64,000 nucleotides of DNA from Amycolatopsis camponoti. GTDB taxonomy: Bacteria > Actinomycetota > Actinomycetes > Mycobacteriales > Pseudonocardiaceae. The notes beneath the pieces were generated by a model. The model was not told the origin of the DNA. It worked only from the letters and a program-made list of their open reading frames with translations, and searched no databases. The stretch covers positions 3,824,501 through 3,888,500 of the forward strand of contig NZ_CABVGP010000001.1 in NCBI RefSeq assembly GCF_902497555.1, written 5' to 3'. The position numbers were made by a program, and so were the translations under genes. How positions within the stretch are numbered: position 1 is the first letter of the stretch; every line of letters starts with the position of its first letter. Shown here piece by piece: positions 1 through 64,000 of the stretch.

Positions 1-72
1 GCGACCGGCCGCCACGACGTGTACCTGACCTTCGACGGGCCGGTGAACCTGGCGGCGTTCTCCCTGCGGTGA
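1..72 (+). CDS. C-terminal end of a secreted carbohydrate-active protein (CBM6-like)
   Basis: Frame 1 is open from the window edge to a TGA at 70-72 and encodes 23 residues containing HDVYLTF and GPVNLAAFSL. This spacing of a His-x-x-Tyr-Leu-x-Phe strand, a Gly-Pro turn and a Val-Asn-Leu-x-x-Phe strand is typical of the end of family 6 carbohydrate-binding modules attached to actinobacterial glycoside hydrolases. The catalytic part lies outside the window. Its stop codon directly abuts the stop of the convergent methyltransferase gene. The family call rests on a short tail only. Confidence 0.55.
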   Translation, partial: ATGRHDVYLTFDGPVNLAAFSLR

Positions 73-888
73 CTAGGGTTTCCGGCCGACCCCGGCGTAC
101 GGGAGCGCGTTGATCGCCGGGTCGTCGGACATGTCGCCGGCGCCTTCCGGCTTCCACATCGCGCAGCCGACCACGCCCGGCTCGACCATCTCGAAGCCGT
201 CGAAGAAGGCGAGCACCTCGTCGTGCGTGCGGGGGACCGGCTGGTTCTGCTGGTCCTGGTTGCTCTTGTACACCTCGACCGCCTCGTCGAGGCGCCCCGC
301 CTCGGAGTCCGCCGCGACGTGCGTCACGGCCAGGAAACTGCCCGGGGCCAGCCGGTCGCGGTAGTGGGACAGGATGCTCGCCGGGTCCCACGAGTCCGGC
401 ACGAAGTGCAGCAGCAGCAACATGAACACGCCGACCGGCCGGTCCAGGTCCAGCAGCTTGCCCGCACCGGCGAAGATGTCGTTGACGTCGCGCAGGTCGG
501 CCTGCAGCACCAGGCAGTTTTCGTTGTCCTGCAGCAGCAGTTCGCTGTGCGCGACGGCCACCGGCTCGCGGTCGACGTACACCACGCGGCACGACGGGTC
601 GGCCTGCTGGACGATCTCGTGCAGGTTGCCCACGGTCGGGATACCGGATCCGATGTCCAGGAACTGCCGGACGCCGGAGTCGACCATGAACTTGGCCGCG
701 CGGCGCAGGAACGCGCGGTTGAGGCGGGCGGCGTCGCGCACGCCCGGCATGATCTTGAGGATCTGCTCCCCGAGCGCCCGGTCGGCGGCGAAGTTGTGGT
801 CGCCGTCGAGCCAGAAGTCGTACACCCGCGCCGGGTTCGGCACCGTGGTGTCGATCTCCGGCGGTACCCAGCTCAGTTCCCCGGTCAC
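73..888 (-). CDS. SAM-dependent methyltransferase, PF04672 (DUF574) family
   Basis: About 271 residues. The N-terminal motif PNPARVYDFWLDGDHNFAADR is close to the hallmark of the actinobacterial Methyltransf_19 family; it is followed by the SAM-binding loop FLDIGSGIPT and the acidic strand-2 end VYVDREPVAV. Substrates of the family are unknown. I place the start at GTG 888 because GGGAGG lies just upstream; an in-frame GTG at 900 is possible but would put the ribosome site inside the gene. The gene stands alone, converging end to end with the partial gene at 1-72 and diverging from the P450. Confidence 0.85.
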   Translation of the reverse strand: MTGELSWVPPEIDTTVPNPARVYDFWLDGDHNFAADRALGEQILKIMPGVRDAARLNRAFLRRAAKFMVDSGVRQFLDIGSGIPTVGNLHEIVQQADPSCRVVYVDREPVAVAHSELLLQDNENCLVLQADLRDVNDIFAGAGKLLDLDRPVGVFMLLLLHFVPDSWDPASILSHYRDRLAPGSFLAVTHVAADSEAGRLDEAVEVYKSNQDQQNQPVPRTHDEVLAFFDGFEMVEPGVVGCAMWKPEGAGDMSDDPAINALPYAGVGRKP

Positions 889-1002
889 GGGACCTCCCAC
901 CCTCGCTCAAGACGCCCGCTCGAGACGACGGATTGTAGCGCCATCGTCCGTTCGTGTGGACCCGCGCTCGGCGCGCACACCGTCCCGTTAGTGTGACGCG
1001 AC

Positions 1003-2331
1003 ATGACCGACGCGCGTCCCGTGCCCGGCCGCCTGCCCGTGCTCGGGCACACGGTGGCGCTGCTGCGCAACCCGTTGAAGCTCTTCACTTCCCTTCCGGC
1101 GCACGGAGATGTCGTCGAACTCCGCCTCGGTCCGTTGCCGGTGCACGTGGTCACGACCCCGGAACTGTCCTGGCGGGTGCTCGCCACCGACGCCGACAAG
1201 TTCGACAAGGGCCTGGTCTTCGACAAGATGCGCCCGCTCTTCGGCGACGGCTTGGCCACCTCGAACGGCGAGCTCAACCGCCGCCAGCGCCGCCTGGTGA
1301 TGCCCGCCTTCGGCCGGACGCGGATCGAGGGGTACGCCGAGAACACCATGACGAAGCTGGCCGACGAGCTGGCGAGCTCGTGGCAGCCGGGCGAAGTCGT
1401 CCAGTTCGACCGGCGGATGCAAGACCTCGTGCTGACGATCGCCGGCCAGACGCTTTTCTCGACCGCGCTCGGCGACGAGGCACTGGCGGAACTCCAGCAT
1501 TCGATTCCGATCATGCTGAAATACGTGCTGATCCGGGCTTTTTCTCCGAAATTCGTGGAGAAGCTGCCGATCCCGCCGAACCGGAAGTTCGACGCCGCGG
1601 CCGCGCGCCTGCGTGCCGTCATCGGCGAAACCGTGGTGGCCGCCCGGGAACAGGGAGCCGACCACGGCGACCTGCTGTCGATGCTGCTGCTGGCCCGCGA
1701 CGAGGACACCGGCGAGGGCATGTCCGACCGGCAGGTGCACGACGAGGTCATCACGATCCTCACCACCGGCGCCGAGACCACCGCCGTCGCGCTGGCCTGG
1801 TTCTTCCACGAGCTCGGGCAGCACCCGGAGGTCGAACGGCGGTTCCACGCGGAGGTCGACCAGGTGCTCGGCGGCCGGCCCGCGCGGTTCGAGGACCTGC
1901 CGGACCTGGTGTACACGCACCAGATCGTCAACGAGATCGTGCGCCGCACCCCGCCGCTGATCCTCATGCGCCGCGCCCGCGAAGACGTCGAGCTCGGCGG
2001 CGTCACCATCCGGGCGGGCAGCGAGGTCGCGGTCAGCCAGCACACCCTGCACCGTGACCCGCGCTGGTTCCCCGATCCGGAGCGCTTCGACCCGGACCGC
2101 TGGACGCCCGGCGAATCCGCGGAACTGCCGAAGGGCGCGTACATCCCGTTCGGCGCGGGTGCGCGGCTGTGCCCGGGGCACGTGTTCGCGCCGACGGAGA
2201 TCGGCGTCGTCGCCGCCACGATCGGGGCGCGCTGGCGGCTGGTTCCGGTGCCGGGCAAGAAGGTCCGCGCGCAACTGAAGGCCACCATGCAGCCGAACCG
2301 GCTGCCGATGACCGTGGTGCCGCGGACCTGA
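1003..2331 (+). CDS. Cytochrome P450
   Basis: A complete 442-residue soluble P450. Visible motifs are the I-helix oxygen-binding GAETT (256-260, Glu in the acidic position), the K-helix ExxR pair E311/R314, the PERFDPDRW meander and the heme loop FGAGARLCPG with thiolate C390. The sequence resembles the CYP183 (pentalenene oxygenase)-like and generalist bacterial branch, but no terpene synthase or ferredoxin gene is adjacent, so the substrate cannot be inferred. No Shine-Dalgarno sequence is seen. A TAGTGT hexamer at 989-994 sits where a -10 box would be if the mRNA were leaderless, starting at the ATG. Confidence 0.93.
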   Translation: MTDARPVPGRLPVLGHTVALLRNPLKLFTSLPAHGDVVELRLGPLPVHVVTTPELSWRVLATDADKFDKGLVFDKMRPLFGDGLATSNGELNRRQRRLVMPAFGRTRIEGYAENTMTKLADELASSWQPGEVVQFDRRMQDLVLTIAGQTLFSTALGDEALAELQHSIPIMLKYVLIRAFSPKFVEKLPIPPNRKFDAAAARLRAVIGETVVAAREQGADHGDLLSMLLLARDEDTGEGMSDRQVHDEVITILTTGAETTAVALAWFFHELGQHPEVERRFHAEVDQVLGGRPARFEDLPDLVYTHQIVNEIVRRTPPLILMRRAREDVELGGVTIRAGSEVAVSQHTLHRDPRWFPDPERFDPDRWTPGESAELPKGAYIPFGAGARLCPGHVFAPTEIGVVAATIGARWRLVPVPGKKVRAQLKATMQPNRLPMTVVPRT

Positions 2332-2403
2332 CGGTACCCGGTCAGCTACCGGGTGTAGTGTTTCCGAGTTCGTTCACCTGTCCGAGCCAAGAGGGAGTGC
2401 GGC

Positions 2404-3495
2404 GTGAAGCTGCCCGTCAAGGTGACGTCAGCCTTGTTCGCCTGCGGAGTCCTGCTCGCTTCACTGACCGCCGCGATGCCCGCCGAGGCCGCCGCGATCT
2501 CGTGCACCGACACGGATCTGCCGGTCAGCGGCCCGGGCCTGCCGCCGCTGGTGCCGGGTGCACCGGCGACCGTGCACGGCCGGCTGTGCCTGCCCGCGGG
2601 TGAGGCGCCGGACACCGTCCAGCTGCTCGTGCACGGCGGGACGTACAACAGCGCGTACTGGGACCTGCCGTACCAGCCGGAGCGCTACTCCTACCAGCGC
2701 GACATGGCCACGCACGGCTACGCGACCTTCGCCGCCGACCAGCTCGGCGCCGGGCGCAGCAGCCGGCCGCTGAGCCTGCCGCTGTCGGTCTGGGCGGCGG
2801 CCGAATCGACGCACGAGGTGGTCGGGCACCTGCGCGCCGGGCACGTCGGCGGCGTGCGGTTCGCGAAGGTCGTCATCGTCGGGCACTCGGTCGGGTCCGG
2901 CGTGGTCGCGGTGGAGGCGTCGACCTACCGCGACGTCGACGGCGTGGTCCTCACCGGCATCACGCACCTGCCCGCGCTGCCGGTGCTGGCGATCGGCGCG
3001 GCGCTGGGCCTGCAGCCCGCGCTGCTCGACGGTCAGCTCGGCCGCCTCGGCAGCGACCCGCTGTACTTCACGACGAGGCCCGGTGCGCGGGCCGGGCTCT
3101 TCTACGCCGCGGGGGATTCCGACCCGGGCGTGATCGCCGCCGACGAGGCGACCAAGGACCAGGTTTCGGTGCCCGGCATGGGCACGGTCGCGCTGTTCGG
3201 GATCGTGTTGCCGGCGACGAAGGGAATTACCGTACCGGTTTTCCAAGTGGTGGGGGAAAAGGACGTTCTCTTTTGCGGCCTGCTCGCCCTGCGTGACTGT
3301 TCGGACGCGCGGGTGCTGCGCGCGCAGGAAGCGCCGTATTACGCCGACCCGTCGAACCTGTCGATGTACGTCCTGCCGGGTGCCGGTCATTCCGTTGCGT
3401 TGCACGAAAACGCGGCGGCTTACCGTGACGCCACCCGGTCGTGGTTGCGCGATCACCTGACGATCGCTCCGCAGGGTTATCACTCGATCGGATGA
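2404..3495 (+). CDS. Secreted alpha/beta hydrolase
   Basis: 363 residues, GTG start preceded by GGGAGTG. A Sec signal peptide (charged start, hydrophobic core, AEA/AAA cleavage region near residue 30) precedes a hydrolase domain. The oxyanion region is LLVHGGTYNS, the nucleophile elbow is GHSVGSG and the C-terminal catalytic His lies in GAGHSVALH; an acid in the preceding loop (GEKDV) completes a plausible triad. It is probably an extracellular esterase or lipase-like enzyme of unknown substrate. Two Cys pairs in the mature protein would suit an exported protein. It stands alone downstream of the P450. Confidence 0.85.
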   Translation: MKLPVKVTSALFACGVLLASLTAAMPAEAAAISCTDTDLPVSGPGLPPLVPGAPATVHGRLCLPAGEAPDTVQLLVHGGTYNSAYWDLPYQPERYSYQRDMATHGYATFAADQLGAGRSSRPLSLPLSVWAAAESTHEVVGHLRAGHVGGVRFAKVVIVGHSVGSGVVAVEASTYRDVDGVVLTGITHLPALPVLAIGAALGLQPALLDGQLGRLGSDPLYFTTRPGARAGLFYAAGDSDPGVIAADEATKDQVSVPGMGTVALFGIVLPATKGITVPVFQVVGEKDVLFCGLLALRDCSDARVLRAQEAPYYADPSNLSMYVLPGAGHSVALHENAAAYRDATRSWLRDHLTIAPQGYHSIG

Positions 3496-3583
3496 ATGCC
3501 GTTTCGTGCACCGGACACAATTTCGCGCCAAGATATATCGGCTACCCGATCGGTGTGTTGACCGGACCCCAGGACAGGCTGAG

Positions 3584-5686
3584 GTGACTGCTCCTTATCC
3601 CCGCGGTGACGACCCGCGGAAGAAGCCGTCCGCCGAACGTGCGGCGAGACGGCTCGCCACCCTGGCGCGCAAGTGGGGCTACCTGGTCAGCACCACGGCC
3701 TACCTGCCGCACACGCCCGAGGAGATCGAGCGCGAGCTGGCGGTCCTGGTCGGCCGGCTGTTCGAAGCGGTCGCGAGCGACCCGCCGGAGCTCGGGGAAG
3801 CCGCGGCCGCCGGCGCGCGGCTCGTCGAGCTGCGGTGCGTCGGCTCGGACAGCCTGCGCCGCAGCCTGGAGGTGCTCGGCAAGGCCCTGCTGCGCGAGCC
3901 GGAGCTGCGCCGGGTCGACGGGCTGGCGGAGCGGGTCGTGCTGGTGCTCGGCGCGCTCAGCTCGGGCTACGGCGAGACGTTGCGCGAAGACATCCAGAAG
4001 CGCCAGGAAGGCCTGAGCCGGGCCCTGCTGAAGGTCGAGCAGGAGACCCGGCAGAAGCAGGTCATCACGCGCGCGCAGTTCGAAGAGGTGTTCGCCGGCT
4101 CGGCCAGCGGCATCGCGCTCACCGAGCTGGACGGGCGCGTGCTGCGCGCCAACGCGGCGCTCGCCAAGACGCTCCAGCGGACCCCGGCCGAAATCGCCGC
4201 GATGACCCTCTTCGACCTGGTTCACCCGGACGAAGTCGAGCAGCTGCGGGAGGCCTACGCGGAGCTGGTGGCCGGGCGGCTGCACCGGTTGCGCGTCGGC
4301 CGCCGGCTGGTCGGCCGGGACGGCGAGCCGATGTGGGCCACCTTCGCCGCGTCGGTGATCCGCGACGCGGTCGGGGCGCCCCGGCAGCTGATCACCCTCG
4401 TCGACGACGACACCGAGGTGTCGCTGCTGCAGCGGCGCCTGTCCCACCAGGCCCTGCACGACGTGCTGACCGCGTTGCCGAACCGGCAGTTCTTCAGCAC
4501 CCGCCTGGAAAACCTGCTTCGTGAGGCCGACGCGTCGCGGGGCGTCACGCTCTTCCACCTCGACCTCGACGGCTTCTCGCAGATCACCGGCGGGCTCGGC
4601 CAGGAGCTGGGCGACAAGGTGCTGCGCGGGGTCGCCGGAAAGCTGAAGGCGGTGTTCGAGGACGAGAAGGCCCTCGTGGCGCGGCTCGGCGGCGACGAGT
4701 TCGGGGTGCTCGTCCAGAACACCGAGGGCACGCCGGGCGTCCTGACGCTCGTCCGCCGGATCACCCACGAGCTGGCGGAGCCGGACTACGTCGACGGCGA
4801 CCACGGCGTCGCGGTGTCGGCCAGCATCGGCGTCGTGCATCGGCCGCCGCGCGACATCACCCCGGCCGAGCTGCTGCGCGCGTCGGACCTGACGCTGCGC
4901 CGCGTACAGCGGACCGGGGCCCAGTGGGGCCTGTTCGACCGCGAGCTGGACCGCCGCGACCGCCACGACTTCGGGCTCGCCGCGGCGATGGCGGGCGCCT
5001 GGGAGAACGGCGAGATCGAGGTCGGCTACCGGCCGCTGGTCGCCGCGGTGGACGGCTCGGTGCGGGGCGTCGAGGCGCGGCTGCGCTGGAACCACCCGGC
5101 CGAAGGCGTGCTGCCGCACGAGTCGTGCGTGCGGCTGGCGGGGGAGACGGGGCTGGCACTGCCGCTGGGCACGTGGCTCCTGCGCACGGCGGTCGAGCGG
5201 GTCGCGGCGGCCGGCGTCGGCGTGCCGCTGACGGTCGAGCTGACGGCGCACCAGGCCGCCGACCCGGAGCTGGTCGGCGAGATCCGCGCCGTGCTCGAGT
5301 CCACCGGCCTGGCGCCGGAGCGACTGAGACCCGGGTTCCCGTCGGCTACGCTGCCGGCGGACTCCGGCGACGCCGCCGACAACCTGAAGGTGCTGGCGGA
5401 AATCGGCGTGGCGGCGGAGATCCACGGCTTCGGCGACGTGACCTGCCTGACCGAGTTCCCGGCGCGCACGGTCCGCATGGCGCCCCGGCTCGTGGAGCGC
5501 CGGACGCACCCGCTGGTGGACCGGACGCTGACGGCACTGGTCGAGGCGGCCCACCTGGCCGGCGCGGAGGTCGCGGTGACCGGCATCGACCACGCGGACC
5601 AGCGCGACTGGTGGCGGGACCGGGGCGCGGACCGGCTGTCGGGACCGCTGTTCACGGAGGTTCCGGGCGGCTTGCCGGGCTGCTGA
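3584..5686 (+). CDS. PAS-GGDEF protein with degenerate EAL domain
   Basis: About 700 residues from GTG 3584; upstream in-frame starts add a non-conserved leader. Order: helical N-terminal domain (1-150), PAS (about 165-285), GGDEF (about 292-455) and an EAL-like domain (460-690). The diguanylate cyclase signature GGDEF is intact (369-373), but no RxxD inhibitory site precedes it. The EAL domain has lost its catalytic set: EAL reads EAR, the Asn of the NLS-type strand is Glu, the DDFG loop reads HGFG, the metal-binding KID Lys is missing and AEGVE is replaced by VTGID. It should make but not degrade c-di-GMP. No membrane segment is present. Confidence 0.88.
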   Translation: MTAPYPRGDDPRKKPSAERAARRLATLARKWGYLVSTTAYLPHTPEEIERELAVLVGRLFEAVASDPPELGEAAAAGARLVELRCVGSDSLRRSLEVLGKALLREPELRRVDGLAERVVLVLGALSSGYGETLREDIQKRQEGLSRALLKVEQETRQKQVITRAQFEEVFAGSASGIALTELDGRVLRANAALAKTLQRTPAEIAAMTLFDLVHPDEVEQLREAYAELVAGRLHRLRVGRRLVGRDGEPMWATFAASVIRDAVGAPRQLITLVDDDTEVSLLQRRLSHQALHDVLTALPNRQFFSTRLENLLREADASRGVTLFHLDLDGFSQITGGLGQELGDKVLRGVAGKLKAVFEDEKALVARLGGDEFGVLVQNTEGTPGVLTLVRRITHELAEPDYVDGDHGVAVSASIGVVHRPPRDITPAELLRASDLTLRRVQRTGAQWGLFDRELDRRDRHDFGLAAAMAGAWENGEIEVGYRPLVAAVDGSVRGVEARLRWNHPAEGVLPHESCVRLAGETGLALPLGTWLLRTAVERVAAAGVGVPLTVELTAHQAADPELVGEIRAVLESTGLAPERLRPGFPSATLPADSGDAADNLKVLAEIGVAAEIHGFGDVTCLTEFPARTVRMAPRLVERRTHPLVDRTLTALVEAAHLAGAEVAVTGIDHADQRDWWRDRGADRLSGPLFTEVPGGLPGC

Positions 5687-5693
5687 GTTCTCC

Positions 5694-6356
5694 TCAGATT
5701 CGTACGAGTACTTCGTCGAGGGATTTGCGTCGCAGGTCCGGGACCACGCAGTCGTCGGCCGGGTAGCCGACGGGGATCACCGCGAACGCCCTCTCGTTGC
5801 GGGGCCGTCCGAGCAGTTCGCCGAGGAATCGCATCGGCGACGGCGTGTGCGTCAGCGCCGCCAGTCCGGCCACTTGCAGCGCCGTCAGCAGCATGCCCAC
5901 CGCGATGCCCACCGACTCGTCGACGTAGTAGTGCTTGTGGACGCCGCCGTCGTCGTCGAGCGCGAAGCGTTGCTGGAACACGACGATCAGGTACGGCGCG
6001 TCCGTGAGGTGGGGCTTCACCGCGTCCGTTCCCAGCGGCCGCAGCGCCTCGAGCCACTCGTCGCCGAGGCGGCCGTCGTAGGAGATCCGTTCCTCCGCCT
6101 CCGCGGCCTCCCGGATAGTCCGGCGGACCGCGGGATCGGAGACCAGGACGAACGTCCACGGCTGCTGGTGCGCGCCGCTGGGGGCCGTGGAGGCCACCGC
6201 GATCGCGTCGAGCACCGCGCGTTCGGGGACCGGGTCGGGGGAGAACATCCGGACCGAGCGCCGCGCTTCCATCCGCTCGCGCAGGGCCGCTGCCTCGGCG
6301 ACGGCTTGGGCGGCGGGCACGCGGGCCGGCCGGTACGGGACGGGGCGATACGTCAT
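5694..6356 (-). CDS. Iodotyrosine-deiodinase-like flavoprotein (nitroreductase fold)
   Basis: 220 residues from ATG 6356, preferred to an upstream in-frame start because the family begins near here. The FMN-binding RRSVR, APSGAH and PWTFV motifs, HYYVDES, the LLLTALQVAGL helix, LLGRP and the VPDLRRKSLDE tail all match iodotyrosine deiodinase (IYD) rather than generic nitroreductases. The three residues that close the active-site lid over halotyrosine in IYD are present with the same spacing: E89, Y93 and K114. Likely reaction: FMN-dependent reductive dehalogenation of halotyrosines or halophenols. No partner genes are adjacent; it converges tightly with the GGDEF gene. Confidence 0.85.
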   Translation of the reverse strand: MTYRPVPYRPARVPAAQAVAEAAALRERMEARRSVRMFSPDPVPERAVLDAIAVASTAPSGAHQQPWTFVLVSDPAVRRTIREAAEAEERISYDGRLGDEWLEALRPLGTDAVKPHLTDAPYLIVVFQQRFALDDDGGVHKHYYVDESVGIAVGMLLTALQVAGLAALTHTPSPMRFLGELLGRPRNERAFAVIPVGYPADDCVVPDLRRKSLDEVLVRI

Positions 6357-6423
6357 GCCCGGATTGTGGCGGGGGACACCCCCGCGCCAGCAGGGCCGAA
6401 CGTGCGATTCTCGACCCACCGAC

Positions 6424-6438
6424 GTCCGATATACGGAC
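6424..6438. promoter_or_regulatory. Inverted repeat in divergent intergenic region
   Basis: GTCCG-ATATA-CGGAC is a perfect 5-bp inverted repeat in an otherwise AT-enriched spacer between the deiodinase-like gene and the Cys-rich gene. A second one, TTCAG-N8-CTGAA, follows at 6456-6473. Either could be an operator or overlap a promoter. No regulator gene is adjacent. Confidence 0.35.
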
Positions 6439-6575
6439 AGTAAGGTGATCCTTCCTTCAGAATTTACGCTGAATGGCGCAACGCAACTAGGCTGTTCGGT
6501 CCTGTCGCGCGAAGTGACGTCCTCATTACCCTCCAGTAGTCAGTGGTGCCGATCACAGTCGCCGGAGGAGGCCCC

Positions 6576-6995
6576 ATGGCGTCGCGCGTCCGAGGACCCG
6601 GCTCCGAAGACCGGCGCGAACTGCGGCTCAGGCACATCGCCGGCTGCCTCTCCTGCACCCTCAAGTGCGGGTACTGCGGCCTGCCCGTCCGGCTCACCGG
6701 GCGGGGCGATCACCCCGGCTACGGCGTGGTCGAAGAAGTCACCGGGGAACTGGTGCTGCTGCACCGGTTCTGCCGCGGCGCCCTCGGTCGCTGCGGGACG
6801 CGGGGGTGCGTGCTGCGGCGCGCCCACCTCGGCCGCGCGACCGAGCAGTACGAAACCGGCCGCCGCCGTCCGGGGCGCTACCAGCGTCTCGGCGTCCGCC
6901 GGTCGGCCGACCTCGATCTGTACCGGAAACACTGGCGGGTCGCGAAGATGCGGTACGCGTGCAAGGCGTGCCGCTACTACACCGGCTCGCACTGA
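6576..6995 (+). CDS. Small cysteine-rich protein, probably zinc-binding
   Basis: 139 residues from ATG 6576, preceded by GGAGGAG. Seven Cys residues fall in CLSCTLKCGYCGLPV (residues about 24-38) and a later CRGALGRCGTRGC cluster, with a closing CKAC near the C terminus. The spacing suggests one or two zinc ribbons; the ends are Arg-rich. I recognise no family. No transmembrane or signal segment is visible. EtfD follows 30 bp downstream on the same strand and may be co-transcribed, but a functional link is only conjecture. Confidence 0.7.
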   Translation: MASRVRGPGSEDRRELRLRHIAGCLSCTLKCGYCGLPVRLTGRGDHPGYGVVEEVTGELVLLHRFCRGALGRCGTRGCVLRRAHLGRATEQYETGRRRPGRYQRLGVRRSADLDLYRKHWRVAKMRYACKACRYYTGSH

Positions 6996-7025
6996 GCCGA
7001 TCCTCGAAGTACGACCGGAGGACCC

Positions 7026-9119
7026 GTGCTCGTTCGTCTCATCCTCGGCCTGCTCATGACGGTCGTCGGCCTCGCCGTCGCCGGCAAGCGCGTGGCCTTC
7101 CTGTACCGGCTGATCAAGGCCGGCCAGCCCGACACCAAGCGGTCGGACGACCTCGGCGCCCGCGTCTTCGCCCAGGTGCGCGAAGTGTTCGGCCAGCGCA
7201 AGCTCCTGAAGTGGTCCGTGCCGGGCCTGGCGCACTTCTTCACGTTCTGGGGCTTCGTGATCCTCGCTTCGGTGTACCTCGAGGCGTACGGCGCGCTCTT
7301 CGACGAGAAGTTCGCGATCCCGTGGATCGGCCACTGGGCGGTGCTCGGCTTCCTGCAGGACTTCATCGCCGTCATGGTGGCCGTGTCGCTGGGCGTGTTC
7401 ACGGTGATCCGCATCCGCAACGCCCCCGAGCGCAAGGACCGCGCATCCCGGTTCTACGGCTCGCACACCGGCGGCGCGTGGCTGATCCTCTTCATGATCT
7501 TCAACGTCGTCTGGACGATGTTCTTCTTCCGCGGCGCCTCTTCGGCGTCGGGCAACTTCCCGTACGACGGCGGGGCGTACGTCTCCCTCGGCGTGGGGAA
7601 CCTCCTCGAGCCGCTCGGCCACTCGACGACCGAGGTGCTCGAGACCGTCGGCCTGATGCTGCACATCGGCGTCATGCTGGTGTTCCTGTCGATCGTGCTC
7701 TACTCCAAGCACCTGCACATCTTCGTGGCGCCGATCAACGTTTCGGCCAAGCGGCTGCCGGACGCGCTCGGCCCGCTGCTGCCGATGGAGTCCGGCGGCA
7801 AGCCGATCGACTTCGAGGACCCGGGCGAGGACGACACGTTCGGCCGCGGCAAGATCGGCGACTTCACGTGGAAGGGCATGCTCGACTTCGCCACGTGCAC
7901 CGAGTGCGGCCGCTGCCAGTCGCAGTGCCCGGCGTGGAACACCGGGAAGCCGCTGTCGCCCAAGCTGCTGATCATGAGCCTGCGCGACAACCTCTTCGAG
8001 GAGGCGCCCTACATCCTCGCGGGCACCGAGCACGAGGAGGCGCGCCCGCTCGTCGGCTCGGAAGCCGACAACGGCGTCATCGACCCGGACGTCCTCTGGT
8101 CGTGCACCACCTGCGGCGCGTGCGTCGAGCAGTGCCCGGTCGACATCGAGCACGTCGACCACATCGTGGACATGCGCCGCTACCAGGTGATGATCGAGTC
8201 GGCGTTCCCGACCGAGCTGGGCGGGCTGTTCAAGAACCTCGAGACCAAGGGCAACCCCTGGGGCCAGAACAACTCCGAGCGCCTGGCCTGGACGAAGGAC
8301 CTCGACTTCGACGTCCCGGTGTTCGACGGCGAGCTCGCCGACGACGTCGAATACGTCTACTGGGTCGGCTGCGCGGGAGCGTTCGACGACAACGCCCGCA
8401 AGACCGTCCGCGCCACCGCGGAGCTGCTGCACATCGCGGGCGTGAAGTACACGGTGCTCGGCAAGGAGGAGTCCTGCACGGGCGACCCGGCGCGGCGCGC
8501 GGGCAACGAGTTCCTGTTCCAGATGATGGCCCAGCAGACGGCGGAGACGCTCAACGCGGTGTTCGAGGGCCGCGAGCCGCGGCTGCGCAAGATCGTCACG
8601 ACGTGCCCGCACTGCTTGAACACGCTGAGCCGCGAGTACCCGGACCTCGACGGGCACTACGAGGTCGTCCACCACACGCAGCTGCTGAACCGGCTCGTGC
8701 GAGGCGGTCAGCTGACGCCGGTCAAGGCCGTCGAAGACGGTCCGAAGGTGACCTACCACGACCCGTGCTACCTCGGCCGCCACAACAAGGTCTACACACC
8801 GCCCCGCGAGCTGGTGGGCGCGACGGGCGCGACGCTGGAGGAGATGCCCCGCCACGCGGACCGGGCGCTGTGCTGCGGCGCCGGCGGCGCGCGGATGTGG
8901 ATGGAGGAGCAGATCGGCAAGCGCATCAACCTCGAGCGCGTGGACGAAGCGATCGCGACCGACGCGGAGACGATCGTGACGGGCTGCCCGTTCTGCCGGG
9001 TGATGCTGACGGACGGACTGGTGCAGCGGCAGAGCGAGCAGAAGGCGGAGAACGTCGATGTGCGTGATGTGGCGCAGCTGCTGCTGGAGCGGGTGAAGGC
9101 CCCGGCGCCGAAACCCTGA
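7026..9119 (+). CDS. etfD: Membrane Fe-S oxidoreductase, EtfD-like (ETF:quinone oxidoreductase)
   Basis: 697 residues, GTG start after CCGGAGGA. About five to six N-terminal membrane helices (1-240, NarI/HdrE-like) are followed by two ferredoxin-type 4Fe-4S motifs, CTECGRCQSQCP from C291 and CTTCGACVEQCP from C360, and two CCG (heterodisulfide reductase) domains with CPHC and CCGAGGARM. This matches mycobacterial Rv0338c/EtfD, which passes electrons from acyl-CoA dehydrogenases through ETF to menaquinone during fatty acid beta-oxidation. Length and domain order are normal for the family. ETF subunits are not in the window. Confidence 0.88.
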   Translation: MLVRLILGLLMTVVGLAVAGKRVAFLYRLIKAGQPDTKRSDDLGARVFAQVREVFGQRKLLKWSVPGLAHFFTFWGFVILASVYLEAYGALFDEKFAIPWIGHWAVLGFLQDFIAVMVAVSLGVFTVIRIRNAPERKDRASRFYGSHTGGAWLILFMIFNVVWTMFFFRGASSASGNFPYDGGAYVSLGVGNLLEPLGHSTTEVLETVGLMLHIGVMLVFLSIVLYSKHLHIFVAPINVSAKRLPDALGPLLPMESGGKPIDFEDPGEDDTFGRGKIGDFTWKGMLDFATCTECGRCQSQCPAWNTGKPLSPKLLIMSLRDNLFEEAPYILAGTEHEEARPLVGSEADNGVIDPDVLWSCTTCGACVEQCPVDIEHVDHIVDMRRYQVMIESAFPTELGGLFKNLETKGNPWGQNNSERLAWTKDLDFDVPVFDGELADDVEYVYWVGCAGAFDDNARKTVRATAELLHIAGVKYTVLGKEESCTGDPARRAGNEFLFQMMAQQTAETLNAVFEGREPRLRKIVTTCPHCLNTLSREYPDLDGHYEVVHHTQLLNRLVRGGQLTPVKAVEDGPKVTYHDPCYLGRHNKVYTPPRELVGATGATLEEMPRHADRALCCGAGGARMWMEEQIGKRINLERVDEAIATDAETIVTGCPFCRVMLTDGLVQRQSEQKAENVDVRDVAQLLLERVKAPAPKP

Positions 9120-9123
9120 CCGG

Positions 9124-10629
9124 CTAGGACTGGTCGACGGCCTTGACCGTCGCGCAGAACCCTTCGATGGCGGCGAGGTCCTGCTCCGGGATCTCGTCGC
9201 CGGAGAAGTGCATCAGCTCGTTGCGGATGTTCTTCGCCTTCGTGAGGAGATCGAGGAAGGTCTCGTGGTCGAGCGGCCAGCCGAGCAGCTCGAAGGTGGC
9301 CCGGTCGGCGAAGATCCGGACGTAGTTCCCGAACGTCGGGTTGCCGTTCGCCCACTTCGGGACCGCTTTGTCGAGCAGGTCCTCGGGCACGCTGCGCTTG
9401 GTGTGCCGCCGCAGCCGCAGCTCGGCCTCTTCCAGGAGCGAGAACGGCCGGGCGAGGGTGCCGAACTGGCGGGCGAGGTCGTGGGCCGTCACGACCCCGA
9501 TGAGCTTCCGGCGGTCTTCTCCCCGGACGAAGACGTACCCGCGGCGGTAGATCTCGTCGATCTGGCCGAACAGCTCGTCGTCGAAGTCGATGACCCGGAC
9601 CTGGGTGGTCGCGTCCCGCAGCGTCGGCTCGGGGTTCGTCAGCCGGGCCCGGCCGATGGACTCCCAGCTGACCGCGCCGACGTGGAACCCGTCCGCGTCG
9701 ACGACCGCCAGCTGGGAGTAGTTCTTGGCCAGCATGAGCGTCACCGCGGTGGCGAGCGGCTTCCCGGCCGTGACCGCTTCGATGGACGGCTCCTCCGGCA
9801 GGACCGCGCGCACCACCCACTTGGCCGGCAGGTCGTCCAGCGCTTCGAGCCCGGGTGGATCCGTTTCGGAGTCCGCCGCGCCCGGCTCGTCGGCGACCGG
9901 GACCAGCTCGACGACCGCGTCCATCCGCGCCGTGGTGAACGCCGGCTTGGTCGTGACCCCGTGCTCGGCCAGCTCGGATTGCACGGTCACCAGGGAGGTC
10001 GCGGTCCGCCGCCGGTAGCCCCACAGGGACAGCAGCGCCCGGACGGTGAGCTTCACGGGTGCCGCGCCGGTCTCGACGGCTTCCCACAGGTCGGCCTGGG
10101 TGGCGTCGGGGTCGAGGTTCGCCGAAGCGTGCTGCCAGCCCGGGTCCGGCCGTCCGGCCGCGATTTCCCCGATCCGCCGGGCCGCCTCGTGCCGGCTCAG
10201 CCGGCACACGGTGAGCAGTGACCCGAGACTGCCGCGCAGGTCGGGGCCGAACTCGCCGGGCTCGATGTCCGTCCGGAGCCACCGGACGGGCCGGGCGTGC
10301 CGGCACTCCGGGGCCGAGCCGGGGCGGTAGTGGTACTGCCCGGTGACCTCGCCGATGGCGAACCGCCGCACGTTCTTGAGCGGCATGACGACGAGGTCGC
10401 CCTCGTTCATCTCCCGGTAGAAGCGCCACAGCTGGCCGGCCCAGTTGCCGATCACGTAGGTGGACCGTTGCGGGTAGCACTCGCGGAGCCCGGCCTTGAG
10501 CGCTTCCCGGGTGTCGAACCGGCCGAGGGCGGGAACGCCGCCCCAGCCGACGATCGCGAGACCTTCGGCGAGGGACTCCTGGTCGCGCTCGCCTTGCCTG
10601 CCCGCGCGGACTTGCCAAGCTGACTTCAT
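9124..10629 (-). CDS. Mrr-N-like / CBS-pair / HEPN fusion protein
   Basis: 501 residues from ATG 10629, preceded by GGGAGAA. Residues 1-130 resemble the N-terminal PUA-like domain of Mrr-type restriction proteins (ERDQESLAEG, GDLVVMPLK, FAIGEVTGQYHY). Residues 195-231 contain a compact helix pair (LWGYRRRTATSLVTVQSEL...TKPAF) like those seen beside nucleic-acid-binding domains. About 272-390 form two CBS motifs. The C-terminal 100 residues are a HEPN-like helical domain with the RNase signature R469-N470-x3-H474. No Mrr nuclease core is present. It could be a nucleotide-sensing RNase or a defence effector; this is inference. It stands alone, divergent from the FHA gene. Confidence 0.75.
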   Translation of the reverse strand: MKSAWQVRAGRQGERDQESLAEGLAIVGWGGVPALGRFDTREALKAGLRECYPQRSTYVIGNWAGQLWRFYREMNEGDLVVMPLKNVRRFAIGEVTGQYHYRPGSAPECRHARPVRWLRTDIEPGEFGPDLRGSLGSLLTVCRLSRHEAARRIGEIAAGRPDPGWQHASANLDPDATQADLWEAVETGAAPVKLTVRALLSLWGYRRRTATSLVTVQSELAEHGVTTKPAFTTARMDAVVELVPVADEPGAADSETDPPGLEALDDLPAKWVVRAVLPEEPSIEAVTAGKPLATAVTLMLAKNYSQLAVVDADGFHVGAVSWESIGRARLTNPEPTLRDATTQVRVIDFDDELFGQIDEIYRRGYVFVRGEDRRKLIGVVTAHDLARQFGTLARPFSLLEEAELRLRRHTKRSVPEDLLDKAVPKWANGNPTFGNYVRIFADRATFELLGWPLDHETFLDLLTKAKNIRNELMHFSGDEIPEQDLAAIEGFCATVKAVDQS

Positions 10630-10784
10630 CGTTCTCCCGGTTCCTGGGCGCCGAACTGACTTACGCACCCCAGTCGGCCGCGAGGCGATGATCGTCGCCC
10701 GGCAACCGCCCGGTTCACCCGTTCGCCACGCATCTTCACGCCGCCGTGGTGCTCTGTCCGGAATCGGGACGTGGGGGAGGGGCG

Positions 10785-11339
10785 ATGGAACACCCAGTGA
10801 CCATCGAGACGCTCGGCGGCGCGGTCGCGCGGCTGGACGTGCGGCGGGGCTCATGGCTTGTCGGTCGCGCCCCCGAGGCGGACCTGAAGCTGTACTCCGA
10901 CCGCGTCAGCCCGCGGCACGCCTGGCTCCGGCGGGACGCCCGCGGCACCTGGGTGTCCGACGCCGGCTCCCGCGCCGGCACGCTCGTCAACGGAGAGGCC
11001 CTGGCGCCGAGGCAAGCCAGGCTCCTGCACGACGGCGACCGGGTGTCCTTCGGCCCCATCACCGCCGTTTACACCGACGTCGGCGCGACCGGTGACGATC
11101 GGCCGGTGTTCGCCGTGGTTCCCGCCCGGCGGGCGGGCACGGTCGCGCTCGTGCTCGGCCCGGTCCTGTTCGTCGCCGGGTTCGGGCTCGGGGCCGCCCG
11201 GCTGCTCCGGCACTTCGGGGCCGGGCCGGAGTTCGGGGTCGCCCTGCTGGTCGTGGGCCTGATGGTTTCGGTGCTCGGTGTGGTCCTGGCCCGCAGGAGG
11301 AAGGCGCGGCCGTCGGCCGTCCACGGCAGCAGGACGTGA
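10785..11339 (+). CDS. FHA-domain membrane protein
   Basis: 184 residues from ATG 10785 with GGGGGAGG upstream. An N-terminal forkhead-associated domain (about 8-95) shows the phosphothreonine-binding features GRAPEADL, SPRHAWL and NGEAL. Two hydrophobic segments (about 119-140 and 150-172) and an Arg-rich tail follow, so the FHA domain probably faces the cytoplasm on a short membrane anchor. FHA proteins of actinomycetes usually read Ser/Thr kinase signalling, but no kinase gene is nearby. Confidence 0.83.
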   Translation: MEHPVTIETLGGAVARLDVRRGSWLVGRAPEADLKLYSDRVSPRHAWLRRDARGTWVSDAGSRAGTLVNGEALAPRQARLLHDGDRVSFGPITAVYTDVGATGDDRPVFAVVPARRAGTVALVLGPVLFVAGFGLGAARLLRHFGAGPEFGVALLVVGLMVSVLGVVLARRRKARPSAVHGSRT

Positions 11340-11538
11340 CCGCACCCGATCAGCCGGGGCGGTTTTCGTTGCGCCGACCGGGTGGCCGTGCGGTGAATCC
11401 CGCGTGGCCACCGGTGAAAAACGTTCCGGACACCCTCCTATTCGGACGACTTCCCCCGCAGGTCACGGCGAAGCCGGTGACCGTCCGGCTACACCGTGTC
11501 AGACTCCCCGGTGCGTTTACAACGTTCCGGCAACCGCC

Positions 11539-11564
11539 TTGACAGGGCCTGTGGTACGTACCAC
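11539..11564 (+). promoter_or_regulatory. -35-like TTGACA and perfect palindrome upstream of das-like operon
   Basis: TTGACA at 11539-11544 is followed by the perfect 14-bp palindrome GTGGTACGTACCAC (11551-11564), which would fall in the spacer to the -10 region. Its core TGGT-N4-ACCA has the same geometry as the dre site 27 bp downstream (centre to centre), so both may bind the same GntR-type dimer. The -10 element itself is not clear. Confidence 0.55.
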
Positions 11565-11576
11565 TCTAACCCCAAC

Positions 11577-11592
11577 ATTGGTCTACACCATT
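11577..11592 (+). promoter_or_regulatory. dre-like operator (DasR site)
   Basis: ATTGGTCTACACCATT closely matches the DasR-responsive element consensus ACTGGTCTAGACCAGT; the TGGTCTA-x-ACCA core differs only in the second central base pair. It lies about 48 bp upstream of the binding-protein gene, the usual position for repression relieved by glucosamine-6-phosphate. The downstream genes encode the classical DasR target type, a chitooligosaccharide transporter. No dasR gene is in the window. Confidence 0.78.
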
Positions 11593-11640
11593 TGGGGAGT
11601 CCGGTCGCGGTTCGGCCGGACATCGAAAGGACGGCATCGA

Positions 11641-12945
11641 GTGAAACGCTGGCTCAAGCTGGCGGCGGGCGCCGCCGCACTCACCCTCGCGACCGCGGGC
11701 TGCGCGGGTTCCAGCGGCACGGACACCGCCGCTTCGTCTAGCGGTGCTCCCGCGCAGATCACCGGCGACGTCACCGTCTGGCTGATGACGGGTTCCGCGC
11801 CGACCACGCTGACCGACGCGCTCAACAAGGAGTTCGAAGCCGCGCACCCCGGCGTCAAGGTCAAGTACGAAATCCAGCAGTGGGACGGCATCCAGCAGAA
11901 GCTGACCACCGCGCTGGCGAGTGGCGCTCCGCCGGACGTGATCGAGATCGGCAACACGCAGACCGCGGCCTTCGCCGCGGACGACGGCGTCCTGACCGAC
12001 CTGACCGCCGACAAGGACAGCTTCAACGGCGCCCAGTGGCTGAAGGGTCTCGCCGACTCGGGCACCTACGAGGGCAAGACCTACGGCGTCCCGTTCTACG
12101 CGGCCAACCGTGAGGTCATCTACCGCAAGGACATGTTCGAGCAGGCGGGCATCGCCAAGCCGCCGACGTCGAACGACGAGTGGATCGACGCGATCACCAA
12201 GCTGAAGACGAAGTTCGGGTCCGACCCCGACTTCCAGCCCCTGTACATGCCGGGCCAGAACTGGTACGCGCTGCTGTCCTTCATCTGGGACAACGGTGGC
12301 GACATCGCCCAGCCCGACGGCAAGAACTTCAAGGCGACGCTGGACAGCGCCGGCGCGAAGGCGGGCCTGGACTTCTACAAGAAGCTCGTCGACACCTCCG
12401 GCACCAAGGCGCCGAAGGACGCCGACGAGGCCAAGCCGCAGCAGGCGACCGTCTACGGCGCCGGCAAGGTGGCCATGATGATCGGTCTCCCGTGGGAGCT
12501 GCCGACCGCGGCCAAGACGGACCCGAGCCTGACCGCCAAGACCGGCGCGTTCGCGATCCCGAGCAAGACCGCCGGCCAGAGCGCCCCGGTGTTCCTGGGC
12601 GGCTCCAACCTCGCGATCCCGGCCAACAGCAAGAACGTGGCCGCTGCCAAGGAGTACATCAAGCTGCTCTCCAGCCCGAAGTACCAGAGCCAGCTCGCCG
12701 CCGCCGGCGTCGTGCCCGGCACGTCGACCGACCTCACCGGCCTGGACAAGGACCCGCTGGGCAGCGTGATGGCGAAGGCCTCCACCAACGGCAAGGCCGT
12801 GCCGGCCAGCCCGAAGTGGGGTGACGTGGAGTCCGGCCAGAACCCGGTCAAGGACATGCTGACCGCGTACCTGACCGGCAAGAAGACGCTCGACCAGGCG
12901 ACCGCCGACGCCAACGCAGCGCTGAACAAGCTCATCGGCGGATGA
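11641..12945 (+). CDS. dasA: Sugar ABC transporter lipoprotein, DasA-like
   Basis: 434 residues, GTG start. The lipobox TAGC (Cys about residue 21) makes it a membrane-anchored solute-binding protein of the MalE/family 1 type; KVKYEIQQWDGIQQKL and GAPPDVIEIGN are family strands. Operon context (two permeases, GH3 N-acetylglucosaminidase) and the dre operator point to chitobiose or N-acetylglucosamine oligosaccharides, as for DasA. No ATPase gene is present, which is normal because DasABC uses the shared ATPase MsiK. Its stop overlaps the next start (ATGA). Confidence 0.82.
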   Translation: MKRWLKLAAGAAALTLATAGCAGSSGTDTAASSSGAPAQITGDVTVWLMTGSAPTTLTDALNKEFEAAHPGVKVKYEIQQWDGIQQKLTTALASGAPPDVIEIGNTQTAAFAADDGVLTDLTADKDSFNGAQWLKGLADSGTYEGKTYGVPFYAANREVIYRKDMFEQAGIAKPPTSNDEWIDAITKLKTKFGSDPDFQPLYMPGQNWYALLSFIWDNGGDIAQPDGKNFKATLDSAGAKAGLDFYKKLVDTSGTKAPKDADEAKPQQATVYGAGKVAMMIGLPWELPTAAKTDPSLTAKTGAFAIPSKTAGQSAPVFLGGSNLAIPANSKNVAAAKEYIKLLSSPKYQSQLAAAGVVPGTSTDLTGLDKDPLGSVMAKASTNGKAVPASPKWGDVESGQNPVKDMLTAYLTGKKTLDQATADANAALNKLIGG

Positions 12946-13928
12946 CAGCGACCGCCAATGTGACGATGCCGGCGGGGGCGACCCCGCCGGCATCGCCGCG
13001 CGACACGCGGGTCAAGAAGCGCAGGCGGGGCCGGTTCGGCGACCGGGTGCTCCCGTACCTGCTGCTGCTCCCCGCGCTCGCCGCGATCCTGGTCCTGCTC
13101 GCCTGGCCGCTGGTCCAGGTGCTCGCGATCAGCTTCCGCAAGCTCGACATCGGCCAGCTCGTCTCCGGCAAGACGGTCTGGATCGGGTTCGACAACTACA
13201 CGAACACGCTTTCGGACCCGGAGTTCTGGACGGTCACCTTCCGGACCCTGGTCTTCACCGCCGCCATCGTGGCCGCCACCATCCTCGGCGGCCTGCTCCT
13301 CGCGGTGCTCATGCGCCACCTCGGCCCGGTCGTGCGGATCATCGTCCAGGTGACGCTGGTGCTGGCCTGGGCGACGCCGGTGATCGCGACGACCACCGTG
13401 TTCCAGTGGATCTTCGACGAGCAGTACGGGATCCTCAACAAGACCCTCGACCGGCTCGGGTTCCACAGCTTCATCGGGTTCTCGTGGTTCTCCAGCGGCG
13501 CGAGCACGCTGTCGGTGATCGGCCTGCTCATCGTGTGGCAGGCCGTGCCGTTCGTGACGTTCTCGCTGTACGCGGGCATCATCGGCGTCTCGCGCGAGCA
13601 GTACGAGGCCGCCGGGATCGACGGCGCCAGCGGGTGGCAGACGTTCCGCGCGGTCACCTGGCCCGCCATCAAGCCGATCACCACCATGGTCACGTTCCTG
13701 TCGGTGCTGTGGGACTTCAACGCGTTCGCCCAGATCTGGGCGATCCGCGAAGGCGGCCCCGACGGCGAGAGCACCACCCTGGCCGTCGTGCTCTACCTCA
13801 AGGGCATCGCGGGCAACCACTTCGGCGCGGCGGCCGCGATCGCGACGCTGATGCTGATCGTGCTCGCGCTCATCACGGGCCGGTACATCCAGCTGCTCAC
13901 CCGGACCCGGGAAGGTGATCTGTCGTGA
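12942..13928 (+). CDS. dasB: Sugar ABC transporter permease, DasB-like (MalF type)
   Basis: 328 residues starting within the stop of dasA (ATGA). An Arg/Lys-rich cytoplasmic N terminus precedes six predicted membrane helices. The ATPase-coupling EAA loop reads EQYEAAGIDGASGWQTFRAV, typical of MalF-type subunits. It would form a heterodimeric channel with the following gene. Translational coupling at both ends shows a single operon. Confidence 0.88.
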   Translation: MTATANVTMPAGATPPASPRDTRVKKRRRGRFGDRVLPYLLLLPALAAILVLLAWPLVQVLAISFRKLDIGQLVSGKTVWIGFDNYTNTLSDPEFWTVTFRTLVFTAAIVAATILGGLLLAVLMRHLGPVVRIIVQVTLVLAWATPVIATTTVFQWIFDEQYGILNKTLDRLGFHSFIGFSWFSSGASTLSVIGLLIVWQAVPFVTFSLYAGIIGVSREQYEAAGIDGASGWQTFRAVTWPAIKPITTMVTFLSVLWDFNAFAQIWAIREGGPDGESTTLAVVLYLKGIAGNHFGAAAAIATLMLIVLALITGRYIQLLTRTREGDLS

Positions 13929-14755
13929 AGAAGTCGCTGTCGCAGCGGATCGTGCTCTCGGTGGTCGGCGTGCTCGTCGCGCTGGCGATCGTGTTCCCGA
14001 CGTACTGGATGTTCGTCACGTCGCTGCGGACGCCCGGTGAGATCCTGTCGCCCAAGTACGACCTGATCCCGACGTCGTTCTCGTTCGGCAACTTCGCCAC
14101 CGCGCTGACCAAGGACAACTTCCCGACCTACCTGATGAACAGCCTGATCGTCACGGTCGGGTCGGTGCTGTGCGCGCTGGTCGCCGGGACGCTGGCGGCG
14201 ATCCCGCTCTCGCGGCTGCGCTTCACCGGCCGCAAGGGCTTCCTGGTGCTGGTCATGGTGGCGCAGCTGGCCCCGGTGTCGGCGCTGTTCATCCCGCTGT
14301 TCCTGCTGATGCGGGACGCCGGGCTGCTCAACACGCTGCCGTCGCTGCTGCTGATCTACTTCGCCACCACGCTGCCGTTCACGGTCTGGATGCTCTACGG
14401 GTTCGTCAACGGGATCCCGTACGAGCTGGAAGAGGCCGCGATGATCGACGGCTGCAGCCAGACCGGCGCGTTCCGCCGGGTGACGCTGCCGCTGCTCGGC
14501 CCGGGGCTGGTCACGACGTCGGTGTTCAGCTTCATCACCGCGTGGAACGAGTACCTGTTCGCGCTGGTGTTCATCCGGGACAAGCAGAAGGAGACGCTGC
14601 CGGTGTGGCTGGCGTCGTTCCGCACGGCGTTCGCCACCGACTGGGGCGGTGTCATGGCCGCGTCGGTCATCTACGCGATCCCGGCGCTGGTGTTCTTCCT
14701 GCTCGTGCAACGCAAGCTGGTGTCCGGCGCGACCGCCGGCGCCGTGAAGGGGTAG
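13925..14755 (+). CDS. dasC: Sugar ABC transporter permease, DasC-like (MalG type)
   Basis: 276 residues; its GTG start overlaps the stop of dasB. Six membrane helices are predicted. The EAA loop is ELEEAAMIDGCSQTGAFRRV and the protein begins with a short charged segment (KKSLSQR) as MalG-type subunits do. It pairs with the upstream permease and needs an external ATPase such as MsiK. The GH3 gene follows after 3 bp. Confidence 0.88.
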   Translation: MKKSLSQRIVLSVVGVLVALAIVFPTYWMFVTSLRTPGEILSPKYDLIPTSFSFGNFATALTKDNFPTYLMNSLIVTVGSVLCALVAGTLAAIPLSRLRFTGRKGFLVLVMVAQLAPVSALFIPLFLLMRDAGLLNTLPSLLLIYFATTLPFTVWMLYGFVNGIPYELEEAAMIDGCSQTGAFRRVTLPLLGPGLVTTSVFSFITAWNEYLFALVFIRDKQKETLPVWLASFRTAFATDWGGVMAASVIYAIPALVFFLLVQRKLVSGATAGAVKG

Positions 14756-14758
14756 CCG

Positions 14759-16198
14759 TTGTCTTCTCCCGAGAAGCTCGCCGAGGCCGTCCTCCTGCCC
14801 GGGTTCGCCGGGACCACCGCGCCCGGCTGGCTGCGCCGCCGGATCGCCGGGGGACTGGGCGGGGTGGTGCTGTTCGGCCGCAACGTCGTCGACGACGAGC
14901 AGGTCGCCGCGCTCACCGCCCAGCTGCGCGGTGAGCGGGACGGTGTCGTCGTCGGCATCGACGAGGAGGGTGGCGACGTCACCCGCCTCGACGTGAACAC
15001 CGGGTCGTTCGTGCCGGGGCCGCTGGCCCTGGGCGCGGCCGACGACCCGGAGCTGACCACGGCGGTCGCCGCCGCGCTCGGCGAACGGCTGGCGGCCTGC
15101 GGCGTCACCCTGAACCTGGCGCCGTGCGCGGACCTGACCCTGGCGGCCGAGGACCCGATCATCGGCGTCCGGGCGTTCGGGTCCGACCCGGCGAAGGCGT
15201 CGCCGCACGTCGCGGCCTACGTGACCGGCCTGCAGAAGTACGGCGTCGCGGCGTGCGCGAAGCACTTCCCGGGCCACGGCGCGGCGACCGAGGACTCGCA
15301 CGTCGCGCTGCCGGTGCTGCCGCGGACGGTCGAAGAGCTGCGGGAGATCGAGCTGGTCCCGTTCGCCGCGGCGATCCGCGCCGGCGTCCGCTCGGTGATG
15401 TCGGGCCACCTGGTCGTGAAAGCCTGGGGCGAGGAGCCCGCGACGCTCAACCGCGTCGCGCTCACCGACGTCCTGCGCGGCGAGCTCGGCTTCACCGGTG
15501 CCGTGATCACCGACGCCCTCGAAATGGGGGCGGTGTCCGGCGCGTACGGCAAGCACGACGGCCTCGGCCGTTCGGCCGTGCGGGCACTGGCCGCGGGCGC
15601 GGACGCACTCTGCCTCGGTGGCGCGGCGTTCGAGGCCGAGCACCTGGACGCGTGCGTCACGGCGATCGTGGCCGCGGTCGCGGCGGGGGAGCTGCCCCTC
15701 GAACGGCTCGAGGAGGCGGCTTCGCGGACGGCGGCGCTGGGCACCGACCCGGCCCCGGCTTCGGTGGGCCCGGTCGACCGGCGGCTCGGCCTGGAGGCGG
15801 CGCGCAAGGCCCTGCGCGTCCGGGGTGACGTGCGGCTGGACGGCCCGCCGCTGGTCGTCGACGTCCAGACCGAGCCGACCATCGCGGCCGGCCCGATGCC
15901 GTGGGGCCTCGGCGCGCACCTGGCCGAGCTGGTGCCGGGCACGCGGACGCTCACCGCGACGCCGGACGACGCCGAGGCGGTCCTCGAAGCGGCCCGGGAC
16001 TTCCGCAGCGTCGTCGTGGTGACCCGGGAGGCGCACCGGCACCCGCGGGTGCGCGAGCTGCTGGCCGCATTGTCCACTGTGGACTTCATCCGCGTGGAGA
16101 CCGGCGTGCCGGGCCCCGCGGACGGCGACGGTCCGCGGATCGACACGTTCAGCGGCTCCTACGTCAGCCTGCGCGCGGCGGCCGAGTACCTGGCCTGA
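14759..16198 (+). CDS. GH3 beta-N-acetylglucosaminidase, NagZ/DasD-like
   Basis: 479 residues from TTG 14759, with AAGGGG six bases upstream. The His/Asp general acid-base dyad loop KHFPGHGAATEDSH and the nucleophile region VITDALEMGAV identify the NagZ branch of family 3. No signal peptide is present, so it should act in the cytoplasm on imported chitobiose or muropeptide-type sugars, releasing N-acetylglucosamine. The dasABC-dasD order in Streptomyces supports assignment as the DasD counterpart. The C-terminal half (350-479) is a typical second GH3 domain. Confidence 0.87.
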   Translation: MSSPEKLAEAVLLPGFAGTTAPGWLRRRIAGGLGGVVLFGRNVVDDEQVAALTAQLRGERDGVVVGIDEEGGDVTRLDVNTGSFVPGPLALGAADDPELTTAVAAALGERLAACGVTLNLAPCADLTLAAEDPIIGVRAFGSDPAKASPHVAAYVTGLQKYGVAACAKHFPGHGAATEDSHVALPVLPRTVEELREIELVPFAAAIRAGVRSVMSGHLVVKAWGEEPATLNRVALTDVLRGELGFTGAVITDALEMGAVSGAYGKHDGLGRSAVRALAAGADALCLGGAAFEAEHLDACVTAIVAAVAAGELPLERLEEAASRTAALGTDPAPASVGPVDRRLGLEAARKALRVRGDVRLDGPPLVVDVQTEPTIAAGPMPWGLGAHLAELVPGTRTLTATPDDAEAVLEAARDFRSVVVVTREAHRHPRVRELLAALSTVDFIRVETGVPGPADGDGPRIDTFSGSYVSLRAAAEYLA

Positions 16199-16210
16199 GT
16201 TCTCCCCGAT

Positions 16211-16241
16211 GAAGCCCCGCCGGAGTTTCCGGCGGGGCTTC
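16211..16241 (+). terminator. Intrinsic terminator of the das-like operon
   Basis: A perfect 14-bp stem (GAAGCCCCGCCGGA and complement) with a 3-nt GTT loop lies 12 bp after the GH3 stop. There is no long T run, as is common in actinomycetes. It insulates the operon from the STAND gene that begins about 50 bp later. Confidence 0.85.
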
Positions 16242-16294
16242 GTCGTCCTGTCTTGCTATGGTCGACGTCCGGCCGGCGAAGGGAGGGCGGGGCC

Positions 16295-19200
16295 TTGGAC
16301 GCGGGCGGGCTGACCCTGCAGGACCTGATCAAGCGGCGGCAGGCCGACGGCTTCGTCGGGCGGCGCCACGAGATCGGCCGGTTCGAAGAAGCCCTCCGGC
16401 TCCCGCTGGAGGACCAGCGCCGCCGGTTCCTGTTCAGCGTGCACGGCGATGCCGGCGTCGGGAAGTCGTTCCTGATCAACCAGTTCCAGCGGATCGCGCA
16501 GGAGTCGGGATGCGCCGTCGCGTACGTCGACGAGTCGGTCTTCGACATCCCGTCGGCGCTGTCGGGCATCGTCCGGTCGTTCGCCCGGCAGGGTGATCCG
16601 TGCAAGGAGTTTGCCAAGAAGTCCGAGCTGTACCACGAAAAGCGGCACGAGCTCGACGCGGACCCGGCCACTCCGGAAGGGTTGTCCTCGGTGCTGACCC
16701 GGTCGGCCGTGCGGATCAGCCTGCGCGCCGCGGAAGACATCCCGGTCGTCGGGTCGTTCGCCAAGGAGCTCGACCGCGACGCCATCTCGAACCAGGTCGA
16801 GAAGTTCCGTGCTTTCCTCAGTGTGAAGCTGCGCAACCAGCATGATGTGCGCCTGTTGATGTCGCCGGTCGAAGAGCTGACCCCGATCTTCGTGGCCGAA
16901 CTCCGGCAGGTGGCGGCGAAACGACCGGTGGTGCTGTTCTTCGACACCTTCGAACGCACCGGGGTGTTTCTCGAGCGTTGGCTGCTGGACTTGCTCGACG
17001 GCCGTTACGGCAGCCTCCCGCCGAACCTGGTGCTGGTGCTCGCGGGCCAGCACCCACTGGACGTCCACGCGTGGGGCGACTACCTGGGCGTCCGCGCCGA
17101 CTGCCCGCTCCAGCTGTTCACCGAGGAGGAGGCCCGCGAGTTCCTGGCGGCCCGGGGCATCACGGCGGACGAGGTGGTCGAGGTCGTTCTGGCGCTGTCC
17201 GGACGGTTGCCGGTGCTGCTGGCGCTGCTGGCGGAGTCCCGCCCGGACAGCGCCGCGAGCGTGGCCGATCCGGGGGACAACGCGGTCGAGCGCTTCCTGA
17301 AGTGGGAGAAGGACGAGAAGCGGAAACAAGCGGCGTTGCGGGGCGCGCTGCCCAGACAGCTGGACCGCGACGTGTTCGCGCTGGCCGCCGACGCGGCCAC
17401 GCCGGACGAGGATTTCGCGTGGCTGCGCCGCCTGCCGTTCGTGGCCGAGCGCGCGAGCGGCTACCGGTACCACGACGTGGTCCGCGACACGATGATCCGC
17501 GTGGTGCGGCGCCGGTCGTCCGTCGAGTGGCGTGAGCGCCACGGCGTCCTGGCGGAGTACTACCGGGCCAGGCGGGAGCAACTCGGCCTCGACGACCGGT
17601 CCGGCTGGCAGGACGAGGGTTGGCAGGCGCTGGCGGTGGAGGAGCATTACCACCGCATCTGCGCCACGGCGGCGACGGCGGACGCGTTGGCCGCGCTCGT
17701 CAGGACGATCGCGGTGCGAGCCGACCAGGTCGGGCGGTGGGTCGCCATGGTGGCCCAGGCCGGGGTGGACTCCGGCGCGGAACAGGTGGCCGCCCTGGGT
17801 TCCCGACTGAGTGCGGCAGAGGACTCGCTCGCTCTGCTGAACTGCCTCACCGCTGAGACCACCCTGTCGGTCAAGGCTCGGCACAGCGCCTACCTGCAGG
17901 TCGCCCACCACCATCTTCGACGTCGGAAGCCCGACTTCGCCGATGCCGTGACGGCGTTCTCCAAGGCGCTCGAGCACGTGCCTGAAGACGGCGTCGCCCT
18001 GACGAGCCGGGGCATCCTCTACCAGGTGCTGGGAAAGCTCGAGGCGTCGCTCGCGGACCTCGACCGTGCGGTCGAGCTGGATCCGGCGGCCGGCTGGCCG
18101 ATCGGTGCCCGCGGACAGACTTTGCTCTCGCTGAAAAGACACGAAGAGGCCGTGGCCGACCTCAGCCGGTCGCTGGACCTCATGCCGGACAAGGCGGAGG
18201 TTCATGGCGCCCGAGGCGAGGCGCTCTACGAGATGGCTCGCTACCCGGAAGCCCTCCTCGATTTCACCCGGGTCCTGGAGCTGGGGTCGAACGACAACTT
18301 TGCTCTCTCTTGGTGTGGCCGCGTTCACCTCCAGCTGAAGTCCTACGAGGCGGCGCTGGACGCCTTCAACCGGGTGCTGGAGCTGCAGCCGGAAGCGACC
18401 TGGGCCCTGACCGACCGCGGCGAAACGAATCGTCGGATGAAGCGGTACGAGGACGCGCTGGCGGACTTCACGCGCTCGGTGGAGATCGAGGCGAAATATC
18501 CCGCGGTGTTCGCGGGGCGGGGGCACACCTACGCGGACATGCATCGCTGGGAGGAGGCCTTGGCGGACTACGCCCGGGCGCTAGAGATCGCCCCGGGAAC
18601 GAGCTGGATCCTTCGTGACCGCGCGGAAACCTACCATCGGGCCGGGCGGCTCGACGACGCGCTCGCCGACTACGACCGGCTGATCGCAATAGCCCCGGAC
18701 TATTCCTGGGCGGTCCGGCAGCGGGCTTTCGTGTTGTGTGACCTCGACCGCTCGGAGGACGCGCTGGCGGACCTCACGCGAATAATCGAGACGGACCCGG
18801 CTGCGGCACTGTGGTGGGTGGACCGGGGCAATGTCCTGCACATGTCAGGGCGGCACGAGGAAGCGTTGGCCGATTTCACTCGGGCCGCCGAAATCGACCC
18901 GACGTTCGCTCACGCCTTCTGCGGCCGGGGCGAGAGCCGGAAGTCTTTGAACCAGTACGACGAGGCGTTGGCCGACTTCACGCGGGCGATAGCCATTGCC
19001 CCGGCCTTGACCCTGGCCCTCAACCGACGAGGGCAGATTCACCGCAGATGCGGCCGACTGGTCGAAGCACAGGCCGATCTCGAGCGGTTGGTGCAGCTCG
19101 GCGCCGGGGCCTGGGACCACTACCAACTGGGCCTTCTCGCACACGCCCAAGGACGACCGGACGCGGCGAAGGAGCTTTTCGCAGCCGCCGTGCTCGCCGA

Positions 19201-19441
19201 AGCTGCCGAGATCGCGGCCGGCGAGACCACGGGCAACATGCTGCTCAACTTCGTGGTCTACCACCTCGCGCTCGGCGACGTGACGGAGGCGAGATCCCGG
19301 CTCGGGGCCGCATTGGCGAAGGCGCCTGACGCCGGACGCTTCCGCGACGCGCTCGAAGACCTTGAAGACCTCGGTTCCGTCATGGCGGTGCCCGAGCTTG
19401 CGGAGTTCGAGGCCGCCCTGCGGGCGAAACTGCACGAATAG
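16295..19441 (+). CDS. STAND-type ATPase with 12 TPR repeats
   Basis: About 1048 residues from TTG 16295, chosen because GGGAGG lies 8 bases upstream; an in-frame TTG at 16253 lacks this. FVGRRHEI (20-27) opens an AAA16/STAND-like module with Walker A GDAGVGKS (51-58), Walker B VVLFFDTFE (212-220) and a sensor-1-like strand NLVLVLAGQ (244-252). A helical middle region leads to 12 near-perfect 34-residue TPRs (about 548-955), several of the form YEDALADFTRAIEIAP. No N-terminal effector domain is present, unlike Avs defence proteins. Role unknown: possible ligand-triggered oligomerising sensor. Confidence 0.83.
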   Translation: MDAGGLTLQDLIKRRQADGFVGRRHEIGRFEEALRLPLEDQRRRFLFSVHGDAGVGKSFLINQFQRIAQESGCAVAYVDESVFDIPSALSGIVRSFARQGDPCKEFAKKSELYHEKRHELDADPATPEGLSSVLTRSAVRISLRAAEDIPVVGSFAKELDRDAISNQVEKFRAFLSVKLRNQHDVRLLMSPVEELTPIFVAELRQVAAKRPVVLFFDTFERTGVFLERWLLDLLDGRYGSLPPNLVLVLAGQHPLDVHAWGDYLGVRADCPLQLFTEEEAREFLAARGITADEVVEVVLALSGRLPVLLALLAESRPDSAASVADPGDNAVERFLKWEKDEKRKQAALRGALPRQLDRDVFALAADAATPDEDFAWLRRLPFVAERASGYRYHDVVRDTMIRVVRRRSSVEWRERHGVLAEYYRARREQLGLDDRSGWQDEGWQALAVEEHYHRICATAATADALAALVRTIAVRADQVGRWVAMVAQAGVDSGAEQVAALGSRLSAAEDSLALLNCLTAETTLSVKARHSAYLQVAHHHLRRRKPDFADAVTAFSKALEHVPEDGVALTSRGILYQVLGKLEASLADLDRAVELDPAAGWPIGARGQTLLSLKRHEEAVADLSRSLDLMPDKAEVHGARGEALYEMARYPEALLDFTRVLELGSNDNFALSWCGRVHLQLKSYEAALDAFNRVLELQPEATWALTDRGETNRRMKRYEDALADFTRSVEIEAKYPAVFAGRGHTYADMHRWEEALADYARALEIAPGTSWILRDRAETYHRAGRLDDALADYDRLIAIAPDYSWAVRQRAFVLCDLDRSEDALADLTRIIETDPAAALWWVDRGNVLHMSGRHEEALADFTRAAEIDPTFAHAFCGRGESRKSLNQYDEALADFTRAIAIAPALTLALNRRGQIHRRCGRLVEAQADLERLVQLGAGAWDHYQLGLLAHAQGRPDAAKELFAAAVLAEAAEIAAGETTGNMLLNFVVYHLALGDVTEARSRLGAALAKAPDAGRFRDALEDLEDLGSVMAVPELAEFEAALRAKLHE

Positions 19442-19547
19442 CCGCTTCTGTCCGGGTGTCCGGTACACCGCGGGCCCGGCATTTGTACGGGCCTTGTACC
19501 GGCGCTCGCCATGCTGTCGCCACAACGAATCCCGGAGGGACGGACAA

Positions 19548-20306
19548 ATGAGAATTCGGATCGGGAAGCGGGCGGCCGCCGTGGCCGGCATCGCCGCGGC
19601 GATCGTGCTCGCCGGCGCCACCCCGGCCCTGGCGGCCTCGGGCACGGTGCACACCGACTCGGGCGCGCCGCTGACCGTGCGGTCCAGCCCGAGCGCGACC
19701 GCGGGCTCGGTCGGCAGCATCGCCGACGGCACCGCCGTGACCATCAGCTGCCAGACCAACGGGTCGACCGTCGACGGCAAGTACGGCACGTCGGACATCT
19801 GGGACAAGGTCGGCGACGGCTACGTCAGCGACGCCTACGTCTACACCGGCTCCGACGGCCGGGTCGCGCCCGACTGCGCGGGCTCGACGCTGACCTGCTC
19901 CACCGCGGGCACCGGCGACCCGAAGACCTGCGCGCAGGCCGTGGCCTACGCCAAGACCCGCGTCCACACGAACGACCTCGACTCGTACGAGGGCTGGTGC
20001 GACCGGATCAACGCGCAGAACTACGGCTGGACCGCCTCCGGCTCGGAGACGGCCTACATCCACTGGACCCAGATCCCGGCTTCGTACAAGCACCCGGGCG
20101 ACTACCAGGTCCCGGCCGGCGGGCTCGCGTTCTTCAAGAGCAGCGGCGCGGGCCACACGATGATCTCGATCGGCGACGGCAAGTTCCTGTCGAACGACAT
20201 CAACGGCTACGGCAGCTACACCGAGACGACGATCGCGCAGATCAAGAGCAAGTGGGGCCAGACCTACCTCGGCTGGTCGCAGCCGTGGTTCAAGGTGAAC
20301 CACTGA
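19548..20306 (+). CDS. Secreted SH3b protein with CHAP/NlpC-like domain
   Basis: 252 residues from ATG 19548 after GGAGGGA. A Sec signal (AVAGIAAAIVLAGATPALA) is followed by a bacterial SH3 domain (about 35-105, PLTVRSSPSATAGSVGSI) and a C-terminal domain with the papain-like pattern EGWCDR ... GAGHTMISIGDGKF ... LSND ... YLGWSQPWF. The Cys, His and Asn/Asp spacing suggests a cell-wall amidase or endopeptidase. SH3b domains target peptidoglycan. Catalysis is inferred from pattern only. Confidence 0.75.
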   Translation: MRIRIGKRAAAVAGIAAAIVLAGATPALAASGTVHTDSGAPLTVRSSPSATAGSVGSIADGTAVTISCQTNGSTVDGKYGTSDIWDKVGDGYVSDAYVYTGSDGRVAPDCAGSTLTCSTAGTGDPKTCAQAVAYAKTRVHTNDLDSYEGWCDRINAQNYGWTASGSETAYIHWTQIPASYKHPGDYQVPAGGLAFFKSSGAGHTMISIGDGKFLSNDINGYGSYTETTIAQIKSKWGQTYLGWSQPWFKVNH

Positions 20307-20320
20307 GGCGGTGACCGGAA

Positions 20321-20356
20321 GCGGGTCTCGCCGGCCCTGGGGGTGGCGAGACCCGC
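20321..20356 (+). terminator. Intrinsic terminator after the SH3b gene
   Basis: A perfect 12-bp stem (GCGGGTCTCGCC and complement) encloses a 12-nt loop 14 bp past the stop codon. Confidence 0.8.
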
Positions 20357-20424
20357 GCCGGACCGCGCGGGGTCGTCGCCCTGCCGTCGGCGAGATCCGC
20401 GTGCTGCACCCCGCACCCCCGGCC

Positions 20425-20460
20425 ACCATCCCCGGCCGGGGGACCATCCCCGGCCGGGGG
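20425..20460. repeat. Two direct 18-bp repeats with palindromic core
   Basis: ACCATCCCCGGCCGGGGG occurs twice without a gap (20425-20442, 20443-20460). Each copy contains the 12-bp palindrome CCCCGGCCGGGG. The repeats lie between convergent genes and may add to termination or be a slippage product. Confidence 0.7.
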
Positions 20461-20513
20461 CGAGCGAGCCGCCCGGCCCCTGCCCACCTCTCCCGGGCAG
20501 GGGCCGCCCGGTG

Positions 20514-20873
20514 TCAGTCGACCACGCCGCCGATGTCGCCGTTCGGGGTCCGGCCCACGCAGGACGCGCCGACCGGCAGGGACTGTGCCGGGCGCGGACC
20601 CCGAGCACCTGGGTGATGTGCCCGTCCAGCATCTGCCGGATCATCCCCAACCCGCTCGACGGGGTCTTCGGCGAGCACGGCCCGGCCGGGCGCTTCGACG
20701 AGCGCGCGCAGCCGTTCGGCCAGTGCGACGAGCTGGGGATCGCGGTCGGCGCCCGCGTCGCGCAGTTCCCGGGCGACGGCCGCGCGGCACTGCGCCGACT
20801 CCGGGTGCTGCCGCAGCAGCTCGACACTGCGCGCGACCTGACCGCCGTAGCGTCTGATGATCGATTCCCGCAA
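20514..20873 (-). CDS. Possible small hypothetical protein, frame doubtful
   Basis: A 119-residue open frame from TTG 20873. The first 75 residues form a convincing Ala/Leu/Arg-rich helical domain (RSVELLRQHPES, ARELRDAGADRDPQLVALAERLRALVE). After about residue 76 the frame becomes Pro/Arg/His-rich, whereas a different frame reads GMIRQMLDGHITQVLGVR; the last 16 residues (SCVGRTPNGDIGGVVD) look natural again in the first frame. Two compensating shifts, or a non-coding frame, would explain this. An AT-enriched patch upstream (20874-20926) could hold its promoter. Confidence 0.35.
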   Translation of the reverse strand: MRESIIRRYGGQVARSVELLRQHPESAQCRAAVARELRDAGADRDPQLVALAERLRALVEAPGRAVLAEDPVERVGDDPADAGRAHHPGARGPRPAQSLPVGASCVGRTPNGDIGGVVD

Positions 20874-20926
20874 TGCACAATTCCGGTGCCGTCAAATGAA
20901 ATCGGAAAATGGTGCCGTGTCGAGAT

Positions 20927-21460
20927 TCATCGACGTTTCGGGTCGGCCAGGTGCAGCACGAAGATCCCGCCCACCGCCGGCCGGTCGGCGCGCTCGTGGT
21001 CGGTCGCCACGTACTCGTCCAGCACCGCGAGGATCCGGCGGTCCAGCTCCTCGATCTCGTCGGGGGACAGGTGCAGCAGGAACTTCTCGTGCACCGCGAC
21101 CGACTCCGGCCCCGCCGCCCGGATCTCCTCCTGGAAGATCTCGATCGGCGCGAACCGCGTCTCGGCGTCGGCTCCGGCCAGGGGGCCGTCCAGCCACCAC
21201 GTCTCGTTGTCGGCCTTGTACGGCTTCTCCAGCGCGCCACTGGCGCCGGTGCGGACCGGGGCCGGCTTCAGCAGGCCCGCCGACACCAGCTGCCGCACGT
21301 GGTGCAGGACCGTGCCGGGGTCGCGGTCGAGGCGGTCGGCCAGCTGTTTGTTCGTCAGCTCCTCGAGCAGGCACATCCGCATGATGCGCAGCCGCAGCGG
21401 GTGGCCGAGGGCCTTGGCCTCCGCCGGCGTCGCCGGGCGCCGCCGGCGGGGTTCGGTCAT
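20927..21460 (-). CDS. ArsR-like winged-helix regulator
   Basis: 177 residues from ATG 21460. The N-terminal winged helix (ALGHPLRLRIMRMCLLEELTNKQLADRL followed by GTVLHHVRQLVSAGLL) is of the ArsR/HTH_20 type. The rest (80-177) is a helical and strand domain containing EKPYKADNETWWL, common in actinobacterial regulators paired with MFS exporters. It lacks an ArsR metal-binding Cys cluster. It is divergent from an MFS gene, and three CATCGATG palindromes in the 75-bp spacer are probable operators for auto- and MFS control. Confidence 0.85.
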   Translation of the reverse strand: MTEPRRRRPATPAEAKALGHPLRLRIMRMCLLEELTNKQLADRLDRDPGTVLHHVRQLVSAGLLKPAPVRTGASGALEKPYKADNETWWLDGPLAGADAETRFAPIEIFQEEIRAAGPESVAVHEKFLLHLSPDEIEELDRRILAVLDEYVATDHERADRPAVGGIFVLHLADPKRR

Positions 21461-21475
21461 GAACGGAGCGTAGTC

Positions 21476-21520
21476 CATCGATGGGATCCGGTCACATCGA
21501 TGGAGAAAAGCCCATCGATG
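21476..21520. promoter_or_regulatory. Three CATCGATG palindromic operators
   Basis: CATCGATG occurs at 21476-21483, 21495-21502 and 21513-21520, spaced 19 and 18 bp, between the divergent regulator and MFS genes. The first copy is the centre of the longer palindrome CCATCGATGG; the other two keep one flank each. Regular spacing near two helical turns and the position over both promoters make these likely binding sites of the adjacent ArsR-like protein. Confidence 0.75.
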
Positions 21521-21535
21521 TGCGATCCTCCATTC

Positions 21536-22744
21536 ATGAACCCCGTGTTCTGGCGCCTGTGGTCCGCCGCCGGCCTGTCCAGCCTCGCCGACGGCGTCCT
21601 CAAGGTCGCGTTGCCGCTGGTCGCGGTCGGTTACACCCGCGAGCCGGCGCTCATCGCCGGGCTCGCCTTCGCCTTCAGCCTGCCGTGGCTGCTGTTCGCG
21701 CTGCCCGCCGGCGCGCTGGTCGACCGGCTCGACCGCCGCCGCGCGATGCTCGCCGCCAACTTCGTGCGCGGCGGGCTTCTCGGCGGCGTCGCGCTGCTGA
21801 TCGTCTTCGGCGGGGGATCGATCTGGGCGCTGTACGTGGCCGCCCTCGGTGTCGGCTGCGCGGAGACGATCTACGACACCGCGGCGCAGTCGATCGTCCC
21901 GCAGGTCGTCGGGCGGGCGCAGCTGGCTCGCGCCAACGGCCGGATGTTCGCCGCCGAGCAGACGGCCAACGAGTTCGCCGGCCCGCCGCTCGCCGGGGTG
22001 CTGGCCGCGGCGGGGGTCGTCGCCGCGCTCGTCACGCCGGTGGCGCTGTGGGCGGTGGCCGTCGCGGTCCTGCTGCTCGTGCGCGGCGAGTACCGGGTTC
22101 CGCGCGAGAAACCCACCACCCTGCGCGCGGACATCGCCGAGGGCCTGCGTTTCCTGCTGCGCCACCGGGTGCTGCGGACGTTTTCCGTCATGACCGGCAC
22201 GTTCAACTTCGCCACCGGAGCGACCTTCGCGGTCCTCGTCCTTTACGCGGTGGGCCCGGGATCGGCGATGGGACTGTCCGAACCCGCCTTCGGGCTGCTG
22301 ATGGCGACCAGCGCGGCCGGTGGCCTGGTCGGATCGCTGATCGCCGAGGCGGTCGAACGCCGGCTGGGTCGCGTCCGCGCGCTGTGGGTGTCGTGGCCGA
22401 TCGGCGGCATCGTCGTCGGCGCGCTCGCCGTGACGGCGAACCCGTACGTGGCCGGCGCCGCCTTCTTCCTCGGCGGCGTGGGAATCCTGGTGTCGAACGT
22501 CGTGATGGTCTCGCTGCGCCAGCAGCTCACGCCCGACTGCCTGCTCGGGCGGCTCAACAGCAGCCACCGGCTCGTCGCGTGGGGCACGAAGTCGCTCGGT
22601 GCCCTGGCGGGCGGCGTGATCGCCCAGGCCTTCGGGCTGCGGGCGGTGTTCGTGGTGATGGCCGTGCTGGCGTTCGCCGTCGTGGCCGGGCTCCGCGTGG
22701 TGACCGAGGAAGCCCTCGATCAGAGCGGGTGCGTCTCCGCGTAG
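21536..22744 (+). CDS. MFS exporter
   Basis: 402 residues, 12 predicted membrane helices, of the MFS_3 drug/siderophore-exporter type. Motif A appears as GALVDRLDRRRAM between helices 2 and 3. I use ATG 21536; an in-frame ATG at 21518 lies within the third CATCGATG box and is possible. Neither has a clear Shine-Dalgarno sequence at good spacing, so a leaderless transcript is plausible. The divergent ArsR-like regulator suggests induction by the exported compound. Its 3' end overlaps the convergent YjbR gene by 25 bp. Confidence 0.87.
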   Translation: MNPVFWRLWSAAGLSSLADGVLKVALPLVAVGYTREPALIAGLAFAFSLPWLLFALPAGALVDRLDRRRAMLAANFVRGGLLGGVALLIVFGGGSIWALYVAALGVGCAETIYDTAAQSIVPQVVGRAQLARANGRMFAAEQTANEFAGPPLAGVLAAAGVVAALVTPVALWAVAVAVLLLVRGEYRVPREKPTTLRADIAEGLRFLLRHRVLRTFSVMTGTFNFATGATFAVLVLYAVGPGSAMGLSEPAFGLLMATSAAGGLVGSLIAEAVERRLGRVRALWVSWPIGGIVVGALAVTANPYVAGAAFFLGGVGILVSNVVMVSLRQQLTPDCLLGRLNSSHRLVAWGTKSLGALAGGVIAQAFGLRAVFVVMAVLAFAVVAGLRVVTEEALDQSGCVSA

Positions 22745-23079
22745 GCGTTCCAGACCTTCTTGGGCACGCACATCCGCCACGCGTCCAGCACCAGCTCGCG
22801 CATCTCTTCCGCGTCGATCGCCGCCAGGCGGCAGCGGACCCACTGGTAACGCAGGTCCGAAGGCTCGGGCATCAGGAACTTGTCCGGCTCGCCCGTCACC
22901 AGCGCTTCCCGCTGGTCGCGGGGATACCCGAACCCCAGCTCGGTCTCGTCCCGGGAGAGCGCGGCGAACACGATCTGCCCGACCCGGAACTTGGCCCGGT
23001 CACGCACGAACGCCTCGTAGGCGCGGGGGAGCGTCAGGGCGAACGCGCGGACCTCGTCACCGGTGACCATACCGGTCAT
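22720..23079 (-). CDS. MmcQ/YjbR family protein
   Basis: 119 residues with the CyaY-like fold of YjbR proteins: VRAFALTLPRAYEAF at the start, KFRVGQIVFA, then RYQWVRCRLAAID and ELVLDAWRMCVPKKVW at the end. A start at the fourth codon (Val after MTGM) is possible. These small proteins are often annotated as DNA-binding on weak evidence; function is unknown. It overlaps the MFS 3' end in convergent orientation. Confidence 0.82.
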   Translation of the reverse strand: MTGMVTGDEVRAFALTLPRAYEAFVRDRAKFRVGQIVFAALSRDETELGFGYPRDQREALVTGEPDKFLMPEPSDLRYQWVRCRLAAIDAEEMRELVLDAWRMCVPKKVWNAYAETHPL

Positions 23080-23089
23080 TCAACCGCAC

Positions 23090-23125
23090 AAGCCGGCGGC
23101 GCAGTGCACGCTGCGCCGCCGGCTT
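23090..23125 (-). terminator. Intrinsic terminator after the DUF1996 gene
   Basis: A perfect 15-bp stem (AAGCCGGCGGCGCAG and complement) with a 6-nt loop lies just beyond the DUF1996 stop on the minus strand and before the YjbR gene. Confidence 0.82.
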
Positions 23126-23141
23126 TGCGCGAGCGGGAAGG

Positions 23142-24572
23142 TCAGGCCCGGCAGGTCTTGCCGCGGTTGACGCAGTTGACCAGGCCGTTCATGATCCGCT
23201 GCGACATCACGTTGGCGAAGTCGTCGTGGTCGGAACCCGGGTTGTGCTTCTCCTGCGGGAAAGCGTCCACTTTGTACTGCTTCTTGACCTGGATGTCGTG
23301 CGGGATGTCGTAGGTCAGCGAGATCTGCAGCTGCGGTACGGCCTTGAACCCCTTGGCGCACTGGCCGAACTGGTCCGGGAACACGATGTGCGTGCGGTGG
23401 TTCGTGCTGTCCGTGTTCTTCCCGTCCCAGCAGCTCGGGAACGTGTGGATTCGCTTGACCTTGCTGTTCTGCGGGCAGATCGGGTACTTGTCCGTGACGC
23501 GGTTCTCGAACCCGGTGCACGTCCAGCTCGCGCGGGCGTTGGCCGGCCCGTTCGTCGAGACCTTCGCGTCGCCGTAGAGCACGCGCAGGAACTTCGGCAT
23601 CGCCACGACCTTGCCCACCGGGCTGCCGCGGAAGGTGATCTGCACCTTCTGCGGGCGCAGGATCTTCCCGTCGTTGCCCGGCAGCTCGTTGTTCTCGTCC
23701 TGGCCCGGCAGCGCGCCGCCCGCCGTGGTGCTCGGCGGCGGAGTGGGCGTCCCGGTGTCCTTGCCCGGCTTCGGCGCGCACGGCGCGAGCCCGCCGAGGT
23801 CCTTCGGCTTCGGCGCGAACCGGGCGATGATGGTGGCGATCCGCTCGAGGATCGCGGCCCGCCGGTCCTTCAGCGGGTTCAGGATGGCGTTCTGCACGAA
23901 GTTCGCGCCGCCCTGGCCCTGCGTCTGCGCGATGCGCTGGTTGGCCTCGTCGGTCTGCGTGTCGATCTGGTCGAGGTTGCTGTCGACCTCGGCCATGGCC
24001 TGGTCGGGGACGTCGGTGAGCTTGCTCGCGACGTCGGGGCAGGCGACCTGGACGGTCTTGGCTTCCTGATCGGCCTGCGCGCGGTCGCCGTCGGGCTTCT
24101 TCGCGGGCTCGTTCTTCTCCTCCTCGCCGGTGTCGATGCGCACGACCGGCCAGAAGTAGGCGGACTTGTCGCCGTTGCGGCAGGTGGTGCCGGCCTTGAC
24201 GAGGCTCTTGTTGTTCGAGTCGGCGTTCGTCGAGAGGTTGCCGACGTAGTCGTGCAGGTGCTGGGCGCCGTTGCGGACACCGGGCTGCGCGATGAAGTTG
24301 TCCGGGTTGAAGTGGCCGTTCTCGTTGCGGCCGCAGTCGACGGTGAAGGTGCCGGTCGACGCGCCGTAGACCGGGCGCGGGTCGAACTGGTTCGGCTGCA
24401 CCTTGAGGATGTCGACGAAGAAGGCGGGGTTCGCCTCGTCGGCGCTCGCTTCACCGGTGTTGCCGGTGGTCGTCGCGACGACGATGCCGCCGACCGCGAG
24501 CGCGAGGGCGATACCGCCGGTCGCGATCTTGGTTCTGCGGGAAATGCGATGGCGCCCTTGGGTGCGGGACAT
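23142..24572 (-). CDS. Secreted DUF1996 protein
   Basis: 476 residues from ATG 24572, preceded by GGAGGA. An Arg-rich start and one hydrophobic helix (about 18-37) make a signal peptide or anchor. The DUF1996 pattern is clear: FVDILKVQPNQFDP, the HLHDYVGN metal-like motif, TTCRNGDKSAYFWPVV, then after a long insert KFLRVLYGDAK, SWTCTGFE, FPSCWDGKN and TIVF-like HIVFPDQFGQCAKG. The insert (about 155-300) is Lys/Glu/Pro-rich and probably flexible. Conserved His, Asp and Cys residues suggest a secreted enzyme or binding protein; fungal and actinobacterial members have no established activity. Confidence 0.83.
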   Translation of the reverse strand: MSRTQGRHRISRRTKIATGGIALALAVGGIVVATTTGNTGEASADEANPAFFVDILKVQPNQFDPRPVYGASTGTFTVDCGRNENGHFNPDNFIAQPGVRNGAQHLHDYVGNLSTNADSNNKSLVKAGTTCRNGDKSAYFWPVVRIDTGEEEKNEPAKKPDGDRAQADQEAKTVQVACPDVASKLTDVPDQAMAEVDSNLDQIDTQTDEANQRIAQTQGQGGANFVQNAILNPLKDRRAAILERIATIIARFAPKPKDLGGLAPCAPKPGKDTGTPTPPPSTTAGGALPGQDENNELPGNDGKILRPQKVQITFRGSPVGKVVAMPKFLRVLYGDAKVSTNGPANARASWTCTGFENRVTDKYPICPQNSKVKRIHTFPSCWDGKNTDSTNHRTHIVFPDQFGQCAKGFKAVPQLQISLTYDIPHDIQVKKQYKVDAFPQEKHNPGSDHDDFANVMSQRIMNGLVNCVNRGKTCRA

Positions 24573-25117
24573 GGATGGATCCTCCGGGTGTCGGGCTGGC
24601 GGGAAGGCGCGACACTGGCGGGACGAGCCCAGGCTCGTGCTCACCAGGTAGTGCGTCGGCGGGGACGGAACGATTCCCGGACCGGCCACCGACCCGACAT
24701 CGATGGGTGCGCGGCCACCTGCCCGTGGCCATGCCGTCAACCGGCTGGTTATCGTTCCGTGATGGAAGCTACACCGGGGTTTGACACGGGGCAAGAAGGG
24801 ATTTACGCCCATTACGAACCGTCAGGCCGGGGTTCCGTTTGCGTAGTCGCGGGTGATCGCGAAAAGGCGCCGGGAATCGACGAAGAATGGGGTACGCGAA
24901 AAACGCGGGCGCGACGGACCGCACCTGGATCACGCTGGGCTGCCGCGCGTGTCCCTCTCCGGCGTACTCGGGGGTGCGGTCATCCTGGGCCGCTGACCGG
25001 GGCGTTGTCCAGCTTCCGGAGATGTGGCGAAAAACTTTGAACCGACCTGAACCCGCATCCGTATACCTGGGTGAGGCCTGCTGAATGCCTGCTCGGCGAA
25101 TGACCGCCGAACCCGGC
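24573..25117. other. Long intergenic region without a supported gene
   Basis: About 545 bp of somewhat lower GC content. Open frames on both strands here lack the GC-rich third position of neighbouring genes. The right-hand promoter of the DUF1996 gene must lie near 24600-24750, where TTGACGG (minus strand, about 24732-24738) could serve as -35. A single CATCGATG at 24698-24705 matches the boxes at 21476-21520. Confidence 0.5.
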
Positions 25118-25164
25118 GTGAATGGCTGATTCCTGCCGTTCGGCGACCGGAACCTGCCATTCAC
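25118..25164 (-). terminator. Probable terminator of the CoA-transferase/lyase operon
   Basis: GTGAATGGC (25118-25126) and its complement GCCATTCAC (25156-25164) bracket partly complementary inner sequence (TTCC/GGAA), giving a long imperfect hairpin 9 bp past the lyase stop on the minus strand. Confidence 0.55.
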
Positions 25165-25173
25165 AGCATCGAG

Positions 25174-26073
25174 TCAGCGCAGCGCCGCCGGAACGGCGGG
25201 AATCGTGGACAGCGCCGAGTTCAAGCGGTGGCCCACCGCGAGTCCCACCTGGTCCCGCAGTGTGGCCAGTTTCCCCCCGTCGATGCCGGTCGCGATGCCT
25301 TCGCGGTGGAAGAAGTCGACGAGGTCGTCGGTCGCGACGTTCCCGGACGCGCCCGGGGCGAACGGGCAGCCGCCGAGGCCGCCCAGGGCCGCGTCGAACC
25401 GGCGGATGCCGAGCCCGAGCCCCTCCCACGCGTTCGCGGCCGCCAAGCCGTAGGTGTTGTGCAGGTGCAGGCCGAGCGGGACGTCCGGCAGCTCGTCCCG
25501 GACCGCCGATACGATCGTGCGCAGCTGGCTCGGCCGCGCCGCGCCGATCGTGTCGGCGAGGTGCACCACGCGCGCGCCCATTCGGCCCAGCCTCGCGGCC
25601 ACGTCGGCGGTGCGGTCCGGGTCCGTGTCGCCGTCGAACGGGCACACGAACGCCGTCGCGACCGACGCTTCCACCGCCACCCCGGCCGAACCCAGCAGCT
25701 CGGCGCACCCGGCCAGCCGGTCGAGGGCCGCGGCCGTCGGCACCGCCGCGTTGGCGACGCTGTGGCCGTCACTCGCCGACACGACCAGCCGCACCGACTT
25801 CGCGCCGGCGTCGATAGCCTGCCGCGCCCCGCGCTCGGTGAACACGAGCGTGTGCAGGGTCGCCGGAGCGCCGGCCAAGGCCCGCAGCACCTCGCCGGTG
25901 TCGGCCATCTGCGGTACCCGGCGCGCGGACACGAACGACCCGGCCTCCAGGGACCGCACCCCGGCGTCGATGAGGCCGCGGGCGAGCCGGACCTTCTCGT
26001 GGGTCGGCACGGTGACGGCTTCGTCCTGCAGGCCGTCGCGCAGCACGACCTCGGTGAGGAGCACTTCGGTCAT
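25174..26073 (-). CDS. Hydroxymethylglutaryl-CoA lyase-type enzyme
   Basis: 299 residues from ATG 26073, 2 bp after the CoA-transferase stop, so the two genes are translationally linked. The TIM-barrel lyase signature VLRDGLQDE carries catalytic R12-D13; the metal-binding HLHN motif and the catalytic-Cys loop GCPFAPGASGNVATDDL are intact. HMG-CoA lyases cleave HMG-CoA to acetoacetate and acetyl-CoA; relatives cleave other branched 3-hydroxyacyl-CoAs such as citramalyl-CoA. Pairing with a class III CoA-transferase suggests an acid is first activated to its CoA ester and then cleaved. Confidence 0.87.
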   Translation of the reverse strand: MTEVLLTEVVLRDGLQDEAVTVPTHEKVRLARGLIDAGVRSLEAGSFVSARRVPQMADTGEVLRALAGAPATLHTLVFTERGARQAIDAGAKSVRLVVSASDGHSVANAAVPTAAALDRLAGCAELLGSAGVAVEASVATAFVCPFDGDTDPDRTADVAARLGRMGARVVHLADTIGAARPSQLRTIVSAVRDELPDVPLGLHLHNTYGLAAANAWEGLGLGIRRFDAALGGLGGCPFAPGASGNVATDDLVDFFHREGIATGIDGGKLATLRDQVGLAVGHRLNSALSTIPAVPAALR

Positions 26074-26075
26074 GG

Positions 26076-27284
26076 TCAGATCACTCCACTCTCGCGGAGG
26101 CGGGTGACCGCCTCGCCGGTGACGCCGAGCTCGGCGAGCACGGCCTCGGTGTGTTCGCCCAGCTCCGGCCCGAGCGCGCGGGTGCGACCGGGGCGCTCGG
26201 TCAGCGTGGGCACGATGCCGGGGAAGGTGACTTCGCCGTCGTGGCCGCGGACGTGGTGCCGCTCGTGCATCCCGCGGGCCTCGAAGTGCGGATCCTTGGC
26301 GATGTCCGCGGCGGTCAGGATCGGTCCACACGGGACGGACGCCTCGCGCAGCACGGCTTCGGCGGCTTCCTGGGAGAGTGTCGCCGTCCACGCGCCGATC
26401 GCGTCGTCGAGGAGCTCGGCGTGCTCGACCCGGCCGGCGTTGTCCGCCAGCCGCGGGTCGCCGGCGAGGTCGTCCCGGCCGATGCTGTGCACGAGCCGGC
26501 GGAAGATCGCGTCGCCGTTGCCGCTGACCACGATGTACTTGCCGTCGGCGCAGCGGTAGGTGTTGGAGGGCGCCACCCCGGGCAGTGCGGAGCCGGCCGG
26601 TCCGCGCACGACGCCGAACGCCGCGTAGTCCGGGAGCAGCGACTCCATCAGTGAATAGACGGCTTCGTACAGCGCGACGTCGACCACTTCACCCGGGGCG
26701 GCACCCGGCTCGCGGTCGCGCCGGAGCAGGCCCATCAGCGCGCCGATCACCGCGTAGAGCCCGGCGACGGAGTCGGCGAGGCTGACCCCGACGCGCGTGG
26801 GCGGCCGGTCGGGATAACCGGTGAGCGCGCGCAGGCCGCCGATCGCCTCGGCCACGCCGCCGAAGCCGGGGCGGTCGCGGTAGGGGCCGGTCTGGCCGTA
26901 CCCCGAGACGCGGACGACGACCAGCCGCGGGTTGAGCGCGCGCAGCTCGTCCGGACCGAGGCCCCAGCGTTCGAGGGTGCCGGGGCGGAAGTTCTCCAGC
27001 AGGACGTCGCTGCGGGCGGCGAGCGTGCGGACGAGCTCCTGGCCTTCCGGGCGGCGCAGGTCGACGGTCACCGAGCGCTTGTTGCGGCCGAGGGCGCGGA
27101 ACAGCAGGGACGTGTCGCCGGCGTGCAGCCTCCACCGCCGGAGCTCGTCCCCGGTGCCCGGGCGTTCGACCTTGACGACGTCGGCACCGAAGTCGGCCAG
27201 GAGCCGGCCGGCGGTCGGCGCGGCGATGAAGTTGCCCAGTTCGACCACCCGGATGCCCGCCAGGGGTCCGGTTTGCTGACTCAT
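26076..27284 (-). CDS. CaiB/BaiF class III CoA-transferase
   Basis: 402 residues from ATG 27284, GGAG six bases upstream. The family start GIRVVELGNFIAAPTAGRLLADFGADVVKVERP, the ENFRPGTLERWGL motif, SGYGQTGPYRDRPGFGGVAEA and the catalytic Asp region LADSVAGLYAV are all present. The enzyme would move CoA from a donor such as succinyl-CoA to a carboxylic acid. It is co-transcribed with the lyase and divergent from an IclR regulator, so it is probably substrate induced. The acid itself cannot be named from sequence. Confidence 0.88.
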   Translation of the reverse strand: MSQQTGPLAGIRVVELGNFIAAPTAGRLLADFGADVVKVERPGTGDELRRWRLHAGDTSLLFRALGRNKRSVTVDLRRPEGQELVRTLAARSDVLLENFRPGTLERWGLGPDELRALNPRLVVVRVSGYGQTGPYRDRPGFGGVAEAIGGLRALTGYPDRPPTRVGVSLADSVAGLYAVIGALMGLLRRDREPGAAPGEVVDVALYEAVYSLMESLLPDYAAFGVVRGPAGSALPGVAPSNTYRCADGKYIVVSGNGDAIFRRLVHSIGRDDLAGDPRLADNAGRVEHAELLDDAIGAWTATLSQEAAEAVLREASVPCGPILTAADIAKDPHFEARGMHERHHVRGHDGEVTFPGIVPTLTERPGRTRALGPELGEHTEAVLAELGVTGEAVTRLRESGVI

Positions 27285-27400
27285 GCCCGACTCCAAACCA
27301 CGATGTGAGTTGTAAACCCAGAATACGGGCGGGTGTCGCGGAGTCAACAGCGCGGAGCGTGGATAGACTGTGCGGCACACCACGGGCACGGGGCGGGGCG

Positions 27401-28195
27401 ATGGCAGAGGAAGAACGCAGCGGCACGACGCCGGTGCTGGTCCTGCGCAAGTTCAAGCAGATCCTCGAGTCGTTCACGATCGACGACCCCGAGCTGACGC
27501 TGCAGCAGATCACCCGCTCGACCGGGCTGCCGGCGAGCACCTGCCAGCGGCTGGTCCACAACCTGGTGCGCGAAGGCTTCCTCGACCGCTACGACGACAC
27601 CTACCGCGTCGGGCTCGGGCTGGTCCGCTGGGCGGCGCCGGGCACGTTCGGCCTCGACCTCGTCCGGTTGACCCGCCCGGTGCTGCAGCAGCTGCGCGAC
27701 GAAACGGGCGAGACGGCGTGCCTGTACGTCCGCGACGGCGCGTACCGCACGGTGATCTCGCTGGCCGAGTCCCGGCACCCGGTGGTGCGCCTGTTCGTCG
27801 TCGGCATGGTGATGCCGCTGCACGCCGGGTCGGCCGGGAAGGTGTTCCTGGCCTGGGACAAGCTGGCGGTCAAAGACGCGATCGGCCACGGCCTGGCCCG
27901 GTTCACCCCGCGGACGACGGTGGACATCGACCTGCTTTCCGAGCAGCTGGGCCAGATCCGCGACGCGGGGTACGCGGTCAGCTTCGAGGAACGCGATCTC
28001 GGCGCGGCGTCGCTCAGTGCCCCGGTCTTCGGCCTGAACGGCGAGGTCAGCGCGGCGATCGGGATCGGCGCGCCGACCCAGCGCATGACGCCGGCCGACG
28101 TCCCGCGGCTGGCGCCGGTCGTCGTCGAGGCCGCGCGGCGCGCCTCGGAACGGCTGGGGCACCGGCCCGGCGTGGAGCAGGTCGCCGCTCTCTGA
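27401..28195 (+). CDS. IclR family transcriptional regulator
   Basis: 264 residues from ATG 27401. The N-terminal winged helix includes LTLQQITRSTGLPASTCQRLVHNLVREGFL; the effector-binding IclR domain (about 95-255) includes ETACLYVRDGAYRTVISL and MPLHAGSAGKVFLAW. It lies between the divergent CoA-transferase operon and a downstream MFS transporter and probably controls both in response to an organic acid. No clear operator palindrome could be picked out in the 116-bp spacer. Confidence 0.9.
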   Translation: MAEEERSGTTPVLVLRKFKQILESFTIDDPELTLQQITRSTGLPASTCQRLVHNLVREGFLDRYDDTYRVGLGLVRWAAPGTFGLDLVRLTRPVLQQLRDETGETACLYVRDGAYRTVISLAESRHPVVRLFVVGMVMPLHAGSAGKVFLAWDKLAVKDAIGHGLARFTPRTTVDIDLLSEQLGQIRDAGYAVSFEERDLGAASLSAPVFGLNGEVSAAIGIGAPTQRMTPADVPRLAPVVVEAARRASERLGHRPGVEQVAAL

Positions 28196-28200
28196 GTTCT

Positions 28201-28221
28201 CCGGGCGCCGTGGGCGCCCGG
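28201..28221 (+). terminator. Small hairpin after the IclR gene
   Basis: A 9-bp perfect GC stem (CCGGGCGCC and complement) with a GTG loop starts 6 bp after the IclR stop; probable terminator. Confidence 0.65.
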
Positions 28222-28352
28222 TTCGTGCCGGATGGCGCCCCGTTGCCCGTTAACGCACCACGACCCGTGCCCGACTGTTCTTGACTCGGCGCGGCCGTCG
28301 TCACATTATGGGTCGGCCAACCACATGGTGGAGAAGTCAAAGGAGACGACGG

Positions 28353-29747
28353 ATGGCGAACATCCCCGACGCCACCGTGCCGGACACCGGCACGATCGCG
28401 GGCAGGCTCGACCGGCTGCCCATCACCCGTACGCACCGGCGGGCCACCGTCGCCGTCGGGCTCGGCCTGTTCTTCGACTTCTACGAGGTCTTCCTGACCG
28501 GCGTGCTCAGCTCGGTGCTCGTCCAGGAGTTCTCGCTCACGAAGGCGGAGCTGCCGCCGCTGCTGGCGTCGACGTTCGTCGGCATGTTCTTCGGGGCCCT
28601 GCTGCTCGGCCGGCTCGCCGACCGGTTCGGCCGCCGCGGCGCGTTCCTGCTGAACCTGGGGCTCTACTCGCTGTTCTCGCTGCTCGGCGCGTTCAGCGGC
28701 AGCGCGCTGATGCTGCTGGTGACGCGGTTCTTCGCGGGCATCGGCCTCGGCGCGGAGCCGCCGCTGGCCGACACCTACCTCACCGACCTGCTGCCGGCCC
28801 GCAAGCGCGGCCGGTTCATCGCCTGGGCGTACACGCTCGCCTTCTGCGGCTTCCCGGTCGTCGGCTTCCTCGCCCGCGGCCTGACCGAGCACGAGATCTT
28901 CGGCATCGCCGGCTGGCGCTGGCTGTTCGTGATCGGGGCTCTCGGCGCGGGCGCGGTGTTCCTCCTGCGGCGCGGCCTGCCCGAGTCGCCGCGGTGGCTG
29001 GAGTCCGTCGGCCGCACCGAGGAGGCCGAGCACCTGGTGGCCGGGCTCGAGGCCGAAGCACGCGGCGGCGTCGACGAAAACGCCGCCCCGGCGCGCGGCA
29101 CCACCCGCAAGCGCACCGCCGCGCCGGTCCGCGAGCTGTTCGGGCCGGCACTGCGCCGCCGTACGTGGATGATGGTCGTCTTCCAGATCCTGCAGACGCT
29201 CGGCTACTACGGCTTCGGCACGCTCGTGCCCTTGGTACTGGCGGCCAAGGGATACGCCCTTTCGCAGTCGCTGCTGTTCGCCGCGCTGACCTACCTCGGC
29301 TACCCGGTCGGCTCGGCGCTGTCGCTGCCGCTCGTGGAACGCGTCGAGCGGAAGTACCTGGTGGTCGGCTCGGTGCTGGCGATGGCGGTGTTCGGCATCG
29401 CGTTCGGCTACTCGGGTTCGATGGCGCTGATCCTCGTGTTCGGCTTCCTCTACACCGCGACCAGCAACGTGTTCTCGAACGCTTACCACATCTACCAGGC
29501 CGAGATCTTCCCGACGGCGCTGCGCTCGACGGCGTCGAGCGGCACCTACTCGCTCTCGCGGCTGGCGAGCGGCGCGATGCCGTTCGTGCTGGTGCCGCTG
29601 CTGAACTCGCACGGACCGACGACGCTGTTCCTGGTCGTGGCCGCGGCGCTGGTGGTGGTCGCGGTGGACATCGCGGTGCTCGGCCCGCGCACGACCGGCC
29701 GACGGTTGGAGAGCGTCAACGACGAGATCGCGCCGCCGCTTCGATGA
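28353..29747 (+). CDS. MFS organic/aromatic acid:proton symporter
   Basis: 464 residues from ATG 28353, with AGGAG 7 bases upstream. Twelve helices; the motif A loop GRLADRFGRRGAF, an acidic residue in helix 1 (FFDFYEVF) and motif PESPRWL after helix 6 place it in the sugar/metabolite:H+ symporter group, which includes aromatic acid and small organic acid carriers. Location after IclR and beside the CoA-transferase/lyase pair suggests it imports the acid those enzymes use. The long cytoplasmic loop (about 235-265) is charged, as usual. Confidence 0.85.
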   Translation: MANIPDATVPDTGTIAGRLDRLPITRTHRRATVAVGLGLFFDFYEVFLTGVLSSVLVQEFSLTKAELPPLLASTFVGMFFGALLLGRLADRFGRRGAFLLNLGLYSLFSLLGAFSGSALMLLVTRFFAGIGLGAEPPLADTYLTDLLPARKRGRFIAWAYTLAFCGFPVVGFLARGLTEHEIFGIAGWRWLFVIGALGAGAVFLLRRGLPESPRWLESVGRTEEAEHLVAGLEAEARGGVDENAAPARGTTRKRTAAPVRELFGPALRRRTWMMVVFQILQTLGYYGFGTLVPLVLAAKGYALSQSLLFAALTYLGYPVGSALSLPLVERVERKYLVVGSVLAMAVFGIAFGYSGSMALILVFGFLYTATSNVFSNAYHIYQAEIFPTALRSTASSGTYSLSRLASGAMPFVLVPLLNSHGPTTLFLVVAAALVVVAVDIAVLGPRTTGRRLESVNDEIAPPLR

Positions 29748-30231
29748 CGGCCACCGCCTCGTCGACGGGCAGCCGGGCGGTGTCGACGACGAGGCGGTCG
29801 CGGGTCCACGGCTCGTACTCGCGGGCCGTGATCGCCGCCCAGGTGGGCGGGACGTGCCCCGGGATGCCGGTGTCCCGGCTCTCCGCGCGCCGCCGGTGTT
29901 CGGCGGGATCGGAACAGACGATCTCGGCCTCGAGCACGCGCGCGCCGGCGGCGAAACCGGTGTCCCGCCAGGCATCGCGGGTGAGGGCGAGCGGGTTGAC
30001 GCATTCGGCGACGACGCTGACACCGGTGCGCAGCAGATCGCCGGCAACCCCCTGCGCGACGACGTAGCCGGCCGGCCCGAGCGGGTGCGCCAGGGGAGTG
30101 CTGCGGACGATGGCGTGTTCGATGGTGTCCACCCGCAGGAAGGAGAAACCGCTACGCCGCGCCAGTTCCGCGGCGACGGTGGTCTTCCCGGTGGCGGGCA
30201 GCCCGCCCAGGACGATCAGCAGCGGAGGCAC
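29716..30231 (-). CDS. Small P-loop kinase-like protein
   Basis: 171 residues, GTG start. Walker A is GLPATGKTT (9-17); a later Asp-rich strand VDTIEH and the lid-type Arg cluster AEHRRRAESRD resemble AAA_33 kinases such as chloramphenicol phosphotransferase-like and zeta-toxin-like enzymes. No antitoxin gene is adjacent, so a toxin role is not supported. It could phosphorylate a small metabolite. Its last 32 bp overlap the MFS gene end in convergent orientation. Confidence 0.75.
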   Translation of the reverse strand: MPPLLIVLGGLPATGKTTVAAELARRSGFSFLRVDTIEHAIVRSTPLAHPLGPAGYVVAQGVAGDLLRTGVSVVAECVNPLALTRDAWRDTGFAAGARVLEAEIVCSDPAEHRRRAESRDTGIPGHVPPTWAAITAREYEPWTRDRLVVDTARLPVDEAVAVIEAAARSRR

Positions 30232-30377
30232 GGGAGGATGATCGCACGCCCGCGGGCTGGGGAGAGGCCGGTGCCGGGCGGGAGGGCCGTGCGGCGGGGC
30301 GTGGCCGGTGGCACTGCAGGTCTTCTCGATAGGTGAACGGGGGGCGCGCGCGCCGGCGACCCGGCGCCGAGCGGGGT

Positions 30378-30426
30378 CGGGAATGCCGTATCGAAGGAGG
30401 CCAAGTCCCTCGATGCGGCATTCCCG
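30378..30426 (-). terminator. Terminator downstream of the sigma factor gene
   Basis: A 17-bp stem with one G-T wobble (CGGGAATGCCGTATCGA and partner) and a 15-nt loop lies 15 bp past the sigma-factor stop on the minus strand. Confidence 0.8.
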
Positions 30427-30441
30427 GGTCCACCGCGGCCG

Positions 30442-31050
30442 TCAGGACGCCGCGCGTTTCTGCGCCAGCAATCCGCGCCGCAACGTCGTCAACGCCCGGT
30501 GCTGGGCCACCCGGACCGCGCCCGCGCTGGCCAGGCCGACCGCGGCCGCCGTCTCCTCGGCCGAGAGGCCCAAGATGATGCGCAGCACCAAAATCTCCCG
30601 CTGGCGCGGCGGGAGCGTGTCGAGCAGGCCCGCCGACCAGTCCAGGCCCGCCGCGCGCTCGACCTCTTCGCCCGTCGGGTCGCCGCCCGTCCAGCGCTCG
30701 GCCGGGGGCTCGGCCACCGGGCTGGTGCGGTCGCGGGCGCGCTTGCGGTGGACGTCGGACACCTTGTGCGCCGCGATGCCGAACACGAACGCCAGGAACC
30801 CGTCGGCCTCGTAGCGATACCCCGGCAGCGCGCCGACGACCGCCATGAGCACGTCCTGCGCGCAGTCCTCGGCGTCCGACGACCCGTCCTGCCACGTGCC
30901 GAGCCGGCCGAGGCAGTAGCGGAACACCATCGGCCGCAGCGCGCGCAGCACACCCGCGATCGCGGCTCGGTTGCCGGTCATCGCGGACCGGACCTGCTCC
31001 GGATCGAGGCTGAACGTCGCGGGTTCGCCCGCGGCGGACTGCGGAGGCAT
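30442..31050 (-). CDS. RNA polymerase sigma factor, SigD/ShbA type
   Basis: 202 residues from ATG 31050, with AGGTGAG upstream. Sigma region 2 includes RPMVFRYCLGRLG and DAEDCAQDVLMAVVGALPGYR; region 4 includes LPPRQREILVLRIILGLSAEETAAAVG and GAVRVAQHRALTTLR. The whole layout is very like mycobacterial SigD (Rv3414c) and Streptomyces ShbA, which drives transcription of the principal sigma gene hrdB. SigD works with the anti-sigma RsdA encoded next door in mycobacteria; no such gene follows here. Separately transcribed, divergent from the PPOX gene. Confidence 0.88.
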   Translation of the reverse strand: MPPQSAAGEPATFSLDPEQVRSAMTGNRAAIAGVLRALRPMVFRYCLGRLGTWQDGSSDAEDCAQDVLMAVVGALPGYRYEADGFLAFVFGIAAHKVSDVHRKRARDRTSPVAEPPAERWTGGDPTGEEVERAAGLDWSAGLLDTLPPRQREILVLRIILGLSAEETAAAVGLASAGAVRVAQHRALTTLRRGLLAQKRAAS

Positions 31051-31199
31051 CGGGTCTCACCTCTCCTCGGCAACGGACGGTCACGACGTTAGGTCACCCC
31101 GCGTGGCCGCCACACCGGCCGGGCGGCCGCCGCGGCCCGGGTCTTCCGGCCCTGGCGCGGGTCCCTCCGGTGTGCGTCCCGGGGCGTCCGGGAGGGGCC

Positions 31200-31213
31200 G
31201 GGCCGAACGGCCC
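31200..31213 (+). promoter_or_regulatory. Palindrome resembling a DevR/OsdR box
   Basis: GGGCCG-AA-CGGCCC is a perfect 6-bp inverted repeat 71 bp upstream of the PPOX gene. DevR/DosR-type regulators bind 14-bp GC palindromes with an AT-containing centre (mycobacterial core GGGAC-N4-GTCCC). A DevR-like response regulator is encoded 2 kb downstream. The motif is GC-only in the arms, so chance occurrence in this genome is possible. Confidence 0.45.
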
Positions 31214-31284
31214 TACCGGCGGCCTCGGCCCCTCGATCACGCTGGCGATCGGGGATTTTTCACAGGGAGAAACGCAGGGACGCG

Positions 31285-31689
31285 ATGGTGGACGACGTGG
31301 GCTTCGGGCTGCTGCTCGACCGGCAGGAGTGCCTCGCGCTGCTCCGGAAGTCGAGCCTCGGCCGGGTGATCTTCACCCACCGGGCCATGCCGGCCGTCCG
31401 GCCGGTGCGCTACGTCGTCGTGGACGACGCCGTCGTGTTCGCCGTCCCGACCGGCAGCCCCCTCTACGCGGGCGCCCGCGACGCCGTCGTGGCGTTCGAA
31501 GCCGACGACTTCGCCGACGACTTCGGCGCCGGCTGGTACGTGAGCCTGCTGGGACGCGCCACCGAGTCGACGGCCGACGACGCCGGGATCGCCTGCCTGT
31601 GCCCGTGTCCGGGCCTCGCCGGCCACCGGTTCCTGCGGATTCCGGCCGAGACCATCACCGGCCACCGCATCGCCTGCCACGCGGAGTAA
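31285..31689 (+). CDS. PPOX-fold flavin-binding protein
   Basis: 134 residues from ATG 31285. Pattern ECLALLRKSSLGRVIFTHRAMPAVRPVRYVVVDDAVVF matches short pyridoxamine 5'-phosphate-oxidase-like proteins, which bind FMN or F420 on a split beta-barrel; GWYVSLLGRATE is the next conserved strand. Rv0080 in the M. tuberculosis DosR dormancy regulon is of this family. The DevS/DevR-like pair directly downstream strengthens a hypoxia- or redox-response reading. Substrate unknown. Confidence 0.83.
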   Translation: MVDDVGFGLLLDRQECLALLRKSSLGRVIFTHRAMPAVRPVRYVVVDDAVVFAVPTGSPLYAGARDAVVAFEADDFADDFGAGWYVSLLGRATESTADDAGIACLCPCPGLAGHRFLRIPAETITGHRIACHAE

Positions 31690-31799
31690 CAAACGGACTC
31701 TGCCGATCGACCCACCGGATGGACGAACCGGATTGGGCCGACACGGGCAGTCGCCTGTGGGACCCTTGACGGCCCGGGGACACCCCCGGGATCGGGCTC

Positions 31800-33341
31800 A
31801 TGTGGGGTCGGCGGGAAGTGGCGGACGAAATCGGCATGCCGGCGATCCTGGCCGCGGTGGCCGGGATCGCGCGGGAGCTGGAAGTTCCGGCGGTACTGCG
31901 CACCGCGGTGACGACGGTCTGCGACCTCGTCGGCGCGCGGCACGGCCGCGTCGAGGTGACGGGCCCGGAAGGTGCCGTCGCCGAATACGGGCGGGCCGGC
32001 GGCAACGGGGTGGTCGAGCTGCCGGTGCGGGCCGGGCCGAAGACGTTCGGCCGGTTCCAGATCGAGCCCGCCCCCGGCCGCGAGCTCAGCCTCCGCGAGC
32101 GCGAGGTGGTGGGCGCGCTCGTCGCCGCGACCGCGATGGCCGTCGACAAGGCGATGCTCGTCGACCAGATGCGCCGCCGCGAACGCTGGCTCGAAGCGTC
32201 CTACGACGTCACGAGCGCACTGCTCGCCGCGCAAGACCTGCGAGCCACGCTGAGGCTCGTCGCCGAACGCGCGCGCGTGGTCGGCGGCGGCACCGCCGGC
32301 GCGATCGCGCTGCCCGACGGGCCGGGGCGGCTGGTGTTCGACGTCGTCGAGCCGCCGGGGGAGGACGCCGACCGGCTCACCGGCGTGACCGTGCCGACCG
32401 AAGGGACGGCGACCGGGGTCGCGTTCACCACCCGCCGCCCGGTCGTCGTGCGCGACTACGGCGACCGCGTGCAGGAGCAGCAGCGCGACCTCGCCGGGGC
32501 GATGCCGGCGATGATCAAGGACCTGGACTCGGCGATCTCGGTGCCGCTGCTGGTCGGGGACGAGACGCTGGGCGTGCTGGTCGTCGCGAAGTTCCGGGAC
32601 AAGACGCCGTTCACCCCGACCGAGGTCCAGCTGGCCGAGACCTTCGCCGGGCACGCCGCGCTCGCCGTCGAGTTCTCCCGGGCGCAGGAGGTGCGCCAGC
32701 AGCTGGCGGTGTTCTCCGACCGCGACCGGATCGCCCGCGACCTGCACGACCTGGTCATCCAGCGGTTGTTCGCGACCGGGCTCGGGCTCGAGGGCGTCAG
32801 CAGGCTGATCGCCGATCCGGCCGTCGGGGCGCGCGTCGCCGGGTTCGCCCAGGACCTCGACGGCACGATCCGCGAGATCCGCAACAGCATCTTCTCGCTG
32901 CAGGCGCCCGCCCAGGCGCAGGGAAGCCTGCGCGCCGAGCTGCTGCGCGTCGCCGTCGACGCGCGCGACACGCTCGGCTTCGAGCCGCGCGTCGGCTTCG
33001 ACGGGCCGCTCGACGCCGCGGTGCCCGACGCCGTCCGGTCCGACCTGCTCGCGTCGCTGCGCGAGGCGCTGACGAACGTGGCCCGCCACGCCGGGGCGTC
33101 GTCGTCGTCGGTCGACGTCACCGTGGACGGCGCCGGCCGGCACCTCAGCCTGGTGGTGCGAGACGACGGCACCGGCCCGCCCCTGGAGCGCGAGCGCGTC
33201 AGCGGGCTCGCCAACCTGGCCGCGCGCGCGGCACGGTGGGGCGGGAGCTGCGACCTGGTGGCCGCCGGCGGTGGCGGCTCCCGGCTGGAATGGACCGCGG
33301 AGCTGCCGGCACGGACCGGCGAGCAGGGGAGTGGACGATGA
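31800..33341 (+). CDS. GAF-domain sensor histidine kinase, DevS-like
   Basis: 513 residues from ATG 31800; ATG 31836 is an alternative. A short N-terminal GAF-like region (20-115) and a full GAF domain (about 130-300) precede a HisKA_3 dimerisation helix with phospho-acceptor H316 (RDLHDLVIQRLF) and a HATPase_c domain (REALTNVARHAG, RDDGTG, GLANLAARA). This is the architecture of DevS/DosT. I cannot identify the heme-ligating His of DevS in the shortened first GAF, so the signal is unclear. The gene overlaps its response regulator (ATGA). Confidence 0.87.
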   Translation: MWGRREVADEIGMPAILAAVAGIARELEVPAVLRTAVTTVCDLVGARHGRVEVTGPEGAVAEYGRAGGNGVVELPVRAGPKTFGRFQIEPAPGRELSLREREVVGALVAATAMAVDKAMLVDQMRRRERWLEASYDVTSALLAAQDLRATLRLVAERARVVGGGTAGAIALPDGPGRLVFDVVEPPGEDADRLTGVTVPTEGTATGVAFTTRRPVVVRDYGDRVQEQQRDLAGAMPAMIKDLDSAISVPLLVGDETLGVLVVAKFRDKTPFTPTEVQLAETFAGHAALAVEFSRAQEVRQQLAVFSDRDRIARDLHDLVIQRLFATGLGLEGVSRLIADPAVGARVAGFAQDLDGTIREIRNSIFSLQAPAQAQGSLRAELLRVAVDARDTLGFEPRVGFDGPLDAAVPDAVRSDLLASLREALTNVARHAGASSSSVDVTVDGAGRHLSLVVRDDGTGPPLERERVSGLANLAARAARWGGSCDLVAAGGGGSRLEWTAELPARTGEQGSGR

Positions 33342-33997
33342 CGATCTCGGTGTTCCTGCTGGACGACCACGAGCTGGTCCGCACCGGCCTGAAGACCGTC
33401 TTCGAGTCCGAAGAGGACATCGAGGTGGTCGGCGAGGCGGGGACGGCGGCCGAGGCGCTGGTCCGGATCCCGCAGGCCCGCCCCGACGTGGCGATCCTCG
33501 ACGTCCGGTTGCCCGACGGCCAGGGTGTCGAGGTGTGCCGCGAGATCCGCTCGACGGTCGAGCCGGCGCCGGCCTGCCTGATGCTGACGTCCTATTCGGA
33601 CGACGACGCGCTCTTCGGCGCGATCATGGCGGGCGCGGCCGGGTACATGCTCAAGCAGGTCTCCGGCCGGTCGCTGGTCGACGCCGTCCGGACGGTCGCC
33701 GTCGGCGGCTCGCTGCTGGACGCCACGCTGACCGCGTCGGTGATGAACAAGCTGCGCGGCGAGGACGTGGCGGCCCCGGACCCGCGGTACGAGCAGCTCA
33801 GCCCGCAGGAGCGGCGGGTGCTGGACCTGGTCGCCGAAGGCCTGACCAACCGGCAGATCGCGGAGCGGCTGTTCCTGGCGGAGAAGACGGTGAAGAACTA
33901 CGTGTCTTCGGTGCTGCACAAGCTCGGGGTCGAGCGGCGCACCTCGGCGGCGGTGTACGTGTCGCAGCGACGCGCCGACGGCGGCCGTTCGTCCTGA
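33338..33997 (+). CDS. NarL-type response regulator, DevR/DosR-like
   Basis: 219 residues, ATG overlapping the kinase stop. Receiver domain with phospho-acceptor D55 (AILDVRLPDG), switch residues MLTSYSD and Lys at GYMLKQVSG; C-terminal LuxR-type helix-turn-helix LSPQERRVLDLVAEGLTNRQIAERL and recognition helix AEKTVKNYVSSVLHKLGV. The recognition helix resembles DosR, supporting binding to the palindrome at 31200-31213. Confidence 0.9.
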   Translation: MTISVFLLDDHELVRTGLKTVFESEEDIEVVGEAGTAAEALVRIPQARPDVAILDVRLPDGQGVEVCREIRSTVEPAPACLMLTSYSDDDALFGAIMAGAAGYMLKQVSGRSLVDAVRTVAVGGSLLDATLTASVMNKLRGEDVAAPDPRYEQLSPQERRVLDLVAEGLTNRQIAERLFLAEKTVKNYVSSVLHKLGVERRTSAAVYVSQRRADGGRSS

Positions 33998-34106
33998 TCG
34001 CACGCCCACTCGGCGGAAACCGGTCGGGCATCCGACGTATCTGGCCGCAAATGCGATACACCTGTCGGGTGACGCACGAGTTGTCGTGCGCGGCAGAGGG
34101 GACAGC

Positions 34107-34541
34107 ATGTCGGGGTTGTCGAGCGGGGACTATGTCACGCAGCAGATCAAGGCGCTGGCCAGAGCCGTGCGCCGGGAAGGCGCCGGCGGCGTCGGCACGC
34201 GCAGCTTCCAGCTGGCGGAGCACCTGGCGGCGGAAGGGGGCATCCACCGCGGCGACATCCTGACGGCGACGGCGACGCTCCTGGCGATGACGGCGTGGTG
34301 CGACGGCGAGGCGGACGCGGCCTGCCGGTTCGCGGAGCTGGCCGGCGAGCACGACGAGGATTCACGCGAGCTGGTCACGCACCTGCTGCGGCTGGAGGCC
34401 GGGGCGGATCAAGGGTGGCTGCCGCAGGAGCAGGTGGAGGCGTTGCTGGAATACGCGCGCCGCTCCCGCCGGGGCGACCTGGAGCTGCGGGTGCGCGCGA
34501 TCGCCGGATCACGCGGCGGGCGGCACCGGCGGGACAACTAG
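34107..34541 (+). CDS. Hypothetical helical protein
   Basis: 144 residues from ATG 34107, preceded by GAGGGG. Nearly all helical by composition: DYVTQQIKALARAVRREG, RSFQLAEHLAAEGG, DILTATATLLAMTAWCDGEADAACRFAELAGEH and VTHLLRLEAGADQ, suggesting paired helices like a TPR or PCI-like fold. Arg-rich tail. No family recognised, no membrane segment. It may be expressed alone; it sits 109 bp after the response regulator and ends at a shared terminator. Confidence 0.65.
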   Translation: MSGLSSGDYVTQQIKALARAVRREGAGGVGTRSFQLAEHLAAEGGIHRGDILTATATLLAMTAWCDGEADAACRFAELAGEHDEDSRELVTHLLRLEAGADQGWLPQEQVEALLEYARRSRRGDLELRVRAIAGSRGGRHRRDN

Positions 34542-34551
34542 CGGTTCGGGT

Positions 34552-34586
34552 GTCGTGGGCGGTGAACCGGGCTCACCGCCCACGAC
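34552..34586. terminator. Bidirectional terminator
   Basis: A perfect 14-bp stem (GTCGTGGGCGGTGA and complement) with a 7-nt loop lies between the convergent hypothetical gene (stop 34541) and folE (stop 34659). Confidence 0.85.
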
Positions 34587-34658
34587 CGGACAGCCGGCGC
34601 GGCCGGCTCGTGAGGGGACGCGCGGGATCGGCCGGCGCCTCCGCGCCGGCGGCGTCCG

Positions 34659-35279
34659 TCAGGCACTCACCCCGGTCAGCGCGAAGAACTCCTGTCGCGT
34701 CTTGGGTTCCTCGCGCAGCAGCCCGTGCAGGGACGACGTGACGGTGAGCGCGCCGATCGCCCGCACCCCGCGCAGCGACATGCACAGGTGCTCGGCTTCG
34801 ATCACGACGCCGACGCCCTTCGGCGCCAGGTGCTCCTGCAGCCAGTCCGCGACCTGCTTGGTCAGCCGCTCCTGCACCTGCAGGTCGCGCGCGAACATCT
34901 CGACGACGCGGGCGAGCTTCGACAGGCCGAGGATCCGCTCGCCGGGGAGGTAGCCCACGTGCGCGACGCCGCGGAAGGGCAGCAGGTGGTGCTCGCACAA
35001 CGACTGCACCGGGATGCTCTTGGCCAGCACGAGCTCGTCGTAGCCCTCGTCGTTCGGGAACGTCGTCAGCTGGAAGTCGCGCGGCTGCAGCATCTCCGCG
35101 TAGGCGTGGGCGACCCGCCGCGGCGTGTCGCCCAGGTGCTCGGACGACGGGTCCTTCCCCAGCGCCCGCAGCAGGTCGGCGACCGCGCGTTCCGCCGCCG
35201 GCAGGTCCATGGCGTCGCGGTCGTGGACGACACCCAGGTGCCGCAGCGGCACCGGTTCACGGACGGGATCGACGGTCAC
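34659..35279 (-). CDS. folE: GTP cyclohydrolase I
   Basis: 206 residues, GTG start with AAGGAGG 7 bases upstream. Zinc ligands C95, H98 (SLCEHHLLPF) and C166 (EHLCMSLRGVR) and the core KLARVVEMFARDLQVQERLT are intact. The enzyme converts GTP to dihydroneopterin triphosphate for folate or pterin/deazapurine synthesis. It is not in a fol operon; instead it is divergent from a Cys-containing regulator and shares with it an inverted repeat, so it may be a conditionally expressed second copy. Confidence 0.92.
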   Translation of the reverse strand: MTVDPVREPVPLRHLGVVHDRDAMDLPAAERAVADLLRALGKDPSSEHLGDTPRRVAHAYAEMLQPRDFQLTTFPNDEGYDELVLAKSIPVQSLCEHHLLPFRGVAHVGYLPGERILGLSKLARVVEMFARDLQVQERLTKQVADWLQEHLAPKGVGVVIEAEHLCMSLRGVRAIGALTVTSSLHGLLREEPKTRQEFFALTGVSA

Positions 35280-35290
35280 GGAAGCCTCCT

Positions 35291-35357
35291 TCTAAAACCA
35301 AGACGAGCCGACGTTAGAAGCCCTCCGAGGTTTTCGTCAACGGTTGTGTGTTTTAGA
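35291..35357. promoter_or_regulatory. Divergent folE/regulator promoter region with TCTAAAAC inverted repeats
   Basis: TCTAAAAC (35291-35298) and its complement GTTTTAGA (35350-35357) flank the spacer between folE and the regulator gene, one near each start. On the minus strand TTGACG (35333-35338 region) and TCTAAC form a -35/-10 pair for folE at 16-bp spacing. The symmetric repeats are candidate operators for the adjacent regulator. Confidence 0.6.
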
Positions 35358-35365
35358 GTGCTCGG

Positions 35366-36022
35366 ATGCACAAGTCCCAGGCCGGCGCGCTCGCCGCGGT
35401 CGCGGCGCTCGACGAGCCGACGCGCCGGCGGCTGTACGAGTACGTCGTCCGGCGCCCGGAACCGGTGAGCCGCGACGACGTCGCTTCGGCTCTCGCCGTG
35501 CCGCGGGCGACCGTCGCCTTCCACCTGGACCGGCTGGTGGAGGAGCGGCTCCTGGTCGTCGAGTACGAGCGCCGCTCCGGCCGCACCGGGCCGGGCGCGG
35601 GCCGCCCGGCGAAGCTCTACCGCCGCTCCGACCGGCAGGTCAGCGTCTCGGTGCCCGAGCGGCACTACGAGCTGGCCGGCGAGCTCCTGGCGTCCGCCGT
35701 CGAGGAGGCCGACGCGACCGGCGGCCCGGCGCGCGAAATCCTGGCGCGGCGCGCCCGCGAGCACGGGGCCGAGGTGGCCGCCGGTGCCGCGGACGTCGTC
35801 GCCACGCTCGAGGAGCACGGGTTCGAGCCGCGCGTCGAAGGCGACGGGGTGCTGCTCGGCAACTGCCCGTTCCAGCGGCTGGCCCGGTCGCACCCGCGGC
35901 TGGTCTGCGAGATGAGCCTGGGGCTGGTCGAAGGCATGCTCGCCGGCGCGGGTGAGCACCGGCTGCGCGCCGGCCTCGATCCGCGGCCCGGCTCCTGCTG
36001 CGTGCGCCTCGCGCCCGCCTGA
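35366..36022 (+). CDS. HTH regulator with C-terminal Cys set (COG2345/SufR-like)
   Basis: 218 residues from ATG 35366, no Shine-Dalgarno, perhaps leaderless. The winged helix (EPTRRRLYEYVVRRPEPVSRDDVASAL, ATVAFHLDRLVEERLL) is followed by a ligand domain ending in GNCPFQRLA, LVCEMSLGLVEGML and GSCCVRLAP. This Cys arrangement resembles SufR-type regulators that bind an Fe-S cluster. It is divergent from folE with TCTAAAAC inverted repeats between them, so it probably regulates itself and folE. Fe-S binding is inferred. Confidence 0.83.
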   Translation: MHKSQAGALAAVAALDEPTRRRLYEYVVRRPEPVSRDDVASALAVPRATVAFHLDRLVEERLLVVEYERRSGRTGPGAGRPAKLYRRSDRQVSVSVPERHYELAGELLASAVEEADATGGPAREILARRAREHGAEVAAGAADVVATLEEHGFEPRVEGDGVLLGNCPFQRLARSHPRLVCEMSLGLVEGMLAGAGEHRLRAGLDPRPGSCCVRLAPA

Positions 36023-36067
36023 GCGAGGTGTTCGCGGGGGAACTGCTCGAGCCGGCGGCTTTCGCTT

Positions 36068-36796
36068 CTACCGGGGGAGGAACGGGAGGACGAAGAGGAA
36101 GGCGCCGAAGCCGACGAGGGCCGCCGAGGCGACGCGGTGGAGGTGGCGCCCGCGCAGTTTTCGCGCGAGGCGGGTGCCGAGCAGCGTGCCGGCGCCGGCC
36201 AGGACGCCGAGGACGCTGCCGAGTCCGAAGTGGACGGAGCCCTGTGCCGCGTAGCCGAGCGTCGCGAAGCCCACGAGCGGGAGCTGGATCAGCTGCCCGG
36301 CCGCGATCGTCGTCAGCGCGGGCACGCCGAGCGCGAGCAGCACCGGGACGAGCAGCACCGGCCCGCCCGTGCCGGTCAGCGCCGAGCCGAACCCGACGAC
36401 CGCCCCGACCGCGACCGCGGCGGGCGCGGGCAGTTCGCGTGCTTCGCGGGGCCGTGCCCAGAGGTTGAAGGCGCCGGAGCCGGCGGTCACGGTGGCGAGG
36501 AACAGCCAGAGGACGGTCGCCGGGACGACGCCGTTGACGAGCGCGCCGGCCGCCGCGGCCGGTGCCGCGCCGAGGGTGAGCCGGCCGCCGAAGCGCCACG
36601 GCATGGCCTGGTGGCGCGCGTAGGCGGTGGTGCCGACGATCCCGGTGAAGAGGAAGCACCAGCTGCTGGTGCCCGCCGCGGTGTGGATGTCGAGCCCGGC
36701 GAGCCAGGTGAGCGCGGGCGGCAGGAGGACGCCGCCGATGCCGATCATGCCGATGAAGACACCGACCGGTACCGCGAGGAGCAGGACGGCCACCAC
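36068..36796 (-). CDS. TauE/SafE (DUF81) family membrane transporter
   Basis: 242 residues, GTG start. About eight membrane helices in two repeats; each repeat has the family glycine motif (GMIGIGGVLLPPAL near the start, GFGSALTGTGGPVLLVPVLLAL in the second half). Members export or import sulfite, sulfoacetate or related anions. No sulfur-metabolism gene is adjacent. Confidence 0.87.
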   Translation of the reverse strand: MVAVLLLAVPVGVFIGMIGIGGVLLPPALTWLAGLDIHTAAGTSSWCFLFTGIVGTTAYARHQAMPWRFGGRLTLGAAPAAAAGALVNGVVPATVLWLFLATVTAGSGAFNLWARPREARELPAPAAVAVGAVVGFGSALTGTGGPVLLVPVLLALGVPALTTIAAGQLIQLPLVGFATLGYAAQGSVHFGLGSVLGVLAGAGTLLGTRLARKLRGRHLHRVASAALVGFGAFLFVLPFLPR

Positions 36797-36817
36797 GGAC
36801 TCGACCGTAGCCGGTGG

Positions 36818-36849
36818 CCGGCCGGCACCCCGCTCCGGGCGCCGGCCGG
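36818..36849 (-). terminator. Hairpin after the CU044_5270-like gene
   Basis: A 9-bp GC stem (CCGGCCGGC and complement) with a 14-nt loop starts 5 bp past the stop at 36854 on the minus strand; weak terminator candidate. Confidence 0.5.
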
Positions 36850-36853
36850 TTCG

Positions 36854-37981
36854 CTACTTGGCCGGAACCTCGCCGATACGACCGGTGACCGCGGTCGTGA
36901 TCGCGCTCGCGCCGAGCTCCGTGCCCGGCTTGATCCACTGCTCGTCCGGCTCCGCGCCCGCGATCGAGCGCTCGCCGACGAACTGGCCCGTCACCGGGTC
37001 GATGATCAGCTGGCGGATCTCGTGGCGGTCGTCGAGGCCGAGGGCGACGCCCGTGCGGCCGTCGAGGTTCGTCTCCGCGGCCAGGATCGTCATGCCCGGG
37101 ATCTTCGCCAGCGCCCGGTACCACTGCGCCCGCAGGCCGGCCGGCATCTGCCCGGCGCGCAGGATCTCGATGCCGAAGTGGAACATCGCGCTGGGCGTCG
37201 AGCCGCGGCCCGCCGTCAGCGCCCGCAGCTTCGCGTACAGCGCGGCCGGGTCGTGCGGCAGCGTCGCGTAGAACGCCGGGCTGTCCCAGTCCGCCGGGTC
37301 GTCGCACTTCTTCGCCGGCTTCGACTTCGGGAAGAAGTCGCCGCAGCGGCCCTGCCACTGCCCCTGGTCGGTGTCCGTGATGTCCGGCTCCGGCGACTGG
37401 GACCGCGGCTGCGAACCGCCGAGGAACTTCCCGGTGTTCAGGATCTTGCGGTTCTCCTGCCAGACGTCGTGCGCGTCGGCGGGGATCCAGAGGTCGATCT
37501 GCTGCTCCCACAGGTACGTGTAGCCGGTCGCGTCCCCGGTCTGGACGCCGCGCCCGACCCACGTGTGCTCGCCGACGTACCGGAACTGCCCGGGACCGAC
37601 GGGCTGGTCGACCGCGCCGACGCTGAGGTCGGCCGCCCGGTTCAGCACCTGCACCGCCGACATCAGCTTGATGTCGGGCCAGTTCGCGGTCGGGTTCCGG
37701 CTCGGGCCCGGGGTCGCGCTCGCGAGGGGGGACGGGCCGGCGGGCCCGGCGGTGGGCCCGGACGAACCGGTCTGGACGACGACGACCGTCACCGCGACCA
37801 CCCCGGCCACGGCGGCGGCGACCGGCAGGGCGAACCGGCGGGTCCGCCTCGGCCGCAGCGGGACGACGGTCGATCCGGCGTCCAGTTCGGCCATCAGCCT
37901 CGCGCGGGCCGCGGACAGGTCGGCGGGTGCCGTGCGGGCGTCGCGGTGGAGCAGCTCGAGGGTTTCGTCGAGCTCAGGCAT
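36854..37981 (-). CDS. CU044_5270-like membrane protein, partner of ECF sigma factor
   Basis: 375 residues. A cytoplasmic N terminus (1-50, ELDETLELLHRDARTAP) and one membrane helix (about 52-69) precede a Pro/Ser linker and an extracellular domain that contains LYAKLRALTAG, LAKIPGMTI and IDPVTGQFVGE. This layout is found in actinobacterial proteins encoded next to ECF sigma genes and probably acts as an anti-sigma or signal-sensing partner. Its start overlaps the sigma stop by 8 bp. A Cys pair in the exported part (GRCGDFF, KKCDDP) may be disulfide bonded. Confidence 0.8.
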   Translation of the reverse strand: MPELDETLELLHRDARTAPADLSAARARLMAELDAGSTVVPLRPRRTRRFALPVAAAVAGVVAVTVVVVQTGSSGPTAGPAGPSPLASATPGPSRNPTANWPDIKLMSAVQVLNRAADLSVGAVDQPVGPGQFRYVGEHTWVGRGVQTGDATGYTYLWEQQIDLWIPADAHDVWQENRKILNTGKFLGGSQPRSQSPEPDITDTDQGQWQGRCGDFFPKSKPAKKCDDPADWDSPAFYATLPHDPAALYAKLRALTAGRGSTPSAMFHFGIEILRAGQMPAGLRAQWYRALAKIPGMTILAAETNLDGRTGVALGLDDRHEIRQLIIDPVTGQFVGERSIAGAEPDEQWIKPGTELGASAITTAVTGRIGEVPAK

Positions 37982-38546
37982 GGGGGTTCTCCTCGGTGGG
38001 GACGAGCTGGGCCTGGAGGCGGTGGCGGACGCGGTGCAGGCGCGAGCGGACCGTGCTGGCGGGCACGCCGAGCGCTTCGGCGACTTCGGCGGGTTCGAGC
38101 CCGGCCCAGGACGTGAGCAGCAGGACGTCCCGATCCTCTTCGGACAGCGCGGCGAGCGCGCCGGCGAGGAGGCGCAGGCGTGCGGCTGCGTCGACCCGGC
38201 CGGCCACCGCGGTGTCGTGGTTCTCTTCCGGGCGCTCTTCGGCGCCGGCCCGCGCCGTCAGCTGGAACCCGCGCACCTCGTGCCGCACGTGGTTGCGCAG
38301 CAGGTTGGTCGCGATCCCGTAGAGCCAGCCGCGGATCGGGGCCTTCTCGGGGTCGTAGCTGGCGCGTCTGCGCAGCGCGACGACGAACGTCTCCGCCACG
38401 AGGTCGTCGGCGGTGTGCGCGCCCACCCGGCCCGCGAGGTATCCGCGCAGGGGATGGGCGTACTCGTCGAAGAGCCGCGAGAAGACCTCTTTCGGATCCC
38501 GCGCGGCGAGGTCGGGCCGGTCGAGCCGTTCCACGATTCTGGTCAC
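37974..38546 (-). CDS. ECF RNA polymerase sigma factor
   Basis: 190 residues from GTG 38546, the first plausible start before DPKEVFSRLFDEYAHPLRGYLAGRVG (region 2.1). Region 2 continues with DDLVAETFVVALRRRASYDP and IRGWLYGIATNLLRNHVRH; region 4 has LSEEDRDVLLLTSWAGLEPAEVAEALGVPASTVRSRLHRVRHRL. It is of the SigE/SigM-like actinobacterial group. Overlap with the membrane-protein gene shows co-expression. Confidence 0.87.
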   Translation of the reverse strand: MTRIVERLDRPDLAARDPKEVFSRLFDEYAHPLRGYLAGRVGAHTADDLVAETFVVALRRRASYDPEKAPIRGWLYGIATNLLRNHVRHEVRGFQLTARAGAEERPEENHDTAVAGRVDAAARLRLLAGALAALSEEDRDVLLLTSWAGLEPAEVAEALGVPASTVRSRLHRVRHRLQAQLVPTEENPHA

Positions 38547-38663
38547 GGTACTGGTTGTCGCGACCCGCCGCTCGCGTCCCCGATCGCCCGGCCGGATGAG
38601 ACGCAGGCCACATCCGGGCCCTTCCGGCCGAACAGGACCGGGGGCTGCGGACAAGAGCCGGGT

Positions 38664-39548
38664 ATGCACAGGGGAAACGCGATGCTGCTGGCCGGGACCT
38701 GCGCCGGGGCGGTGGTGGCGATGCTCGTCGTGGCCTCGGCGGTCCGGCCGCCGGGCCCCGCGGCGGCGGCCGGACCGGCACTCGCGACCGCACCGTCGTA
38801 CACCACGAGCGTGGCCACGACGGCGACTTCGGCGCCGCCGGAGACCTCGGCGAAGCGGCAGCCGGTGCCCGACGGCGCCTCGCTGGCGAAGCTGGTGCCC
38901 GGCAAGCTCAGCGTGCTGGTCCACGACCGCGAGAACGACCAGGACATCGTGTCCTACCGCCCGGACGCGACCTACACGTCCGCGTCGCTGGTCAAGCTGT
39001 TCATCGCGCTGGAAGCGCTGCGGCGGGGCGAGCCCGCCGACGAAGTCGCGGAGATGCTTTCGCGCAGCGACGACGACGTCGCGAGCCGGCTGTGGATGAA
39101 GCTCGGCGGCCCGGCGATCGTGACGTCGTGGGCGAAGCGGATCGGCTTGCGGTCGACGAGCCCGCCCGCCGACGCCGCGCACTGGGGCAGCACCCTCGTG
39201 ACCGCCGCCGACCTCGTCCGCACCTACCGGTACCTGATGGACGAGGCCGGCGCGGGCACCCGGCAGATCGTCCTGCGCGCCCTCGACGGCGCCACCGAAC
39301 ACGGCGCGGACGGCTTCGACCAGTACTTCGGCATCCCGGACGCGGTCGAGGGCGCCGACTGGGCGGTGAAGCAGGGCTGGTCCTGCTGCGACCCGGGCCG
39401 CAACCTGCACACCAGCGGGCTCGTCGGCGGGCGCCGCTACATCGTCGTCGTGCTGACCGCCCAGCCCGCCGCCACGTCCTGGGCGAAGGCGTCGCAGAAC
39501 GTCACCGCGGTCGTGAAAGCGCTCTCCGGCCCGCTGGGCCGGCCCTGA
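38664..39548 (+). CDS. Exported serine hydrolase, beta-lactamase-like
   Basis: 294 residues from ATG 38664; ATG 38682 is an alternative with AGGGGAAA upstream. A signal or anchor helix (about 8-30) and a Thr/Ala/Pro linker precede a penicillin-binding fold. The SxxK motif is in SASLVKLF, the second motif appears as SRSDDD in place of SDN, and the KTG strand reads KQG (WAVKQGWSC). The altered second and third motifs argue against a typical beta-lactamase; it may be a peptidase-like or inactive member. It is divergent from the ECF sigma gene. Confidence 0.72.
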   Translation: MHRGNAMLLAGTCAGAVVAMLVVASAVRPPGPAAAAGPALATAPSYTTSVATTATSAPPETSAKRQPVPDGASLAKLVPGKLSVLVHDRENDQDIVSYRPDATYTSASLVKLFIALEALRRGEPADEVAEMLSRSDDDVASRLWMKLGGPAIVTSWAKRIGLRSTSPPADAAHWGSTLVTAADLVRTYRYLMDEAGAGTRQIVLRALDGATEHGADGFDQYFGIPDAVEGADWAVKQGWSCCDPGRNLHTSGLVGGRRYIVVVLTAQPAATSWAKASQNVTAVVKALSGPLGRP

Positions 39549-39631
39549 CGCGCCCGGCGTCCGCCGGGAACGGCCCGTTCGGCGGTACGGTCTCGTCGGT
39601 GGTGACGCAGCACGAGGTGGAGGGGGCCAGG

Positions 39632-40675
39632 GTGGTGGACCGGGCGAAGCCGGGGGAGCAGGCCAGGACGGCGGCACCGGGACCGCGGCAGCCCAGCCTC
39701 GCCGACGTCGCCGGCATGGCCGGGGTGTCGCACATGACCGTTTCGCGCGTGGTGAACGAGAGCGGGCCGGTGCGCCCGGAGACCCGGGAGCGGGTCCTCG
39801 CCGCCGTGCACAAGCTCGGGTACCGGCCCAACACCGCCGCGCGGACGCTGGTGACCGGCCGGTCGGGCACCCTCGGCGTGGTGGCGCTGGAGTCGAACCT
39901 CTACGGGCCGGCGAGCACGCTGTACGGCATCGAGAACGCGGCGCGCGAAGCCGGCTACGGCGTCGCGATCTGCAGCGTCACGCGGCCCGGCCGGACCTCG
40001 ATCGGCGACGCGGTGGAGAGCCTGCGGCGCCAGGCGGTCGAGGGGATCGTCGTCATCGCGCCGCACGTCACGGCCGGCCGCGCGCTGGCCGCGGTGCCCG
40101 GCGACATCCCGGTGGTGGCCGTCGGCGGTGGCGAGTCGGCGCCGGTGCCGGTGATCTCGGTCGACCAGTACGACGGCGCCCGCCGCGCCACCGAGCACCT
40201 CTTGGCGCTGGGGCACCGGACGGTCTGGCACGTCGCCGGGCCGGAGGACTGGCTGGAGGCCCGCGACCGTGAACGCGGCTGGCGCGAGACCCTGGAGCGG
40301 CGTGGCTTGCGGGTGCCGGCGGTCGTGCGCGGCGACTGGAGCCCGCGGTCGGGCTACGAGGCGGGCCGGTCACTGGTCGGCAAGCGCGGGCTGAAGGCGG
40401 TGTTCTCGGCCAACGACCAGATGGCGCTGGGCGTGCTGCGCGCGTTCACCGAGGCGGGGATCCGGGTGCCGGAGGACGTCCACGTCGCCGGCTTCGACGA
40501 CGTCCCGGAGGCGGCGTACTTCAACCCGCCGCTGACGACGGTCCGCCAGGACTTCATCGAGGTCGGCCGGAAGACCTTCGGTCTCCTCGAGGACCGAATG
40601 GCGGGCGGCGACGTGCGGACGCGGCACCTCGTGCCGGCCGAGCTGATCGTGCGGGAGAGCACCGGCCCGCGCTGA
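39632..40675 (+). CDS. LacI family regulator (paralog 1)
   Basis: 347 residues from GTG 39632, with GGAGGGGG upstream. LacI helix-turn-helix SLADVAGMAGVSHMTVSRVV and hinge helix RPNTAARTLVTGRS; periplasmic-binding-like effector domain with SVDQYDGARRATEHL and GFDDVPEAAYFNPPLTTV. It is about four-fifths identical by eye to the LacI gene at 59573. The downstream GH35 gene carries a GTTAGCGCTAAC operator, its probable target. No such operator is seen upstream of this copy. Confidence 0.9.
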   Translation: MVDRAKPGEQARTAAPGPRQPSLADVAGMAGVSHMTVSRVVNESGPVRPETRERVLAAVHKLGYRPNTAARTLVTGRSGTLGVVALESNLYGPASTLYGIENAAREAGYGVAICSVTRPGRTSIGDAVESLRRQAVEGIVVIAPHVTAGRALAAVPGDIPVVAVGGGESAPVPVISVDQYDGARRATEHLLALGHRTVWHVAGPEDWLEARDRERGWRETLERRGLRVPAVVRGDWSPRSGYEAGRSLVGKRGLKAVFSANDQMALGVLRAFTEAGIRVPEDVHVAGFDDVPEAAYFNPPLTTVRQDFIEVGRKTFGLLEDRMAGGDVRTRHLVPAELIVRESTGPR

Positions 40676-40715
40676 TGTCCGGTGGATGACCCGTTCGAGA
40701 CAGCGGACCTGGACA

Positions 40716-40727
40716 GTTAGCGCTAAC
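40716..40727 (+). promoter_or_regulatory. LacI-type operator upstream of the GH35 gene
   Basis: GTTAGCGCTAAC is a perfect 12-bp palindrome with the CG centre typical of LacI-family operators. Near-identical copies precede the second LacI gene (59494-59505) and the YtfQ-like gene (60657-60668). Confidence 0.8.
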
Positions 40728-40828
40728 ACTACCTCGGCACTGATCCATCTCGGTGTTGCATCTTGACCGCTTCTGTGTGGTTGCCAAAGGATCGTGTTCG
40801 GTTCAGTGCCGTTCCAGGAGGTCCCCGC

Positions 40829-43800
40829 ATGCGTGCTTCGTTCCGGGCCTTGCTCGTCGCCCTGCTCGCCCTGGTCGGCGTGGTCGTCCCGCAGGCCACC
40901 GCGGCGCCGGTGCGGGCGGGACACACCGTCACCTACGACGGCTACTCATTCCTGGTCGACGGCAACCGGACCTATCTGTGGTCGGGGGAGTTCCACTCCT
41001 ACCGCCTCCCGAGCCCCGACCTCTGGCTCGACATCTTCCAGAAGATGAAGGCCGCCGGGTTCAACTCGACGTCGCTCTACTTCGACTGGGGCTACCACTC
41101 GCCGCGTCCGGGCGTCTACGACTTCACCGGCGTCCGCGACCTCGACAAGCTCCTCGACGTGGCCCAGCAGGCCGGGCTCTACGTCATCGCGCGGCCCGGG
41201 CCGTACATCAACGCCGAGGTCGACGGCGGCGGCTTCCCGACCTGGCTGTCCACCACCCCCGGCCACACCCGCAGCGCCGACCCCGTCTACCTGAAGTACT
41301 CCGACGAGTGGCAGACGCAGATCGACCGGATCATCGCGCGTCACCAGCTGACGAACGGCACCGGCAGCGTGCTCGCCTACCAGGTCGAGAACGAGTACTA
41401 CAACGGCAACGCCGACGGCCGCGCGTACATGAAGCACCTCGAGGACAAGGCCCGCGCCGACGGCATCACGGTTCCCTTGGTGGGCAACAACAACGGCACC
41501 TTCAACGCCGGTGAGGCCGCGCTCGACGTCGATGCCGCCGACTCCTACCCGCAGGGCTTCGACTGCTCCAACCCCACGCGCTGGAACGGCGTCCCCGACA
41601 TCAGCTACGACCACGTGCCCGGCAAGCCGCTGATCACCGCCGAATTCCAAGGCGGCGCCTTCGACCCGTGGGGCGGCCCGGGCTACGAGAAGTGCGCGCA
41701 GCTGATCAACGACCAGTTCGCGAACGTCTTCTACAAGCAGAACATCGCGGTCGGCGCGACCGGCCAGAGCTTCTACATGCTGCACGGCGGCACGTCGTGG
41801 GGCTGGAGCGCGATCCCGCAGAACTACACGTCCTACGACTACGGCGCGGCGATCACCGAAGGCCGCCAGTTCGACCCGAAGTACAACGAGGACAAGCTGA
41901 TCGGCTACTTCACGCAGTCGGTCGCCCCGCTGACCAAGACCGACGGGCTTGCCTCGGCGCCCCTGACCGACCCGGCGCTGACCGACACCGCCCGGATCAA
42001 CCCGGACACCCGCACGCAGTTCCACACCCTGCGCCACACCGATTCGACGTCCACCGCCACGAACACCACGAGCCTCGCGCTCGACCTCGCCGCGCACGCC
42101 GGCTACACCTACGACGACCGCGCCGCCGAGGTCGGCTACACCGGCACCTGGAGCCACGTGGGGCCGGAGGTGAACTACACCGGCGGCGACTACCAGCACA
42201 CCGAGTCGTTCTCGGAGGTCACTGGCGACGACGTCAGCATCCCCTTCACCGGGACCGGAATCCGCTGGGTGACCTCGAAGGACCCGAGCCACGGCATCGC
42301 CGACGTCTACCTCGACGACGCGAAGGTCAGTACCGTCGACCTCTACGCGACGAGCAAGCAGAACCAGGTCACCGGCTACGAGGTCCGCGGCCTGCCCGCC
42401 GGCGCGCACACGCTCAAGATCGTCGTCACCGGGCAGAAGAACACGAACGCGACCGGGCCGTTCGTCGTCGTGGACGCCGTCGACCTGCTGTCGGGCAGCA
42501 GCGACTACTACCCGGTCGTCCCGCAGCAGCCCGGCACCGGGATCACGCTGAACGGCCGTCAGTCGAAGATCGTCGTCGCCGGGTACGACCTCGGGCAGAC
42601 CCGGATGCAGTATTCGACGTCGGAGGTCATGACGAACGCGGCCATCGGCGGCCGTGACGTCGCCGTCCTCTACGGAGACAAGGGCGGGCCGGGCGAAACC
42701 GTCTTGCGGTTCGCGAAGCAACCGTCCGTGCAGGTGCTCGGCGGCAGCGCGACGTCCACTTGGGACGCCGCTCGTGGCGACCTACGGCTGAACTACACCC
42801 ACGACGGCCTGGCGCGCGTGCTCGTCACCGCACCCGGACAGCGGCCGCTGCTCCTCTTGCTCGCGGATAAGGCGACGGCGGCGACCTTCTGGCGCCAGGA
42901 CACCGCGGCGGGCCCGGTGCTGGTCCGCGGAACGCACCTGGTGCGGACCGCGGCCGACGACCACGGGACCCTGGCCTTGACCGGTGATATCGGCACCGAC
43001 GGTGCCTTCGAGGTCTTCAGCGCCGCGAAGTCGTTGTCGTGGAAAGGATCCCGGGTCGCGACCCAGCCGACGTCGAGTGGCAGCCTCACCGCCACCGCAC
43101 CGACGGCCAAGGCCGTGACGCTGCCCGCGCTGAGCGGGTGGAAGCACCAGCAGGAGTCCCCGGAGAGCCAGCCCGGCTTCGACGACTCGGCGTGGCCGGT
43201 GGCCGACAAGGACACGTCGAACAGCTCGACGGCGCTCGGCACGAAACCGGTGCTCTTCGCCGACGACTACGGCTTCCACACCGGCAACACGTGGTACCGC
43301 GGCCGGTTCGCGAGCGACGGCAAGCAGACCGGGATCACGCTGTCGAGCCAGAGCGGCGGCCCGGCCGGCGCGTTCTCGGCGTGGCTCAACGGCGTCTTCC
43401 TCGGCAGCTCGACCGATCCGCAGCACACATTCGGCTTCCCGGCCGGTTCGGTGCGTCCGGGCGACAACGAGATTTCCGTGCTGACCGTGAACATGGGCCA
43501 CGAAGAGGACTACGGCGCGAACAACGGGAACAAGGCCGCACGCGGGCTCACCTCCGCGCGGCTGACCGGGTCGCCGCTGACGTCGGTGACCTGGCGGCTG
43601 CAGGGCGTCCGCGGCGGCGAGACCGGCCTCGACCCGGTCCGTGGCCCGCTCAACACCGGCGGGCTGTACGGCGAGCGGGCGGGCTGGTCGCTGCCCGGCT
43701 TCCCCGACGGGCGCTGGACCTCGACGACGCTGCCGGCGAAGGACACCACGCCGGGCGTGTCCTGGTATCGCACCACCGCGGATCTCGACCTGCCGCGCGG

Positions 43801-44908
43801 TCAGGACACCTCGCTCGGCCTGACGATCACCGACGATCCGGCTCGCCAGTACCGGGCGCTGCTCTTCGTCAACGGCTGGCAGCTCGGCCAGTACGTCAAC
43901 TACCTCGGGCCGCAGCACAGCTTCCCGATCCCGAACGGGATCCTGAACCCGAACGGCCACAACACCATCGCCGTCGCGGTGTGGAACCTCGACGGCAGCA
44001 CGGGCGGCCTCGGCAAGATCGCGTGGACGAACTACGGCAGCTACCGCTCGCCGCTCACCGCCAGGCAGAACGCCTCGCCGGGCTACGACCCCGGGCGGTA
44101 CGCGATGCCGGCGGCACCGACGGCGGCCGTGTCGCTGACCGCGCCGGACACCGTGACGGGCGGGCAGCGGTTCACCGCGTCGGCGACCGTGCGGGTGCCC
44201 GCGGGCGCGCCGCCGGCGTTCGACGTGAAGCCGGTGCTGACCGCGCCGGCCGGGTGGACGGTCGGGGCGGCCTCCCCGCCTTCGGTGGCCAAGATCGACG
44301 GCGGGAAGTCGGCGAGCTTCACCTGGCCCGTCACCGCGCCCTCCACAGTGGATACTTCCGCGCTGAAGGTGACGGTGGCTTACCGGCAGGCCGGACGGCC
44401 GGGATCGGCGGCGGACGAGCGGATCGTCGGCGCGGTGCCGCCCGCCCCACCGGCCGGGCAGGTGGCCGTCAGCTCGCTGCCGTTCCTGACGGCGACGAAC
44501 GGCTGGGGCCCGGTCGAGCGCGACACGAGCAACGGCGAAGCGAGCGCGGGCGACGGCAAGCCGATGACCATCGGCGGGGTGGCGTACGCGAAGGGCCTGG
44601 GCGCCCACGCGGCGAGCGACGTCCAGCTCTACCTGGCGGGTTCGTGCAGCCGGCTGACGGCCTCGGTCGGGGTCGACGGCGAGACCGGCACCGGGGGGAG
44701 CGTGAGCTTCAGCGTCTCGGTGGACGGCGCGACCCGGGTGACGACGCCGGTGGTCAGGGGCGGCCAGGCGGCCGTGCCGATCGACGTCGACGTCACCGGG
44801 GCCCAGGTCCTGGACCTGCTGGTGTCCGACGGCGGCGACGGCAACGGCAACGACCACGCGGACTGGGCGCTGCCGACGCTGACCTGTGCTACGCCGCCTG
44901 CCGGGTGA
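40829..44908 (+). CDS. Secreted GH35 beta-galactosidase with NPCBM module
   Basis: 1359 residues from ATG 40829, AGGAGG 7 bases upstream. A Sec signal ends near residue 28. The GH35 TIM barrel shows the acid-base Glu in YQVENEYY and nucleophile Glu in LITAEFQGG, plus YFDWGYHSPRPGVYDF and RPGPYINAE. Several beta-sandwich domains follow, including galactose-binding-like jelly rolls (GLYGERAGWSLPG, ARQYRALLFVNGWQLGQY), a NEW3-like domain (about 1100-1210) and a C-terminal NPCBM domain (about 1213-1355, GLGAHAASDVQLYL). It should release terminal beta-galactose from plant or microbial galactans. The 3' end overlaps the next gene by 20 bp. Confidence 0.93.
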   Translation: MRASFRALLVALLALVGVVVPQATAAPVRAGHTVTYDGYSFLVDGNRTYLWSGEFHSYRLPSPDLWLDIFQKMKAAGFNSTSLYFDWGYHSPRPGVYDFTGVRDLDKLLDVAQQAGLYVIARPGPYINAEVDGGGFPTWLSTTPGHTRSADPVYLKYSDEWQTQIDRIIARHQLTNGTGSVLAYQVENEYYNGNADGRAYMKHLEDKARADGITVPLVGNNNGTFNAGEAALDVDAADSYPQGFDCSNPTRWNGVPDISYDHVPGKPLITAEFQGGAFDPWGGPGYEKCAQLINDQFANVFYKQNIAVGATGQSFYMLHGGTSWGWSAIPQNYTSYDYGAAITEGRQFDPKYNEDKLIGYFTQSVAPLTKTDGLASAPLTDPALTDTARINPDTRTQFHTLRHTDSTSTATNTTSLALDLAAHAGYTYDDRAAEVGYTGTWSHVGPEVNYTGGDYQHTESFSEVTGDDVSIPFTGTGIRWVTSKDPSHGIADVYLDDAKVSTVDLYATSKQNQVTGYEVRGLPAGAHTLKIVVTGQKNTNATGPFVVVDAVDLLSGSSDYYPVVPQQPGTGITLNGRQSKIVVAGYDLGQTRMQYSTSEVMTNAAIGGRDVAVLYGDKGGPGETVLRFAKQPSVQVLGGSATSTWDAARGDLRLNYTHDGLARVLVTAPGQRPLLLLLADKATAATFWRQDTAAGPVLVRGTHLVRTAADDHGTLALTGDIGTDGAFEVFSAAKSLSWKGSRVATQPTSSGSLTATAPTAKAVTLPALSGWKHQQESPESQPGFDDSAWPVADKDTSNSSTALGTKPVLFADDYGFHTGNTWYRGRFASDGKQTGITLSSQSGGPAGAFSAWLNGVFLGSSTDPQHTFGFPAGSVRPGDNEISVLTVNMGHEEDYGANNGNKAARGLTSARLTGSPLTSVTWRLQGVRGGETGLDPVRGPLNTGGLYGERAGWSLPGFPDGRWTSTTLPAKDTTPGVSWYRTTADLDLPRGQDTSLGLTITDDPARQYRALLFVNGWQLGQYVNYLGPQHSFPIPNGILNPNGHNTIAVAVWNLDGSTGGLGKIAWTNYGSYRSPLTARQNASPGYDPGRYAMPAAPTAAVSLTAPDTVTGGQRFTASATVRVPAGAPPAFDVKPVLTAPAGWTVGAASPPSVAKIDGGKSASFTWPVTAPSTVDTSALKVTVAYRQAGRPGSAADERIVGAVPPAPPAGQVAVSSLPFLTATNGWGPVERDTSNGEASAGDGKPMTIGGVAYAKGLGAHAASDVQLYLAGSCSRLTASVGVDGETGTGGSVSFSVSVDGATRVTTPVVRGGQAAVPIDVDVTGAQVLDLLVSDGGDGNGNDHADWALPTLTCATPPAG

Positions 44909-45596
44909 GCTCCGGGACGGGCCGGACGAAGAACGTCGCCCGGACCTCCCGGCGTTCGCGCCACAGGTGGTACAGCGCCAGGCCGAAGATGATCGAGCCG
45001 ATCACGTTCGCGACGAAGTGCCACCACACGCGGTAGGTCGTCAGCCCGATGCCCGGGTCGACGAGCCCGAAGAACGTCGACAGCCCGATCGCCCGGGGCG
45101 CGCCGAACGCGATCGACAGCGTCAGGACCAGGTGTTCGAGCCCGTGCAGCCCCTGCATCCAGACGCCCATCTTCGCCCAGCGGCGGGCGCGCGTGCCGAG
45201 TGCACGCCGCGTGATCACCATGACCCCGGCGAGCCCGGCGAGGAAGATGAAGTTGCCGGTGAGGTGCAGCAACTCCATCCCGAACGTCTTGCGGCTGGGC
45301 AGGAGCACCTGCAGGCCGTTCGCGAGGCCGGTGCCCCACGGCGTCATCCACGCGGGAGAGTTCGGGTGCCCGAGCCAGTAGCCGACCTGCGCGATGTGCT
45401 CCTGGACGTGCCCGAGCTGCCCGAGCACGCCGACGCCGATCACCGCGACCGAGCCGCGGTACACCCACGGCCGCACCGGCCCCCGGTTCGCGTACGCCAG
45501 CACCCCGACCGCCGCCCACATGGCCAGCGCCCAGAGCACCAGCAGTGTCGCGCCCGCGACGTCCCAGCCGGACATCGCCCCCATCGGCATCGTCAT
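44889..45596 (-). CDS. His-containing multi-pass membrane protein
   Basis: 235 residues from ATG 45596, GGGAGGC upstream. Five to six membrane helices carry a recurring His pattern: LGHVQEHIAQVGYWLGH, LLHLTGNF, MQGLHGLEHLVL, VWWHFVANVIG and LALYHLW. Paired intramembrane His residues suggest metal or heme coordination, as in membrane desaturases or cytochromes, but I recognise no characterised family. Convergent overlap with the GH35 end. Confidence 0.72.
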   Translation of the reverse strand: MTMPMGAMSGWDVAGATLLVLWALAMWAAVGVLAYANRGPVRPWVYRGSVAVIGVGVLGQLGHVQEHIAQVGYWLGHPNSPAWMTPWGTGLANGLQVLLPSRKTFGMELLHLTGNFIFLAGLAGVMVITRRALGTRARRWAKMGVWMQGLHGLEHLVLTLSIAFGAPRAIGLSTFFGLVDPGIGLTTYRVWWHFVANVIGSIIFGLALYHLWRERREVRATFFVRPVPELTRQAA

Positions 45597-45706
45597 GGCC
45601 GCCTCCCGTCCACGTCCCGCCCAGGCTAGCCGCGGAACCGGCCGCCGAACGTCTTCCACCGTGCGGCCGGAACCGGACAAACCGTTGCATGGCAAGGGTT
45701 TCCGGG

Positions 45707-46324
45707 CTAGGCGAGGACAAGTCGGACGGCCAGGGCGGTGATCACCGCGCTCGACACCAGTGCCGTCACCAGGCGGCCGCGCGGTCCGGTGAGCACCCGC
45801 CCGAGCAGGGCTCCGCCGCCGGCCAGCAGCGCTTGCCAGCTCGCCGAGGCGGCGAACGCGGCGAGCACGAACACGACCTGCTCGGGCACGGACACCGCGG
45901 TGCCGGCGCGGTCGCCGACGACCAGGGCGGTGAAGTAGACGACCGTCGTCGGGTTCACCAGCGTGATGCCGAGCAGGCTGACGTAGGCGCGGCCGGGCGT
46001 GAGCGGCGTCACGGGCCGGGCGGCGGCGTCGCGGTGGGTCCGCAGGGCCAGGACGGCGCCCCGGACGGCCAGTACGACCAGGATCCCGGCCGAGACCAGC
46101 CGCAACGGCCCGGCGACCGGCGTGACGAGGCCCGCGATCGCGGCCCCGCCGAGCACCGCCACCAGCGCGTACCCGCCGTCGGCCGTGGCGACGCCGAGAG
46201 CGGCGGCCAGGCCGGTCCGCAGCGATGTGCGGGCGGTGAGCGCGACGAGGTAGGTCGCGACGGCACCGACCGGGATCGCGATGCCGTAGCCGGCCAACAG
46301 GCCGGCGAGCAGCGCGCCGGTCAC
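45707..46324 (-). CDS. LysE family exporter
   Basis: About 205 residues from GTG 46324; an upstream GTG would add a non-hydrophobic leader. Six helices; the family N-terminal motif is GYGIAIPVGAVATYL, with LVNPTTVVYF in the middle (LysE/RhtB signature). These proteins export amino acids or their analogues. It is divergent from the SDR gene. The start choice is uncertain because no good ribosome site is seen. Confidence 0.8.
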   Translation of the reverse strand: MTGALLAGLLAGYGIAIPVGAVATYLVALTARTSLRTGLAAALGVATADGGYALVAVLGGAAIAGLVTPVAGPLRLVSAGILVVLAVRGAVLALRTHRDAAARPVTPLTPGRAYVSLLGITLVNPTTVVYFTALVVGDRAGTAVSVPEQVVFVLAAFAASASWQALLAGGGALLGRVLTGPRGRLVTALVSSAVITALAVRLVLA

Positions 46325-46545
46325 GGCGCTGGGGTGATCGACCTCCGCGGACGGCACGGCTGCTGCTGGACCGGCGCGGTGGTCGCGGCGACGGTCGGCA
46401 GGAGCGGAGTGCGGTAGGAGATCATGGGCCGATGGTGTCCTCGGCGGCCCCGGTGCGGCAACCGGATTTTCCAGCCGGTGCGCCGCGGGCAGCTGTGCTT
46501 GAATCGGCCCGGGCGAGGGGCCGGCGCGAGAAAGGGTTTTCACGA

Positions 46546-47340
46546 ATGCGGGTCGACCTGAGCGGGAAGACGGCCCTGGTCACGGGGTCCACCGGGGGCA
46601 TCGGCTCGGCGATCGCGGCGGGACTCGCCGCGGCCGGCGCGCGGGTCGCGATCAACGGCCGCAGCGACACCGGCGTCGCCAAGGCGATCGCGCGCTTGAG
46701 GGAGGACGTGCCGGACGCCGACCTGGTGGCGGCCCCGGGCGACGTCTCGGAGGAGGCCGGCGCGGCGCAGGTCGTCGAGGCGGTGCCCGACGCCGACATC
46801 CTCGTCAACAACCTCGGCATCTTCGGCGCCCAGGAGCCCCTCGACATCACCGACGCCGACTGGCGGCGCTACTTCGAGGTCAACGTCCTGGCGGCGGTGC
46901 GGCTCACCCGCGCCTACCTGCCCGGCATGACCGGGCGCGGCTGGGGCCGGATCCAGTACATCGCCAGCGACTCCGCGATCGTGATCCCGGCCGAGATGAT
47001 CCACTACGGGGTGTCGAAGACGGCGCTGCTCGGGGTCTCGCGCGGCTTCGCCAAGCACGCGGCGGGCACCGGCGTCACGGTCAACGCCGTGATCGCGGGC
47101 CCGACGCACACCGCCGGCGTCGAAGACTTCGTCTACGAGCTGGTCGACAAGGACCTGCCGTGGGACGAGGCCCAGCGCGAGTTCATGCAGAAGCACCGGC
47201 CGCAGTCGTTGCTGCAGCGCCTGATCGAGCCCGAGGAGATCGCGAACCTGGTGGTCTACCTGAGTTCGACGTTCGCCTCGGCGACGACGGGCGCGGCCGT
47301 GCGCGTCGACGGCGGGTACGTCGACTCGATCGTTCCCTGA
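46546..47340 (+). CDS. Short-chain dehydrogenase/reductase
   Basis: 264 residues from ATG 46546. Cofactor loop TGSTGGIG, NNLG in place of NNAG, and the catalytic Ser-Tyr-Lys set in YIASDSA and YGVSK are present. ARVAINGRSDT (Arg after strand 2) favours NADP(H). The substrate loop includes DKDLPWDEAQREFMQKHRP. It is a classical SDR of unknown substrate, monocistronic with a terminator after it. Confidence 0.9.
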   Translation: MRVDLSGKTALVTGSTGGIGSAIAAGLAAAGARVAINGRSDTGVAKAIARLREDVPDADLVAAPGDVSEEAGAAQVVEAVPDADILVNNLGIFGAQEPLDITDADWRRYFEVNVLAAVRLTRAYLPGMTGRGWGRIQYIASDSAIVIPAEMIHYGVSKTALLGVSRGFAKHAAGTGVTVNAVIAGPTHTAGVEDFVYELVDKDLPWDEAQREFMQKHRPQSLLQRLIEPEEIANLVVYLSSTFASATTGAAVRVDGGYVDSIVP

Positions 47341-47347
47341 CGCGGGA

Positions 47348-47392
47348 CCCGTTCCCGCCCGGGCGCACGGGGGAGGCCCGGGAGGGAACGGG
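47348..47392 (+). terminator. Intrinsic terminator after the SDR gene
   Basis: CCCGTTCCC (47348-47356) pairs with GGGAACGGG (47384-47392), enclosing further GC pairing, and is followed by AGTTTT, a short T tract. It starts 8 bp after the stop. Confidence 0.8.
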
Positions 47393-47648
47393 AGTTTTGG
47401 GGCCGGTACGGGGGCCGCCTCGCGGCGGAAGGCACGACACGGCTCCTGCGTTACCGGTATTCCGTGAAGGCAAGGGGTGAGGCCCGGGGGCACCGCCGTA
47501 CCGACACCCTCTACAACGCTTCGCCGGGTCTGGTGTTCCGCGGCCGGGGGTGACGTGCGTCGCGGCCATCCGGGGTACCCCGCGCAGGGGTCGCCCGGAC
47601 GTGCGTGCGGACTGTCCCGATCGGCCCGCGTGGTTCATGATCGACTTC

Positions 47649-47774
47649 ATGGACCACATCGAGACACCGGCGAAACCCGTCCTGGCCCTGCGCCGGGTAC
47701 TCCTGGCCGTGGCGGCGGGCGCGTTGCTCGCCGCTACGGCTTGGGTGGCGCTCTGGCTGGCCATGCACCTGTAG
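47649..47774 (+). CDS. Possible 41-residue single-helix membrane protein
   Basis: A short frame from ATG 47649: a polar start with two Pro, an Arg-Arg pair, and one hydrophobic helix (VLLAVAAGALLAATAWVALWLAM). Codon bias is GC-rich like a gene. No Shine-Dalgarno sequence is visible and in-frame ATG 47637 is an alternative. The 250 bp upstream of it, after the SDR terminator, hold nothing else I can support. Confidence 0.4.
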   Translation: MDHIETPAKPVLALRRVLLAVAAGALLAATAWVALWLAMHL

Positions 47775-47947
47775 CCGGCGAGTCTCGTCGCGACTCGTCG
47801 CATCGCGCTTCGATCCGGGTCCGCCGACCTGGGGGAACATGCGGCCCGCGCACTCTCTCGTGGCAACTGGGTGTTGATCTTCCGTGCGGCCCGAAGGTGG
47901 GTTCCGCGCCGACCGGGCGCACCCACCCACCAGGCCGAGGGGTCCCC

Positions 47948-48157
47948 ATGCTTTCCTGGATCGTCACGTGGTGCACCGTCTTGTTCACCGCTCTGCTGGG
48001 TAGCTCCGGCTACGTCGCGGTCTTCGTGCGGGACGCCGCCCAGCGTGCCGACGCCTACCGGGTCCTCAAGCTCCTCACCGGGATCATCGCCGGAGCCGGA
48101 GGTGGGGGAGGCCTGCTGCAGCTGGTGGTGAAGCTGCACGGCCTGGGCCCTTGGTGA
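47948..48157 (+). CDS. Small two-helix membrane protein
   Basis: 69 residues from ATG 47948, preceded by GAGGGG. Two hydrophobic segments (about 4-27 and 41-62) flank a charged loop (VRDAAQRADAYRVLK); the second contains a GAGGGGG run. It lies 45 bp upstream of the giant P-loop repeat protein on the same strand, so the two may be co-expressed. Size and topology resemble membrane effectors or holin-like partners; that is inference. Confidence 0.65.
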   Translation: MLSWIVTWCTVLFTALLGSSGYVAVFVRDAAQRADAYRVLKLLTGIIAGAGGGGGLLQLVVKLHGLGPW

Positions 48158-48202
48158 CCGGCTCTCGCGCGGCAGGGGCCGCCCGGGCGACAATGGTCCA
48201 CG

Positions 48203-51200
48203 ATGAGTGGCGGGGAGAACGATCCGAGACGGCGGCGCAGGCCGGCCGGCCGGCCACAGCTGCCGCCGGGCCCGCTGCGCGAGCTGAAGAACTTCGTTTA
48301 CGAGCTCTACCTGCTCGCGGACCTCCCGACGCTGGACACGATAGCCGGGTGGATCGCGGCGGACGACGATCTGGCCGCGGCCCCGGACCGCACGACGGCC
48401 GGCCGGATCATCAGCGGTCCGAGACTGCCGGCATCACACCTGGACGTGGTGGCCGTCGTCATCGTTCTGGCTCGGGCAGCCGGCGTCGATGCGGTGCGCG
48501 CGGCCGGTCAGGCACGAGAACTCTGGCATGCGGCGTCGCTGGCTCCGTCGATCGGCAAGCCGCTCGCCGAGATCACCGATCCGTTCGCGCTCGAAGTGCA
48601 CCGCCCGATCACCTTTGACGATGCCCACGGCTTGCCGGGCCTGCCGCCCTACATCCGGCGCCCTCATGACGACCGGCTGGCGGAGGTCATAGCACGGGCG
48701 ATGGGCGGCGAGAGCGCGATCGCCGTACTCGTCGCCGGCTCTTCGGCGGGCAAGACGAGAACCTGCTGGGAAGCGCTGGAGCCGTTGCGGACGGCCGGGG
48801 GATGGCGGTTGTGGCACCCGTTCGACCCGGGGCGGTCCGAAGCCGCTCTGAAAGGGCTGGACCAGGTCGGCCCGCGGACCGTGGTGTGGCTCAACGAGAC
48901 CCAGGAGTACTGCAAGGGCGAGCACGCCGAGGGAGTGGCAGCCAAGATCCGGAGCATGCTGGCCGATCCGAGCCGGGCACCCGTGCTGGTGCTGGGGACC
49001 CTGTGGCCCGAGCACCACGCCGACCTCACGCAGAACCCCGGTGCCCAGATCCAGCAGGTGCTGGACGGCGCCGTCATCGAGGTGCCGGAGGCCTTCGGCA
49101 CCGCCGAGCTGGAAGTCCTGAAGAAGTCCACCCCGGACGACGACCGCCTCGCGTGGGCAGCCGCGCACGCGGCGGACGGTCAGATCACGCAGTGGCTGGC
49201 CGGTGGGCCCGCCTTGATCGAGCGGTTCGCCACGGTGGGCCCGGTGGAGAAGGCGTTCATCCAGGTTGCGATGGACGCAGTTCGGCTGGGACACCGGAAT
49301 GCCCTTCCGCACGCGCTGCTCGTGCAAGCGGTCGAGGCTTACCTGACCGACACGCAGCGCAGCTCGCTCAAAAAGGGGTGGGAAAAGAGAGCCCTCGCCA
49401 GGATCGCCGAGCCGTGCAAGGGCGCACCGGGGCCGGTCACCCCGATCCCCCAGCGCGTGAACGGTCGCGACCGGCGGCGGCCCAGGACGCCGAAGTCGGG
49501 CGAACTCCTGTTCCGGCTGGCCGACTACCTTGATCAATACTCCCGGAAGCACCGCGCCGATCGGATACCGCCCATCGGGTTCTGGACAGCCGCGGTGGCG
49601 TCGGCGGGATCGCAGAGCCTGGCCGCCCTCGCCATTTCGGCGTGGAACCGTGGGCTGTACCGAGATTCCGTGGCGCTCAACAAGGAAGCGGTGCGTCGCG
49701 GCAGCACCTTCGCCGGAGTCTCGATCATCGACCGGATGAACACAGTGCATCCCGGCGACCTCCGCGGTGCCGAGTGGGTCGTGGAGAACGTTCCACTCGA
49801 CTCCCCGTACGGCGTGGCGAGGATCCTGGAACGGATCCGCGCGATCGGGACCGAGGACCTATGTCATGCGGCCGCAGCGCGGGTGGCCGCGGGTGTTTCC
49901 TTGGTCGCGGGCGCGGGCTTCGGTGCAGTTCTACACAGACTGCAGGAGGCGGGGGACGCGGCCTCGGTCGGCGTATTTCTGGCGCGTGATCCCGCCTCCG
50001 TGGTTGCCCTGGAAAGCGCGCGTGAGATCACGCTTTTCCTACAAGCCCTGCAGGCTGCGGGTGCTGGCGAGCAGATCACCAGTCTACTGGGGCGGGACCC
50101 CGCTTCCCACGTGGCATTGGACCAGCCCTCCAGCGGCGCCGGGGAATTGATCGTATTGTTCCGGGCCATCGGCGCGGAAGAGCAAATGCACAAGCTGGCT
50201 GAGCGCGTCGCGACAGAGTCACCGCTGAACCGTGCCTTCGACGTGGCTGGGATGCTGGAGAACCTGTCCGGAGCGGGTTGCGCCGATCAGGTCTGCACCC
50301 TGCTGTCCCGGAATCCGGCTGCTCAGGTCGCAGTGGACCGGGGCGTGCCGACGGCCAGGCTCCTGCTGCGGCTGGCCGATTTGGGGGCGGCCGAGCAGGT
50401 CGCGACGCTCGCTGAGCGCGCCGCGGCGGGTTCGCGCGTCGACGAACCAAGGGAGGTCACTGCACTGCTGGAGGCGTTGCGGACGGTGGGTGAGAATGAG
50501 TGCCTGGCTGTAGTGCTGTCCCGCGACCCCGGCTCGGCGGTTTCGTTGAACAGCCCGATGTCACTGGGTTCGCTGATATCGCAGCTTGTCGAGCTCGGTG
50601 CCCGGGAGCAAGCCGCCATTCTGGCCAGACGGGCAGCCGGGGGCGCGCCGCTGTCTGACTGGGTCCAGGTCAATCACCTGCTGGATATCTTGCGCCGGAT
50701 TCGTGCGCACGACGAGTTGCGGGTGCTGCTGGAACGTGACTTCGTGTCCGTCGACGACGTGACGAGCTGGTGGGGCGCAGGAGGGTTGCTGAAGCGGTTA
50801 CACGATCTCGGAGTCCGTGACCGGGTCGTCGCACTGGCCACCCGGATCGCGGAGGAAGCGAAGCTCGATGATGCCGATAACGTAGCGTACAACTTGGACT
50901 GCCTCGAAGCGGTTGGCGCCGTCGACCAGGTCGGCGCTTTACTGAGGCGCGGTCCAGAAGGCCTCGTGTCCCTGGGGAATCCGCTCGGTTTGGCCAAATT
51001 GCTGGAGAAGCTGCAGCAACTCGGCACGCGGACACAGGTCGAGCTGCTGGCTGGTCGGGCGGCTTCGGGAGCGCCGCTCGACAATCCATTTCGGATCAGT
51101 GCGTTAGCCGACCGGTTCGCCGACCTTGGCCTGACAGTGCAGCTCGAGGTGTTCCTCGATCGGCTGCCGGCGTCTTCGGCGTCAGTGAAGGGAAACCTCA

Positions 51201-52132
51201 GTCACGTCAGGAGCCTTCTGCGGACGTTGCGTCGGGTCGGGCGAGCCGATCAGGCCGCCGAGCTGATCGACCGGCTGGTCAACGAACGTGGCGGCGAGCA
51301 AGCCGGCTCGGTGCAGGCCAAATTGGTGGAGATATTGTTCGAAGCGGGAGCCATCGACAAGATGACCGAGCTGCTGGCAAACGAGCCCGGAGCGCATGTG
51401 GATATCACCGATCCGACGGCCGTGAAGGATCTATTGTCGGAGCTTCAGGTCGTCGGCGCCGAAGATCAGCTTCGACTCCTCCTCTCCCGCGAGCCGGCGG
51501 CCCATGCAGATGTGGAGCGGCCACGAGCCGTTGTGAACCTCTGTACGACGCTGAGCTCGGTCGGTGCCGACGGCCAAGCCGCGAAACTTGCGGCCCGGGC
51601 TGCAGCGGAATCTCCGTTGCGAGATGCGTCCGGGGTGGGCCTACTGCTTGCGCACATGAGAAGAGTGGGAGCGACAGGCGACGAAGCGAGGCTGCTGGCC
51701 CGTGAGCCCGCGCGGCATGTGGAGATCGGGAGGCACGAGAACGCGGCTTTCCTCCTGAAGAAACTGCACGAATTGGAGTCCGACGACCAGGTGCAGGTGC
51801 TCGCCGACCGGATCGCGGCCGAAACGTGGCTCGGCTACCCGGACGCGGTCACGGGAGTTCTGGAAGCTCTGCGCTCGGTCGGTGCCGACGCCCAGGCGAC
51901 GTTGCTGGAAGAAAGGTGCCGGGCGGCCTACCTTTCCGACGAGGACTGGACGCCGCCGGTGCTGATGGCGACCGAGGCTGCCGTGGTCGGGGTCACCTCG
52001 GTGGACCGGTTGCCGGCGGCGGGGAAGTTCGACCGTTTCCTCGAAACAGGGGACAACGCCGCCCGGTTCCGGTTCGGGCGGGAGCCGGACGGTGCTCCCG
52101 CCGAACCGTGGACCTGGGATGACCTGGCCTGA
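48203..52132 (+). CDS. Large P-loop protein with HTH-like start and ~36-residue helical repeats
   Basis: 1309 residues from ATG 48203. Residues 25-110 look like an XRE-type helical domain (LPTLDTIAGWIAADDDLAAAPDRT). A P-loop domain follows: Walker A GSSAGKT (179-185), a Walker B-like strand RTVVWLNE (225-232) with Asn in place of Asp, and VLVLGTLWPEHH (261-272). From about 540 to 1240 there are roughly 18-20 two-helix units of about 36 residues, alternating between LLSRDPA-x3-LDxP and LAERAAAGSPLDxP types, each ending in LLxxLRxVGA. No enzymatic effector is seen. Related proteins occur in actinomycetes without a known role; a STAND-like sensor is the best guess. Confidence 0.75.
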   Translation: MSGGENDPRRRRRPAGRPQLPPGPLRELKNFVYELYLLADLPTLDTIAGWIAADDDLAAAPDRTTAGRIISGPRLPASHLDVVAVVIVLARAAGVDAVRAAGQARELWHAASLAPSIGKPLAEITDPFALEVHRPITFDDAHGLPGLPPYIRRPHDDRLAEVIARAMGGESAIAVLVAGSSAGKTRTCWEALEPLRTAGGWRLWHPFDPGRSEAALKGLDQVGPRTVVWLNETQEYCKGEHAEGVAAKIRSMLADPSRAPVLVLGTLWPEHHADLTQNPGAQIQQVLDGAVIEVPEAFGTAELEVLKKSTPDDDRLAWAAAHAADGQITQWLAGGPALIERFATVGPVEKAFIQVAMDAVRLGHRNALPHALLVQAVEAYLTDTQRSSLKKGWEKRALARIAEPCKGAPGPVTPIPQRVNGRDRRRPRTPKSGELLFRLADYLDQYSRKHRADRIPPIGFWTAAVASAGSQSLAALAISAWNRGLYRDSVALNKEAVRRGSTFAGVSIIDRMNTVHPGDLRGAEWVVENVPLDSPYGVARILERIRAIGTEDLCHAAAARVAAGVSLVAGAGFGAVLHRLQEAGDAASVGVFLARDPASVVALESAREITLFLQALQAAGAGEQITSLLGRDPASHVALDQPSSGAGELIVLFRAIGAEEQMHKLAERVATESPLNRAFDVAGMLENLSGAGCADQVCTLLSRNPAAQVAVDRGVPTARLLLRLADLGAAEQVATLAERAAAGSRVDEPREVTALLEALRTVGENECLAVVLSRDPGSAVSLNSPMSLGSLISQLVELGAREQAAILARRAAGGAPLSDWVQVNHLLDILRRIRAHDELRVLLERDFVSVDDVTSWWGAGGLLKRLHDLGVRDRVVALATRIAEEAKLDDADNVAYNLDCLEAVGAVDQVGALLRRGPEGLVSLGNPLGLAKLLEKLQQLGTRTQVELLAGRAASGAPLDNPFRISALADRFADLGLTVQLEVFLDRLPASSASVKGNLSHVRSLLRTLRRVGRADQAAELIDRLVNERGGEQAGSVQAKLVEILFEAGAIDKMTELLANEPGAHVDITDPTAVKDLLSELQVVGAEDQLRLLLSREPAAHADVERPRAVVNLCTTLSSVGADGQAAKLAARAAAESPLRDASGVGLLLAHMRRVGATGDEARLLAREPARHVEIGRHENAAFLLKKLHELESDDQVQVLADRIAAETWLGYPDAVTGVLEALRSVGADAQATLLEERCRAAYLSDEDWTPPVLMATEAAVVGVTSVDRLPAAGKFDRFLETGDNAARFRFGREPDGAPAEPWTWDDLA

Positions 52133-52157
52133 GCCGGCACTCCAGCGGTGAGAGGCG

Positions 52158-53612
52158 CTAGGGCGTGACCGGGATGTTCGTCAGTCCCGACGTCGCGTTC
52201 GTGACCGTGTTGGACGCGTACACCACGTTCGGGTTGGCCGCGCACTTCGACACCGAGCTGATCTTGATGGCGTAGGCGCCGACGCCGCCGAGGTCGGACT
52301 TGTTGCCGCGCCACACGTTGCCGCAGCCGTTGTCGAACGACGGGGACGTGCTCGTGTTGTGGTTCTCGTACCCGTTGGCGAACACCCCCGGCGAGGAGAA
52401 CGTGCCCGTGTTGTTCTCGATCGTGTAGCCGATGCCCTTGACGTCGATCCAGGAGTCCGCCGAGTTCTCGCCGGAGATGCCGCGGCCGTCGAAGGTGTTG
52501 CCGCGGATCAGCCCGTTGAACGTGCCTTCCTTGACGTCGATGGGCTCGGCCGCGATGAACGGGCCGATGTGGTTGTCCAGCACCTGGATCCGGTCACCGC
52601 GGTCGACGCCGCCGGAGTTGCCGTGGCAGGCCCAGTTCGAGTTGGCCGAGCCGAGGTAGACGCCTTCGCCGTAGCCGGGCTGCACCAGCCCGGTGTAGGT
52701 GATCGTCGAGTTCTTCAGCACGCTGTCGGCCGACGAGCGGCGGAAGTGGATCGCTTCCTCGTCGACGTGGTTGACGTTCACGCCGTCGATCGTCGTGTGC
52801 GGCGAGTTGTCCACGACGATGCCCTTCTTGGACTCCTGCACGGTGAAGCCTGTCAGGTTCCAGTACGGCGCGCCGGAGAGCCACAGACCGTAGCCGGAGT
52901 CCCAGCCCGCCGTCGGCGCCGGACAATCGGGGGCGTCACCCGACGGGCCGTCGTTGATCAGGACGGCGTTCGCCGGGCCCGACAGCGTGATCGGCTTCGC
53001 GGCGGTGCCGGCCTCGGTCGTGACGAACGAGCCGCGGTAGGTGCCGGCCGCGAGCTTGATCGCCTGACCGGGTGTCGCGTTCGCCAGTGCGGCCTGCAGC
53101 TGGGCGGCCGTCGAGACGTTCACGGTGTCCCCGGCGGGCGGTGGCGTGGTGGTGGTCGTCGGTGGCGGAGTCGTGGTGGTCGTCGTAGGTCTCGTGGTGA
53201 CCGGGCCGCCGCCCGCACAGGGGAGGCCGTCCACCGTGCAGCCGGAGGGCAGTCCGGAACCCGTGACGTTGAAGCCGAACTTCGCGGTGGCGCCGGGCTT
53301 GACCGTGCCGTTGAAGCCGGCGTTGGCGAACTTGTAGTGCTGCCCGGTCTGCGTCTTGACCGAACTCCACGAGCTGCTCACCGCCGTGCCGGTGGGCAGG
53401 TCGAACTCGACGGTCCAGCCGGTGGAGGGGGCGTCGCCGCGGTTGGCGATCGTGTACTCGCCGCCGTAGCCGCCGGTCCAGACCGACGTCCGGGCGAAAC
53501 CGGCGGACAGGTTCGCCGCGGCGGCTTGCGCGGTGGTCACCGCACCGGTCAGCGCGAGTGCGGCGGAAACGGTGGCGGCGCCGAGGAAAACGGCACGACT
53601 TCGTGGGGACAC
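52158..53612 (-). CDS. Secreted CBM2 protein with right-handed beta-helix
   Basis: 484 residues from GTG 53612, GGAGG 8 bases upstream. A Sec signal (ending TTAQAAA) precedes a family 2 carbohydrate-binding module (about 33-128: SVWTGGYGGEYTIANRG, GWTVEFDLP, FGFNVTGSG), a Thr/Pro linker and a parallel beta-helix (about 165-480) with repeated GFTVQ, GVNVNHV, NSTITY, NTFDGRG and NNTGTF turns. It is probably a polysaccharide lyase or glycosidase of the pectate-lyase superfamily bound to cellulose or chitin by the CBM. Catalytic residues cannot be assigned. Confidence 0.87.
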   Translation of the reverse strand: MSPRSRAVFLGAATVSAALALTGAVTTAQAAAANLSAGFARTSVWTGGYGGEYTIANRGDAPSTGWTVEFDLPTGTAVSSSWSSVKTQTGQHYKFANAGFNGTVKPGATAKFGFNVTGSGLPSGCTVDGLPCAGGGPVTTRPTTTTTTPPPTTTTTPPPAGDTVNVSTAAQLQAALANATPGQAIKLAAGTYRGSFVTTEAGTAAKPITLSGPANAVLINDGPSGDAPDCPAPTAGWDSGYGLWLSGAPYWNLTGFTVQESKKGIVVDNSPHTTIDGVNVNHVDEEAIHFRRSSADSVLKNSTITYTGLVQPGYGEGVYLGSANSNWACHGNSGGVDRGDRIQVLDNHIGPFIAAEPIDVKEGTFNGLIRGNTFDGRGISGENSADSWIDVKGIGYTIENNTGTFSSPGVFANGYENHNTSTSPSFDNGCGNVWRGNKSDLGGVGAYAIKISSVSKCAANPNVVYASNTVTNATSGLTNIPVTP

Positions 53613-53669
53613 CGATGGCCTCCGGAAAAGGGACAGCGGAGGTGTTGCGGCGGACACCCGGACTTTCCC

Positions 53670-53699
53670 TTTATAGGTCAAGGATGTGACGCACGTCAA
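53670..53699 (-). promoter_or_regulatory. Promoter of the CBM2/beta-helix gene
   Basis: On the minus strand TTGACG (53694-53699) and TATAAA (53670-53675) are separated by 18 bp, a good vegetative-type promoter 58 bp before the start. The inverted repeat TGACG-CA-CGTCA (53687-53698) overlaps the -35 box and could be an operator. Confidence 0.72.
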
Positions 53700-53730
53700 T
53701 GAGCTGAACAACCGTCATGGATGTGAACGG

Positions 53731-55770
53731 TCAGCCGGTGATGCTCGGCGCGCCGGTCTCGAGGTGCCCGCTGAACCGGCGGAGGAACTTCGGGTCGGCG
53801 TCGAGCGTCGCTGACAGGTCGTACCAGCCGGACCCGTAGGCGACCGGGTTCCAGTCGTCCGTCAGGGTCTGCCCGCCCGCCAGCGAGTACGTCCACGGGC
53901 CGTCCGTGCGGTAGTGGTTGGCCGTGATGGTGAGCTTGACCGCCGACGTTCCGCTGTTGCGCATGGTCAGCCGCAGCTTGTTCTCGGTCGTGTAGCCGCC
54001 GAGGACGTCGACACCCGCGCCCGCGCTGTTCGCGTCTCCGGCCAGGACCCAGCGGAACCGGTTGGGCCCGTGGACCGCGACGCCGTACTTGCCGCCGCCG
54101 TAGAGCTGGATCCGCCAGGTGTCGCTGACCTGCGCCCCCGGCGCGACGTCGTAGGGCCACGGGCCGTCGGTCTGGCCGTCGTTGCGGTACGCCATCAGCT
54201 GCACGACCGCGGTGCCCTGGTTGGCGAACGTCGTGGTGAGGATCTGGTGGTCCGCGCTCAGCGACGTCGTCACCAGCGGCCGGTAGGGGAGCGCGCGGGC
54301 CGGGCGGGTCCCCGCCTCCTGCACCGGGACCTGCTGCTTCCCGGTCGCGGGCGGGGCCGGCTTGGGCAGCTTCTTCTGGGTGTCGTCGGCCTGCTTGCGC
54401 AGCGCCGCGGTGTCGGGCAGCAGCGGGATCCGGGTGTCCGGCGTACCGAAGTCGAAGCACGTCATCAGGTCGCCGCACAGCGCGCGGCGCCAGGCGCTGA
54501 TGTTCGGCTCGGCGACGCCGGTCCAGCGTTCGAGGAACCGGATCACCGAGGTGTGGTCGGTGACCTCGGAGCTGACCCACCCGCCGCGGCTCCACGGCGA
54601 GATCACCGTCATCGGCACCCTCGCGCCGAGTCCGATCGGCTTGCCGCCGACGTACTCGCCCGCGGTTCCCGGCGGCGCGATCGGCGGGGCGACGTGGTCG
54701 AAGAAGCCGTCGTTCTCGTCGTAGTTGATGAGGACGACCGTGGACTCCCAGAGTTTCGGGTTGGCCCACAAGGCGTTCAGCACGGTCTGGGTGTACGCGG
54801 CGCCGTCGACCGGGCGGGCTTCGGGGTGCTCGCAGTAGCCGTAGGGTGCCACGACCCACGACACGCGGGGGAGCGAGCCGCTCGCGCAGTCGGCTTTGAA
54901 CTCCGCGAGGACGTGGTCGACGTCCTTGCCCTGTCCCGAATCCGGGCCCCAGGTCTTGAACACACTGGCCCGTTTGGACAAGTCGGAGTTGTAGTCCTGG
55001 TGGTAGGCCTTGAAGAGCCACAGCGGGTTGTCGCCGTAGTCGCCGACGAAGGAGCCGCCCGCGTCGCCGACCTCCTTGTTGGCGTACACCTTCCACGAAA
55101 CCCCGTTCCGTTGCAGGCGTTCCGGGTAGGTCGTCCAGCTGAAGACCGGCTTGTAGTCGGCGGGGTTGTAGTTCGCCGGGCCGCCGCCGTGGGCGTCGGC
55201 GTCGATGGTGCCGGTGAACAGGTAGAGCCGGTTGGGCGTGGTCGGGCCCTGCACCGAGCAGAAGTAGTGGTCGCACACCGTGAACGCGTCCGCGAGCGCC
55301 CGGTGGAACGGGATGTCGCCGTCGGTGAAGTACCCCATGGTCATCTCGCCCTTGGCGGCGACCCACGCGTTGTTGGCGCCGCCGGCGATCGCCTGGTGCT
55401 GGTCGGCCCAGCCGTGCCCGAGGTCGCCGAGGTCCTGACCGTCCACTTTGGTCGTGTCCACCCGGAACGGCAGCAGGTACTTGCCATCACCGCGGCCGGA
55501 ATCGGGCTGGTGGAAGACGTCCTGGCCGTTCGGCAGCACGATCGCCGACCGGTCGCCGTACCCGCGGACGCCCTTCATCGTGCCGTAGTAGTGGTCGAAC
55601 GAGCGGTTTTCCTGCATGAGGACGACGACGTGCTCGACGTCGGACAGGCTGCCGGAGACGCGGGGCTCGGCGAGCGCCTCGGCCATGCCGGGCGGCAGGG
55701 CGCCGAGGGCGCCGGCGGCGGCGACCCCGCCGAGGAAGCTGCGGCGGGTGAGCTCGTGCGGGTCGGCCAT
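53731..55770 (-). CDS. Tat-exported phosphocholine-type phospholipase C
   Basis: 679 residues from ATG 55770, GGAGG 8 bases upstream. The twin-arginine signal LTRRSFLGGVAAAGALGAL is followed by the phosphoesterase core: MQENRSFDHYYG (metal and substrate), SVQGPTTPNR (nucleophile Thr region), NYDENDGFFDHV and DHTSVIRFLERW. The two C-terminal beta domains (about 500-590 and 595-679, SLSADHQILTTTFANQG, TENKLRLTMRNSGTSAVKLT) are typical of PLC_N-type bacterial phospholipases C. It would cleave phosphatidylcholine or sphingomyelin outside the cell. Confidence 0.92.
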   Translation of the reverse strand: MADPHELTRRSFLGGVAAAGALGALPPGMAEALAEPRVSGSLSDVEHVVVLMQENRSFDHYYGTMKGVRGYGDRSAIVLPNGQDVFHQPDSGRGDGKYLLPFRVDTTKVDGQDLGDLGHGWADQHQAIAGGANNAWVAAKGEMTMGYFTDGDIPFHRALADAFTVCDHYFCSVQGPTTPNRLYLFTGTIDADAHGGGPANYNPADYKPVFSWTTYPERLQRNGVSWKVYANKEVGDAGGSFVGDYGDNPLWLFKAYHQDYNSDLSKRASVFKTWGPDSGQGKDVDHVLAEFKADCASGSLPRVSWVVAPYGYCEHPEARPVDGAAYTQTVLNALWANPKLWESTVVLINYDENDGFFDHVAPPIAPPGTAGEYVGGKPIGLGARVPMTVISPWSRGGWVSSEVTDHTSVIRFLERWTGVAEPNISAWRRALCGDLMTCFDFGTPDTRIPLLPDTAALRKQADDTQKKLPKPAPPATGKQQVPVQEAGTRPARALPYRPLVTTSLSADHQILTTTFANQGTAVVQLMAYRNDGQTDGPWPYDVAPGAQVSDTWRIQLYGGGKYGVAVHGPNRFRWVLAGDANSAGAGVDVLGGYTTENKLRLTMRNSGTSAVKLTITANHYRTDGPWTYSLAGGQTLTDDWNPVAYGSGWYDLSATLDADPKFLRRFSGHLETGAPSITG

Positions 55771-56001
55771 CACGGGAGCCTCCAGGGTGACCACGGCAGG
55801 GCTGCGCCAGCGTAGGTGATCGAAGCTGTTCGTAAACACCGACGTTCGGACGGAATCATGCAGAAAGAAGTTCACGATCTGTTCGATCGGCGGGCAGGCC
55901 GCGTGACACTTTCCGGTGACCCGGAGGTGAACCCGTGCCGGACGGGGAATCTCTCCGGGCACAAGCCCCTGGCCCACAGGGGATTCCGGGAGGAGAGCAC
56001 C

Positions 56002-56241
56002 ATGAAGACCCGTATCGCCGCCCTCGCGGCCGCGCTCGCCCTCGCTTCGGCCGTCGCCACGGCGGCCCCCGCGTCGGCCGACCCGGTCCCCGGCAACGCC
56101 AACCAGTTCTACGCCTACTGCGCGGTCGACCTGCTGGGCGTTCCGCTGGGGTGCACCGAGACCGACGCGGCGCACGCGTCGCACATCTGCCAGTACGTCG
56201 CGACCGGCGTGGGGCTGGGCCTGGACTGCATCCAGCGCTGA
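56002..56241 (+). CDS. Small secreted four-cysteine protein
   Basis: 79 residues from ATG 56002, GGGAGGAG upstream. A signal peptide (LAAALALASAVATAAPASA) leaves a mature peptide of about 50 residues containing four Cys (YAYCAVD, LGCTET, HICQY, LDCIQ), probably two disulfides. No family recognised; possible surface-active or inhibitor-like peptide. It is divergent from the phospholipase gene. Confidence 0.72.
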   Translation: MKTRIAALAAALALASAVATAAPASADPVPGNANQFYAYCAVDLLGVPLGCTETDAAHASHICQYVATGVGLGLDCIQR

Positions 56242-56253
56242 CGTTGCCCGAAA

Positions 56254-56281
56254 GTACCCGGTGGTCCGGACCATCGGGTAC
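56254..56281 (+). terminator. Hairpin after the small secreted protein gene
   Basis: GTACCCGGTGG and CCATCGGGTAC (one G-T wobble) flank TCCGGA, 12 bp after the stop. The centre also reads TGGTCCGGACCA (56262-56273), 10 of 12 matches to the dre core, so an operator role for the following GH16 gene cannot be excluded. Confidence 0.65.
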
Positions 56282-56336
56282 CGTCGGAAAATCCCCGACC
56301 GGTTATCCTTGTTCTTCGCCAGGCACCCGTTCATAC

Positions 56337-56357
56337 TTTGTTGTGTTCGACAACAAA
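56337..56357 (+). promoter_or_regulatory. Operator-like inverted repeat upstream of the GH16 gene
   Basis: TTTGTTGT-GTTCG-ACAACAAA has perfect 8-bp AT-rich arms in an otherwise GC-rich genome, ending 54 bp before the GH16 start. It is a strong candidate for a regulator site controlling the glucanase; the regulator is not identified. Confidence 0.7.
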
Positions 56358-56411
56358 TAGGGCGCCGGTGAGCCGCCAGCCGTCGCCCGCGGAACGGAAG
56401 GGGCGACGACG

Positions 56412-57254
56412 ATGTCGACCAGGAACTCCGCCCGATGGCGGCGGACCGCCCGCCTGCTGGCGGTGCCCGCGACCCTGCTCGTCGCCGGGACCGTGGTGAC
56501 CGCACCGCAGAGCCAGGCCGCGCCGGCTCAGACCTTCGCGAGCTTCACCGACGACTTCGACGGCCCGGCGGGCAGCGGCGTCGACGGCTCGAAGTGGGGT
56601 CACGAGACCGGTGACAACGTGAACAACCACGAGCGGCAGTGGTACACCGACGGCACCGCCAACGCGGCGCTCGACGGCCAAGGTCACCTCGTGATCACCG
56701 CGAAGAAGGAGAACAGCGGGAACAACTGCTGGTACGGCGCGTGCGAGTACACCTCGGCGCGGCTCAACACCTCCGGCAAGTTCACCGCGTCGTCCGGGCA
56801 CGTCGAGGCTCGGATGAAGCTGCCCCGCGGGCAGGGCATGTGGCCCGCGTTCTGGATGCTCGGTTCGGACATCGGCAGCGTCGGCTGGCCGCAGTGCGGC
56901 GAGATCGACGTCATGGAGAACGTCGGGTTCGAGCCGAACACCGTGCACGGCACCATTCACGGCCCGGGCTACTCGGGCTCCGCCGGCATCGGCGCGCCCT
57001 ACAGCGGGCCGAACTTCTCCGACGACTTCCACACCTACGCGGTCGACTGGTCGCAGGACAAGATCGTATGGTCGGTCGACGGCAACGCCTACCAGACCCG
57101 CACGCCGGCCGACGTCGGCGGCAACCAGTGGGTGTTCAACCACGACTTCTTCGTGATCTTGAACCTCGCGGTCGGCGGCTACTGGCCCGGTGACCCCGAC
57201 GGCAGCACCCAGTTCCCGCAGCAGCTCGTGGTCGACTACGTCCACGTGAGCTGA
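56412..57254 (+). CDS. Secreted GH16 endo-beta-1,3-glucanase
   Basis: 280 residues from ATG 56412. A signal peptide (VPATLLVAGTVVTAPQSQA) is followed by a single GH16 jelly-roll. The catalytic motif GEIDVMENVG contains nucleophile and acid-base Glu separated by the helper Asp; WPAFWMLG, HTYAVDW and FFVILNLAVGGYWPG are the flanking conserved strands of bacterial laminarinases. No extra binding module. It should hydrolyse fungal or algal beta-1,3-glucan. Confidence 0.92.
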   Translation: MSTRNSARWRRTARLLAVPATLLVAGTVVTAPQSQAAPAQTFASFTDDFDGPAGSGVDGSKWGHETGDNVNNHERQWYTDGTANAALDGQGHLVITAKKENSGNNCWYGACEYTSARLNTSGKFTASSGHVEARMKLPRGQGMWPAFWMLGSDIGSVGWPQCGEIDVMENVGFEPNTVHGTIHGPGYSGSAGIGAPYSGPNFSDDFHTYAVDWSQDKIVWSVDGNAYQTRTPADVGGNQWVFNHDFFVILNLAVGGYWPGDPDGSTQFPQQLVVDYVHVS

Positions 57255-57267
57255 GGGGATCAGACCA

Positions 57268-57315
57268 GCGGGACCGGCTTCCCTTCACGCGCGGTGCGAG
57301 GGGGGCCGGTCCCGC
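57268..57315 (+). terminator. Terminator after the GH16 gene
   Basis: An 11-bp stem (GCGGGACCGGC and complement) encloses a 26-nt loop 14 bp past the stop. Confidence 0.7.
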
Positions 57316-57452
57316 GCCACGTCCCGGCTCTGTCACAGAACCGGGACATTTCTGGTTCAGACCTGTCGAAGAACCCCGACGGCCCGGCGATCTTCCCCGG
57401 ACACAGTGACGTCAGAGCGCTCACGAAGCGCCCCGGCACCCGGAGGAGACCC

Positions 57453-58373
57453 ATGGCCAGAACCCGCATCCCACCCGTCGTCGGCGGCTTGGCCGCCGCT
57501 GCGGCGGTGGCGCTCGCCGCGGCCTGCTGGGTCCTCTTCCCGCCCTCGGTCGACGGCCGCGCGAGCGCCGCCCGGCCCGTCGTCGACCTCGCACTGCCGT
57601 GGCCGGACGGTGGGCAGGCCAGTGCCGAGGTCCAGGGGCTGGGCTCGCTGGGCAGCCGCGGGGACCAGCGGCCGGTGCCGATCGCCAGCGTCACCAAGGT
57701 CATGACCGCGTACGTCGTGCTCAAGGGTCACCCGCTCGCCCCGGGGGAAGCGGGCCCGATGATCACCGTCGACGAGCAGGCGGACGCCGAGTCGACCTCC
57801 CGCGAAGAGTCGACCGTGACCTTGCGGGCCGGGCGGCAGGTCAGTGAGCGCGACCTGCTGGCGCTGATGCTCGTCCCGTCCGGCAACAACGCCGCCCGGC
57901 TGCTCGCCCGCTGGGACGCCGGCAGCCAAGAGGACTTCGTCGCGAAGATGAACCGCGAGGCCGCGGCGCTCGGCATGGCCGACACGACCTACACCGGCGC
58001 CAGCGGGGTCGAGGACTCGACCACGAGCACCGCCACCGACCAGCTGCGCCTGGCCCGCGAAGTGATGCGCAACGCCGTGATCCGCGAGATCGTCGCCACG
58101 ACGAGCCTGCGCGTCGACGGCGTGCCCGGTGTCGTCAACACGAACACCCTCCTCGGCCGGGACGGCGTGATCGGGCTGAAGACCGGTTCGTCGACCGCCG
58201 CCGGCGGGGCGCTGATGTGGGCGGCGAAGGGACCGGGCGGCAAGCTCATCCTCGGCGTCGTCCTGCACCAGAACCCGGGCGGGAGCCCGGCGCAGGGACT
58301 GAGCGCCGCGCTCGAGAACAGCCGGACGCTGATCGCTGCCATCCAGCCCGAACTGCCGGCGGCCACGCGATGA
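57453..58373 (+). CDS. D-alanyl-D-alanine carboxypeptidase (penicillin-binding protein)
   Basis: 306 residues from ATG 57453, GGAGGAG upstream. One N-terminal membrane helix (about 8-30) anchors a peptidase S11-type domain with SxxK in IASVTKVMTAY, SGN in VPSGNNAARLL and KTG in GLKTGSSTAAGG. It trims the terminal D-Ala of peptidoglycan stem peptides. It is shorter than classical PBP5 and lacks its C-terminal domain. The stop overlaps the next start (ATGA). Confidence 0.9.
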   Translation: MARTRIPPVVGGLAAAAAVALAAACWVLFPPSVDGRASAARPVVDLALPWPDGGQASAEVQGLGSLGSRGDQRPVPIASVTKVMTAYVVLKGHPLAPGEAGPMITVDEQADAESTSREESTVTLRAGRQVSERDLLALMLVPSGNNAARLLARWDAGSQEDFVAKMNREAAALGMADTTYTGASGVEDSTTSTATDQLRLAREVMRNAVIREIVATTSLRVDGVPGVVNTNTLLGRDGVIGLKTGSSTAAGGALMWAAKGPGGKLILGVVLHQNPGGSPAQGLSAALENSRTLIAAIQPELPAATR

Positions 58374-59329
58374 CCGCGACCCTCGAACCGGAGAAGACCG
58401 TGCCGGACCGCGGGACCTGGCGTCGCGGCCGGGTGATCGCGGTGTTCTCCGCGCTGACGGCGCTGCTGCTGCTCGCGCACTCGCTGGTGCCCAACTGGGT
58501 GGGCAACGCCGGCAGCCTGCTGGAGACCTTCCTGCCCTGGACGGGACTGCTCGTGCTGCCGCTGCTCGTGGCCGCGCTGCTCCGGCGGTCGGCGCTGGCA
58601 CTCGTGTCGCTGCTGCTGCCGGCGCTGGTCTGGGGCGGCTCGTTCGGCGGCAGGCTGTTCGACCGGACGGAAGCCGGCGGGGACCTGACGATCGTCTCGC
58701 ACAACGTCAACGACGAGAACCCGGACCCGGCCGGCACCGCGCGCGCACTGGCGGCCTCGGGGGCGCAGGTGATCGCGTTGGAGGAGCTGAAGAAGTCCGA
58801 GATCCCGAAGTACGAGGACGCGCTCGCGGGCCGCTATCCGCACCACTCGGTGCAGGGGACGGTCGGCGTCTGGAGCACGTTCCCCCTCCGCGACACCCGG
58901 CCGGTGGCGATCATGCCGTGGACGCGCGCGCTGCGGACCACTGTGGACACTCCGAAGGGTCCGGTGGCGGTCTTCGTCGCGCACCTGCCGTCGGTGCGGG
59001 TCCGGCTCGACTCGGGCTTCACGGCGAACGGGCGCGACGAGGCGATCGGCCTGCTCGCCGACGCGGTGGCGGGGGAGCCGTCGCCGCGCACGGTCCTGGT
59101 CGGCGACTTCAACGGCACGGCCGACGACCGGGCGCTGGCGCCCATCACCGCGCGGATGCAGTCCGCGCAGGACGAAGCCGGGGACGGCTTCGGGTTCAGC
59201 TGGCCGGCCGGGCTGCCGATGGCGCGGATCGACCAGGTCTTCGTGACGGGCGTTCGGCCGGTGGCGTCGTGGACGTTGCCCGCGACCGGCAGCGACCACC
59301 TCCCGGTCGCGGCGTCGCTGGCCCTGTGA
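58370..59329 (+). CDS. Membrane-anchored endonuclease/exonuclease/phosphatase-fold protein
   Basis: 319 residues from ATG 58370, overlapping the carboxypeptidase stop. Three hydrophobic helices (about 22-90) precede an EEP domain with SHNVND, ALEEL (metal Glu), AVFVAHLPS, LVGDFNGTADD and ARIDQVFV, SDHLPV (catalytic His). These are the catalytic motifs of the DNase I/phosphatase family. Topology places the domain outside the membrane, where it may act on phosphoesters; substrate unknown. Coupling with a cell-wall enzyme is suggestive only. Confidence 0.87.
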   Translation: MTATLEPEKTVPDRGTWRRGRVIAVFSALTALLLLAHSLVPNWVGNAGSLLETFLPWTGLLVLPLLVAALLRRSALALVSLLLPALVWGGSFGGRLFDRTEAGGDLTIVSHNVNDENPDPAGTARALAASGAQVIALEELKKSEIPKYEDALAGRYPHHSVQGTVGVWSTFPLRDTRPVAIMPWTRALRTTVDTPKGPVAVFVAHLPSVRVRLDSGFTANGRDEAIGLLADAVAGEPSPRTVLVGDFNGTADDRALAPITARMQSAQDEAGDGFGFSWPAGLPMARIDQVFVTGVRPVASWTLPATGSDHLPVAASLAL

Positions 59330-59493
59330 CGCCGCTTCCGGACCCGCGAACATGCGCCCTGAACACCGCGGGCGCCGGCACCCGGTGATTAACAAACAAC
59401 CTTTCCCGCAGGTCCAGCGGTGAAGCCACGAACGACAGCCCTTCCGACGCACGTGACGAGACCGTTACGCACCCCGGTCTTGACCGCGTCGGT

Positions 59494-59505
59494 GTTATCG
59501 CTAAC
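59494..59505 (+). promoter_or_regulatory. LacI-type operator upstream of the second LacI gene
   Basis: GTTATCGCTAAC differs by one base from the operator at 40716-40727 and is embedded in GTGTTATCGCTAACAC. A TTGACC (59480-59485) 8 bp upstream could be the -35 box, so binding would block the promoter and give autorepression. Confidence 0.78.
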
Positions 59506-59572
59506 ACTGACTCCTCGCCGCCACCCGAACGGGTGACGGGCACCACGTCGAAGCGGACGAAAGGGGACGCCG

Positions 59573-60616
59573 GTGGCTGAACGACCCCGCTCCGGCGGCC
59601 CCGTCAGGGTGACTGCCGCCGGTACGCGGCAGCCCAGCCTGACCGACGTCGCGGGCGTGGCGGGCGTGTCCCACATGACTGTCTCCCGGGTCATCAACGG
59701 GACCGGTCCGGTGCGCCCCGAAACCCGCGCCCGGGTGCTCGCCGCCATCGAAGAACTGGGCTACCGCCCGAACTCCGCGGCCCGCGCGCTCGTCACCGGA
59801 CGCACCGGCACGCTCGGCGTCGTCGCGCTCGAGTCCAATCTCTACGGTCCGGCCAGCACGCTCTACGGCATCGAGAACGCCGCCCGCGAAGCCGGGTACG
59901 CGATCACGATCTCCAGTGTCAGCCGGCCGGGCCGGTCGTCGATCGCCGACGCGGTGGAGAACCTCCGCCGCCAGGCGGTCGAAGGCATCATCGTCATCGC
60001 CCCGCACGTCACCGCGGGCCGCGCCCTGGAAGCCGCGCCCGCGGACTTCCCGGTCGTCGCCGTCGGGGGCGGGGAGACCGCGCCGGTCCCGGTGATCTCC
60101 GTCGACCAGCGCGACGGCGCCCGCCGGGCCACCGAGCACCTGCTCGCCCTCGGGCACCGCACCGTCTGGCACGTCGCCGGCCCCGAGGACTGGCTCGAGG
60201 CGCGTGACCGCGAGCTCGGCTGGCGGGAGACGCTGGAACGCCACGGCGTGGACGTGCCGCAGGTGATCCGGGGTGACTGGAGCTCGCGCTCCGGCTACGA
60301 GGCGGGGCGATCCCTCGCCAAGGAAGGTGCCCTCGACGCCGTCTTCGCCGGCAACGACCAGATGGCGCTCGGCCTGCTCCGCGCGTTCGCCGAGGCCGGC
60401 GTCTCGGTACCGCGGGACGTGCGCGTCGCGGGCTTCGACGACGTGCCCGAGGCGGCGTACTTCACGCCGCCGCTGACCACGGTGCGCCAGGACTTCATCG
60501 AAGTCGGCCGGCGCACGTTCGGCCTGCTCACCCAGCGGATGGACGGGGGCGACAGGCACGCGCGCGCCCTGGTCGTGCCCGAGTTGATCGTCCGCGAAAG
60601 CACCGGGCCGCGTTAG
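59573..60616 (+). CDS. LacI family regulator (paralog 2)
   Basis: 347 residues from GTG 59573, AAGGGG 6 bases upstream. Helix-turn-helix SLTDVAGVAGVSHMTVSRVI and hinge RPNSAARALVTGRT; effector domain as in the paralog at 39632, with the same ISVDQ, EDWLEARDRE and GFDDVPEAAYF blocks. The recognition-helix stretch VSHMTVSRV is identical in both, predicting a shared operator. It precedes the YtfQ-like transporter and has its own operator, so it is probably autoregulated and responds to the imported sugar. Confidence 0.92.
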   Translation: MAERPRSGGPVRVTAAGTRQPSLTDVAGVAGVSHMTVSRVINGTGPVRPETRARVLAAIEELGYRPNSAARALVTGRTGTLGVVALESNLYGPASTLYGIENAAREAGYAITISSVSRPGRSSIADAVENLRRQAVEGIIVIAPHVTAGRALEAAPADFPVVAVGGGETAPVPVISVDQRDGARRATEHLLALGHRTVWHVAGPEDWLEARDRELGWRETLERHGVDVPQVIRGDWSSRSGYEAGRSLAKEGALDAVFAGNDQMALGLLRAFAEAGVSVPRDVRVAGFDDVPEAAYFTPPLTTVRQDFIEVGRRTFGLLTQRMDGGDRHARALVVPELIVRESTGPR

Positions 60617-60656
60617 CGCCGTACGCGCGCCCGCCCAGATAAGACCAGCTCCGTGT

Positions 60657-60668
60657 GTTAACGCTAAC
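60657..60668 (+). promoter_or_regulatory. LacI-type operator upstream of the YtfQ-like gene
   Basis: GTTAACGCTAAC differs by one base from the operator at 40716-40727. It lies 31 bp upstream of the start codon of the binding-protein gene and should repress the transporter operon. Confidence 0.8.
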
Positions 60669-60699
60669 AAAAATGATCACCGTCGATCGAGGAGTGAAC

Positions 60700-61674
60700 G
60701 TGCTGAAGAAGCGATGGGCCGCCGCGGCGGCCGCGGCAGCGGGACTCGTGCTGCTCACCGCCTGCGGGAGTGGTGGTTCCTCCGGCAGCTCCGGCGGGGC
60801 GATCACACTCGGGTTCGCCCAGGTGGGCGCCGAGAGCGGGTGGCGGACGGCCAACACCAAGTCGATCCAGGACTCGGCGAAGACCGCCGGCATCGAGCTG
60901 AAGTTCTCCGACGCGCAGCAGAAGCAGGAGAACCAGATCTCCGCGATCCGCTCCTACATCCAGCAGAAGGTCAAGGTCATCGCCTTCTCGCCGGTGGTGG
61001 AGTCCGGCTGGGACACTGTCCTCAAGGAGGCGAAGACGGCCAACATCCCGGTCATCCTCACCGACCGGGCGATCGACTCGCCGGACAAGACGCTCTACAA
61101 GACCTTCCTCGGCTCGGACTTCATCGCCGAGGGCAAGAAGGCGGGGGAGTGGCTGACCAAGGAGTACGGCAGCGCCACCGGCCAGGTCAACATCGTCGAG
61201 CTGCAGGGCACCACCGGCTCGGCGCCGGCGAACGACCGCAAGAAGGGCTTCGCGGACGTCATCGCGGCGGACCCGAAGTACAAGATCGTCGCCTCGCAGA
61301 CCGGTGAGTTCACCCGCGCCAAGGGCAAGGAGGTCATGGAGGCCTTCCTGAAGTCCCAGCCCAAGATCGACGTCCTCTACGCGCACAACGACGACATGGC
61401 GCTCGGCGCCATCGAGGCGATCGAAGCCGCGGGCAAGGTCCCGGGCAAGGACATCAAGATCGTCTCGGTCGACGGCGTGAAGGACGCGCTGACCGCGCTG
61501 GCCGACGGCAAGATCAACCACGTCGTCGAGTGCAACCCGCTGCTCGGCCCGCAGCTGATGGACCTGGTGAAGAAGGTCGCCGCCGGCGAGTCGGTGCCCG
61601 AGCGCATCGAGACGCAGGAGACCGAGTTCGACCAGGCGTCGGCGAAGGCCGCCCTGCCGCAGCGCCAGTACTGA
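60700..61674 (+). CDS. ytfQ: Galactofuranose-type sugar-binding lipoprotein, YtfQ-like
   Basis: 324 residues from GTG 60700, GAGGAG 5 bases upstream. Lipobox LTAC (about residue 21). The mature protein matches E. coli YtfQ block by block: LGFAQVGAESGWR, DAQQKQENQISAIRS, FSPVVESGWDTVLKEAK, VELQGTTGSAPANDRKKGFA, GEFTRAKGKEVMEAFLKS and LYAHNDDMALGAI. YtfQ binds galactofuranose and galactopyranose. The GH35 beta-galactosidase with the same operator supports a galactose-containing substrate here. Confidence 0.88.
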   Translation: MLKKRWAAAAAAAAGLVLLTACGSGGSSGSSGGAITLGFAQVGAESGWRTANTKSIQDSAKTAGIELKFSDAQQKQENQISAIRSYIQQKVKVIAFSPVVESGWDTVLKEAKTANIPVILTDRAIDSPDKTLYKTFLGSDFIAEGKKAGEWLTKEYGSATGQVNIVELQGTTGSAPANDRKKGFADVIAADPKYKIVASQTGEFTRAKGKEVMEAFLKSQPKIDVLYAHNDDMALGAIEAIEAAGKVPGKDIKIVSVDGVKDALTALADGKINHVVECNPLLGPQLMDLVKKVAAGESVPERIETQETEFDQASAKAALPQRQY

Positions 61675-61706
61675 CCCGACCCCCGCGTCCACCCCGGAGC
61701 ACGCAA

Positions 61707-63227
61707 ATGCCTGAACCGCAGCCCATGGTGCGGATGAGCGGTATCCGCAAGGAGTTCCCCGGCGTCCTCGCGTTGGACGACGTCGCCTTCCGGATGTTCC
61801 CCGGCGAGGTCCACGCCCTGATGGGCGAGAACGGCGCCGGGAAGTCCACCCTCATCAAGGTGCTGACCGGCGTGTACGGGGTGGACGCGGGCACGATCGA
61901 GCTGAACGGCGAGCAGGTCGCCTTCAGCGGGCCCGGCGAGGCCCAGCGGGCCGGCGTCAGCACGGTCTACCAGGAGGTCAACCTCTGCCCGAACCTGTCC
62001 GTGGCGGAGAACGTCTGCCTCGGGCGCGAACCCCGTCGCTTCGGCCGCATCCAGTGGGGCCCGATGCGGCGGCGGGCCGAGGAGCTCCTCGCCCGGCTGG
62101 ACGTCCACGTGGACGTCTCGGCCGAGCTGAGCACCTGCTCGATCGCCGTCCAGCAGCTGGTCGCGATCGCCCGCGCCCTCGACGTCGACGCGCGGGTGCT
62201 GGTGCTCGACGAGCCGACGTCCAGTTTGGACACGGGTGAGGTCGAGCAGCTGCTGAAGGTCGTGCGGTCCCTGCGCGAGCAGGGCCTGGCGATCCTGTTC
62301 GTCTCCCACTTCATCGACCAGGTCTTCGCCGTCGCCGACCGGATGACCGTGCTGCGCAACGGAAAGCTGATCGGCGAGTACCGCACGGCGGACATCACGC
62401 CCGTCGACCTGGTCACCAAGATGATCGGCAAGGAGCTGCGGGTCCTCGAAACGCTCGAGGAGTCCGGCCCCACCCGGGCCGAGGTCGCCGGCGCGCCGGT
62501 GCTCCTGTCCGCCGAGGACCTCGGCCGCAAGGGCGGCGTCGAGCCGTTCAGCCTCGACATCCACGCCGGCGAGGTCGTCGGGCTGGCCGGGCTCCTGGGT
62601 TCGGGGCGCACCGAACTGGCCCGGCTGCTCTTCGGCGCCGACCACGCCGACAGCGGGTCCGTGAAGATCGACGGCAGCGCCGCTTCCCTGCGGACCCCGC
62701 GCGCCGGGCTCGACCACCGGATCGCGTTCCTCTCGGAGAACCGCAAGTCCGAGGGGCTCGTCGAGGAGCTGACCGTCCGGGAGAACATCGTCCTCGCGCT
62801 GCAGGCGTCGCGGGGCTGGGCGCGGCCGCTGTCGCGCCGGCGCCAGGACGAGATCGCGCAGAAGTACATCAAGACGCTCGACATCCGCCCGGCCGATCCG
62901 GAAGCGCTGGTCGGCAACCTCTCCGGCGGCAACCAGCAGAAGGTCCTGCTGGCCCGCTGGCTCATCACCGAGCCGCGGCTGCTCATCCTCGACGAGCCGA
63001 CCCGCGGCATCGACATCGGCGCCAAGACCGAGATCCAGCGGCTGGTCACCCAGCTTTCGGCCGACGGGATGGCCGTCGTGTACATCTCCGCCGAGCTGGA
63101 GGAGGTGCTCCGGCTGAGCCACCGCGTCGTGGTGCTGCGCGACCGGAAAGTGGTGGCGCAACGGGAAAACCAGGGGCTCACCGCGGACGACGTCATGGCC
63201 ACGATGGCCGAGGGGGTGCAGGCATGA
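61707..63227 (+). CDS. ytfR: Sugar ABC transporter ATPase, YtfR-like (double domain)
   Basis: 506 residues from ATG 61707. Two ABC domains in tandem: the first has Walker A GENGAGKS and the D-loop strand VLVLDEPTSSLD; the second has the degenerate P-loop GLLGSGRTE, signature LSGGNQQKV and LLILDEPTRGIDIGAK, as in RbsA/MglA/YtfR. The first domain's signature reads CSIAVQQLVAIARAL in place of LSVGQ, a common variation in the group. It energises the YtfQ-like binding protein and the permease that follows with an ATGA overlap. Confidence 0.92.
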   Translation: MPEPQPMVRMSGIRKEFPGVLALDDVAFRMFPGEVHALMGENGAGKSTLIKVLTGVYGVDAGTIELNGEQVAFSGPGEAQRAGVSTVYQEVNLCPNLSVAENVCLGREPRRFGRIQWGPMRRRAEELLARLDVHVDVSAELSTCSIAVQQLVAIARALDVDARVLVLDEPTSSLDTGEVEQLLKVVRSLREQGLAILFVSHFIDQVFAVADRMTVLRNGKLIGEYRTADITPVDLVTKMIGKELRVLETLEESGPTRAEVAGAPVLLSAEDLGRKGGVEPFSLDIHAGEVVGLAGLLGSGRTELARLLFGADHADSGSVKIDGSAASLRTPRAGLDHRIAFLSENRKSEGLVEELTVRENIVLALQASRGWARPLSRRRQDEIAQKYIKTLDIRPADPEALVGNLSGGNQQKVLLARWLITEPRLLILDEPTRGIDIGAKTEIQRLVTQLSADGMAVVYISAELEEVLRLSHRVVVLRDRKVVAQRENQGLTADDVMATMAEGVQA

Positions 63228-64000
63228 CCGGCTTGACGAAGAAGCGGCTCTTCTGGCCCGTGGTGGCGTTGCTGGCGCTGCTGCTGGGCGACCTCATCGC
63301 GAGCCCATCGTTCTTCTCGATCGAACTGCGCGACGGTCACCTCTACGGGAACCTCGTCGACATCCTGAAGAACGGCGCCCCGCTGATCCTCATCGCGATC
63401 GGCATGACGCTGGTGATCGCCACCCGCGGCATCGACCTCTCGGTCGGCGCGGTCGTCGCGATCAGCGGCTCGCTCGCCTGCCTGTGGATCGCCGACCACC
63501 CCGACGGCATCGGCGCGACGCTCGTCGCGGTCGGGCTGGCGCTGGGCCTGTCGCTGGTGCTCGGGGTGTGGAACGGCTGGCTCGTCGCTCAGCTGGGCAT
63601 CCAGCCGATCATCGCGACGCTCATCCTCATGGTCGCCGGGCGGGGGATCGCGCAGCTGATCTCCGGCGGCCAGATCATCACGATCAATTCCGCTCCGTAC
63701 GAATGGATCGGCAGCGGGTTCGTGCTGACCCTGCCGAGCGCGATCCTCATCGCCCTGGCCGTGTTCGTGCTCGCGTCGCTGCTGGTCCGCCGCTCGGCCC
63801 TCGGGCTGCTGGTCGAGGCCGTCGGCGGCAACCCCGAGGCCAGCCGGCTGGCCGGGCTCCGGTCGGCGCGGCTGACCTGGCTCGTCTACGTCTTCTGCGC
63901 GCTGTGCGCGGGTATCGCCGGGCTGATGATCAGCGCGAACGTGCACAGCGCGGACGCCAACCACGCCGGGCTGTTCATCGAGCTGGACGCGATCCTCGCG
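63224..64000 (+). CDS. ytfT: Sugar ABC transporter permease, YtfT-like (partial)
   Basis: The frame starts at ATG 63224, overlapping the ATPase stop, and is still open at the window end after 259 codons. It shows the BPD_transp_2 pattern: GAPLILIAIGMTLVIATRGIDLSVGAVVAISG, LGVWNGWLVAQLGIQPIIATL, and the ATPase-contact loop AVGGNPEASRLAGLRSARL. Family length is about 330-340 residues, so about 75 residues are missing. In E. coli a second permease (YjfF) follows; that would lie beyond the window. Confidence 0.9.
   Translation, partial: MTGLTKKRLFWPVVALLALLLGDLIASPSFFSIELRDGHLYGNLVDILKNGAPLILIAIGMTLVIATRGIDLSVGAVVAISGSLACLWIADHPDGIGATLVAVGLALGLSLVLGVWNGWLVAQLGIQPIIATLILMVAGRGIAQLISGGQIITINSAPYEWIGSGFVLTLPSAILIALAVFVLASLLVRRSALGLLVEAVGGNPEASRLAGLRSARLTWLVYVFCALCAGIAGLMISANVHSADANHAGLFIELDAILA

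Follow-up and report, generated by a model that had tools for sequence, protein, structure and literature searches.

The gene at positions 9124 to 10629 of the window, the 64,000-nucleotide stretch of Amycolatopsis camponoti DNA analyzed here, probably encodes a single-gene antiviral sensor-effector, a variant of the antiphage protein DS-11 with a candidate modified-base reader fused in front. DS-11 is a CBS-HEPN protein published in 2026 in the DefensePredictor paper (PMC13092281). In the scheme that we favor, and hold as a whole with somewhat better than even confidence, an N-terminal YTH/EVE domain would bind a modified base of the invading nucleic acid, which is most likely DNA, and a CBS pair would bind an adenine-type nucleotide via Y304 and set the dimer arrangement. 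Either cue, nucleic acid or nucleotide, or the two together, would then lead two HEPN domains to form a composite RNase site (R469, H474), which would cut RNA and halt the cell or the phage. We infer the reader ligand, dimerization, the order of events, the RNase target, and defense by the fusion protein itself; that phage defense depends on the CBS tyrosine and on the catalytic residues of HEPN comes from the published DS-11 work.

Domain organization of the fusion protein

The earlier note, made from the letters of the window, had described this gene, and we confirmed that observation: the gene is real and the anatomy first given was nearly right. Its features, in window coordinates, are as follows.

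9120..10710, no strand assigned: insert of 1591 bp, one gene plus an 81 bp leader, from comparison with empty sites
10630..10710, minus strand: gene leader within the insert; GGGAG precedes the ATG
9124..10629, minus strand: whole gene for the reader-CBS-HEPN protein, 501 aa, stop codon included
10135..10629, minus strand: predicted YTH/EVE-fold domain, residues 1-165 (PF28530 by precomputed Pfam; N-terminal half of the PADLOC PDC-S02 models)
9895..10062, minus strand: small beta-alpha-alpha-beta module with W203 and R207-R208, residues 190-245 (NF053863 match begins at 197; secondary structure of the model)
9826..9891, minus strand: predicted disordered linker, residues 247-268 (pLDDT <50)
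9451..9819, minus strand: CBS pair (Bateman module), residues 271-393 (PF00571)
9718..9720, minus strand: Y304 codon, the DS-11 Y157 position, a predicted adenine contact (Y/F in 104 of 106 relatives)
9136..9450, minus strand: helical C-terminal domain, HEPN-like, residues 394-498 (DS-11 homology; weak HEPN_Swt1 matches in relatives)
9208..9225, minus strand: R469-N470-x3-H474, HEPN-type catalytic motif R-x4-H (each of R469, N470, and H474 in 106 of 106 relatives)

An alternative, longer ATG start lies at 10854; homologues start at the shorter ATG, which is preceded by GGGAG. The gene is under purifying selection, with dN/dS of 0.32 and 0.29 against two relatives, and evolves faster than a neighbouring gene (0.045 and 0.096). 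At E ≤0.001, 203 database proteins match, and the closest among the matches listed, from Amycolatopsis sp. NPDC005961, is 99% identical.

The AlphaFold model of the full protein had a mean pLDDT of 89 and a pTM of 0.52, so the individual domains are well modeled and their mutual arrangement is not. Conservation was read from 106 near-full-length relatives, hand-chosen from database match lists with clearly short proteins excluded. A tandem CBS region had been placed at residues 272-390, which agrees with the PF00571 pair at 271-393, and a structural search matched this pair to CBS pairs with bound AMP, SAM, ATP, and c-di-AMP. The earlier note had also picked out the R469-N470-x3-H474 motif and made its RNase idea depend on conservation of the R/H pair, which all 106 relatives retain. 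Q306, W322, D384, and E403 are likewise invariant in this set, and R208 of the small module is kept in 106 of 106 relatives and in 58 of 59 proteins of a second set. Mean pairwise identity across the fusions was 51% for the N-domain, 46% for the CBS pair, and 44% for the HEPN domain; in the linker region (residues 246-269) it was 21%. The small module (WGxxRRT) has no Pfam assignment, was found in the DS-11-type proteins examined, and is possibly nucleic-acid binding.

The C-terminal domain is helical in the model and carries the R-x4-6-H motif of the HEPN superfamily as R469-x4-H474, which, with the homology to DS-11, suggests a HEPN-like domain and predicted RNase. HEPN_Swt1 matched weakly in 13 of 41 pieces (best E 0.017), the window's own piece not among them, and in 6 of 59 proteins (best E 0.0037); DCX, an unrelated family, scored better on two of the same pieces (best E 4.5e-4). 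A PDB profile search with this domain returned no HEPN chain and one chance row (E 1.1). The full-length PDB fold search was filled with CBS pairs and so tests neither the N-domain nor the HEPN domain. In a viral structure library, two rows reached E ≤0.001: one Myoviridae protein of 336 aa and one CBS protein from Megaviridae. The former, BFVD A0A8S5NVT7 (Myoviridae sp. ctEBR14), matched the model over 269 columns (E 2e-11) and is possibly a phage-borne CBS-HEPN protein.

Relation to DS-11

Residues 197-491 matched NCBIfam NF053863 (DS11_antiphage) with 206.8 bits (E 3.8e-61). The curated cut-off of this equivalog is 260 bits, and we therefore regard the protein as a DS-11 variant and not a filed member. 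Judged by homology, everything except the reader is the DS-11 module: the two share the small N-terminal module, a CBS pair with the YSQL tyrosine, a C-terminal R-N-x3-H, and a one-gene layout, whereas the fusion has a predicted YTH/EVE-fold reader of about 165 residues in front. Six stand-alone relatives scored 270-405 bits with NF053863 and four other fusions 197-252 bits, and these 10 proteins suggested that the cut-off divides stand-alone from fused forms. We rejected this idea because 15 of 30 genomes carrying related fusions have a match above the cut-off, up to 309.5 bits.

According to the accessible text of the DefensePredictor paper, DS-11 lost phage defense when carrying Y157A or HEPN catalytic mutations, and an undiscovered adenine derivative bound by CBS was proposed to control the HEPN nuclease (PMC13092281). 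Because of these mutant losses and the NF053863 match, the CBS-gated and possibly antiviral RNase of the earlier note is supported, by homology to the DS-11 lineage (NF053863, E 4e-61).

A stand-alone E. coli protein (L043:11971-13068) scored 404.9 bits with NF053863 and is about 28% identical to the fusion. It has a tyrosine at exactly position 157, in YSQL, corresponding to Y304-S-Q-L. Its residue numbering fits DS-11 Y157, and it may or may not be the tested clone. The gene is present at ≥99% identity in 127 of 5426 complete E. coli genomes, in 126 over at least 80% of its length, and the eight rows inspected annotate it as CBS domain-containing protein.

The N-terminal domain is a candidate modified-base reader

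By predicted structure, the N-domain belongs to the YTH/EVE branch of the PUA superfamily. Its resemblance to YTH is modest, with TM-scores of 0.29-0.59 over the YTH, EVE, and THYN1 rows and 3 of 402 rows at E ≤0.001. A PDB profile search with this domain returned no YTH or EVE chain and five chance-like rows (best E 0.17, ribosomal S8). The start of the protein had been described as Mrr-N/PUA-like: the PUA-superfamily part of that description holds in the model, but Pfam Mrr_N (PF14338) was rejected, with no profile match listed at E ≤10.

The same domain matched PADLOC PDC-S02 at E 1e-49, and among the best 120 of the 203 database matches the relatives go by names such as 'CBS domain-containing protein' or 'restriction system protein'. 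Both the PDC-S02 match and the latter name would fit a type IV restriction enzyme of the Mrr/PDC-S02 kind that cuts modified DNA. However, the match is limited to profile positions 2-173 of 346, and neither Mrr_cat nor another DNase domain is listed in Pfam and PADLOC profile searches of the protein, in line with the earlier statement that the Mrr nuclease core is missing. With no nuclease core listed, we rejected a DNA-cutting identity, which we regard as very improbable. The protein has the same N-terminal domain as PDC-S02 and the Mrr-type proteins (PF28530 plus Mrr_cat), but CBS-HEPN stands in place of the Mrr nuclease.

A 175-residue reader query found 110 proteins, most of which are CBS-HEPN fusions by precomputed Pfam; nine carry Mrr_cat (e.g., P0198, P0204, P0208, and P0215) and three a McrB-type AAA_5 domain (P0213, P0214, and P0216). 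On the Klebsiella plasmid pKPN-332 (L045:7029-10489), the match over residues 2-124 sits within a McrB-like AAA ATPase, between two parts of the AAA match, and the adjoining gene is of the McrBC family. Plasmid records with a match numbered 96, of which 62 were from Klebsiella, and 16 of 20 plasmid rows inspected were N-domain-only matches annotated as AAA ATPase or restriction endonuclease. Two Nonomuraea proteins, P0188 and P0189, have the reader domain near the C terminus and a weak RiboL-PSP HEPN match (E 9e-4 and 6e-4) that falls below the Pfam cut-off; they are possibly another pairing of this reader with an RNase. An IMG/VR viral contig encodes the reader domain as a short protein (L042:5426-6052, a 208-aa ORF).

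The best fold matches of the N-domain are to YTH domains, of which many were solved as readers of m6A in RNA, and CoCoNuTs, which have YTH-like and HEPN domains, are predicted in the accessible text of their description to target RNA (PMC11090510). Such matches would fit a protein that binds modified RNA (e.g., m6A mRNA) and cleaves the bound RNA with its HEPN domain, while CBS tunes activity by energy state. We consider RNA targeting of this kind unlikely: the reader also occurs in fusions with Mrr_cat DNases and with McrB-type AAA proteins (one of the latter beside a McrBC-family gene), families that act on DNA, and RAMA, the other domain fused to this effector, has been suggested as a DNA reader (PMC11037411, accessible text). 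A modified base, most likely in DNA, would remain our preferred ligand for the reader.

The reader fold is held in common with McrBC-type type IV restriction systems that have YTH/EVE specificity domains and with the EVE-HNH enzyme VcaM4I (PMC7897488), and the reader's Pfam family also occurs in McrB-like AAA proteins. The YTH-McrB of T. gammatolerans was reported to bind m6A DNA (PMC7641849). The pocket of VcaM4I for 5mC and 5hmC includes P24, W82, and Y130 (PMC7897488); in the fusion, the conserved N-domain residues W29, W63, Q66, W68, and W117 are candidates for such a flipped-base pocket. Unlike McrBC-type systems and VcaM4I, the fusion has neither an NTPase motor nor a DNase, and its effector is a predicted RNase. 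CoCoNuTs also join YTH-like domains and HEPN nucleases within one system class, but they are multi-gene and GTPase-based, and 'CBS domain' has 0 occurrences in the accessible text of PMC11090510. In the literature that could be searched, we found no description of reader-fused CBS-HEPN forms and no paper with 'EVE domain' and 'CBS domain' together. CBS-HEPN defense is already published; the reader-fused forms appear new, though databases hold many such proteins.

Two kinds of candidate reader fused to the CBS-HEPN module

Some match to the protein was found in 31 of 80 Amycolatopsis genomes, in a search that scored at most 19 candidates per genome, so absences are not proofs. We translated 22 Amycolatopsis loci matching mainly the C-terminal part. 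Pfam identified RAMA (PF18755) in eleven scanned loci of the 22, at E 3e-19 or better in the six read individually, and L050 was without RAMA by Pfam scan; by eye, nine of the remaining ten were judged RAMA-like and L069 not. RAMA has been suggested as an adenine-methylation reader, and in the accessible text of the same paper its preference for methylated DNA was not confirmed (PMC11037411). The RAMA-CBS-HEPN proteins of Amycolatopsis (L051 and others) have the same effector module behind a candidate reader, but the YTH/EVE reader is unrelated to RAMA and the clades are separate. RAMA was also found by Pfam at L107, in another genome of the phylum. The protein there (L107:1483-3762, minus strand, 760 aa) joins RAMA, CBS, and an R-N-x3-H domain to about 290 extra N-terminal residues without a Pfam match, a part that is RNase H-like by eye only.

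In a tree of the CBS-HEPN module with 59 rows, one side of a branch with 100/99 support holds 24 YTH fusions and five proteins labeled as alone. Three of the five (P0126, P0138, and P0140) have their start points within the reader domain and therefore resemble truncated fusions; P0154, which starts inside the small module, and P0132, which starts just before it, may be truncated fusions as well. On the opposite side of the tree, the 12 RAMA fusions group in a single clade (100/100) that lies among 18 stand-alone forms. If the labels are taken at face value, the YTH group requires five changes, and those past the first come from the five rows labeled alone. P0206, P0171, and P0165 have long branches and uncertain placement, and the program warns of long branches meeting. 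The simplest reading of these sequences is two separate fusions of the CBS-HEPN effector to readers.

Stand-alone DS-11 defends without a reader domain, according to the accessible text of PMC13092281, which means that activation need not start at the reader. The sole trigger could be an adenine derivative produced in the course of infection, with the N-domain serving as a tether or stability module, and the retention of the CBS pocket tyrosine as Y or F in nearly all relatives is consistent with this. However, no part of the fusions is better conserved than the N-domain, and the tree places the fusions to two unrelated candidate readers in separate groups; we find a purely nucleotide-driven effector rather unlikely. 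A strict form of our preferred scheme, in which a swappable reader (YTH/EVE or RAMA) would see a modified base in invading DNA and activate the HEPN RNase, with an adenine-nucleotide-sensing CBS dimer as a second key, would put type IV restriction recognition and an abortive RNA-cleaving output on one polypeptide. We put this strict form forward tentatively, at slightly less than even. The alternatives share elements with the main scheme, and the confidences given here therefore do not add up to one.

DS-11 was published with its activating ligand unknown (PMC13092281, accessible text), and natural reader fusions suggest the kind of cue to which the family may respond. The fusion hints at an alarm that responds to marked nucleic acid by making the cell cut RNA. 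If so, type IV-like modified-base recognition could drive an RNase and would not be tied to DNA cutting, and the nucleotide-sensing domain would be a possible safety lock.

Insertion site and distribution

The site was empty in 19 of 30 related loci examined. Full-length orthologues, at 80% or more, of the neighboring Fe-S gene were present in 48 of 80 Amycolatopsis genomes, and the intact fusion in 2 of the 80. Two more genomes carry remnants with stops: in one (G048; L049/L100), a decayed fusion with in-frame stops lies at the same site beside the Fe-S gene, and in the other (G080), the remnant is the N-part only, with no Fe-S gene in the stretch examined. Among the best 30 Fe-S loci, the FHA gene lies ≤250 bp from the Fe-S stop in 19, the fusion is present in 2 and its decayed form in 1 (L100), and the other 8 have neither FHA gene nor fusion in the stretch examined. 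By eye, the window insert (9120-10710) contained no mobile element and no clear target duplication. Insertion and repeated loss both fit the patchy presence and cannot be told apart.

The window neighbors scanned are ordinary metabolic, transport, and signaling genes, encoding an Fe-S protein, an FHA protein, a solute-binding protein, a family 3 glycoside hydrolase, a nitroreductase, and a PAS-GGDEF-EAL protein. The last (3506-5686, plus strand) is an ordinary cyclic-di-GMP enzyme. Elsewhere in the window, positions 16253-19441 (plus strand) encode a 1062-aa protein that resembles a regulator and combines AAA_16 with numerous TPR repeats.

CBS pairs often serve as energy sensors, and a gene among such neighbors could encode a housekeeping stress RNase, with CBS sensing AMP/ATP and HEPN trimming RNA in starvation, and with no defense role. 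HEPN-CBS fusions, noted in 2013, were indeed earlier suggested to regulate RNA stability (PMC3710099, accessible text). However, the rarity of the intact gene in Amycolatopsis, its decay at the same site in a third genome, the clean empty sites, and the published defense by DS-11 argue against such a role. Of 396 genomes sampled from the phylum, 3 had a DS-11 match, one being the genome on which the sample centered (at most five candidates per genome scored in the rows inspected), and this scarcity points the same way. We regard the housekeeping function as improbable.

The neighborhood was shared by L001 only among 45 loci compared, several on short contigs; L020 had one 27% transporter match to it. 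Among 50,697 phage records there was one 91-residue match, and of 25 pattern matches in viral contigs a single one encodes a relative, of the N-domain only; the collections searched gave no sign of phage carriage of the fusion. One of 72,556 plasmid records held a near-full-length relative (Streptomyces, 34% identity).

Genes near other copies of the fusion

A genome scan with one peptide pattern gave 41 loci, which are not a census. Neighbor genes, called with a custom G+C-based script, were taken from 30 of these (up to two per side); the excluded loci were L001, with the same neighborhood, and others that were short, partial, or of other architecture. The 119 neighbor genes matched 100 PADLOC families at 1e-10, versus 27 for 115 control genes from 18 stretches of such genomes; the families are redundant, so 100 versus 27 is not a count of genes, and the controls also match defense models (e.g., DpdF at 1e-291). 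The search of defense islands proposed in the earlier note found more PADLOC families near copies than in controls, a result that is suggestive only: the neighbors of other copies hint at defense islands and support a defense role modestly. When ten of the 119 neighbors, chosen mostly by length, were scanned singly, seven gave matches at 1e-10, with one of these matches weak and partial, and three gave none. Examples of neighbors are a type I restriction subunit near the L024 copy, a IIG-like gene at L034, and a methyltransferase-like gene and a UvrD-like helicase gene at L011.
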